Assembly: GCA_003696975.1 (NCBI GenBank) | Contig: RFGT01000121.1 | Location: forward strand, 1-34,710 | Source: Nitrospirota bacterium | Lineage (GTDB): Bacteria > Nitrospirota > Nitrospiria > Nitrospirales > UBA8639 | Length of the DNA stretch: 34,710 nucleotides | Reading direction: 5' to 3' | Shown: positions 1 through 34,710 of the stretch, one piece after another | Layout: each line of letters opens with the position of its first letter | Numbering within the stretch: the first letter of the stretch is position 1 | Translations under genes and position numbers: made by a program | The notes under the pieces: generated by a model | What the model saw: the letters and a program-made list of their open reading frames with translations, nothing else | Told to the model about the DNA's origin: nothing | Database searches by the model: none

Positions 1-52
1 AACCCGGCGAGTCCCGCACATCCCCACAGGACCCATGCCAGCCCCCGCTCAT
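1..52 (-). CDS. Possible start of a downstream gene, cut by window edge
   Basis: An ATG at 52-50 overlaps the TGA of the PstS-like gene (51-49) in an ATGA junction, the same coupling seen elsewhere on this strand. The frame stays open to the window edge (about 17 codons, beginning MSGGWHGSC). A second ATG in another frame, preceded by a GGGGGC run, is an alternative start. Too little is visible to assign a product. The case rests only on the overlap. Confidence 0.28.
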   Translation of the reverse strand, partial: MSGGWHGSCGDVRDSPG

Positions 53-897
53 GATTCCAGCGAGACGAAATGATGGCGCTCGACAAGATCCTGTACCTCC
101 GGTGATCGGACAAACTCCAGAAACTGCTTGACCAGCCCCTGAGGTTTGGTTTTGGTCACCAAAACCAGCGACCGCGCAAGCGGATACGTGCCGTCCTGCA
201 CGGTGGACAGAGACGCCTTGATCCCATTCAATGCCAGCAGCTTGATCGGCACCCCGTGGGCGATGTGATACTCCGCGGTCCCGATCGAGACATAGCCAAT
301 GGCTTGGGGGTTCCCCGCCACGACCTTGATGCCCTGCTCGTTGTCGCCGATCACCACATCCGCGTGAACTGCAGAGTTGGAGAGATGGGTATAAGCCAAG
401 AACAGATCCAAGGTAGCCCGGCCCTCGGCTTTGTGCACCACCACGATGGGCGCATTCCTTCCGCCGACAGCCTGCCAATTGGTGAGCCTCCCCGTATAGA
501 TCCCCGCCAGTTGTTCATCGCTGAGGCCGGATACGGGATTGGTTCGATGCACGATCACGCCGATTCCATCACGTGCAATGGGCACGGGGTACAGATCGCG
601 CTCCTTCGGCCCCAAGGTTCTCGACACCATCCCGATATCTGCCAAGCCGGTTCTCGTGTCGGCGATTCCCCGGGACGATCCTCCCGTTTGGACGTCAATC
701 TGGACGAACGGGTGCTGCTGCTCGAATCGTTTGCCCATCTCCAGTAGAAGGGGTGCCACGGTGCTCGATCCGGTAATCACCAGCTTGGCCTCGCGCTCAT
801 GCCCGACGGACGACTCCTGGCAGCCTATCTGGCTTGTGGCCAGCACCGTCGCCACCGTCATAAGCAGCAACCACGTGCTCCTGCGCGAGCCGATCAC
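49..897 (-). CDS. PstS-like phosphate/oxyanion-binding lipoprotein
   Basis: This is a periplasmic substrate-binding protein of the PstS-like family. It has the TGSSTV segment after the signal region and the ADIGMVSR segment typical of phosphate-binding proteins, within about 280 residues. The ORF track starts at 933, but I prefer GTG at 897. That start overlaps the arsR stop in a GTGA junction and leaves a clean signal peptide (MIGSRRS, a hydrophobic stretch, then SQIGC at about residue 26). The cysteine suggests a lipoprotein, although Gln at -3 is not a standard lipobox residue. No pst permease genes are visible nearby, so it may be a stand-alone sensor or binding protein rather than part of a transporter. 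It is cotranscribed with arsR. The family is fairly sure; the ligand (phosphate, arsenate or other oxyanion) is inference. Confidence 0.8.
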   Translation of the reverse strand: MIGSRRSTWLLLMTVATVLATSQIGCQESSVGHEREAKLVITGSSTVAPLLLEMGKRFEQQHPFVQIDVQTGGSSRGIADTRTGLADIGMVSRTLGPKERDLYPVPIARDGIGVIVHRTNPVSGLSDEQLAGIYTGRLTNWQAVGGRNAPIVVVHKAEGRATLDLFLAYTHLSNSAVHADVVIGDNEQGIKVVAGNPQAIGYVSIGTAEYHIAHGVPIKLLALNGIKASLSTVQDGTYPLARSLVLVTKTKPQGLVKQFLEFVRSPEVQDLVERHHFVSLES

Positions 898-1208
898 CTC
901 CGACGCGTTCGAGAAAAGGTTAATTGGCAACATCCCAGGTCCAGTCCTTTGCCCGATGAAGTGCAGGCCATCCCGGGAGCGAGCCGATACAGAATGGTTT
1001 TGCCCTGTCGAATCGTATCCACAAAGCCGGCCTCTCGGAGTAAGGCCAAATGGTGTGATAGTAAACTCTGTTCAATACCCAAGGCCCTCCTTAATTCTCC
1101 GACACGCCAAGGCTTGCGCAGCAGCAATTCCAAGACGGCAAGGCGCGTGGTGTCGGCCAAGACCTTCAGTTGCTCCACGCAGTCGGCTGGTCTGGACCGG
1201 ACTTTCAT
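894..1208 (-). CDS. ArsR-family winged-helix transcriptional regulator
   Basis: This 104-residue repressor-type protein begins with LKVLADTTRLAVLELLL, the classic ArsR N-terminal helix. The helix-turn-helix region follows (about residues 35-62, containing SLLSHHLALLREAG), then a beta-wing ending in ILYRL. The Cys-x-Cys metal site of arsenic sensors is absent from the recognition region. Cysteines occur only at residues 10, 82, 93 and 94, so the ligand cannot be named. The start ATG has GGGAG about 11 nt upstream. The gene overlaps the PstS-like gene by a GTGA junction and lies behind its own promoter and operator, so it probably represses its own operon. DNA-binding family is certain; the signal is unknown. 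Confidence 0.88.
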   Translation of the reverse strand: MKVRSRPADCVEQLKVLADTTRLAVLELLLRKPWRVGELRRALGIEQSLLSHHLALLREAGFVDTIRQGKTILYRLAPGMACTSSGKGLDLGCCQLTFSRTRRR

Positions 1209-1253
1209 AGGCGTATCGTCTCCCCAGGCCGCGCGACGTTACATGACCGGCCA

Positions 1254-1298
1254 TTCATATGAACAGACTTTCATACGAGAAGTCGGACGGGCTGTCAA
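1254..1298 (-). promoter_or_regulatory. arsR promoter with overlapping palindromic operator
   Basis: On the minus strand a TTGACA -35 (1298-1293), a 17-nt spacer and a TATGAA -10 (1275-1270) form a near-consensus sigma70 promoter. The -10 is itself one half of an inverted repeat, TATGAA-N6-TTCATA (1275-1258). It is joined by a second palindrome, TTCATATGAA (1254-1263), over the likely +1. A repressor bound here would block RNA polymerase, as is usual in ArsR autoregulation. A further ACTTTCATA copy sits over the arsR start codon. Confidence 0.72.
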
Positions 1299-1341
1299 GT
1301 ACAAGACCGCTCCGATCTGAGGCAGAGAAAGGAGAGCGCCG

Positions 1342-2619
1342 TCATTGTTGGAGCGAGACGATCCAGGCTGCAAGCGCCCGCCGCTCCGCGTCTGTTCCCA
1401 GGAACGGCGGCATGAAGGGTTTGACCTCGTGCATATGCCCGAGGAACGCATACATCGTCTCTTCTCGCCACGTGGCGGTTAGGGCAGCGATCCCATTGAA
1501 TCCGTGGATCGTGTGGCAGATGCGGCATTGCACGTCGAATACCGCCTGCCCTGCCTGCCGCACAGTCTCCGGTGTCACCTGGCGAACCGGTACCCATCGG
1601 GCGTGGGCCAGGATCCCCGTCCGATTGATACTTTCCACCTCGTCCACGCGCACGGCGTTGGAATACAAGTAGTCCCTGATGAGAAACGGACGCCGAATAG
1701 CCTCGCGCACCATCTCCGTGCTGGCCGTGGCCAGTAACCCGAAAAACATGATCAAGAGGGCCACGGGCCAGGTGAAATGCCGAGGCTGGCGCAGGGCCGC
1801 AAAGAGCAACACCGCCAGGATCAACCCGGTAAACAGGGCGCTCAACATAAAAAACATGGTCAGGGGCGCGCTGCTTCCCTCGAACCACCGGGCCACGTCC
1901 TGCGGAAGTTGGGCAATGTACCAGAATCCCGCCGGAATCATTCCTATCAAGGGATACAGCACCCATTGCGCGGTATAGGTCACGAACCGCTCACGAAGAA
2001 CATCATCCGTTTGGAGGGTGGACAACAACAGCGTCACAAGCCCGGCAAGGGCCAGGGCCACCAGGGTGCGTAACACGAGGGAAGGCCAGAACGTGGGATT
2101 GAAGAAAGCGTCCCACACATCACGGGTCGCCAGCCATTCCCCGGGGGTCAGCATAAAGGTCAAAATGCCGTTGATCACGAACAGGCTGAGCCAGGACGAT
2201 ACCGCATACATCCACCCAATACGCTGATGGATCTGGGGCGGAAGCCGGTCCCACCCATAGACATAAACAAAGGCCGTGACGACCTCAACCACGAAAATGA
2301 TCCATTCGATGGCCCAAGCCCACACAAACACGTGGATGAGCGCCGACGTTCCTGTGGGATGCACAAGTCCGATGGCGAACCAAATCCCCACGCCGGTCAA
2401 TGCTCCCACCACCATGGATACCAGCAGCAGGACAAACGAATGGCGCCGCACGAAGGCGAGCAAGGCCGCGTCGCGAGCACGCCGCGCCATGCGCTCGGTG
2501 AGCACGTTGAACACTCCCGCTCCTACAGCGAAATGGGAAATGAACACATGGATAATCGAGATGATGGCAATGAGTATCCCGCCACCAATAACGGGGACAT
2601 CCCAGAGGGGGTAGTTCAT
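1342..2619 (-). CDS. Cytochrome bd-like membrane protein fused to a C-terminal cytochrome c domain
   Basis: The protein has 425 residues. Residues 1-310 are strongly hydrophobic and resemble CydA. They contain HVFISHF in the first membrane helix, glutamates at about 105 and 112 spaced much like the CydA pair, YGWDRL at 121-126, and a conserved-looking His-to-ProGly segment (131-160). The last 90 residues are a mono-heme cytochrome c domain with CRICH (365-369) and a likely distal Met in FMPPF (403). Placement of the c domain after the last helix suggests it faces the periplasm. Such fusions are known from Nitrospira and some deltaproteobacteria, where their redox partner is unsettled. A GGGAGG site lies about 10 nt before the ATG. 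No CydB-like partner is present. Whether it reduces oxygen or moves electrons between quinone and cytochrome c is unknown. Confidence 0.78.
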   Translation of the reverse strand: MNYPLWDVPVIGGGILIAIISIIHVFISHFAVGAGVFNVLTERMARRARDAALLAFVRRHSFVLLLVSMVVGALTGVGIWFAIGLVHPTGTSALIHVFVWAWAIEWIIFVVEVVTAFVYVYGWDRLPPQIHQRIGWMYAVSSWLSLFVINGILTFMLTPGEWLATRDVWDAFFNPTFWPSLVLRTLVALALAGLVTLLLSTLQTDDVLRERFVTYTAQWVLYPLIGMIPAGFWYIAQLPQDVARWFEGSSAPLTMFFMLSALFTGLILAVLLFAALRQPRHFTWPVALLIMFFGLLATASTEMVREAIRRPFLIRDYLYSNAVRVDEVESINRTGILAHARWVPVRQVTPETVRQAGQAVFDVQCRICHTIHGFNGIAALTATWREETMYAFLGHMHEVKPFMPPFLGTDAERRALAAWIVSLQQ

Positions 2620-2657
2620 GGCGTCTGAGCCTCCCGACCCATTTCTGAGTCCCCCGG

Positions 2658-3686
2658 TTACTCGCGTGAATCGATTAACATCGCATCCCCGTAACTGTAG
2701 AACCGGTACCGATGAGCGAGCGCTTCTTCGTAGGCGCGGCGGGCTTGGTCGATTCCCATGAAAGCCGACACCAGCATGAGCAGCGTGGTCCGCGGAAGAT
2801 GAAAATTGGTCATCAAGGCCTCGACGACTTGGAAGCGATAGCCTGGCGTGATCAACAAACTGGTCTCCCTGTTACCTGGGTGAACTTCCCCGGATTCATC
2901 GGCCGCCGCCTCCAGCGCGCGCACCACCGTGGTCCCCACCGCCACAATGCGGCGACCCTCCTGCTTGGCCCGGTTGACCATCTCTGCCGTATCCTTGGGA
3001 ATGGCATACCACTCCGGCTCCATCACATGGTGCTCAATGGTCCTAGTCGTGACAGGACGAAAGGTGCCTGGTCCGACATGGAGGGTCAGACAGGTGTACC
3101 GGATGCCGGCGGCACTGAGCGCCTCGAGCAGCCGAGGTGTGAAATGTAATCCCGCCGTGGGTGCGGCAATGGCTCCTTCTTCTCGGGCAAAGATGGTCTG
3201 ATAGTCTCGCTGGTCGGCCAGGGTGGGTGGCCGCTTGATGTAGGGAGGGAGAGGAATTTCTCCGTGCTTTTGCAACAGCTCGGGCACAGAAGAGGGTCCT
3301 TCCACGCGAACCACTGCATGATCCGGCTGGCGATCAAGCACGGTGGCTTGTGCGTCTGGCGTAATCTCGATGACCTGTCCTGGTTTGACTCGTCCTCTGA
3401 GCAACACGTGCCAAACTGCATCTGCCAGCGGTTTCACCATGAGGAGTTCCACCTTCCCTCCGCCAGGGCGCTTGCGGCCGCGCAGTCTGGCAGGAATCAC
3501 CTTGGTGTCATTGAAAACCAGAACATCGCCGGCTTTAAGGAGATGGGGCAAATCGCAAATCCGATAATGCCCGATTGCACCATGCCCGCGCGGCACATGT
3601 AACAGACGGGCGTGATCGCGGGGAGAGACAGGATGATCGGCAATCAGGGAAGGGTCAAAAGGGAAATCAAAGTCGGTGAGGCACAT
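2658..3686 (-). CDS. queA: S-adenosylmethionine:tRNA ribosyltransferase-isomerase (QueA)
   Basis: QueA transfers the ribosyl part of SAM to 7-aminomethyl-7-deazaguanine in tRNA, giving epoxyqueuosine at the wobble position. The 342-residue protein has the family's full length and marker segments: FDFPFDPSLIA near the N-terminus, HARLLHV, VFNDTKVIPARL, the AAPTAGLHFT segment, and the C-terminal TNFHLPRTTLLMLVSAF. It lies 38 nt upstream of the bd-like gene and 63 nt downstream of the SpoIID-like gene, in the same direction. No other queuosine genes are visible. The start ATG has GGGG 9 nt upstream. Confidence 0.96.
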   Translation of the reverse strand: MCLTDFDFPFDPSLIADHPVSPRDHARLLHVPRGHGAIGHYRICDLPHLLKAGDVLVFNDTKVIPARLRGRKRPGGGKVELLMVKPLADAVWHVLLRGRVKPGQVIEITPDAQATVLDRQPDHAVVRVEGPSSVPELLQKHGEIPLPPYIKRPPTLADQRDYQTIFAREEGAIAAPTAGLHFTPRLLEALSAAGIRYTCLTLHVGPGTFRPVTTRTIEHHVMEPEWYAIPKDTAEMVNRAKQEGRRIVAVGTTVVRALEAAADESGEVHPGNRETSLLITPGYRFQVVEALMTNFHLPRTTLLMLVSAFMGIDQARRAYEEALAHRYRFYSYGDAMLIDSRE

Positions 3687-3749
3687 GGATTTCTGCCCCG
3701 CAGGACGGGAAACACAATAACCGCCCAGTTAGCATGCCTGAAGCATATG

Positions 3750-4964
3750 TTATGAGGGAGAGGCCAGGACCGCTTCATGCTGGTCCATTAACTGGGTCCC
3801 CGGATAATAGTAGAGCAGAATGGATTCATAGCGATACCCCAGCTCCGCCATCTCCTTCGCCCCCCATTGGCACAAGCCCACGGCATGCCCCGAGCCCTTC
3901 CCTGACAGCACCACGTTCCGGCCAATCTGATCGATGTGAAATTGCGTGCTGGGGATCACCGCATAGCCAAGAATGCGCCGAAGCCCTTGCGCGCTTACGA
4001 TGAGCTCTCCCCGGGAATGCAGGATTCGCACCTGATTGACCCTGCCTGCTCTCGTGAAGGAGTAAGGCGTCATCGTCGCCAGCGTTCCCAGCGGGTAGCC
4101 GTTCCGCCGGATCCTGGTTTCCATGTCCTGGAGCGGGATACTGGCGCGCCACGCATACTTCGGCGAGTTCTCGTCGAACGGGCAATCCACGCCCCGCAGA
4201 TACGGCAGGTCCACGGCCCAGACATTACGTGCATCTTCCGTGGGACCGGCAGCGGTTGAGGAATAGGCAGCCAGAATGGGACGCCGATTGTAGGTCAATA
4301 TCATGCCCTTTGTCTCTGCAACCGCCTTGCGCACCGACCGGGTGATACGAGTTAGTCCGGAGTATACTTGATCCTGCACGCTGGCCTCGACATCGTACGG
4401 TTGGCCAGGATTGGTCATCTTCTTGTACAAGACATAGGTACGGGCCGCCACGGCTTGCGCTTTCAAGACCTCTGGATGCCACGAGGGATCGATTTCCGAG
4501 GCGACCACGCCGGCGACATAGTCCTCCAACGACACGCGATTGACCACGAGTAACCCAGCATGCCCTTGCTCGCCCCTTTCCAGGTCGATCACGAGACTGC
4601 CTGTGACATTCCAGCGTTGGACGGCGGAGGTTTGGCCTCTGACCACAACGGTCAGGGATGAGGAGGTGGTGCCCACGCGGACCGGCGCCGCCACAACCCG
4701 GTTTTCGCCGAGACGCAAGCCCCGCGCTACGGGTTCAATCCACAATGATCCGGCGACCCGTATAGCGGAGCCGGTCGGCTGTTGTAGAACAATCGTCCGA
4801 TCGGCGAAGAGGGTGATCGCTTGGGCATGGTGCGCCAGCGCCACAGTGACGGCCTCGACTCCGTCATTGGCCTGAGCCGGCGAGCCAGCGAATGCCACCA
4901 CCTGCCAGAGGAGCCCCCAGAGCAACCAACCCTGCCAGTTGCGGCCTTGCGGGGTCTTGTTCAT
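3750..4964 (-). CDS. SpoIID/LytB-domain protein, likely exported peptidoglycan lytic enzyme
   Basis: SpoIID-domain proteins cleave peptidoglycan glycan strands as lytic transglycosylases; in non-sporulating bacteria they are linked to cell-wall remodelling or amidase activation. This 404-residue protein starts with a signal peptide (hydrophobic to about residue 27, AFAGSPAQA). The SpoIID core begins at about 135: VSLEDYVAGVVASEI with the candidate catalytic Glu at 157, then KAQAVAARTY, and the late GHAVGLCQWGAKEMA segment with YYPGT near the end. Its ATG overlaps the stop of the DUF2905 gene (ATGA), so the two are translationally coupled. Presence here does not imply sporulation. Confidence 0.9.
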   Translation of the reverse strand: MNKTPQGRNWQGWLLWGLLWQVVAFAGSPAQANDGVEAVTVALAHHAQAITLFADRTIVLQQPTGSAIRVAGSLWIEPVARGLRLGENRVVAAPVRVGTTSSSLTVVVRGQTSAVQRWNVTGSLVIDLERGEQGHAGLLVVNRVSLEDYVAGVVASEIDPSWHPEVLKAQAVAARTYVLYKKMTNPGQPYDVEASVQDQVYSGLTRITRSVRKAVAETKGMILTYNRRPILAAYSSTAAGPTEDARNVWAVDLPYLRGVDCPFDENSPKYAWRASIPLQDMETRIRRNGYPLGTLATMTPYSFTRAGRVNQVRILHSRGELIVSAQGLRRILGYAVIPSTQFHIDQIGRNVVLSGKGSGHAVGLCQWGAKEMAELGYRYESILLYYYPGTQLMDQHEAVLASPS

Positions 4965-5203
4965 CGCCGGAACAAGAGATAGAGGATCAGGCTACCAATG
5001 ATACTGATGAGGATGCTGGTCCCGAGCGGGAAGTAAAAGGTGAAGTTGTCGCGTTTGATCAAAATATCACCCGGCAACCGCCCAATCCACCCCAAGCCGC
5101 CACTCGGCCATTTCCCAAGCAGGGTCAAGATCCCACCCAGGGCGACCAGCATGACCCCCATCAGGATGATCATTTTCCCCAGATCGCTGAAGTCCGGCAT
5201 CAT
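4961..5203 (-). CDS. Small DUF2905-type membrane protein
   Basis: This 80-residue protein has two predicted membrane helices (about 10-30 and 57-78). They flank the segment LGRLPGDI-like (here IGRLPGDILIKRDNFTFYFPLG), which is the hallmark of DUF2905. Function is unknown for the family. It is packed between asd (7-nt gap) and the SpoIID-like gene (4-base overlap), so it is certainly translated from the same message. DUF2905 genes often neighbour unrelated housekeeping genes, so context gives no function. Confidence 0.88.
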   Translation of the reverse strand: MMPDFSDLGKMIILMGVMLVALGGILTLLGKWPSGGLGWIGRLPGDILIKRDNFTFYFPLGTSILISIIGSLILYLLFRR

Positions 5204-5210
5204 TCTACTC

Positions 5211-6224
5211 TCATCCGATCAGGGCTTCGGCAATCTGCACGGCATTCAGCGCAGCACCCTTGCGCAGGTTATCTGCCACGACCCAGAGATTCAAGCCGTG
5301 AGGAATGGACTCATCCTCTCGGATACGGCCGACGTACACCGAATCGGTGCCTGCCACGTCGATGGGAAGGGGATATAGGCCGCGCTGCGGATCGTCGTAC
5401 AACTGCACGCCAGGAGCCATGGACAGAATTGCACGGGCCTCTGAGGCCGGTAACTTAACCGCGGTTTCAATGTTGATCGACTCCGCATGTCCGATGAACA
5501 CGGGAACCCGAACCGTCGTGGCGGTGATTCGAAGGGTTTCCTCTCCCATGATCTTTCTGGTCTCGTTCACCAGTTTCATTTCTTCCTTGGTGTACCCCGA
5601 GGGAAGAAACTCATCGATATGGGGGAGACAATTAAAGGCGATTTGATAGGGATACACGTTCGTGGAGACCTCCTGGAAGCTCAACAGTTGGCGGCATTGC
5701 TCAGCCAATTCATCCATAGCTTCCTTGCCGGTGCCCGAAACGGATTGATAGGTGGAGACCACAATACGCTGAATCCGTGCATGGTCATGGAGCGGCTTGA
5801 GCGCCACCACCATTTGAATCGTGGAACAATTGGGATTGGCGATAATGCCTTGGTGTTTGGCAAGCTCGCCGGGATTGACCTCGGGAACCACCAAGGGCAC
5901 GGCGGGATCCATGCGCCAGGCCGCGCTGTTGTCGATCACCACCGCTCCGGCTTTGACAGCCACCGGTGCATATTCCTTGCTGACCTCCGTTCCGGCTGAG
6001 AAGAGCGCAATGTCGATGCCCTCGAACGATTCCTTGGTCAAAAGCTGAACCCGCACCGATTCCTCACCGAAGGAGACCTCCTCCCCGGCGGACTTGGCGG
6101 ACGCCAGCGGCACAACCCGCTCCACCGGAAATTTCCGTTCGGCCAGCACGTTCAGCATTTCCGTGCCCACGGCACCGGTGGCGCCGACTACCGCCACGGA
6201 ATAGGCAGCTTTCTTCTTCAACAT
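5211..6224 (-). CDS. asd: Aspartate-semialdehyde dehydrogenase
   Basis: The enzyme reduces aspartyl phosphate to aspartate semialdehyde with NADPH, the branch point to lysine/diaminopimelate, threonine and methionine. The 337-residue protein has the N-terminal nucleotide motif VVGATGAVG (12-20), the active-site cysteine in NPNCST (Cys133) and the catalytic His in FIGHAESI (about 246). SVSGTGKEAM lies between them. A GAGGG Shine-Dalgarno sits 6 nt before the ATG. It lies 37 nt downstream of the NHL gene and 7 nt upstream of DUF2905. It links to dapL elsewhere in the window through the diaminopimelate pathway. Confidence 0.97.
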   Translation of the reverse strand: MLKKKAAYSVAVVGATGAVGTEMLNVLAERKFPVERVVPLASAKSAGEEVSFGEESVRVQLLTKESFEGIDIALFSAGTEVSKEYAPVAVKAGAVVIDNSAAWRMDPAVPLVVPEVNPGELAKHQGIIANPNCSTIQMVVALKPLHDHARIQRIVVSTYQSVSGTGKEAMDELAEQCRQLLSFQEVSTNVYPYQIAFNCLPHIDEFLPSGYTKEEMKLVNETRKIMGEETLRITATTVRVPVFIGHAESINIETAVKLPASEARAILSMAPGVQLYDDPQRGLYPLPIDVAGTDSVYVGRIREDESIPHGLNLWVVADNLRKGAALNAVQIAEALIG

Positions 6225-6261
6225 CGCTTGCCCTCAGCAGAAGAACCGTTTGGATCCGCGA

Positions 6262-7458
6262 TCACTTGCGCATCGAGGCGATCATCCGAATCCGATGGTT
6301 GAAGGTGTCGGCAATCGCAATATGTCCCTCGGGACTGATGGCGATCCCAAATGGGAAACTCAGACTGCAGGTCTCCGGCGCCTGTCCGTCTCCCCCGAAT
6401 CCAGCCTGGCCGTTTCCCGCCATGTGGCTCATGACATGAGCCCGCATGTCCCACCTGCGGATCACATGATTATCGGTATCCGTGATCAAGAGTTGCTCTT
6501 CTGGGGTCCACGCAATTCCAAAGGGCCGCGAAAGACTCATACCCTCTCCCTTGCCTTCAGCGTCATACCGAAATTCACGGCCATCTCCCACTATGGTTGT
6601 CATGATCCCGGTTTTCTTGTCAAGTTTGCGGATACGCCCGCTAAAGGTATCAGCGATATACACATTCCCTTCGGCGTCCAATGCCAGACCACTCGGACCA
6701 GCCAACCCCGTCTCCACGGCGGGTTGTCCATCTCCGGTGTAGCCCGCCACGCCTGAACCGGCCACTGTGTGGATAAGGCCGGTCGCCAAGTCGACCATGC
6801 GAACCCGGTTATTGCTCTGATCGGCGATATACAGATGGCCTTCCTCGTCGACCACCACGGCCACGGGTTCATTCAAGGAGGCCATGATGGCCGGACCGCC
6901 GTCTCCCGCATACCTGGCCTTTCCATTGCCAGCCAGGGTGGTGATGATCCCGGTATCGGGATCGACCCGGCGAATGCGGTGATTCCAGGTATCCGCAATA
7001 TAGAGTACGCCATCCCGGTCAACAGCCACATCGGAGGGGAAGTTCAGCAGCGCCGCGCTGGCTGGTCCGCCATCTCCAGAAAACCGGCCCTGGTTCCTGG
7101 TCCCTGTCACATAGCGCACCATGCCGCTGAGGTCCGCCGCTTGCGTATAGGCAGATGCGGATCCTACAGGATCCGCGAGTGGATCATCTTCCACATTGTC
7201 CGGGATATTCGAGACAGAGGATGGACCGTCATCAGAAGCCTCGTGGCGGCCGGCAATCGTGGTGATGAGATGAGATTGGGCATCGACCCGGCGAATGACA
7301 TGGTTCTCGGAATCAGCAATGTACAAGTTGCCCATCCGATCAAAGGTGATGTTCTTGGGTTCGTTCAGGCAGGCCTCCTTCGCCGGACCACCGTCACCGG
7401 CAAAGCCGGGCTCCCCTGTCCCCGCGATCGTGATGATTGTGCCAGCGTACACCATCAT
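6262..7458 (-). CDS. Six-bladed NHL-repeat beta-propeller protein
   Basis: The ORF track begins inside leuB. The better start is ATG at 7458 (or the adjacent ATG at 7455), one base after the leuB TGA, giving about 398 residues. Six NHL blades are visible, each with a core such as GNLYIADSENHVIRRVD or GVLYIADTWNHRIRRVD and a linker of AGDGGPA type. The first and second blades are separated by an acidic insert of about 40 residues. No signal peptide or lipobox is present, so it is probably cytoplasmic unless exported by another route. There is no catalytic domain. NHL propellers usually bind proteins, RNA or ligands. Its place between leuB and asd is unusual. Function unknown. Confidence 0.88.
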   Translation of the reverse strand: MMVYAGTIITIAGTGEPGFAGDGGPAKEACLNEPKNITFDRMGNLYIADSENHVIRRVDAQSHLITTIAGRHEASDDGPSSVSNIPDNVEDDPLADPVGSASAYTQAADLSGMVRYVTGTRNQGRFSGDGGPASAALLNFPSDVAVDRDGVLYIADTWNHRIRRVDPDTGIITTLAGNGKARYAGDGGPAIMASLNEPVAVVVDEEGHLYIADQSNNRVRMVDLATGLIHTVAGSGVAGYTGDGQPAVETGLAGPSGLALDAEGNVYIADTFSGRIRKLDKKTGIMTTIVGDGREFRYDAEGKGEGMSLSRPFGIAWTPEEQLLITDTDNHVIRRWDMRAHVMSHMAGNGQAGFGGDGQAPETCSLSFPFGIAISPEGHIAIADTFNHRIRMIASMRK

Positions 7459-7459
7459 G

Positions 7460-8548
7460 TCACCGGTCGCCTGCCTGAAGGTGGTCGAGAATACGGGCTC
7501 CCATTTCCGTTGTTCCCACAACCGTGGTACCAGGACTGGCAATGTCCTGGGTGCGATAGCCTTGGGCCAGGACAGCCTGAATGGCGCGCTCGATGCTTTC
7601 TGCCTCCTGCTCCAAATCGAATGAATATCTCAGCATCATGGCCACCGAGGCGATCATGCCAATCGGATTGGCCACGTTCTTGCCCGCGATGTCCGGCGCA
7701 CTTCCATGAATGGGCTCATACATGCCTACCGTCGCCCCTACGCTGGCCGAGGGCAACATTCCGATGGAGCCGGTCAACATGGCGGCTTCGTCGCTCAGGA
7801 TATCTCCAAAAAGATTGGTTGTGAGCAGGACATCGAATTGCCGGGGATTGCGAATCAACTGCATGGCGCAGTTGTCCACGTACATATGACGCAACTCCAC
7901 GTCGGGATACTGGCGGTGCACCTCGGTGACCACCTGGCGCCAGAGTTCCGAGGACTCCAGCACGTTGGCTTTGTCGATCGAGGTGACCAGCCGGCGCCGC
8001 TTCCGCGCTGCCGTGAACGCCACATGCGCAATCCTGGTGATTTCCTCCTCGGTGTAGACTTCGGTGTTAATGCCGCGGAGGCCCGCCTCCGTCCGTTCAA
8101 TTCCCTTGGGTTTTCCGAAGTAAATGCCACCGGTGAGCTCCCGCACCACCAACAGATCAATACCCTCGATCACCTCGCGCTTGAGCGTGGAGGCATCGGC
8201 CAACTCGGGATACAGTTTGGCCGGCCGCAGATTGCCGAAGAGCCCCAGTTGCTCGCGCAATCCCAACAGGGCCCGTTCGGGCCGTTGCTCATAATTCAAC
8301 CCTTCCCATTTGGGCCCGCCGACCGCGCCGAGGAGAACCGCATCGCTCCCCTTGGCCAGAGTCAAGGTCTCCGGAGGGAGTGGCATCCCCGTCTTGTCGA
8401 TTGCCTCGCCCCCCACCGGGCCATAGACGCATGTGAACGTGTGCCCACAGCGTTTTGCCACAGCCTCTAGCACACTGACGGCCTGGGGGACGATTTCCTG
8501 TCCAACGCCATCTCCAGCCAGGACGGCAATCCGTTTAGTAAGGGGCAT
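7460..8548 (-). CDS. leuB: 3-isopropylmalate dehydrogenase
   Basis: LeuB oxidises and decarboxylates 3-isopropylmalate with NAD in leucine synthesis. The track start is a TTG at 8575. I prefer ATG at 8548, which gives the usual N-terminus [19 protein letters not shown] and a 362-residue protein of normal length. The isocitrate/isopropylmalate dehydrogenase signature [16 protein letters not shown] and the earlier [10 protein letters not shown] segment are present. AGAGG lies about 12 nt before the ATG. The gene follows leuA by 104 nt, with a hairpin in the gap, and runs directly into the NHL gene. Confidence 0.96.
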
Positions 8549-8606
8549 GGTCCGCTCTTGCCTCTCGGAGCACAACCGTCAAATCGAGGACCCGGTGGAA
8601 GCCGCT

Positions 8607-8625
8607 CTTTCCTCACGAGGAAAAG
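8607..8625 (-). other. Intercistronic hairpin between leuA and leuB
   Basis: A 7-bp perfect inverted repeat, TTTCCTC/GAGGAAA, lies in the leuA-leuB gap. As RNA it can form TTTCC with a six-base loop. No T-run follows on the minus strand, so it is more likely an mRNA processing or stability element than a terminator. Function is inference. Confidence 0.4.
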
Positions 8626-8652
8626 CAGCCGTGCAGTAAGGTGAGATGATCG

Positions 8653-10200
8653 TCAACATGTCTGGATCTTCTTCCCTTCCTGAGCTCGCCGTTCCAACTG
8701 CAGGGCCAACTTGTTCAGCGCGTTCAAATAGGCCTGAGCCGAGGCCACAATGATGTCCGTATCCGCTCCGTTTCCCGTGACGATCTCATCGTCTTGTTCC
8801 AGTCGAACCGAGACTTCCCCTTGGGCATCGGTGCCGCCCGTGATGGCTTTGACGGCATAGGCCAGCAGCCGGCTCTTGGTTTTGGTGATAGCGGCGATCG
8901 TGCGGTAAACCGCATCAACCGGGCCATCACCGGTTCCGGTCTCCTTCATCACTTGGCCGTTCACGTCCAATTCCACTGTGGCCGTGGGCACTTGCCGCAA
9001 CCCGCTTTGGACCTGCAAGCTCTTGAGGGTATACCGTTCCGGCACCCGGGTTGCTGTCTCCGAGACGATCGCTTCTAAGTCTTCCTCGAACATTTCCTTT
9101 TTCTGGTCCGCGAGTCGCTTGAACCGGTCAAAGGCGGCGTTGATTTCCTCGTCCGACAGAGAATAGCCCAATTTCGCCAGTTGTTCGCGAAATGCGTGGC
9201 GCCCGGAGAGTTTCCCCAGCACCAGACGGCTTTGGGTCAACCCGATGGATTCCGGCCGCATGATCTCATAGGTGCGCTTCTCCTTGAGTAAGCCGTCTTG
9301 ATGGATGCCCGAGGTATGGGCGAAGGCATTGGCCCCAACGATCGCTTTATTAGGCTGGACCACCATCCCTGTAATCTTGCTGACCAGCCGGCTCGTCTTG
9401 GAAATTTCTTCGGTTTGGATATTCGTATCCGCCTGGTAGAAATCCGCCCGCGTGCGCAGGCCCATGACGATTTCCTCCAGGGAAGCATTGCCGGCCCGCT
9501 CGCCAATGCCATTGATCGTGCATTCCACTTGTCCCGCACCAGCCAGAACCGCCGCTAAGGAGTTGGCCACGGCCAGCCCGAGATCGTTATGGCAATGCAC
9601 GGAGAGGATGGCCCGATCGCATCCTCGAACAGTCGTGCGAAGCGTCTGAATGATATGCCCGAATTCTTGAGGCGTCGTATAGCCCACGGTATCAGGAATA
9701 TTCACGGTCGTGGCCCCGGCCTCGATGACCGCCTCCACCACTTCGCACAGGTACGCCAGATCCGACCGCGTGGCGTCCATAGGCGAGAATTCCACATCAT
9801 CCACATAACCCCGGGCATGACGCACCATTTCCACCGCCCGCTTCAGGGCTTCGTCTCGGGTCATCCGAAACTGATACTTCAGGTGGATATCAGAGGTCGA
9901 GAGGAATGTATGGATGCGCGGGCGCGGCGCACCTTTCAGCGCTTCCCACGCACGGTCAATGTCCTCAACCCTGGCCCGAGCCAGACTGCACACAATCGGC
10001 CCTTCGACTTCTTGGCCAATCCGCCGCACCGCTTCAAAGTCACCCGGTGAACTATAGGCAAAGCCCGCTTCGATAATATCAACCCGCAACCGAGCCAGTT
10101 GTTTGGCGACGAGCACTTTTTCCTCGATATTCATGCTGGCCCCAGGAGATTGTTCGCCATCTCGAAGCGTGGTATCAAAGATGCGAATGATGCGTGCCAT
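8653..10200 (-). CDS. leuA: 2-isopropylmalate synthase
   Basis: LeuA condenses acetyl-CoA with 2-oxoisovalerate, the first committed step to leucine. The 515-residue protein has the catalytic N-terminus [13 protein letters not shown] (8-20), the metal-binding [13 protein letters not shown] (about 205), GIGERAGN, and a C-terminal regulatory domain (about 390-510, with [12 protein letters not shown]) that normally gives leucine feedback inhibition. The length matches the bacterial short LeuA form. GGGGAGG lies 7 nt before the ATG. Citramalate synthase is a related alternative, but position next to leuB and ilvBNC favours LeuA. Confidence 0.94.
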
Positions 10201-10223
10201 ATAGCCACCTCCCCAACAACATA

Positions 10224-10241
10224 CCTTCTTTCCCGAGAAGG
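10224..10241 (-). other. Short hairpin upstream of leuA
   Basis: CCTTCT/AGAAGG forms a 6-bp stem with a 6-base loop, about 25 nt before the leuA start codon. No T-run follows, so it is not an intrinsic terminator. It could affect leuA translation or message ends. The rest of the 136-nt gap to pssA shows nothing I can assign. Confidence 0.3.
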
Positions 10242-10336
10242 ACGTTCACACCTGCTCACGATCCATTTTAGTGATGTATTGATCCCTCTCGCGCAACAAC
10301 GGCTCAGTTTTACACCAGGCGTTGAGTTTTTCTCCC

Positions 10337-11155
10337 TTATTCCTTCGTTCCTCCTGATGGTGAAGGCGTGTGACGTTCCATGCTCCCCCGTTGTTTGAGG
10401 AGCATCTTGTTTACAAGGACTCGCCCTTTGTCCACGACTCCGGAGAGCACATACGCAGCAAAGAGGCCGAACAACATGAGCTGAGGATAGGCGATCACCG
10501 CCACGAGGACGAGCACAGCCCAAACCAAGTACATAAAGTGGTGATGCCCCTGAAACTGAAGATGTTTCAGGCTCCAGTATTTCAGCGTACTGACCATCAA
10601 AAAAGAGAGCAAGAGACTGACCACCAGAACCACAAATGAGCGCACGCGCTCACTCATATGCGCCACGTATTGGTCGAAGATCAGCAACGTAGAGAGCAAT
10701 CCAGCGGCAGCGGGAATGGGAAGCCCGGTAAAGTACTTGCTCTCATTGGTACCGCTCATCACGTTGAAGCGAGCCAACCGGAGGGCTCCGCAGGCCACAT
10801 ACGCGAACATAACCGCCGCCCCGAACAGACCCGGTGACCCCAGCGCCCAGGTATAGACCAGCAGCCCAGGAGCGAGACCAAAGGCGATCAAGTCAGAGAG
10901 GGAATCGTACTCAACTCCGAATTTGCTCGAACTGTGCATGAGCCGAGCCGAAGTCCCGTCTAAGGTATCGAACACAATGGCGAGGAGAATCGCGATGGCG
11001 GCTGCCGTATAACGCTGGTGAACCACCAGCACAACCGAGGCCAGTCCACTAAACAGATTACCCGTGGTCAACAGATTGGGAATCAAATGCAAGCCCCGCC
11101 GGCGTTTTGGCTCTTTTAAGCGAGGGACTGAGACCTTCAGGAACCGTCCGCGCAT
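10337..11155 (-). CDS. pssA: CDP-diacylglycerol-serine O-phosphatidyltransferase
   Basis: PssA makes phosphatidylserine from CDP-diacylglycerol and serine at the inner membrane. The track ORF runs back through psd to 11353, but the true start is probably ATG at 11155, with GGAG 6 nt upstream and a 19-nt overlap with psd, giving 272 residues. The CDP-alcohol phosphatidyltransferase motif DG-x2-AR-x8-G-x3-D-x3-D is intact (DGTSAR ... FGVEYDSLSD). About eight hydrophobic segments follow, then a short basic tail. This is the membrane (type II, Bacillus-like) form, not the E. coli form. Its product feeds Psd. Confidence 0.92.
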   Translation of the reverse strand: MRGRFLKVSVPRLKEPKRRRGLHLIPNLLTTGNLFSGLASVVLVVHQRYTAAAIAILLAIVFDTLDGTSARLMHSSSKFGVEYDSLSDLIAFGLAPGLLVYTWALGSPGLFGAAVMFAYVACGALRLARFNVMSGTNESKYFTGLPIPAAAGLLSTLLIFDQYVAHMSERVRSFVVLVVSLLLSFLMVSTLKYWSLKHLQFQGHHHFMYLVWAVLVLVAVIAYPQLMLFGLFAAYVLSGVVDKGRVLVNKMLLKQRGSMERHTPSPSGGTKE

Positions 11156-11802
11156 GGCAACTCCGCAACAATGGTTTCGCCGCCCTTCACTCGCTGGCCA
11201 AGACGGACGAGGAGGCGGCTGTTCTTGGGCAGATAGGTATCCATTCTGGACCCAAATCGAATCAATCCAAAGCGCTCTCCTCGTTGAACTTGCTCTCCCG
11301 GCACCACCCAACATGCGATACGCCTGGCAACCAACCCGGCGACCTGCACGCACACCACCTTCTGGCGGCCAGGGGTCTCAATGTACAGCGCATTTTGTTC
11401 ATTCCGCATGGAGGCCTCAGGCCGATTGGCTGTGAGGAACTGCCCCGGCTGATACACCACGTCCATTACTCGGCCCGCGACAGGGAGCCGATTGATATGC
11501 ACGTCAAAGACATTCAGAAAGATGCTAATACGCAGGCTCGGCTCCTTCAAAAATGGCGGCTCTTCTTCCTCGACGATGGCAATGACTTTCCCATCGCTAG
11601 GAGCCACGACCACATGCTCGCCTTGAGGGGGCACACGAGCAGGATTCCGGAAAAACCAGGCGACAAACCCGGTCAAGACCCCGAAGACAAGGGAAAGCGC
11701 AGGCCAGCCTCCTACCGCAGCCAAAACGGTTGGGGCCGCCATCGCTCCAACAAATGGAATCCCTTCTCGTGCAATAGGGAGACCTGCCGCTCGATCAGCC
11801 AC
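11137..11802 (-). CDS. psd: Phosphatidylserine decarboxylase (short, pyruvoyl type)
   Basis: Psd converts phosphatidylserine to phosphatidylethanolamine. The 221-residue protein is the short form. It has the N-terminal IAREGIPF segment, hydrophobic anchors at 18-50, WFFRNPAR, the APSDGKV segment (Asp70), FLNVFDVHINRLP (His102) and the self-cleavage pair Gly-Ser at 184-185 in RFGSRMD. Cleavage there would create the pyruvoyl cofactor and a small alpha chain of about 37 residues. The start is GTG with no clear Shine-Dalgarno, so it is uncertain by a few codons. It lies 47 nt after ilvC and overlaps pssA. Confidence 0.93.
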   Translation of the reverse strand: MADRAAGLPIAREGIPFVGAMAAPTVLAAVGGWPALSLVFGVLTGFVAWFFRNPARVPPQGEHVVVAPSDGKVIAIVEEEEPPFLKEPSLRISIFLNVFDVHINRLPVAGRVMDVVYQPGQFLTANRPEASMRNEQNALYIETPGRQKVVCVQVAGLVARRIACWVVPGEQVQRGERFGLIRFGSRMDTYLPKNSRLLVRLGQRVKGGETIVAELPCADGS

Positions 11803-11849
11803 GTGTTTCGCCGATACCCCTCGGTAACGGAAGCATGACTTGGGGTTGC

Positions 11850-12863
11850 TCAGTTCTTGTCATGATCCACCAATCGATCGTGTTGCAGCCAGGGCATCAT
11901 GCTCCGGAGTCGCTTGCCGACTTCCTCGATGGGATGTTCTTCTCCTTTCCGCAGAAGCGCCCGATACACCGGTCTATTCGCCTGATTCTCCAGAACCCAT
12001 TCGCGAGCAAACTGCCCGCTCTGAATTTCCTGGAGAATTTGGCGCATAGTCCGCCGCGTCTCCTCGGTGATGATCCGCGGACCTCGGGTGACATCCCCAT
12101 ACTTGGCCGTAGTACTGATGGAATAGCGCATATTGGCAATGCCTCCCTGGTAGATGAGATCCACGATCAACTTTACTTCATGGAGGCATTCGAAGTACGC
12201 CATCTCCGGGGAATAGCCCGCTTCCACCAGGGTTTCATATCCGGCCTGGATCAACGCAGTCAGTCCGCCACACAGAACCACCTGCTCGCCGAACAGATCC
12301 GTCTCCGTTTCTTCGCGAAACGTGGTCTGGATAATACCTGCCCTCCCCCCGCCAATGGCGCAGGCATAGGCCAATCCCACCTGCGTGGTATCCTGACTCG
12401 GATCTTGATGAATGGCCAGCAACATGGGAACCCCGCTCCCTTTGGAGAACTCTGAGCGGACCAAATGCCCTGGCCCTTTTGGCGCGACCATGAAGACATT
12501 GATCTCCGGTTTCGGCTGGATTTGTCCAAAGTGGATATTGAATCCATGGCCAAAAGCCAAGTACGCACCAGACCGCAAGTGGGGGGCGATCTCCTGTCGA
12601 TAAATAGCCGGTTGCGCCTCATCGGGAGCCAAGAGCATGACTACATCCGATGCCCGGACTGCGTCAGAGACAGGCATCACCTTCAGCCCGCTGGCTTCGG
12701 CCTTTTTCCACGATGGTCCTTCCCGGACCCCGACCACCACGTCGGCCCCGCTGTCTCGAAGGTTGAGCGCGTGGGCGTGCCCCTGGCTTCCATAGCCAAT
12801 GATGGCAATTTTCTTGGAAAGGATGTGGTCCAACTGGGCATCTCGATCGTACAAGATATTCAT
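11850..12863 (-). CDS. ilvC: Ketol-acid reductoisomerase (class I)
   Basis: IlvC isomerises and reduces acetolactate or acetohydroxybutyrate with NAD(P)H and magnesium in valine, isoleucine and leucine synthesis. The 337-residue length is the class I form. Visible motifs are the nucleotide-binding [17 protein letters not shown] (about 23-39), [16 protein letters not shown], the metal-site segment DLFGEQ, and [20 protein letters not shown] and GAGG lie just upstream of the ATG. It is 90 nt downstream of ilvN. Confidence 0.97.
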
Positions 12864-12953
12864 AATACCTCGCTCCTTCTTGTTGGGAAATCATGGGCGG
12901 TTGTTCTGCGCGGATGAAGCCGCATGGACATGGAGAATAGATGCAGAGGATTG

Positions 12954-13475
12954 TCACGTCGCCTTGGCCACCGGGCGGGCGTGACTGGATGCCGCACGCA
13001 CGGGTTCACGGGCGATGGCAATCCGCCCCGTGCGAACCAGCTCTTTGATGCCCAGTGGCTGCAGCAATTGAATAATGGCCTCGACCTTTTTGACATCACC
13101 CGTGACCTCAATGGTGTAAGAGGTGGGCGAGGAATCAACGACATTGGCGCGAAAGATATCGGCAATACGTAAGGCCTCAGCTCGATCCTCCGGCTTGGTA
13201 TGGACCTTGATAAGCGCTGTTTCGCGCTCGACAAAATCACTCTCATTGAGATCGACGACCTTGATGACGTCGATTACTTTGTTGAGCTGTTTCAAAATCT
13301 GCTCGATAATGCGATCGTCTCCGCTGGTCACCAGGGTCATCATAGACATCGAGGGATCCAGCGTCGGAGCCACTGACAGGCTTTCGATATTGAAGCCACG
13401 ACCACTGAACAACCCAGCCACCCGGGACAAGGCCCCTGACTTGTTTTCTAGCGTCACAGAAATGATGTGTTCCAT
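12954..13475 (-). CDS. ilvN: Acetolactate synthase small (regulatory) subunit
   Basis: IlvN binds the catalytic subunit, raises its activity and gives valine feedback control. The 173-residue protein has an N-terminal ACT domain (HIISVTLENKSGALSRVAGLFSGRGFNI-type start) and the C-terminal domain typical of the small subunit, ending in a short Ala/Arg-rich tail. It starts 16 nt after the ilvB stop, with AGGG 5-6 nt before the ATG, so the two subunits are made from one message. Confidence 0.96.
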   Translation of the reverse strand: MEHIISVTLENKSGALSRVAGLFSGRGFNIESLSVAPTLDPSMSMMTLVTSGDDRIIEQILKQLNKVIDVIKVVDLNESDFVERETALIKVHTKPEDRAEALRIADIFRANVVDSSPTSYTIEVTGDVKKVEAIIQLLQPLGIKELVRTGRIAIAREPVRAASSHARPVAKAT

Positions 13476-13491
13476 TGTGCCCTGACCCTGA

Positions 13492-15270
13492 TTACGCCGT
13501 CAAAATGCGATCTTTCCCTTCTTGCTGGCTTTTCAGGCCAACAGCTTGCCGTTCTCGCAGTTCCGGGGGATCTTGCAAGAGCATTTCATGGTTACATCCG
13601 CCAGCGGGAATCATGGGATAACAATTCTCGAATTGATCCACCGGCACATCCACAAACACGGGACGATCGATGGACAAAGCCTCGCGTATGCCATCATCGA
13701 CTTCGTTGGGGGTCTGGATTCGGAGCCCCACTGCGCCATAGGCTTCTGCCAATTTGACGAAATCGGGAAACTGATGGAGGTAACTGGCAGCATAGCGTCC
13801 TTCATAAAAGAGATCCTGCCATTGCCGGACCATCCCGTGAAACTGATTGCTGATGATGAACACCTTAACCGGCAATTTCTCCACAACCGCTGTGGCTAAC
13901 TCTTGGCTATTCATCTGAATACTCCCGTCTCCGGCGATACACAGCACCAGCCGGTTACGAAACGCAGCCTGAGCCCCTAGCGCGGCCGGAAACCCGAATC
14001 CCATAGTTCCCAACCCTCCAGAAGTCAACCAGGTCCTGGGAGAGGTTAGTTTGAAGAACTGAGCGGTCCACATCTGATGCTGGCCGACATCGGTTGCCAC
14101 AATCGGGTCACGATCCTTGGTGAGATGGTACAGCCGGTCAATCAGGTATTGAGGTTTAATGCGTCCATCTGCCGGCTGCTCGTATCGAAGCGGATGCTCA
14201 GCCTTCCAGGCGTTGATTTGATCCCACCATGGCTTGCGCAATTCTTTTTGATCGCCATTGACGGTGGTCCGCAACACATTGTTAAGCTCCCGGAGTACCC
14301 GCTTGCAATCCCCGACGATGGGAATATCCACATGGATATTTTTCCGAATGGACGTGGGATCAATGTCGATGTGGATAATCTTGGCATGAGGACAGAATTC
14401 GGAGACTTTGCCCGTCACTCGATCATCAAATCGGGCTCCCACGGCAATGACCAAATCGGAATAGTGGATCGCCATGTTTGCGGCATAGGTCCCATGCATC
14501 CCCAACATCCCCAGAGAGAGCGGATGATCACCGGGAAAGGCTCCTAGGGCCATCAAGGTCATATCCACGGGGATATGGCTCATCTCCGCCAGCTCCCGTA
14601 ACTCTTCGGAAGCCCCGGAGAAGATCACGCCTCCTCCCACATACAAGATAGGACGGCGTGATTTCATAATGGCCTCTGCGGCCTGCTTAATCTTCCATTT
14701 ACTTCCTTCATAGGTGGGATTATACCCACGGATGTATACCGAATCCGGATACTTGAAACTCGTTTTGTTCATGGATACGTCTTTGGGGATGTCGACCAGC
14801 ACCGGACCAGGCCGGCCGGTGGAAGCGATATAAAATGCCTCCTTGATCGTCTGTGCCAAGTCGTTGACGTCCTTCACTAAAAAATTGTACTTGGTACAGG
14901 GCCGACTCAATCCCACATTATCAGCCTCTTGAAACGCATCGTTTCCAATCAAAGCCGTGGGAACCTGCCCGGAAAAACAGACGATCGGCACCGAGTCCAT
15001 ATACGCATCTGCCAAGGCCGTAATGACATTGGTCATACCTGGACCCGAGGTAATCAAGGCCACCCCGGGCCGTCCTGTGGCTTTGGCATAGCCCTCGGCC
15101 ATGTGGCCGGCGCCTTGTTCATGTCGAGTCAAAATCAGTTGAATATCTTTCTGTTGATGCAGCACATCAAAAATTTTGAGAACCACCCCTCCTGGCAAAC
15201 CGAAGATGATTTTGACTCCCTCTCGCTTAAGTGATTCGACAAAAATTTCTGCGCCGCTGAGCTGCATCAT
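13492..15270 (-). CDS. ilvB: Acetolactate synthase large (catalytic) subunit
   Basis: This thiamine diphosphate enzyme makes acetolactate or acetohydroxybutyrate. The 592-residue protein is full length. The activating Glu is at 51 in RHEQGAGHMAEGYA. The central FAD-binding region follows, with the C-terminal thiamine diphosphate motif beginning GDGSIQMN. Two ATG codons in tandem (15270 and 15267) follow a GGGGGAG run; either could be used. It is the first gene of the ilvBNC message, behind a consensus-like promoter and a long leader. Confidence 0.96.
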   Translation of the reverse strand: MMQLSGAEIFVESLKREGVKIIFGLPGGVVLKIFDVLHQQKDIQLILTRHEQGAGHMAEGYAKATGRPGVALITSGPGMTNVITALADAYMDSVPIVCFSGQVPTALIGNDAFQEADNVGLSRPCTKYNFLVKDVNDLAQTIKEAFYIASTGRPGPVLVDIPKDVSMNKTSFKYPDSVYIRGYNPTYEGSKWKIKQAAEAIMKSRRPILYVGGGVIFSGASEELRELAEMSHIPVDMTLMALGAFPGDHPLSLGMLGMHGTYAANMAIHYSDLVIAVGARFDDRVTGKVSEFCPHAKIIHIDIDPTSIRKNIHVDIPIVGDCKRVLRELNNVLRTTVNGDQKELRKPWWDQINAWKAEHPLRYEQPADGRIKPQYLIDRLYHLTKDRDPIVATDVGQHQMWTAQFFKLTSPRTWLTSGGLGTMGFGFPAALGAQAAFRNRLVLCIAGDGSIQMNSQELATAVVEKLPVKVFIISNQFHGMVRQWQDLFYEGRYAASYLHQFPDFVKLAEAYGAVGLRIQTPNEVDDGIREALSIDRPVFVDVPVDQFENCYPMIPAGGCNHEMLLQDPPELRERQAVGLKSQQEGKDRILTA

Positions 15271-15454
15271 GCTCCCCCTTTATAAATAATGTTGTCTTTC
15301 AGAGACCATCCCTGCGAATGACTGTAATGATTTCCCCGGTGGTTGATTTGCTCAACTTTTAGTTTCTTCCGCTAGTTTCTTCCGCCATCGGGGAGACCTC
15401 TTTCTGCCCGTGTCACCTAAAAATATAGAATTTTTCGCGGGTTGTGTAGAGAAA
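15271..15454 (-). promoter_or_regulatory. Long ilvB 5' leader
   Basis: If transcription starts near 15454, ilvB has an untranslated leader of about 184 nt. It contains a GAGG-preceded nine-codon ORF (MAEETSGRN), which is not rich in branched-chain residues, and a perfect tandem 13-bp repeat. I see no classical leader peptide or T-box sequence and no intrinsic terminator. The length suggests post-initiation control, but the mechanism is open. Confidence 0.4.
15360..15385. repeat. Perfect 13-bp tandem duplication in ilvB leader
   Basis: TAGTTTCTTCCGC occurs twice head to tail (15360-15372 and 15373-15385). It lies within the transcribed ilvB leader and partly within the nine-codon ORF. It may be slippage or a duplicated protein-binding site. 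Confidence 0.8.
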
Positions 15455-15460
15455 TGTTTA

Positions 15461-15489
15461 ATCATAGACTTGCGGTTTCGTCAAGTCAA
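15461..15489 (-). promoter_or_regulatory. ilvB promoter (sigma70-like)
   Basis: On the minus strand TTGACT (15489-15484) and TATGAT (15466-15461) are separated by exactly 17 nt. Both hexamers are five of six to consensus. The likely start is near 15454. It would drive ilvB-ilvN-ilvC and perhaps genes further downstream. Confidence 0.72.
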
Positions 15490-15574
15490 TCAATTTCCTT
15501 TTCCTGGGGTCACTCCTTTTTGTTGGTTATGAACGACAGGCTGTGACGCGGCAGGTTTCACAAAGAAGCACTCC

Positions 15575-15604
15575 TGGTTCCCGTGTTGCGCATCTTGCTA
15601 TGAT
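15575..15604 (+). promoter_or_regulatory. Possible bioF promoter
   Basis: TATGAT at 15599-15604 is a good -10. The -35 region (TGGTTC at 15575-15580, 18-nt spacer) is weak. A start near 15611 would place the bioF Shine-Dalgarno a few bases downstream, which supports the 15632 start and excludes 15608 as the initiation codon. The rest of the interval 15490-15574 shows nothing I can assign. Confidence 0.4.
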
Positions 15605-15631
15605 TCCATGAGTCCGCGGAAGGTCATCTTC

Positions 15632-16834
15632 ATGCACACCCTGCACGCCCATATCACAAGGTCGCTTGCGGCACGAGAGGCTCAGCATCTTCGGCGCCAT
15701 CTCCACACACTCGACCGCTCAAGCGCGACTACAATCTCCGTTGCGGGACAGTCATTACTGTCCATGGCTTCCAACAATTATCTGGGGTTGGCGAATCATC
15801 CGGATGTCGTGCATGCCGCCCAGCAGGCATTGCTTGAATGGGGCGTGGGAGCCGGAGCGTCTCGGCTTATTTCGGGATCCTCCACATGCCATCACAGACT
15901 GGAAACAGCTCTGGCCCAATTCAAACGTATGGAAGCCAGCCTGGTGTTCAGTTCGGGATACATGACCAATGTCGGCATGATTCCCGCATTGATTGATCGC
16001 CACGGGCTCATTCTCGCCGATCGACTCTGTCATGCCAGCCTCTTGGATGGCTGTCGCTTGGCCAAAACCCCACTTCGGGTTTTCCATCACAACGATATGG
16101 ACCATCTGCGCAGGCTCCTGGCCAAGTATACGGCCAAACGCCCTGTCCTTGTCGTCACGGAAGGAGTCTTCAGCATGGACGGAGATCTCGCTCCTCTCCC
16201 CGAACTCCTGGAGTTGGTTGCCCAATATGACGCCACTCTCTATCTCGATGACGCTCACGGCACAGGAGTGATGGGCCCTCACGGGCGTGGAACACTTGAG
16301 CATTATCAAGCAGACAGGGGAAATGCCTCAACCTGGGCACAGGACGCTCTGGTTCAAATGGGAACCTTAAGCAAAGCGATCGGCGTAAGCGGTGGGTATA
16401 TCGTGGGGTCGCGCAATCTGATCGAGTATGCTCTCAATGCCGCTCGCTCATTTGTCTATTCCACGGCCCTTCCACCCGCCTTGGCCGCGGCTGCATACAC
16501 CGCACTCTCTCTTCTTGAGATGGAACCGGCGCGGCGGGCACGTCTCTGGGCAAACCGCGAGTATCTGTTTGCCGAGCTGACCGCTTTAGGGTTTCACCTA
16601 CCGCCCACGCAAAGCCCGATTCTTCCCATCGTTGTGCACACCCCGGAGCAGGCCATCCGTCTCGCTCAAGAGCTCTTCAAGCGAGGGATCTTCGCGCCCG
16701 CGATTCGCCCCCCCACGGTCCCCAAGCATCAATGCCGCTTGCGGTTGACTGTCACCGCCGACCACACGAGCGAGCAACTTCAGTACGTGGTGCAAGCGTT
16801 AAAGGACGCCGGCGAAGCTCTCAGACTTCTCTAA
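15632..16834 (+). CDS. bioF: 8-amino-7-oxononanoate synthase (BioF) or close alpha-oxoamine synthase
   Basis: BioF condenses pimeloyl-thioester with alanine, using pyridoxal phosphate, in biotin synthesis. I move the start from 15608 to ATG 15632, which has GGAAGG 8 nt upstream; the product has 400 residues. Visible motifs are SNNYLGLANHP, GAGASRLISGSS, DDAHGTGVMG and the cofactor lysine in GTLSKAIGVSGGY (about residue 248). No other biotin genes are in the window, so the related 2-amino-3-ketobutyrate CoA ligase remains possible, though the sequence style favours BioF. Its 3' end overlaps the convergent chelatase gene by 14 nt. Confidence 0.85.
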   Translation: MHTLHAHITRSLAAREAQHLRRHLHTLDRSSATTISVAGQSLLSMASNNYLGLANHPDVVHAAQQALLEWGVGAGASRLISGSSTCHHRLETALAQFKRMEASLVFSSGYMTNVGMIPALIDRHGLILADRLCHASLLDGCRLAKTPLRVFHHNDMDHLRRLLAKYTAKRPVLVVTEGVFSMDGDLAPLPELLELVAQYDATLYLDDAHGTGVMGPHGRGTLEHYQADRGNASTWAQDALVQMGTLSKAIGVSGGYIVGSRNLIEYALNAARSFVYSTALPPALAAAAYTALSLLEMEPARRARLWANREYLFAELTALGFHLPPTQSPILPIVVHTPEQAIRLAQELFKRGIFAPAIRPPTVPKHQCRLRLTVTADHTSEQLQYVVQALKDAGEALRLL

Positions 16835-17369
16835 CCAGAGACTCGCGTTCCCGATATTGGCTCTGAAAGTGTTGAATATGCTCAGCCAACATCCGGGCCA
16901 CGTGGGCCAGATCGAACGGCCACGCATAGGTTAAGGTTATGCCGGGATGTTGGGCCCGCAATTCAGCCAACTCCGCGGGGATTTCGAACTCCGCATGCGA
17001 CCCGCCTGGTGTATACATTGTCGAGACGACAATGATCTCCTGAACGCCTCGCGCAATCAACTGTTCAACCGCCTCTCGCAAGGTTGGAGTGCAGTATTCA
17101 TTGTACGCGAGACAAAATTGAGCTCCGTTCAGTAGCGGTTGGAGGTGGGCGGCGAGTGCCTCGAGCCCGGCTTGGTACGGATCGGTCTCCGGGGTACGCG
17201 GCCAGTGCCGAAGCTGCTGATCCAGCTCGCGTTCCTCTTGCGTGGCCGGTAATCCCGCCGCCTTTCGCTGCGTTTCTAATCGCTTGAGCTTCGCGACACG
17301 TTCGGAGGGATAATCTTTGGGAATCCCCCCATGCCCCACAAGAATAACTCCTAACGTCGAATGCTCCAT
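16821..17369 (-). CDS. CbiX/SirB-like sirohydrochlorin chelatase family protein
   Basis: CbiX-type chelatases insert cobalt or iron into sirohydrochlorin, for cobalamin or siroheme. The 182-residue protein has the N-terminal GVILVGHGG with the candidate metal-binding His at 13, and STMYTPGGSHAEFEIP with His at 125, both family hallmarks. Residues 20-65 form a charged insert that is longer than in minimal CbiX. AGAGAGG lies 8 nt before the ATG. The nearby nirA product needs siroheme, so an iron-inserting role is attractive, but the metal cannot be read from sequence. It overlaps the bioF end. Confidence 0.78.
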   Translation of the reverse strand: MEHSTLGVILVGHGGIPKDYPSERVAKLKRLETQRKAAGLPATQEERELDQQLRHWPRTPETDPYQAGLEALAAHLQPLLNGAQFCLAYNEYCTPTLREAVEQLIARGVQEIIVVSTMYTPGGSHAEFEIPAELAELRAQHPGITLTYAWPFDLAHVARMLAEHIQHFQSQYRERESLVREV

Positions 17370-17394
17370 TGTTTAGACCTCTCTGTGTGTATGG

Positions 17395-18375
17395 TCATTG
17401 TAACAAATTTTCTCCCTTTCTGTCACAGTCCCCCGTGCGAGATCCCAGGAAGGCGAGTCGTTTGGGAAACGGATCGAGATATGTTTGGGCTTGCACAACG
17501 CGCAATCCCAATCGACGGGCATACCGGCGCACAAGCAGAATTGGAACAAGAAGGGGCACGCGTCGTTGTTCATATTCATGCAGTACATCCAGAAGCCGCG
17601 TGCGGTCAGCCGAGGAGAGATCCGCCTGGAAGACGGTCCCAAGTCTCCTGAGAAGCCTAGCGTGCTGCCGCCGTGTCGGCTTCACGCTGAGCGCCTCCAT
17701 GAACAAGACCCCATAGCGCTGCGCCAGAACGTGAAGGGGCCATCGATCTGCTTGAGCCAGCATGGCGCCAAGGCGTCGACACTGCTTGTGGTGATGCACC
17801 AGGAGGAGACAATAATTTCGTGCATGGAAGGCGGCTAATCTCGCATACGTGATCGGTTGGCGGTGAAGAAAATCCTTCCATCGGCGATATCCCCACACTC
17901 GCTCGAAGAAATGTTCTCGATGAGTCAGTTCTCGAAGGTGAATGTCTTCTTCAACGGGAAGGAGCGCAAAATGACGCCGTATCGTCCGAGCAAACAGGCC
18001 TGTGCCGGTACCAGTCACATTCCCCTGCCAGTCATAGACGCCGACCTGGTGCAGCCCACAGCTTGGAGAGCCTTTCTTGAAGATGTAGCCCGCAAGATCA
18101 AGCGCATCAAGTTCGCGAACACATCGAGCCGTAACGTGCTGCATTCGTGCTGTATAGTCGCGTCTCGAGTGCACGGTCACTAATCGTGGGTGCTCGGGCG
18201 AACCCATCAATTGCATCGGCTCGCGAGGAACCCCAAGCCCGGCTTCCACTTCAGGGCACACTGGCACCCATTCCACATAAGCCCTCAATGCATCAACAAG
18301 AAACGAAGCATGCTTGTGCCCTCCGTCGTATCGTACTTGTTCACCCATTAAGCATCGGCTGATTCCCAATCTCAC
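17395..18375 (-). CDS. DUF523-DUF1722 two-domain protein (TudS-like iron-sulfur domain plus YbgA domain)
   Basis: The start is best placed at GTG 18375, with GGAGAGG 6 nt upstream and a DUF523-like N-terminus (RLGISRCLMGEQVRYDGGHK), giving 326 residues. The ORF-track extension to 18462 is unsupported. DUF523 (1-150) has three cysteines at 8, 40 (CPEVEAGLGVPR) and 106 (KKGSPSCG). These match the ligands of the [4Fe-4S] cluster in TudS, a thiouracil desulfidase of this family. The C-terminal half (about 190-310) is the Arg/His-rich DUF1722 (YbgA) domain, whose role is unknown. The fusion itself is common. It lies 25 nt upstream of the chelatase gene and may share its message. Confidence 0.86.
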   Translation of the reverse strand: MRLGISRCLMGEQVRYDGGHKHASFLVDALRAYVEWVPVCPEVEAGLGVPREPMQLMGSPEHPRLVTVHSRRDYTARMQHVTARCVRELDALDLAGYIFKKGSPSCGLHQVGVYDWQGNVTGTGTGLFARTIRRHFALLPVEEDIHLRELTHREHFFERVWGYRRWKDFLHRQPITYARLAAFHARNYCLLLVHHHKQCRRLGAMLAQADRWPLHVLAQRYGVLFMEALSVKPTRRQHARLLRRLGTVFQADLSSADRTRLLDVLHEYEQRRVPLLVPILLVRRYARRLGLRVVQAQTYLDPFPKRLAFLGSRTGDCDRKGENLLQ

Positions 18376-18470
18376 GCTTTTCCTCTCCATCTCCATAGCT
18401 GTCCCAAGCAGGTTGGGGACATGGAAACTGCCAGGCCGATGATCCTCTGTGGTCCCATGCATTTTTTCGA

Positions 18471-18499
18471 TTGACGGTGTCGCAATCCTATGGTAGAAG
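18471..18499 (+). promoter_or_regulatory. nirC: Candidate promoter of the nirC-nirA leader
   Basis: TTGACG (18471-18476), a 17-nt spacer and TAGAAG (18494-18499) resemble a sigma70 promoter with a moderate -10. A start near 18506 would place the first leader hairpin at the very 5' end of the RNA, as in other nitrate/nitrite attenuator leaders. No clear sigma54 GG-N10-GC element was found. Bases 18376-18470 show nothing else I can assign. Confidence 0.5.
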
Positions 18500-18505
18500 A
18501 AGAGG

Positions 18506-18568
18506 CAAAGGAAAACAAAGTGGTTTTCCTGAATTGCTAGACAGCGAAATTGTCAGATAGGACAAGGG
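18506..18568 (+). promoter_or_regulatory. nirC: Tandem-hairpin element, ANTAR-type antiterminator candidate
   Basis: The first hairpin (18509-18530) has a perfect 8-bp stem, AGGAAAAC/GTTTTCCT, closed by the hexaloop AAAGTG. This fits the A1, G4 loop pattern I recall for ANTAR target RNAs. Nineteen bases later a second hairpin, TTGTC/GACAA with hexaloop AGATAG (18550-18565), has A1 but not G4. An alternative second hairpin, AGGAC/GTCCT (18559-18575, seven-base loop AAGGGAC), would use part of the following terminator stem, giving mutually exclusive folds. Which second hairpin is real cannot be decided by eye. Confidence 0.5.
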
Positions 18569-18606
18569 ACGTCCTTTCTCCTGGTGGTGAGAAAGGGCGT
18601 TTTTTT
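18569..18606 (+). terminator. Strong intrinsic terminator T1 in nirC leader
   Basis: ACGTCCTTTCTC pairs with GAGAAAGGGCGT over 12 bp (one G-U) around an 8-base loop, followed by seven T (18600-18606). It lies between the candidate promoter and nirC with no gene before it, so it is best read as an attenuator rather than the end of a gene. Confidence 0.85.
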
Positions 18607-18639
18607 ATGGCGTGCAACACCCTTCCCTCGTAACCGCCT

Positions 18640-18730
18640 CCTTCACACAAAGAGCGCGGTCAGGATGGTGAAGGCGTGTCACGCTTGAAACGGAGCACTC
18701 TGTGCGTTCCTAGCAACGCAGGCACAGAGT
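18640..18730 (+). promoter_or_regulatory. Two further hairpins between the leader terminators
   Basis: CCTTCAC (18640-18646) pairs with GTGAAGG (18668-18674) over 7 bp. ACTCTGTGC (18697-18705) pairs perfectly with GCACAGAGT (18722-18730). Alternatively an inner TGCGTT/AACGCA stem forms with hexaloop CCTAGC. Such a dense structure is more than a simple spacer. No second promoter is evident here. Confidence 0.45.
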
Positions 18731-18740
18731 AAGGGCAAGG

Positions 18741-18798
18741 GCGCCAGATTTTCCAGCGGGTTGAGATGTAATCCGCCTGGAAAATGCTGGCGCTTTTT
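18741..18798 (+). terminator. Strong intrinsic terminator T2 directly upstream of nirC
   Basis: GCGCCAG-ATTTTCCAG pairs with CTGGAAAAT-G-CTGGCGC over 16 bp with a single bulged G. Three inner pairs and a 13-base loop cap it, and five T follow. It ends 37 nt before the nirC ATG and its Shine-Dalgarno AGGAGG, so transcription must pass it for the operon to be expressed. Confidence 0.87.
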
Positions 18799-18835
18799 GT
18801 TTCGTCTCACGCACAACTCTTGAGGAGGATATCCC

Positions 18836-19729
18836 ATGTACCGCGATGATCTAGAACGAATGGCTCAGGTTTCACAGAAGAAAGCGCAGTATCTCTCTCA
18901 TTCGCTTGGAGGATATATCATCCTGTCGGCCTTGGCGGGAATCTATTTGGGATTGGGCATCTGCCTGATCTTCAGCATTGGAGCCCCGTTTGCAGCGGAA
19001 GATGCAGCAGCCTTGAAGCTTGTCATGGGAGCGTCGTTTGGCGTTGCCTTGACTCTCGTCATTTTTGCCGGGTCGGAATTATTTACCGGAAACAACATGG
19101 TCTGCACCGTTGGCGCGCTGTCCCGCACCATCACCTGGGGTCAAGTAGGATGCCTCTTTTTCTGGTCATTTGTCGGGAACATGGCGGGCTCATTGGGCAT
19201 TGCCTGGCTGATCGCCCAATCCGGGGTGTTGGCTGCTGCCCCCCAATCCCATCTCGTCATGAAGATTGCAGCCATGAAAATGCATGCGCCGGCCATGGAA
19301 CTCTTCATCCGGGGTATCCTGTGCAATCTTCTGGTTTGCCTCGCAGTGTGGACGGCCGCCCGTACAACTAATGACGCCGCAAAGATTCTCTTGATCTTCT
19401 GGTGTCTCTTCGCCTTCGTTGGGAGTGGATTCGAACACAGCATCGCCAATCAATCTGTCTTGGGGATCGCTCTGTTTCTCCCCCATGGAGAACCTATTTC
19501 ATGGATGGGATTCTTCCGGAATCAGCTTTGGGTGGGGCTTGGCAATATCCTCGGCGGAGCCGTTCTCGTGGGAGGGGCCTATTGGTTCGCAAGCCCATAT
19601 CGGCTGCCTCAAAGCCACAGTTTCTCCTCTACAAACTCGGCCACAACTCCAGAGACTTCGCGATCGTCTGATGAACCAGAGCAAGGATTGTCCATGCATA
19701 CCGGCATTCCACCGTTCCCAGCCGGATAA
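18836..19729 (+). CDS. nirC: Formate/nitrite transporter family channel, probable nitrite channel NirC
   Basis: FNT channels are pentameric inner-membrane pores for small monovalent anions. This 297-residue protein has six predicted helices, the family segment FAGSELFTGNNM (78-89) and the central His in GFEHSIANQ (His201). Adjacent nirA indicates nitrite as substrate. AGGAGG lies 8 nt before the ATG. After the last helix (about residue 250) there is a Ser/Thr/Pro-rich tail of about 45 residues that is longer than in most FNT proteins. Expression is probably limited by the two leader terminators. It ends 37 nt before nirA. Confidence 0.92.
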   Translation: MYRDDLERMAQVSQKKAQYLSHSLGGYIILSALAGIYLGLGICLIFSIGAPFAAEDAAALKLVMGASFGVALTLVIFAGSELFTGNNMVCTVGALSRTITWGQVGCLFFWSFVGNMAGSLGIAWLIAQSGVLAAAPQSHLVMKIAAMKMHAPAMELFIRGILCNLLVCLAVWTAARTTNDAAKILLIFWCLFAFVGSGFEHSIANQSVLGIALFLPHGEPISWMGFFRNQLWVGLGNILGGAVLVGGAYWFASPYRLPQSHSFSSTNSATTPETSRSSDEPEQGLSMHTGIPPFPAG

Positions 19730-19766
19730 ATCCCCAAAAGTTCTCAGGACAATAAGGAGGTGCGTT

Positions 19767-21419
19767 ATGAATAAAGTCGAGCTTCTCAAACAGGAAAAAG
19801 ATGGACTGGATGTCTACCGGGACCTCGTTCGCTATGCCAACCTGGGATGGGAGGCCATTTCCGAGGACGATGTCCAACGATTGAAATGGTATGGCCTCTT
19901 TCTGCGAAATCCGACCCCGGGGTTCTTTATGATTCGGGTGCGCATTCCCGGCGGTCGAGCTACATCCGCCCAGATTCGGACCTTGGCGGAATTAGCCACT
20001 TGTTTCGGCAATGGACTCGTCGATGTGACCACGCGGCAGCAAATTCAACTTCGGCACCTCCGTATTGAACATGTCCCGGAAGCGTTCGCGCGCATGGAGG
20101 AAGTGGGACTCACATCTTTGCAAACCGGCATGGACAATGTGCGCAATATCATGACCTGCCCAGTGGCCGGCTTGTCCCTCACGGAGATGCTGGATGCCAC
20201 CCCACTCGTTCAGGCTTTGACACAGGAAATCGTGGGAAACCGCGCCTACTCCAATCTTCCACGCAAATTCAATGTGGCGATTACCGGTTGCGTAGAAAAC
20301 TGCTTGCATGCAGAGACGCAAGATCTGGCACTGGTCCCCGCTCGTCAAACACAGGGCGGCGAGCAGATCTACGGGTTCAATGTGCTGGTGGGAGGCAAAC
20401 TAGGCTCTGGAGGCTATCGCATTGCCACGCCCCTCGATGTCTTCGTCACGCCGGAAGAAGTCATTCCCGTCGCTTGTGCCGTCATGACGGCTTTTCGCGA
20501 TTATGGATTTCGGGACTCGCGTAATACCGCCCGCTTGGCCTTCTTATTGGACGAATGGGGTGAAACACGGTTTCGTGTAGAGGTAGAGCGACGGCTGGGA
20601 CGAGCGTTACCTCCTGCGGGAGAAGACCTACGGAAAGCCACCGTGAATACCCATATGGGGATTTTTCGCCAAAAGCAATCCACCTTCAACTATGTGGGAC
20701 TGCACATCCCGGTGGGCCGAATGCCCGCCGATGACTTGCGGGAGCTTGCCCGATTGGCGGAAAGCTATGGGACTGGAGAGCTCCGACTCACCCCCCATCA
20801 AGCCGTGATCGTGCCCAACGTGCCAGACAAACATTTGGGCGACTTGATTGAGGAGCCGCTTCTCGCACGGTATGTCTATAATCCCTCACCGGTTCGACAG
20901 GGCTTAGTGAGTTGTGTCGGCAATGACTATTGCAATCTGGCGGTTATTGAAACCAAGAGTCGCGCCCTGGAAACCGCCAAAGCACTCGAGCAAAAAGTGC
21001 CCGCCGACATGAAACCTATTACCATGCACTGGTCTGGATGTCCGTCAGGGTGCGGAAACCATCTCGTAGCCGATGTAGGACTGCTTGGGAAGAAGGTCAA
21101 GATTCACGGGCAAATAGTGGACGCCGTAGATGTGTACGTTGGAGGGCGAAGCGGCCCACATGCCAAGATCCCCATTAAATTACTGGAAGACGTACCCTGT
21201 GACCGATTGGCCGACGTGCTGGCAGGGATTCTGCCCTACCATACCCGAGAAAAAATGTACCGGACCAAGGGAAAACCCAGGAAAAACGGGGCTTCCGTAC
21301 CTCCACGCTCGGCCCCAAGAGATGAGCGTCCCGGCAGAGGTCTCGAAGAAGGAACGATGTCTCAGTTCCCGTCTCCTCCCGCGCCTCTTTCTACGGGACA
21401 ACCAACTGGTGGATCGTAA
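19767..21419 (+). CDS. nirA: Ferredoxin-type assimilatory nitrite reductase
   Basis: NirA reduces nitrite to ammonium with six electrons, using siroheme and a [4Fe-4S] cluster. The track ORF begins inside nirC. The true start is ATG 19767, with AAGGAGG 6 nt upstream, giving 550 residues. The cluster/siroheme cysteines are intact: Cys383-x5-Cys389 (CVGNDYC) and Cys425-x3-Cys429 (SGCPSGCGNH). Two half-domains of nitrite/sulfite reductase type are visible (about 45-290 and 300-495). The last 50 residues are a Pro/Ser/Gly-rich tail not needed by the fold. Sulfite reductase is the main alternative, but nirC next door favours nitrite. It overlaps the convergent phosphoesterase gene by 29 nt. Confidence 0.92.
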   Translation: MNKVELLKQEKDGLDVYRDLVRYANLGWEAISEDDVQRLKWYGLFLRNPTPGFFMIRVRIPGGRATSAQIRTLAELATCFGNGLVDVTTRQQIQLRHLRIEHVPEAFARMEEVGLTSLQTGMDNVRNIMTCPVAGLSLTEMLDATPLVQALTQEIVGNRAYSNLPRKFNVAITGCVENCLHAETQDLALVPARQTQGGEQIYGFNVLVGGKLGSGGYRIATPLDVFVTPEEVIPVACAVMTAFRDYGFRDSRNTARLAFLLDEWGETRFRVEVERRLGRALPPAGEDLRKATVNTHMGIFRQKQSTFNYVGLHIPVGRMPADDLRELARLAESYGTGELRLTPHQAVIVPNVPDKHLGDLIEEPLLARYVYNPSPVRQGLVSCVGNDYCNLAVIETKSRALETAKALEQKVPADMKPITMHWSGCPSGCGNHLVADVGLLGKKVKIHGQIVDAVDVYVGGRSGPHAKIPIKLLEDVPCDRLADVLAGILPYHTREKMYRTKGKPRKNGASVPPRSAPRDERPGRGLEEGTMSQFPSPPAPLSTGQPTGGS

Positions 21420-22341
21420 CCTCAGGGCGACAGAAGAGTCGAACAGGCAACAGTGAAGCGCCTGTCCCTCGGGAGGTATACCCGGCCATCCGGTCTTGGT
21501 AGCGCCATGGGCCGGAAATATACCGCCGAGCACATGCACTGTTGTTGATAATAGGAACCCGGCCAGGCAGGCAAATCTGGCCCCCATGGGAATGCCCGCA
21601 GAGATAATAATCGATTCCTGCCCGGCAAGCCTGGTCGAGAAGCTCCGGGGAATGGGCCAGTAAGAGCTTGACCGCCGTGGGCGGGACCTCTTGCAAGGCT
21701 TTCTCCAGATCATCCACTTCATACCAGTGGGGATCGTCCACCCCAACGATCCATACCGTATCTGACCCGCGTTGGATGGGGAGCGATTCGTTGAGGAGCA
21801 GGCGAATCCCGTATTTTTCAAGACCTGGAACCATCTCAATGAAATCGTGGTTTCCGAGGACCCCTACAATCCCATGGGGGCAGCGGATCGCCGTGGTCAC
21901 TTCCCCTGCACAGATGACAGCATTCTCGTAGTCCCCATAGGTCAGAAACCGGAAATCCCCCGTGATCACACACAAATCGTACTCCAGCGCTTGAATCACT
22001 TCGCGGAGCCGTTTCCCCCGATCGACAATGTTTTCCACATGGAGATCGGACAACTGCAGGATGCGAAACCCGTGAAAGGCTGGAGGGAGCTGCGGAATGG
22101 GAACTGTAACCGTCTCAACGGCATAATCAATAGAATTCCGAACGGCTCGGCGGTAGAGACCACACAATGTGAGCAGCGCTTTCAAGAGTGGTCCGAGGGC
22201 ATCGATTTGTTCCCAGTAAATATGCACCCCAGTTTGGCTCAACCGGATAGCGGAATGTTCCGTCTGAAGTTGCAGCCGTTTGGCCAGATGTCTACTCCCG
22301 ACACGTTTTTCCAATGCAAGAATGGCCGTATTGTCAATCAT
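21391..22341 (-). CDS. Calcineurin-like metallophosphoesterase
   Basis: This is a two-metal phosphoesterase with the full motif set: QLSDLHVEN (D-x-H), TGDF, GNHDFIE, a His in LLAHSPEL and GHSHGGQ near the end. The type resembles YkuE/UDP-diacylglucosamine-pyrophosphatase-like membrane-associated enzymes, but the N-terminal 90 residues lack a clear membrane helix apart from LGPLLKALLTLCGLY. The substrate is unknown. I use ATG 22341 (316 residues); the track start at 22395 is TTG. Neither has a convincing Shine-Dalgarno. The interval 22342-22568 holds a TTAACGTTAA palindrome (22436-22445) and nothing else I can name. Confidence 0.85.
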   Translation of the reverse strand: MIDNTAILALEKRVGSRHLAKRLQLQTEHSAIRLSQTGVHIYWEQIDALGPLLKALLTLCGLYRRAVRNSIDYAVETVTVPIPQLPPAFHGFRILQLSDLHVENIVDRGKRLREVIQALEYDLCVITGDFRFLTYGDYENAVICAGEVTTAIRCPHGIVGVLGNHDFIEMVPGLEKYGIRLLLNESLPIQRGSDTVWIVGVDDPHWYEVDDLEKALQEVPPTAVKLLLAHSPELLDQACRAGIDYYLCGHSHGGQICLPGRVPIINNSACARRYISGPWRYQDRMAGYTSRGTGASLLPVRLFCRPEVTIHQLVVP

Positions 22342-22568
22342 GGAATGTGGCGTGAGGTGATTGCGTTTGCAGCAAAGTGTGTGATGGCCGTTCAAGGACT
22401 TCCCTGTGTTTCAATCGGTCTTTCCAAGTGAGAAATTAACGTTAACCACCGGAGCAGGCAGGAAACCAGAATGGACTGCACCGGTCAAGCCGGAACCCAG
22501 GTCATAGGGAAATTGCGGAGGTCATTGGGGAATGTCAAGGACAAATTCGGGCAGCCTGCGCCTCAACC

Positions 22569-22597
22569 TTGCAGTTACCCGGGTCTCGGCGTATGAT
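22569..22597 (+). promoter_or_regulatory. Candidate promoter of the 132-residue unknown gene
   Basis: TTGCAG (22569-22574) and TATGAT (22592-22597) are separated by 17 nt. The -10 is good and the -35 moderate. A start near 22604 leaves a leader of about 65 nt to the ATG at 22669. Confidence 0.5.
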
Positions 22598-22668
22598 GGC
22601 GCACATCGGATCCAGGGGCTCGACTTGGAAAGGTTGGCCCCAAGATGTCCCAAGGGAGAAGGAGTGAC

Positions 22669-23067
22669 ATGCAAGTCCTGGATATCAAGGAGCCAGAGCT
22701 CCCGGACCTGCAGTTTGTGTTAATGGTTGCCGCCCTGTGCACCTCAGACATCCCTTCGTTGAATCTTCCTGAGGAACTTCGACGTCTGGTCTTTGACCGC
22801 TGTTGGTCCCTGTTGCACAACTCGCCTCCACCGGAGGAACCCGCACAGCGGGTACTGGATCTACGGTTCAGCGACGAGACGACGCTCGAGGCACTGGTCA
22901 CTCTCATCCGAACCACTCTCACGGAACATGGGTACTCCCAGTTGACCTGGGATCACCCTCCCAGCGAGCCAACCCAATCCACGTCTCCTGAAGCGATCCC
23001 TTTGGTCGAGCGGCTCCAGACATGGAATCCCATCGACCCTCAGCCGTCAAATGGATCCCCTGCCTAA
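22669..23067 (+). CDS. Unknown acidic 132-residue protein
   Basis: I do not recognise this protein. ATG 22669 is preceded by GGGAGAAGGAG with 4-5 nt spacing, better than the track start at 22645. The sequence is acidic and soluble, begins MQVLDIKEPELPDL, has a likely helical middle (LPEELRRLVFDRCWSLLH, then LEALVTLIRTTLTEHGYSQLTW) and a Pro/Ser-rich tail. No signal peptide, membrane helix or metal motif is evident. Its own promoter, Shine-Dalgarno and protein-like composition support a real gene. It stands alone between two minus-strand genes. Confidence 0.65.
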   Translation: MQVLDIKEPELPDLQFVLMVAALCTSDIPSLNLPEELRRLVFDRCWSLLHNSPPPEEPAQRVLDLRFSDETTLEALVTLIRTTLTEHGYSQLTWDHPPSEPTQSTSPEAIPLVERLQTWNPIDPQPSNGSPA

Positions 23068-23160
23068 GGCGGCAGGGCATCTTCCTTCATTTTGCAGTGC
23101 AATCCATGCATTTCCTGCCACGTCAGTGGAGGTACCATCGCTTCACAAGACAGATTCCCG

Positions 23161-23730
23161 CTAAGATGCGTCATGATCACCCGTGACCTCCGGGCGACTT
23201 GAAGCCGCATCATTCGGCCCGGCGAACTGACGTTCGAGCGCCAGCAAGGCTTCTTTGATGGCCAATCCTCCTCCATATCCAACCAATTTCCCCGTGCTCC
23301 CAATAACACGATGGCAGGGAATGATAATGGAAATGGGATTGCAGGCATTCGCGGCACCAACAGCGCGAGCGGCATGCGGTTGTCCAATCATACGAGCAAG
23401 GGCGCCGTATGAGATGGTATGCCCATATGGGATCGTTTGCAGCGCTTGCCACACCCGGCGCTGAAAGGGGGTCCCCCCCGGAGCAAGAGCAATGGTGAAC
23501 CGCAAACATTGGCCTGCAAAGTAGGCTTGCACCTGGCGGATCGCCGGCTCCAGCGGCTGGGAATCGCGAAACCAATGTGGCGGCGGCACAAGTGGATGCG
23601 CCCCATCTTGAAAGACGAGATGCGTGAGCCCCTGAGCAGTTCCCGCTAGTAACAATCGTCCCACGGGGCTATCGATCTCGCTATAGTAGACCGGCTCTTG
23701 CCTTGAAGGATTGATGGGGAATCTCGTCAT
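23161..23730 (-). CDS. ogt: Methylated-DNA-protein-cysteine methyltransferase
   Basis: This suicide repair protein moves the methyl group from O6-methylguanine to its own cysteine. The active site PCHRVIG is intact (Cys139), preceded by the DNA-binding helix region QRRVWQALQTIPYGHTISYGALA. The start is ATG 23730, which overlaps the panC stop as ATGA; the track start at 23739 is GTG. This gives 189 residues, the size of Ogt/single-domain MGMT. The tail after LALERQF is short and acidic. Coupling to panC is positional, with no pathway link. Confidence 0.94.
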   Translation of the reverse strand: MTRFPINPSRQEPVYYSEIDSPVGRLLLAGTAQGLTHLVFQDGAHPLVPPPHWFRDSQPLEPAIRQVQAYFAGQCLRFTIALAPGGTPFQRRVWQALQTIPYGHTISYGALARMIGQPHAARAVGAANACNPISIIIPCHRVIGSTGKLVGYGGGLAIKEALLALERQFAGPNDAASSRPEVTGDHDAS

Positions 23731-24587
23731 CGGGGCCACCGTGCCGCTTTCACCAGACGATTATCAATGAGTCGGGTGCGTCCAAGTCGAATCGCCCCCA
23801 AAAGCACCATGTCTCGTTGGGGGCGACGAAGTGGCTCGAGTGTATGGGCGTCACAGATCGCCACGTACTCCACCGTGACGCCAGGTTCAGCTTGCAACAT
23901 GTCGGCCATTAATCGCGACACAGCCCGAAGTGATCGTCGGCCTTCTTTGAGCGCGTTCGCCCCTATCGCCAGCGCCTTTGGCAGCACAGTTGCGTGCCGG
24001 CGCTGCACGGATGAGAGATACTGATTGCGCGAGCTATAGGCTAATCCATCAGGCTCTCGAGCCGTCGGGCATACTATCACGGTTACCCCGAGATGCAGGT
24101 CTTTGACAAGCTGCTTGATCACCACTGCTTGTTGATAGTCTTTCTGTCCGAAAAAGGCGAAGTCCGGCTTGACGAGATTGAAGAGCTTCGTGAGCACTGT
24201 TGTCACACCGGCAAAATGCGTGGGACGGATTGCACCTTCCCACCGCCGGGTCAGCCGGTTAACCGACACCGTGGTTTGAAAATCCGATGGATAGAATTCC
24301 TGAATAGACGGGGCAAAGACGAGCTCTACCCCTTCTTGGCGGCACATGGTGAGATCAGCCCGAAGTGTACGAGGGTATTCTGCAAAGTCTTCACGCGGCC
24401 CGAATTGAAGAGGGTTCACAAACACGCTCACCACAACGGTTCGGCAGCGCCGCCGTGCTCGCTGAATCAAGGTCCGATGGCCCTCGTGAAGCGCTCCCAT
24501 AGTGGGCACAAACCCAAGGGGATGGCGCCCCGAGGTCAAATGGTTTCTCCACACCCGGAGACCCCGAATCGTTCGAATGACCTGCAT
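23727..24587 (-). CDS. panC: Pantothenate synthetase
   Basis: PanC joins pantoate and beta-alanine using ATP to make pantothenate, the precursor of CoA. The track ORF is over-extended through folK. ATG 24587, eight bases after the folK stop, gives 286 residues and the standard N-terminus. The nucleotide motifs are present: PTMGALHEGH, FVNPLQFGPREDF, FGQKDYQQ and the SSRNQYLS segment. No Shine-Dalgarno is obvious, so translation may depend on folK. It ends in the ATGA overlap with the DNA repair gene. Confidence 0.96.
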   Translation of the reverse strand: MQVIRTIRGLRVWRNHLTSGRHPLGFVPTMGALHEGHRTLIQRARRRCRTVVVSVFVNPLQFGPREDFAEYPRTLRADLTMCRQEGVELVFAPSIQEFYPSDFQTTVSVNRLTRRWEGAIRPTHFAGVTTVLTKLFNLVKPDFAFFGQKDYQQAVVIKQLVKDLHLGVTVIVCPTAREPDGLAYSSRNQYLSSVQRRHATVLPKALAIGANALKEGRRSLRAVSRLMADMLQAEPGVTVEYVAICDAHTLEPLRRPQRDMVLLGAIRLGRTRLIDNRLVKAARWPR

Positions 24588-24595
24588 AGGACTGG

Positions 24596-25144
24596 CTAGG
24601 AGAGACAAGTCACAGGATGGGAGGGATACCGAGATCCAGGGAGTACGTCGAGCCGGCGAACTTGGTGCTGATCTTCGAGACAGGCCAGGAGCTCGTGAAT
24701 CGCCCGCTGAGCGACGGGGTGCCGCCACTGCGGGGCGATTTCTGCAAACGGCACAAGGATGAACCGGCGAAGGTGCAATCGGGGATGAGGCACCACGAGA
24801 TCGGGAGTGGCGATACAATGCTGTCCATAACACAGAAGATCAAGATCAATCGTGCGCGGCCCTATCCGGTGGGAGTTGTTCCGCCCTAAGCTGCACTCAA
24901 TTTCCTGACACAGGGCTAACACTTCACCTGCGGACAGCGTGGTCTCCATGCGCACTACTCCATTGATGAACCATCCAGTTCCGAGGACACCATACGGGTC
25001 GACAGGTTCTGTCTCGTAATATGACGAGACTCCCGTTACCCGAGACCGTGGCATCAACTGTAAAAGTCTCAGCGCCCGCTCACAAAAATCCAGCCGGTCG
25101 CCTTCATTGGATCCCAATCCAATGAAGATGGTTTCATTCGCCAT
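24596..25144 (-). CDS. folK: 6-hydroxymethyl-7,8-dihydropterin pyrophosphokinase
   Basis: FolK transfers pyrophosphate from ATP to the pterin alcohol in folate synthesis. The 182-residue protein begins IFIGLGSNEGDR and has ETEPVDP-type and NGVV segments in order. The HPPK signature RIGPRTIDLDLL is intact, followed by PHPRLHLRRFILVPFAEIAP. AAGG lies 5 nt before the ATG. It is first in a folK-panC-ogt run. The putative pabB-pabC pair at the right end of the window would serve the same pathway. Confidence 0.95.
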   Translation of the reverse strand: MANETIFIGLGSNEGDRLDFCERALRLLQLMPRSRVTGVSSYYETEPVDPYGVLGTGWFINGVVRMETTLSAGEVLALCQEIECSLGRNNSHRIGPRTIDLDLLCYGQHCIATPDLVVPHPRLHLRRFILVPFAEIAPQWRHPVAQRAIHELLACLEDQHQVRRLDVLPGSRYPSHPVTCLS

Positions 25145-25237
25145 GACGGCCTTCCCCTCCCCATAACCTCATAAGCCTGCGCGGTCTTTTCCAACCACGC
25201 TCACCTGTCATGTTCTTTTTTGCTACCCATGGAAGAG

Positions 25238-26413
25238 TCACCACCCGATGCGTTTGAGCCGTTCCACGGCTTCTGCCAATCGTTCCGTAGAGGTGGTCAA
25301 GGTCATCCGAATGTAGCCTTCTCCAGCCTCGCCAAATCCATTACCAGGAGTCGCCACAATTCCTGCCTGTTCTAGCAAATGCGCTGCAAATGAGGTTGAG
25401 GTGTACCCCGGTGGAACGTGGATCCATACATAAAATGCTGCATCCGGAGGATTCACTTCCAAACCCAGATCTTTGAGGCCTGGAACGAGCACATCTCGGC
25501 GTTCTTGGTAAACATGTCGTATCCCTTCGGTGAGTTGTTCATGGGCATCCAACGCCGCAATACCTGCTTCCTGAATCGCCTGAAACACCCCGGAGTCGAT
25601 ATTGCTTTTGACCTTTCCCAGCCCTGCGATGATCTCTCGCCGGCCCACCGCGAACCCAATGCGCCAGCCCGTCATATTGAACGTTTTCGACAAGGAGTGA
25701 AACTCAATGCCCACCTCCCGCGCCCCTGGCACTTCCAGGAAACTCGGCGGCTGCTTCTGGTCATAATAAATCTCCGAGTAAGCGGCATCATGGCAGACAA
25801 TGACTTGATGGGCTTGAGCAAATTCCACGACCTGATGGAAAAACTCTTTGCTCGCCACCGCGGCGGTTGGATTGTTGGGTGAATTGAGAAACATCAGTTT
25901 TGCTCGATCCGCGACATCTCTTGGAATAGCCTGCAGGTCCGGCAAAAATCCATTCTGTTTGAGAAGCGGCATGGGAATAGGGATTCCCCCGGCAAAACTC
26001 GCTCCCACTGGATAGACGGGATATCCCGGGCTCGGGACCAGGACAATGTCTCCCGGATCAACAAAGGCCAATGGAATATGGCCGATCCCTTCCTTCGAAC
26101 CAATTAAGGTCAGCACCTCTGTGGCGGGGTCTACTTCCACCCCAAAGCGCCGGTGATACCACCGTGCAACGGCCGTGCGAAATGAAAGGAGTCCATCATA
26201 TGAAGGATATTGATGATTTTGGGGGTCACGGGCTGCCTGTGCGAGGCGATCTATAATGAGAGAAGGGGTGGGCAAATCAGGATCCCCCACTCCCAGGTTG
26301 ATGATATCCATACCCTTGGCAATCGCCTGTTGTTTCAACTCATCAATCGCCGCAAAGAGATACGGTGGTAATGTCCGAATGCGCTCGGCATAGGTAATAG
26401 GGAATCCACTCAT
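25238..26413 (-). CDS. dapL: LL-diaminopimelate aminotransferase
   Basis: DapL converts tetrahydrodipicolinate directly to LL-diaminopimelate, bypassing the succinylase steps. The 391-residue class I/II aminotransferase has the N-terminal INLGVGDPDLPTP, SPGYPVYP, NSPNNPT and the pyridoxal lysine in SLSKTFNMTGWRIGF (Lys243). The family form resembles DapL from Nitrospira and Geobacter-like bacteria. General aspartate aminotransferase is the alternative. With asd in the window, a role in lysine and cell-wall diaminopimelate synthesis is likely. GGAG lies 9 nt before the ATG. Confidence 0.85.
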   Translation of the reverse strand: MSGFPITYAERIRTLPPYLFAAIDELKQQAIAKGMDIINLGVGDPDLPTPSLIIDRLAQAARDPQNHQYPSYDGLLSFRTAVARWYHRRFGVEVDPATEVLTLIGSKEGIGHIPLAFVDPGDIVLVPSPGYPVYPVGASFAGGIPIPMPLLKQNGFLPDLQAIPRDVADRAKLMFLNSPNNPTAAVASKEFFHQVVEFAQAHQVIVCHDAAYSEIYYDQKQPPSFLEVPGAREVGIEFHSLSKTFNMTGWRIGFAVGRREIIAGLGKVKSNIDSGVFQAIQEAGIAALDAHEQLTEGIRHVYQERRDVLVPGLKDLGLEVNPPDAAFYVWIHVPPGYTSTSFAAHLLEQAGIVATPGNGFGEAGEGYIRMTLTTSTERLAEAVERLKRIGW

Positions 26414-26554
26414 TCGTGGCCGCTCCTTTCTTCCGTCACACTCGCATCAAATCCTGTCCTGTGATCGTCCTACATCCATGTGGTGGCGCCACCTTACTGC
26501 ATGGGCTTTCACTGAATCAAGAAGATGAGATTCCCAGGGGCCGGCTAGGGATGA

Positions 26555-27235
26555 TCAGCAGGCCGTCAGATGTGCAATCAATTGATCGGCATAAGCATGG
26601 GATTGTGGAAGAACGCGAGGAACATTTTGAAGCACCGACTCCCTCGTCATCCCCGCGCGACGGAGATCATCGGAACAGGCACGGCAAAGAGCCTCGATTT
26701 CCACGATGCCGATTTCCAAATGAAAGAGCAAGCCATAAGCATGGGTTCCCGCCCGAAAGGCCTGTACGGGATACAGTTCAGACGAGGCCAGGCAGACAGC
26801 CCCATTAGGGAGATTCATGCCCTCGCCGTGCCACTGAAATGCGTCGAAGGTGGGTAAAAACTTCTGAAAGACAGGGTCCGTCTTCCCACCATCACACACC
26901 TGGATAGGGACAGGCCCAATCTCCAAGGAAGGGCCAGGGGCCACCTGTGCGCCTAGAGCTTTTGCGAGAAGCTGCGCTCCGAGACACACGCCCAAGATCG
27001 GCCGCTTCCGCTCGACACATGCCCGAATGAACGCAATCTCTTCAGCCAGCCACCTCTCAGGATCATTTGCTGACATAGGCCCCCCCATAATGACGAGCAC
27101 ATCAGGAGGATCCTGGGGAACTCCCTCTTGCGGGACCAGACAGATCTGAACCTGATAGTCCCGACGCATGAGCGCAGACCGAAAGACTCCCGGCCCTTCA
27201 AACGCCACGTGTTGAAGGCAGAGTGCACGTTTCAT
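26555..27235 (-). CDS. Class I glutamine amidotransferase-like protein (GMP synthase-type domain)
   Basis: This stand-alone amidotransferase domain of 226 residues has the nucleophile elbow GVCLGAQ (Cys84) and the catalytic pair FHLE (His172, Glu174), with VIMGGPMSAND before them. It thus has the whole triad. There is no synthetase domain, so its acceptor is unknown. Such proteins are often labelled GMP synthase-like or gamma-glutamyl peptidase-like. It is followed after 53 nt upstream by the methyltransferase gene on the same strand. The gap to dapL (26414-26554) holds a 12-bp palindrome GGTGGCGCCACC. Confidence 0.85.
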   Translation of the reverse strand: MKRALCLQHVAFEGPGVFRSALMRRDYQVQICLVPQEGVPQDPPDVLVIMGGPMSANDPERWLAEEIAFIRACVERKRPILGVCLGAQLLAKALGAQVAPGPSLEIGPVPIQVCDGGKTDPVFQKFLPTFDAFQWHGEGMNLPNGAVCLASSELYPVQAFRAGTHAYGLLFHLEIGIVEIEALCRACSDDLRRAGMTRESVLQNVPRVLPQSHAYADQLIAHLTAC

Positions 27236-27288
27236 GAGGATTCCGGATTGCGGCTAGCCTGTGCGACTCGCTGTACAGACGGTAGGAA

Positions 27289-27966
27289 TTAGCCCGACTG
27301 ATGTGTCTGCGAATTGTGCTGGCAGCTATTCTTGACATTGACGCATTCCACCAACTGCCAGAACCGAAAAGGGTTCATCTTTTCCTTTCGCTCCACATGG
27401 AGCGTCGTGCCTTCGAGTACCGAATTCAAGGAAAGATCGGTTCGGAATCCCATGCGCATACACATGGGAGAAATCACTTTTTCAACAGCGGCGATGAACT
27501 TGTTGCCGTTACTGAAGTGATTGAGCATCACGATACGGCCTCCTGGCCGGCACACCCGGATCATTTCCGAGATCACAGCCCGATAGTCTGGCACAGCCGT
27601 CACCACATACGCCGCCATCACAATATCGAAAGAGTCATCAGCAAATTCCATATGCCCGGCATCCATCCGGTAGAGCTGCACGTGATCCAGACCATGTTCC
27701 TCGATTCGTTGCTGCGCCTTTTTGAGCATCCCCTCGGACAGGTCGATGCCTACCACCTGACAATGCCGGGGATAGAGGGGAAGCGCCATTCCTGTGCCTA
27801 CTCCCACTTCAAGTACCCGATCGTGTGGAGCGATGGGCAATCCCCGAACCGCTAATTCTCGTGATTGATGAAAGACTCGTCCAAAGGTTTGATCATACAC
27901 CGCGGCATAGTTGGTGTACACGCGTTCCAGTTTTTCCAGGTTCATGACATGTCCGTTCTGCGGCAT
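27289..27966 (-). CDS. SAM-dependent methyltransferase, probable phospholipid N-methyltransferase (PmtA-like)
   Basis: I start at ATG 27966, with GGAGG 6 nt upstream, giving 225 residues; the track extension is unsupported. The Rossmann SAM site is VLEVGVGTG (about 51-59), with GIDLSEGML after strand 2, and VMAAYVVTAVPDYRAVISEMIRVCRPGGRIVMLNHF in the core. This wording is close to Rhodobacter-type phosphatidylethanolamine N-methyltransferases, which are UbiE-like soluble enzymes. Psd and PssA in the same window would make the substrate. Generic UbiE/COQ5 methyltransferase is the alternative. The C-terminal tail with CVNVKNSC is unusual. Confidence 0.72.
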   Translation of the reverse strand: MPQNGHVMNLEKLERVYTNYAAVYDQTFGRVFHQSRELAVRGLPIAPHDRVLEVGVGTGMALPLYPRHCQVVGIDLSEGMLKKAQQRIEEHGLDHVQLYRMDAGHMEFADDSFDIVMAAYVVTAVPDYRAVISEMIRVCRPGGRIVMLNHFSNGNKFIAAVEKVISPMCMRMGFRTDLSLNSVLEGTTLHVERKEKMNPFRFWQLVECVNVKNSCQHNSQTHQSG

Positions 27967-28048
27967 TTCGTCCCTCCACACACATTCAATTGTCCCACAC
28001 ATTTGAGTGAGGCTTCCAGTCAAGGTTAAAATATCACCACTACTGCGG

Positions 28049-28137
28049 ATTCACGGTGAATGAGGCGGGGAACCCGAACTTGCGTCAATCCAAAAATGGG
28101 AGAGCCCACCTAAAGAAAAAGCGGCGCTACTGTAGCG
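28049..28137. other. Hairpin-rich intergenic stretch, unassigned
   Basis: Three inverted repeats occur within 89 bases: ATTCAC-G-GTGAAT (28049-28061), TGGG-AGAG-CCCA (28097-28108) and CGCTA-CTG-TAGCG (28125-28137). The intervening GGGGAACCC looks riboswitch-like, but I found no match to a class I can name. It lies upstream of the promoter of the secreted protein and between divergent genes, so it could be an RNA gene, an operator cluster or nothing. The rest of 27967-28214 shows nothing I can assign. Confidence 0.3.
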
Positions 28138-28214
28138 AAGTTAGAAAAGAGAGTCAACAGGTTGCTCAGTATTTTCGCTAATGGCCGGCTGTGCCTATGT
28201 CCTTGGGTTGGGGA

Positions 28215-28243
28215 TTGCAAAGGGGTAGTTCGCCACTTACAAT
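28215..28243 (+). promoter_or_regulatory. Promoter of the secreted unknown gene
   Basis: TTGCAA (28215-28220), a 17-nt spacer and TACAAT (28238-28243) match sigma70 well. A start near 28250 leaves a leader of about 85 nt. The track start at 28191 lies upstream of this promoter and is excluded. Confidence 0.65.
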
Positions 28244-28334
28244 CCGCTCGTATAACGGAAAAACAGCGAGCAGCCTGCAGGCAGTCCATTCTGCCCGGAG
28301 CTTGTCGCTAATTCACACTACAAGGAGAAGCACC

Positions 28335-29009
28335 ATGAAGGGAAGAGTCGCGCATCCTCGGAATTCTCTCATCTACCGCATTGTGGTCGGCGTGCTGTTC
28401 CTAGGCGTAGGGGGAATCGGGCCCTTACCAGCTTGGGGCATTCAAGTCAATTTGACCCTTGAGGAGGCGAAGCAGATTCTGGCCTCAGGTCGCGAGCCGA
28501 TGGAAAAAGCTAAAGGCCTTGAGGATGTGGCGCGAATCTTTAAAGCCTCTGAAAAACCCTTTCGTGTCGGTGCCGATCCTGAGCAAGAGCGATGCGGTAC
28601 CAGCGCAATTCTGAAAACCAAGCATTATTGGCTCGAATATTTTGGCCGTCGGGAAGCTGCAGAATCGAAACGGCAGAACCGGACCATTCGAATGCCCGAG
28701 GACAAAATCCGTGATATCTTGGCCATGCCGAATTTGGAAATTGAATTGTGGTTATGCGGGCAAGAAGAATTTTTTGCCGAGGGAGTCGATGTGGCGCTTC
28801 AACAGGGTTCCCGGAATATTATGCCGGTGGACAAAGGGAAACCTAGCCGCGGACGAAGAATTCCTGGGTCAGATTCCGATTATGTCTCCCGATTCTCAGC
28901 TCGTTTCGCCTACGACGACTTCGATCCCAACGCAAAAACGAACATTGTCGTCTTTTTCCCGGATGGAAAATTGATCACGTTGGAAGCCGATTTTTCGAAG
29001 ATCCAATAA
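28335..29009 (+). CDS. Unknown secreted protein, 224 residues
   Basis: I do not recognise the family. ATG 28335 has AAGGAG 7 nt upstream. The N-terminus is a signal peptide: basic MKGRVAHPRNSLIYR, a hydrophobic stretch and a likely cut after PAWG (about residue 35). The mature part begins VNLTLEEAKQILASGREPMEKA and has two cysteines (in RCGTS and WLCGQ) that could pair in the periplasm. It ends with a strand-rich FAYDDFDPNAKTNIVVFFPDGK region. No lipobox, heme site or enzyme motif is visible. It has its own promoter and stands alone, facing the convergent ABC exporter gene. The 102-nt gap has a weak CTTATC/GATAAG stem without a T-run. Confidence 0.75.
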   Translation: MKGRVAHPRNSLIYRIVVGVLFLGVGGIGPLPAWGIQVNLTLEEAKQILASGREPMEKAKGLEDVARIFKASEKPFRVGADPEQERCGTSAILKTKHYWLEYFGRREAAESKRQNRTIRMPEDKIRDILAMPNLEIELWLCGQEEFFAEGVDVALQQGSRNIMPVDKGKPSRGRRIPGSDSDYVSRFSARFAYDDFDPNAKTNIVVFFPDGKLITLEADFSKIQ

Positions 29010-29111
29010 AATAACGCCTTGGGAAGTCCGCACGCTCTCGTGGCTTCTCTTCTCTTATCCCTGGCCTCTCCTGAGATAAGCGGCAGGGGGAACGGAACTG
29101 CGCGAGACGGT

Positions 29112-30845
29112 TTAGCTCACATCCAATTCAGCCAATCGCAACGTATACAAGTGATGATACAGCCCACCACGCCGTATGAGCTCCGCATGAGTTCCCTCTT
29201 CCACGATCCGACCTCGATGCAAGACGAGAATCCGGTTCGCTTCTTGAACTGTCGTAAGACGATGGGCAATGACGAGCGTCGTGCGTCCTGTCATGAGGCG
29301 TCTCAATGCCTGGTACACGAAAAATTCCGATTCCACATCCAGCGCAGAGGTGGCTTCATCTAAGATGAGGAGGCGAGGTTGCTTGAGAATGGCTCGAGCA
29401 ATGGCGATACGCTGACGCTGCCCACCAGACAAGGCAATCCCCCTTTCTCCCACGCGAGTGTCGTATCCATCGGGCAGCGCAACAATAAAATCATGAGCAT
29501 GCGCAGCCTGGCTGGCTGCGATTACTTCTTCCGCGGTGGCCGAAAGACGCCCATAGCGAATATTATCAAAGATTGTCCCCCCAAACAGCATTGTCTCTTG
29601 AGGAACAAGGGCAATTTGCTGGTAGAGACTCTCCAGTGTGACCAACCGCAAGTCGTGCCCGTCAATGCAAATATTCCCGGCAAGGGGGTCGTAAAATCGG
29701 TGGAGCAGATTGGCGATCGTAGTTTTCCCTGCTCCGGTTGGCCCTACTAATGCCACTATTTCTCCAGGTTCAATTTCAAACGAAAGGTCAGTAAGGATGG
29801 GATGCCGAGAGTCATAGGCAAAATGAACATGTGAGAACTGGACATGACCTTTCACAATGGGCAGAGGATACGCCTGAGGATGGTTGGTGACGTCCGGTTG
29901 CAGGTCCAGCAATTCACACACTCGATGCATGGCTCCCTGGGCTTCTTTGATCTGAGAAAATACCCTGGCGGCTGAACCGAACGGGCCGATTAAGATACCG
30001 GCGAACAGGGCAAATGCCAGCAACTCTCCTGGGCTCATGGTGGACTCAATAACCTGCATGCCTCCATACCAGAGCACTGCCGCTGCCATGGTGAGAGTTA
30101 ATAGCGTGATAGTCGGAATGAAAATTGCTAGTACGGCTGCTCGGCGCAGTGCGGTGGCAACCACGGCTTGCAAGGCCCCTGCAAATCGGCGCTGTTCCCA
30201 TTCGGTTTGTACAAAAGATTTCACCACCCGAATGCCTGACACCACCTCCTCGATAACCGTCGTCAGCGTGGCCGTGTGATCCTGCGTTTGAGTGGAGAGG
30301 GCTTTCAACCGCCGGCCAAAAAAGCGAGCCACGAGCGCCAGCACAGGGAGCAGCAGCAAAATAAGGCCACAGAGTTGCCAATTCATGTAAAGTAGAAAGC
30401 CGACTCCTCCAAGGAATGTCACGAGATGCTTGGCCGAATTCATAGGCAGTTCACTCGTCAGCGTCTGCATGGCATTGATGTCATTCATCAGTCGTGAGAG
30501 AATTTCGCCGGTTCGTCTCGTCGCAAAAAAGCGCAGCGAGAGCGTCTGGAGATGCGCAAATACATGAGATCGGAAATCGGCCATGATGTGCTGGGAAACT
30601 CTGGTGGATAGATACGTCTGGCCCATTGACAACACACTCTGTGCGACCGCCACGCCTACAAAGGTGAGCAAGGTTTCAGTCATCATCTGCTGTTGGCGCT
30701 GAACTGTGATAATGTCCCAGAGTTGGCCGGCGAGGCGGATCAGAATCAAGTTCAATGCGGCCACAGCCATGACCATGAGACCCGCGGTGACCAAGGCGGG
30801 AATGTGCGGACGAATAAAGGGAGCGAGACGCTGCCACAACGTCAT
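29112..30845 (-). CDS. ABC exporter, fused membrane and ATPase domains (MsbA-like)
   Basis: This 577-residue half-transporter would act as a homodimer. Residues 1-310 form the six-helix exporter domain, with the coupling region FFATRRTGEILSRLMNDI. The nucleotide-binding domain has Walker A GPTGAGKTT, signature LSGGQRQRIAIARA, Walker B LLILDEATS and the switch His in VIAHRLTT. The type is lipid or multidrug exporter. A lipid A flippase (MsbA) role is possible, but no lipid A genes adjoin it. No Shine-Dalgarno is clear at the ATG. It follows the small genes at 30961-31305 after a 115-nt gap that shows nothing I can assign. Confidence 0.92.
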   Translation of the reverse strand: MTLWQRLAPFIRPHIPALVTAGLMVMAVAALNLILIRLAGQLWDIITVQRQQQMMTETLLTFVGVAVAQSVLSMGQTYLSTRVSQHIMADFRSHVFAHLQTLSLRFFATRRTGEILSRLMNDINAMQTLTSELPMNSAKHLVTFLGGVGFLLYMNWQLCGLILLLLPVLALVARFFGRRLKALSTQTQDHTATLTTVIEEVVSGIRVVKSFVQTEWEQRRFAGALQAVVATALRRAAVLAIFIPTITLLTLTMAAAVLWYGGMQVIESTMSPGELLAFALFAGILIGPFGSAARVFSQIKEAQGAMHRVCELLDLQPDVTNHPQAYPLPIVKGHVQFSHVHFAYDSRHPILTDLSFEIEPGEIVALVGPTGAGKTTIANLLHRFYDPLAGNICIDGHDLRLVTLESLYQQIALVPQETMLFGGTIFDNIRYGRLSATAEEVIAASQAAHAHDFIVALPDGYDTRVGERGIALSGGQRQRIAIARAILKQPRLLILDEATSALDVESEFFVYQALRRLMTGRTTLVIAHRLTTVQEANRILVLHRGRIVEEGTHAELIRRGGLYHHLYTLRLAELDVS

Positions 30846-30960
30846 GGGTCACATAAGAAGGAAATCCTTCCCGAACAAGGACCTTGGGGATCAAGGGATT
30901 TTGGGACTACATCCACTCGGACAGGAGGGCCTGAAAGAGAAAAAAATAATCGATGGAGGA

Positions 30961-31182
30961 TCATTCAAGCTGTGTCACAGATTCAATCATGTTTTTGTTT
31001 AAGGCCACAAAGTCAGCTTGTTCTTTTCCATCAATCACCACATCTGTTAAGGTGATAAAAAACACCGCCTCGTCGTTAAATAAATCCGAGACCCGATTGC
31101 GCATGGAGGGGATAAAGAGATTCCCTGTATACGTACTCAATGCGGTCCGAACGCGAATCCTTGCGCGTTTACCCAAATGCAT
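30961..31182 (-). CDS. Small conserved-looking protein, 73 residues (DUF6812-like)
   Basis: ATG 31182 has GAGG 7 nt upstream. The protein reads as one compact beta-rich unit: RARIRVRTALSTYTGNLFIP, then RVSDLFNDEAVFFITLTDVVI and DFVALNKNMIESV. I recall this pattern from small proteins of unknown function labelled DUF6812; the name is from memory. No signal peptide is present. It lies 27 nt downstream of the bS22-like gene, so the two probably share a message. Function unknown. Confidence 0.75.
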   Translation of the reverse strand: MHLGKRARIRVRTALSTYTGNLFIPSMRNRVSDLFNDEAVFFITLTDVVIDGKEQADFVALNKNMIESVTQLE

Positions 31183-31209
31183 CGTTCCACCTCACTTGTG
31201 GTGTGACCG

Positions 31210-31305
31210 CTAGTTTCGTCGTCTTGCAAATTTCATCCGCCGGCGCAGCTTTTTGTGTTTGTGTTTACGCATCTTTTTCCGCCGCTTCTTGACAACACTT
31301 GACAT
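31210..31305 (-). CDS. 31-residue AURKAIP1/COX24-domain (bS22-like) ribosomal small protein, missed by ORF track
   Basis: The translation begins MSSVVKKRRKKMRKHKHKKL and ends KFARRRN. It is almost entirely Lys, Arg and His, with the KKRRKKMRKHKHKKLRRR core of the COX24/mS38 family. In bacteria this short form is the ribosomal protein bS22, seen near the decoding region in some phyla. AAGGA lies 7 nt before the ATG. The reading frame is short enough to have escaped the ORF track. A promoter-like pair lies about 130 nt upstream. Ribosomal location is inferred from the family. Confidence 0.88.
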   Translation of the reverse strand: MSSVVKKRRKKMRKHKHKKLRRRMKFARRRN

Positions 31306-31435
31306 GCTTTGTCCTTTCAGTCCATCTCCTTTTCATGAATGAACACTCTGAAGAACGCCGATGCCCACACTCGGACCACAGATCTTCCTCCCTCCATAGA
31401 AGATTGGAGATGCGGGCATGAGAGGGAGCGTGTCA

Positions 31436-31465
31436 CTGGTAGCACAGGCTCACAAGACGTGTCAA
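31436..31465 (-). promoter_or_regulatory. Candidate promoter for the bS22-like gene
   Basis: On the minus strand a perfect TTGACA (31465-31460), an 18-nt spacer and TACCAG (31441-31436) occur, the latter preceded by TG-C as in an extended -10. The leader would be about 124 nt and contains a CTCCCTC/GAGGGAG stem. The -10 is weak, so this is tentative. Confidence 0.42.
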
Positions 31466-31522
31466 GAAAATGCTCTTCGGCATAAAAGCCTTCATCGGCC
31501 TTCGGCCATTCTCGAACTTCTC

Positions 31523-31553
31523 TTGACCATATCTGCATTTTTCTCGCTATAAT
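31523..31553 (+). promoter_or_regulatory. Promoter of the small lipoprotein gene
   Basis: TTGACC (31523-31528) and a perfect TATAAT (31548-31553) are separated by 19 nt, slightly long. The track's ATG at 31552 is made by the last bases of the -10 itself, so it cannot be in the message. Confidence 0.58.
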
Positions 31554-31566
31554 GAAGATTCATACA

Positions 31567-32046
31567 ATGAGTAGGGGCCATCATGTCAGTACCGCATACG
31601 GAAGCGTCACGTGGATGGGGCTTATGGTCTTCTTTCTCACCGCGTGTACCTCCACACCTCCACGTTACCCTGAAGATCATGCTCGATTCGAGCGAATCGT
31701 TGAAGCGGTCGAGACCTTACGCCGAGCCTACGAGCAACGAGACGAGGCCGCCATCCACGACTTAGCCTTGCCTCTCCAAGAGGTCGAGCAACTCGAGCAA
31801 GAAATCGCCCGCGACTTTTCCACATTTTCAACCATTACCCTGACCTGGGCCATCGACCGGATTACCATCAAAGGAGATTTGATTTTTGTGGCCATCCACT
31901 GGGACGGGATATGGAATCGGCCTGCCGCCAAGCAACCGATCCACGAGGCAGGCCATGGGATACTCATTTGGAGCGGGACTCAGGTAATCCTGTGGGCGGG
32001 TGTCGAAGGCGATGTTCCCTTCGGTATCGCCGATCGACTGTCATGA
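31567..32046 (+). CDS. Small putative lipoprotein, unknown function
   Basis: I place the start at ATG 31567, just after the predicted transcription start, giving 159 residues and a nearly leaderless message; ATG 31615 is a shorter alternative. The N-terminus (MSRGHH ..., hydrophobic VTWMGLMVFFLTAC) ends in the lipobox LTAC, so the mature protein begins CTSTPPRYP. A charged helical segment follows (ARFERIVEAVETLRRAYEQRDEAA type), then a beta-rich end with WDGIWNRP and GILIWSGTQVILWAG, reminiscent of NTF2-like or DUF4440-type folds. That fold guess is weak. It ends 49 nt before nadB. Confidence 0.7.
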   Translation: MSRGHHVSTAYGSVTWMGLMVFFLTACTSTPPRYPEDHARFERIVEAVETLRRAYEQRDEAAIHDLALPLQEVEQLEQEIARDFSTFSTITLTWAIDRITIKGDLIFVAIHWDGIWNRPAAKQPIHEAGHGILIWSGTQVILWAGVEGDVPFGIADRLS

Positions 32047-32095
32047 TCTCCGAGCGAGACGGCACCATAGCGGATTATTGCACGTAAACGATCGT

Positions 32096-33727
32096 ATGAA
32101 CCTTCGCCAAGGACCAGAAGCGGATTTCCTTGTGATCGGCAGCGGGGTGGCTGGCCTTCGGGCAGCGATCGAATTAGCCGCCTATGGGCAGGTGCTGATT
32201 GTCACAAAGGGAAGCCCGCTGGAGAGCAATTCCGTCTATGCCCAAGGAGGTGTCGCCGTCGCGATGAGCGAAGACGATGACGTGCACCTGCACTTTACCG
32301 ACACGCTCAACGCGGGACACCAGCTTGGCCGAAAAGAGGCGGCGCGAGCCCTTGTGGAAGAGGGACCGGATCGCATTCAGGAATTGATCGAATGGGGCGC
32401 CCAATTTGACACGGTGAATGGCAAGCTGGCCTTTGCCCGAGAAGGAGCCCATAGCCGTCGGCGAGTTCTTCGTGCCAAGGGAGATGCTACCGGCATAGAA
32501 ATTGTGCGCGTACTCCTGCAACGCGCTCGTGAACAACCGTCAATTCACTGGCTTGACGGCCATTATAGTATCGACCTAGTGGTCCAAGATGGCCGATGCT
32601 GTGGGGTTCTCGTGATGAACGAACTCAGCAGTGAGCGATGTCTCTTGCGAGCCTCGGCCGTGATTTTAGCCACGGGGGGAGCTGGCCAGGTCTTTGCCCG
32701 AACTACGAATCCGCCCAATGCCACAGGCGATGGAATCGCGATGGCCTACCGGGCTGGAGCCGTTCTCGAAGACATGGAGTTCGTCCAGTTCCATCCCACA
32801 GCACTCTACCTTCCTTCCACCCCCCCGTTTCTCTTATCCGAAGCCATTCGAGGAGAAGGGGGAATTCTCCGCAATCGCCAGGGCGAGCGGTTCATGCCGC
32901 GTTACCATCCTGACGCCGAACTGGCCCCGCGGGACATCGTGGCCCGCGCTATCTGGTCAGAAATGGCGGCCACTCGGGCAAGACATGTATTCTTAGATGT
33001 GACCCATCTTGACAGCCGATTTCTCAAACAGCGATTCCCTACCATCTATACTACCTGCCTTCGATTCGATATCGATATCACCGAGGAATGGATTCCCGTT
33101 TCACCAAGTGCCCATTACCTGATGGGCGGCATTCAGACAAATATTGATGGAGAAACCTCTGTGCCCGGGCTGTATGCCGCTGGTGAAGTCGCCTGCAGCG
33201 GTGTGCATGGAGCCAATCGGCTAGCAAGCAACTCGCTGCTCGAGGGGCTCGTCTTTGGGGTTCGAGCAGCTCGAGCCGCCACCCAGTGCCCCTCTCCCCC
33301 CCCGGGAAACTCCCTCTGTCGAGAACTCGCCCGCTTGAGAAGGGTCTCTCCGCAGCGGCTTGATGATGCAGAGAAACTCCGCAACTCGTTGAGACGTTTG
33401 ATGTGGAACAAAGTGGGACTAGTCAGAACAGGCGAGTCGTTAGCCAGCGCCCTAGCACAACTGTCCCGGTGGGAACGCGCCTTGGAGATCCCTCTATGGA
33501 GTCGAGCCGACCTGGAGGTCAAAAACATGGTGCAGGTGGGGCGGTGCATCGCAGAAGCCGCTCTGTGGAGAGAAAACAGCTTAGGCGCGCACTTCCGAGC
33601 AGATTTTCCGACACGGGCCGGCTCCGCGTGGAAACTACACAGCCACATCACCTGCCCTAGCTCTCCCTTTTTTGCTACTCAAGACCCCCCGGTGCAACAA
33701 CCTGATCAGTCCCACCAAGCCTCTTAA
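32096..33727 (+). CDS. nadB: L-aspartate oxidase
   Basis: NadB oxidises aspartate to iminoaspartate with FAD, the first step to NAD. ATG 32096 gives the family N-terminus ADFLVIGSGVAGLRAA (FAD-binding GxGxxG) and 543 residues; the track start lies inside the lipoprotein gene. Other marks are YAQGGVAVA (48-56), TTNPPNATGDGIAMAYRAGA, EFVQFHPTAL, the active-site region ELAPRDIVARA, and GLYAAGEVACSGVHGANRLASNSLLEGLVFG. The distinction from succinate dehydrogenase flavoproteins rests on these segments. nadA and nadC are not in the window. No good Shine-Dalgarno is visible. Confidence 0.94.
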   Translation: MNLRQGPEADFLVIGSGVAGLRAAIELAAYGQVLIVTKGSPLESNSVYAQGGVAVAMSEDDDVHLHFTDTLNAGHQLGRKEAARALVEEGPDRIQELIEWGAQFDTVNGKLAFAREGAHSRRRVLRAKGDATGIEIVRVLLQRAREQPSIHWLDGHYSIDLVVQDGRCCGVLVMNELSSERCLLRASAVILATGGAGQVFARTTNPPNATGDGIAMAYRAGAVLEDMEFVQFHPTALYLPSTPPFLLSEAIRGEGGILRNRQGERFMPRYHPDAELAPRDIVARAIWSEMAATRARHVFLDVTHLDSRFLKQRFPTIYTTCLRFDIDITEEWIPVSPSAHYLMGGIQTNIDGETSVPGLYAAGEVACSGVHGANRLASNSLLEGLVFGVRAARAATQCPSPPPGNSLCRELARLRRVSPQRLDDAEKLRNSLRRLMWNKVGLVRTGESLASALAQLSRWERALEIPLWSRADLEVKNMVQVGRCIAEAALWRENSLGAHFRADFPTRAGSAWKLHSHITCPSSPFFATQDPPVQQPDQSHQAS

Positions 33728-33749
33728 CCCCAAGGCATCCGCAACAGGT

Positions 33750-34676
33750 TCAGCAATTCCCTGAACAGGCACCATGAGGTGAGTGCGTCAGCTCCCGTTC
33801 GCGGTACGCACGAAATCCTTGCTGGAGGTATTTGGTCACAGGTCCGGGCACAGGAGCGGGGAACATCGTCGTCCCCAGTTGGTGCACCGGCAAAATCTCA
33901 AATCCCGTGTTGGTCAAAAAACATTCGTCGGCTGCCAAAAGCATCTGGAGAGGATACATCCCTTCCTGTACGGGCACTCCATATTCTTGAGCCACCGTCA
34001 ACACAACTTCTCGAGTAAGACCTGGGAAAATTCCACATCCGACAGAAGGCGTATACAGACACCCGTGCTGGACAAAAAAAATGTTACTCGTCGAGCATTC
34101 AGCTACCCACCCCTTGCTATTGAGCATCAGTCCATCAAAAGCTCCGGCCTGTAGAGCCTCTTGCTTGGCGAGAAGCGCATCTAAGTAATTGAGCGATTTC
34201 AGATGCGTAAGGAGCGTGGCGGCCGCATTCCGCCTAGTCCGAGCCACCACAATCCGCACCCCGCTTTGATACAGGTTTTCCAACGAAGGCCGGAGCGGAC
34301 GGGCGAACGCAACGGTTGTGGGTGAACAACAGGATGACGGATCCAATGTGGGTTCCCCGCTTCCCCGTGAGAGGGTCAGACGAATGAGCGCATCCCTGAG
34401 CCGATTGCGGTACAACAGTTCATGAAAGATAGCTAACCACTGCCGAGGACCGCGAGGGGGAGGCGTGATCCCCAACATCTCGGAGGCCTGGGAGAACCTT
34501 GTCAGATGACGCTCTAAGAGAAAGATTCGGGTATCGTAGGCTCGTAGTGTCTCAAAGACTCCATCGCCATACAAAAAACCATAGTCAAACACCGAAACCA
34601 GTGCCTGAGTGTGTGGGACAAACCGATCATTGAGGAAGACCCACATCGCCTTAGCCGAGGAATTTTTCGCTTCCAT
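33750..34676 (-). CDS. pabC: Class IV aminotransferase, probable aminodeoxychorismate lyase (PabC)
   Basis: Fold-type IV pyridoxal enzymes include PabC, IlvE and D-amino acid aminotransferase. This 308-residue protein has VFDYGFLYGDGVFETLRAYD near the N-terminus, the cofactor lysine in HLKSLNYLDALLAKQEA and the NTGFEILPVHQLG end region. It is the PabC/DAAT-like type by eye. ATG 34676 shares its A with the stop of the upstream gene (TGATG), so the two are coupled. That gene's tail could be PabB, which favours PabC and folate synthesis. ATG 34646 is a shorter alternative start. A branched-chain role cannot be excluded. Confidence 0.72.
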   Translation of the reverse strand: MEAKNSSAKAMWVFLNDRFVPHTQALVSVFDYGFLYGDGVFETLRAYDTRIFLLERHLTRFSQASEMLGITPPPRGPRQWLAIFHELLYRNRLRDALIRLTLSRGSGEPTLDPSSCCSPTTVAFARPLRPSLENLYQSGVRIVVARTRRNAAATLLTHLKSLNYLDALLAKQEALQAGAFDGLMLNSKGWVAECSTSNIFFVQHGCLYTPSVGCGIFPGLTREVVLTVAQEYGVPVQEGMYPLQMLLAADECFLTNTGFEILPVHQLGTTMFPAPVPGPVTKYLQQGFRAYRERELTHSPHGACSGNC

Positions 34677-34710
34677 CAGCAGAGTGCGGTAAGGAGGGCT
34701 TGCGCTTTAT
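34676..34710 (-). CDS. 3' end of an upstream gene, possibly pabB, cut by window edge
   Basis: In frame with the TGA at 34678-34676 the last ten codons read KAQALLTALC, a plausible helical C-terminus. The TGATG overlap with the class IV aminotransferase start supports a real gene. PabB-PabC coupling is common, so PabB is a reasonable guess, but ten residues cannot prove it. Confidence 0.4.
   Translation of the reverse strand, partial: KAQALLTALC

Follow-up and report, generated by a model that had tools for sequence, protein, structure and literature searches.

ANTAR-domain proteins that relieve transcription termination in leader RNAs are known from several bacterial systems. NasR at nasF of Klebsiella and NasT at nasA of Paracoccus and other bacteria both act on leaders of nitrate/nitrite genes, and the nasF leader carries a hexaloop with A at position 1 and G at position 4 (PMC3369931, PMC3795266). 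EutV of Enterococcus faecalis acts on eut leaders with dual hexaloop hairpins, P1 and P2, where P2 overlaps the terminator and several sites are found per genome (PMC3369931, PMC8934654). The eut linker between P1 and P2 is 5-12 nt long, and antitermination was lost when it was made 20 nt longer (PMC3369931, PMC8934654). A free P1, a P2 within the terminator, and loops with A1 and G4 make up the ANTAR antiterminator layout (PMC3369931, PMC8934654).

ANTAR nitrogen regulons were predicted by Ramesh et al. 2012 in diverse bacteria of other phyla, with 13 predicted sites in six units in Desulfotomaculum acetoxidans and another regulon in Pelobacter carbinolicus (PMC3369931). According to the main text of that paper, these sites precede genes for PII, ammonium and urea transporters, nitrite reductase, and glutamine synthase; Nitrospira is not named there (PMC3369931). 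Papers on Nitrospira describe a conserved nitrogen cluster that is missing from comammox members (PMC12342949, PMC6311188), and one Nitrospira nitrite reductase is described as off under ammonium supply (PMC6606698, citing Ushiki 2018). In the open literature on Nitrospira, we found neither an ANTAR regulator nor the leaders described below, and no named regulator of the nitrogen cluster.

The window analyzed here is a 34,710-nt stretch from a Nitrospirota bacterium (contig RFGT01000121.1). The leader of its nitrite operon (18471-18835) has a divergent minus-strand gene (17395-18462) on one side and nirC-nirA on the other, and a reading-frame check found no credible gene between the divergent gene and nirC. 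The nirC gene (18836-19729, plus strand) encodes a formate/nitrite transporter (Pfam PF01226, E 3.9e-66), and its product scores 218 bits against the NCBIfam NirC model, under the cut-off of 293. The start of nirA, a ferredoxin-type nitrite reductase gene (PF01077/PF03460), lies inside an open reading frame at 19419-21419 (plus strand); its best NCBIfam model is ferredoxin--nitrite reductase (545 bits versus a cut-off of 594). A gene for a CbiX-type chelatase is located near nirA at 16821-17369 (minus strand), and a functional link to the siroheme-requiring nirA is possible.

All leader elements are on the plus strand. The leader opens with a promoter-like pair, TTGACG-N17-TAGAAG (18471-18499), in which TTGACG (18471-18476) and TAGAAG (18494-18499) are separated by 17 nt. 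The -10 box is weak and the pair is absent from a consensus promoter scan, but leaders of relatives have the same -35/-10 spacing and better boxes at the same layout, e.g., TTGACG-N17-TATACA in Nitrospiraceae.

Site 1 begins with P1 (18509-18530), an 8-bp hairpin of sequence AGGAAAAC-AAAGTG-GTTTTCCT, located close to where the transcript is predicted to begin and recognized by sequence, folding, and conservation. Its hexaloop has A1, A2, and G4, like the nasF loop in A1 and G4. Next is a small linker hairpin (18540-18554), which is predicted by folding and has no conserved counterpart seen in relatives; it was rejected as the ANTAR partner of P1, and the hairpin at 18559-18575 takes that role. 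This P2, AGGAC-AAGGGAC-GTCCT, is a candidate antiterminator based on folding and conservation. Its loop has A1 and G4 but is 7 nt long. Terminator 1 (T1, 18569-18606) is visible in sequence and folding and has counterparts in relatives. Its arms ACGTCCTTTCTC/GAGAAAGGGCGT (18569-18600) form 12 pairs, including G-U, and are followed by T7. The 3' arm of P2 (18571-18575) lies within the 5' arm of T1, and the two hairpins are mutually exclusive. P1 and P2 are separated by 28 nt in the window and by about 18-30 nt in relatives, in contrast to 5-12 nt in E. faecalis eut; the shorter range is a trait of eut leaders and need not define the family.

Site 2 is less regular. A stable hairpin upstream of the second terminator (18697-18730), identified by folding and comparison with relatives, occupies the position of a P1-like hairpin in relatives but lacks an A1/G4 hexaloop, and a canonical P1 is absent here. 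P2 at this site (18734-18745), GGC-AAGGGC-GCC, is supported by folding and by relatives; its hexaloop fits, with A1, A2, and G4, and its stem is only 3 bp. Terminator 2 (T2, 18741-18798), seen in sequence and folding, is a 16-bp hairpin (18741-18793) that contains an inner hairpin and a single bulged G and is followed by T5. The 3' side of P2 (18741-18745) is part of its 5' arm, so that at each of the two sites P2 and an intrinsic terminator share bases and exclude each other.

Folding of the leader is stronger than chance. The z-scores are -4.78 for 18500-18607 and -5.58 for 18680-18800, and none of 200 shuffles was as good. An RNA that ends at 18577 folds P1 and P2, whereas an RNA that runs through the T-run folds P1 and T1. 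The predicted energies are -5.0 kcal/mol for P2 at T1 and about -18 kcal/mol for T1. A simple terminator scan over 7 kb gave a total no higher than shuffles and listed neither T1 nor T2, and the case for both therefore rests on folding and conservation. The earlier note on this DNA, made from the sequence alone, had described the promoter-like pair, the hairpins, both terminators with their T-runs, the absence of an intervening gene, and a first hexaloop with A1 and G4; all of this is borne out. What it had missed are the hairpins that share bases with the terminators: P2 at T1 (18559-18575) and, at T2, the hexaloop hairpin (18734-18745).

Hairpins and T-runs of this kind could be explained by terminators alone, with T1 and T2 insulating nirC-nirA or ending a short RNA and with no regulated readthrough. 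This is highly unlikely. The gene upstream is transcribed divergently, which leaves no plus-strand transcript that needs ending, and dozens of nirC leaders, as well as leaders of other nitrogen operons, have a conserved P1-P2 module ahead of the terminator.

The leader is instead very probably a tandem ANTAR-type transcription attenuator run by a GAF-GAF-ANTAR protein. The proposed mechanism, from binding through antitermination to the direction of control, is inferred and runs as follows. Transcription would start just upstream of P1. With the regulator inactive, the nascent RNA would fold T1, and any polymerase that escapes would reach T2, leaving nirC-nirA off. Under nitrogen need, the single GAF-GAF-ANTAR protein would bind the P1 hexaloop and then stabilize P2. 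The 3' arm of P2 is the 5' base of T1, and a stabilized P2 would block T1. T2 would be relieved in the same way by the hexaloop hairpin that overlaps it. What is sensed may be the nitrogen status of the cell in general, and not nitrite as such.

Of 236 Nitrospirales genomes, 82 have a nirC ortholog; the comparison drew on 69 upstream regions. Matching sites are found ahead of nirC in about 55 relatives; within the 69 regions, genus g2 and a few other leaders lack the site. A P1 hexaloop, defined as (A/G)A.G on a stem of at least 5 bp, occurs in 43 of 46 leaders, compared with a mean of 0.65 and a maximum of 3 in shuffles. Compensatory changes are observed in four of the five P1 pairs. The P1 covariation score is 0.452, against 0.171 in shuffled and no more than 0.143 in slid controls, and on 110 sites it is 0.403 versus 0.152 shuffled; P1 candidates were picked by stem and loop, which inflates their pairing percentages. 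The P1-P2 alignment has N-padded linkers, an artificial step that touches the linker only. P2 pairs are invariant in sites found with a model that favors them, and P2 has no covariation support because its pairs never vary.

The core GGAC-AA..-GTCC is kept at T1, with a 7-nt loop in the window's own family (f1), including its other members, and a 6-nt loop with A1 and G4 in Nitrospiraceae. Leaders of Nitrospiraceae mostly have one or two perfect sites with a hexaloop P2. One example reads CAGGC-AACGAC-GCCTG, about 28 nt, GGAC-AAAGGC-GTCC, and terminator, and continues with a second hairpin, GGAC-AACGAC-GTCC, that has a terminator of its own. In the P1-P2 linker of f1 leaders L007, L010, L011, L012, and L017, an AAAGAYG motif is kept, possibly as a third loop.

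Leaders of relatives also bear on the state of site 2. Their P2 at T2 has 4-5 bp, often with a P1-like hairpin, and most of f1 has the stem GTGGC/GCCAC around the hexaloop (GTGGC-AARGGC-GCCAC). Compared with these, the 3-bp stem and missing canonical P1 in the window suggest a variant in which site 1 is a working ANTAR attenuator and site 2 has decayed, leaving T2 as a constitutive brake. This variant is possible, though on balance unlikely. The hexaloop and the GGCAAGGGCGCC core are exactly as in relatives, where the terminator closest to nirC carries GGCAARGGCGCC in families f1 and f2, and genera with sigma54-like promoters keep the T2 element alone, which indicates that it may work without site 1.

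Beyond nirC, the P1-P2-terminator module precedes the nadE/glnB/glnD, amtB, urt, and nrt/cyn operons. Across the order, sites are located before nadE-amtB-glnB-glnD, porin-amtB, a urea transporter, a nitrate/cyanate-type ABC transporter, a NirB-like reductase, and nirC-nirA, and the switch fronts most nitrogen-assimilation genes in Nitrospirales, in genomes that encode a GAF-GAF-ANTAR protein in single copy. In 40 non-seed sites before other genes, the P1 loop has A1 in 35, A2 in all 40, and G4 in 39, and the P2 3' arm begins a strictly defined terminator in 26, versus 0.5 expected. The same protein would run this whole regulon, from the ammonium, urea, and nitrate/cyanate transporter operons (nadE-amtB-glnB-glnD and porin-amtB among them) to nirC-nirA.

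Two covariance models of P1-P2 were used. The first (R1) matches the window leader, a score that is circular because this leader is in its seed, and weakly matches C25:6471-6529 (E 0.1). The second (R2) was trained on Nitrospiraceae alone, without the window's family; in the host genome it ranks the C25 site first (E 0.001) and does not list the window leader, a sign that the latter is a divergent member. The C25 site sits between the ANTAR gene, which it follows directly, and nadE-glnD, and it is the other credible site in the host genome. Weak matches of either model on C208, C165, C60, C69, C154, C188, and others have no terminator behind them and were dismissed as chance. In a phylum sample of 296 genomes, the R1 matches listed are all inside the order. 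Tandem ANTAR-type sites before a nitrate/cyanate-type ABC transporter were seen at L164 13215-13389, L191 5157-5312, and L187 9042-9230. A good-scoring site at L199 995-1050 has as neighbors a RuvB-like frame and a gene for chorismate mutase/prephenate dehydratase; with the RuvB-like frame following it, not every distal match fronts a nitrogen gene.

No Rfam match at the gathering score was found for the window leader or the other regulon leaders, which speaks against a known RNA class in an attenuator whose intrinsic terminators are controlled by a small ligand, an RNA, or transcription-translation coupling and whose hexaloops are incidental. The strong non-ANTAR hairpin at 18697-18730 and the poor P2 in the T2 half would suit such an attenuator, and protein binding is only predicted. 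It is nevertheless very improbable: A1, A2, and G4 are nearly invariant while the P1 stems covary, which points to a loop-reading protein, and the sites track the ANTAR gene.

The host genome encodes exactly one ANTAR-domain protein (PF03861, E 2.3e-21), a 421-aa protein with two GAF domains and an ANTAR domain. It is 65-79% identical to full-length relatives, and its RNA-contact segment (RK..[ED]RAKG, QRQSM) is invariant in 38 of them. The ANTAR domain matches the solved structures of EutV, the putative antiterminator 1s8n, and NasR. Residues equivalent to EutV K143, M172, N173, and R175 are kept; EutV R168 and R177 are replaced by Q and S, with R or K adjacent. This protein is probably the regulator of these leaders. 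GnfR of Geobacter is a precedent. The first GAF domain is closest to EI-Ntr (PtsP) and NifA models. In other bacteria, the EI-Ntr GAF domain binds glutamine (PMC4848567), and glutamine is therefore a reasonable, if speculative, guess for the signal.

The earlier note had proposed antitermination, possibly at two successive terminators, with NasR and NasT as the known examples, and had suggested looking for NasT/NasR/NasS-like genes and comparing the stems across relatives. Antitermination at both terminators is the best reading, and it survives two of the note's own tests: the genome encodes an ANTAR protein, and P1 is conserved with compensatory changes. The identity of the regulator had to be revised. 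The sole ANTAR protein has neither a NIT domain, as in NasR, nor a receiver domain and NasS partner, as in NasS-NasT, and with no second ANTAR protein in the genome NasR and NasT were rejected. Unlike EutV, the protein has no identified two-component partner. The leader differs from those of nasF and nasA in its two terminators and in belonging to a wide nitrogen regulon. The note had also called the arrangement unusual and undescribed for this group; no report for Nitrospirota was found in the open literature, but multi-site ANTAR nitrogen regulons are known elsewhere (PMC3369931), which makes it less unusual than the note assumed. As such, ANTAR control of nitrogen genes is already known; what the Nitrospirota case would add is a regulator architecture that has been studied less, together with longer linkers. 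With one protein named as candidate and the RNA element defined, the switch becomes testable.

Nitrospirales include widespread nitrite oxidizers and comammox bacteria. Across 236 genomes, the ANTAR gene and a site (E at most 1e-3) occur together in 113, the gene alone in 48, the site alone in 6, and neither in 69. For the gene and the nirC ortholog, the counts are 79 (both), 82 (gene only), 3 (nirC only), and 72 (neither); each of the three nirC-only genomes is less than 90% complete. The genomes share a tree, and phylogeny therefore confounds the association between ANTAR gene and sites; p-values computed from these counts are not independent evidence. Among the 49 genomes of genus g29 that have ammonia monooxygenase, the ANTAR gene is found in 1, that one 54% complete, whereas g31, another ammonia monooxygenase group, keeps it in 12 of 12. 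The gene is thus nearly absent from one comammox group. Most comammox Nitrospira are known to lack nitrite assimilation, and this finding gives that absence a regulatory side. A tentative broader proposal is that a GAF-GAF-ANTAR protein whose EI-Ntr/NifA-like GAF domain senses glutamine or a comparable signal of nitrogen status is the master nitrogen regulator of Nitrospirales, acts at single or tandem terminators, and was lost with nitrite assimilation in one comammox group. No NxrA-like protein is found among the host's three molybdopterin-domain proteins (C213, C156, C233; genome 95% complete); the host may not oxidize nitrite and should not be called a nitrite oxidizer on this evidence.

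Some relatives raise the question of control at initiation. Genera g2, g4, g8, and g9 have sigma54-like -24/-12 boxes, several with an NtrC-type reading frame upstream, and the operon could be controlled mainly at initiation (sigma54/NtrC type), with antitermination playing a minor part. For the window this is improbable, as its promoter is of the TTGACG type with no -24/-12 boxes seen in the leader, and the sigma54-type leaders of g4 and g8 retain the P2-terminator element. Individual leaders with sigma54-like boxes before nirC are L002, L003, L004, L006, L008, and L016; in several sigma54-type relatives, the upstream frame ends in an NtrC/Fis-type HTH. Palindromes resembling GACAAAATTGTC are located upstream of nirC in L004, L006, and L008.
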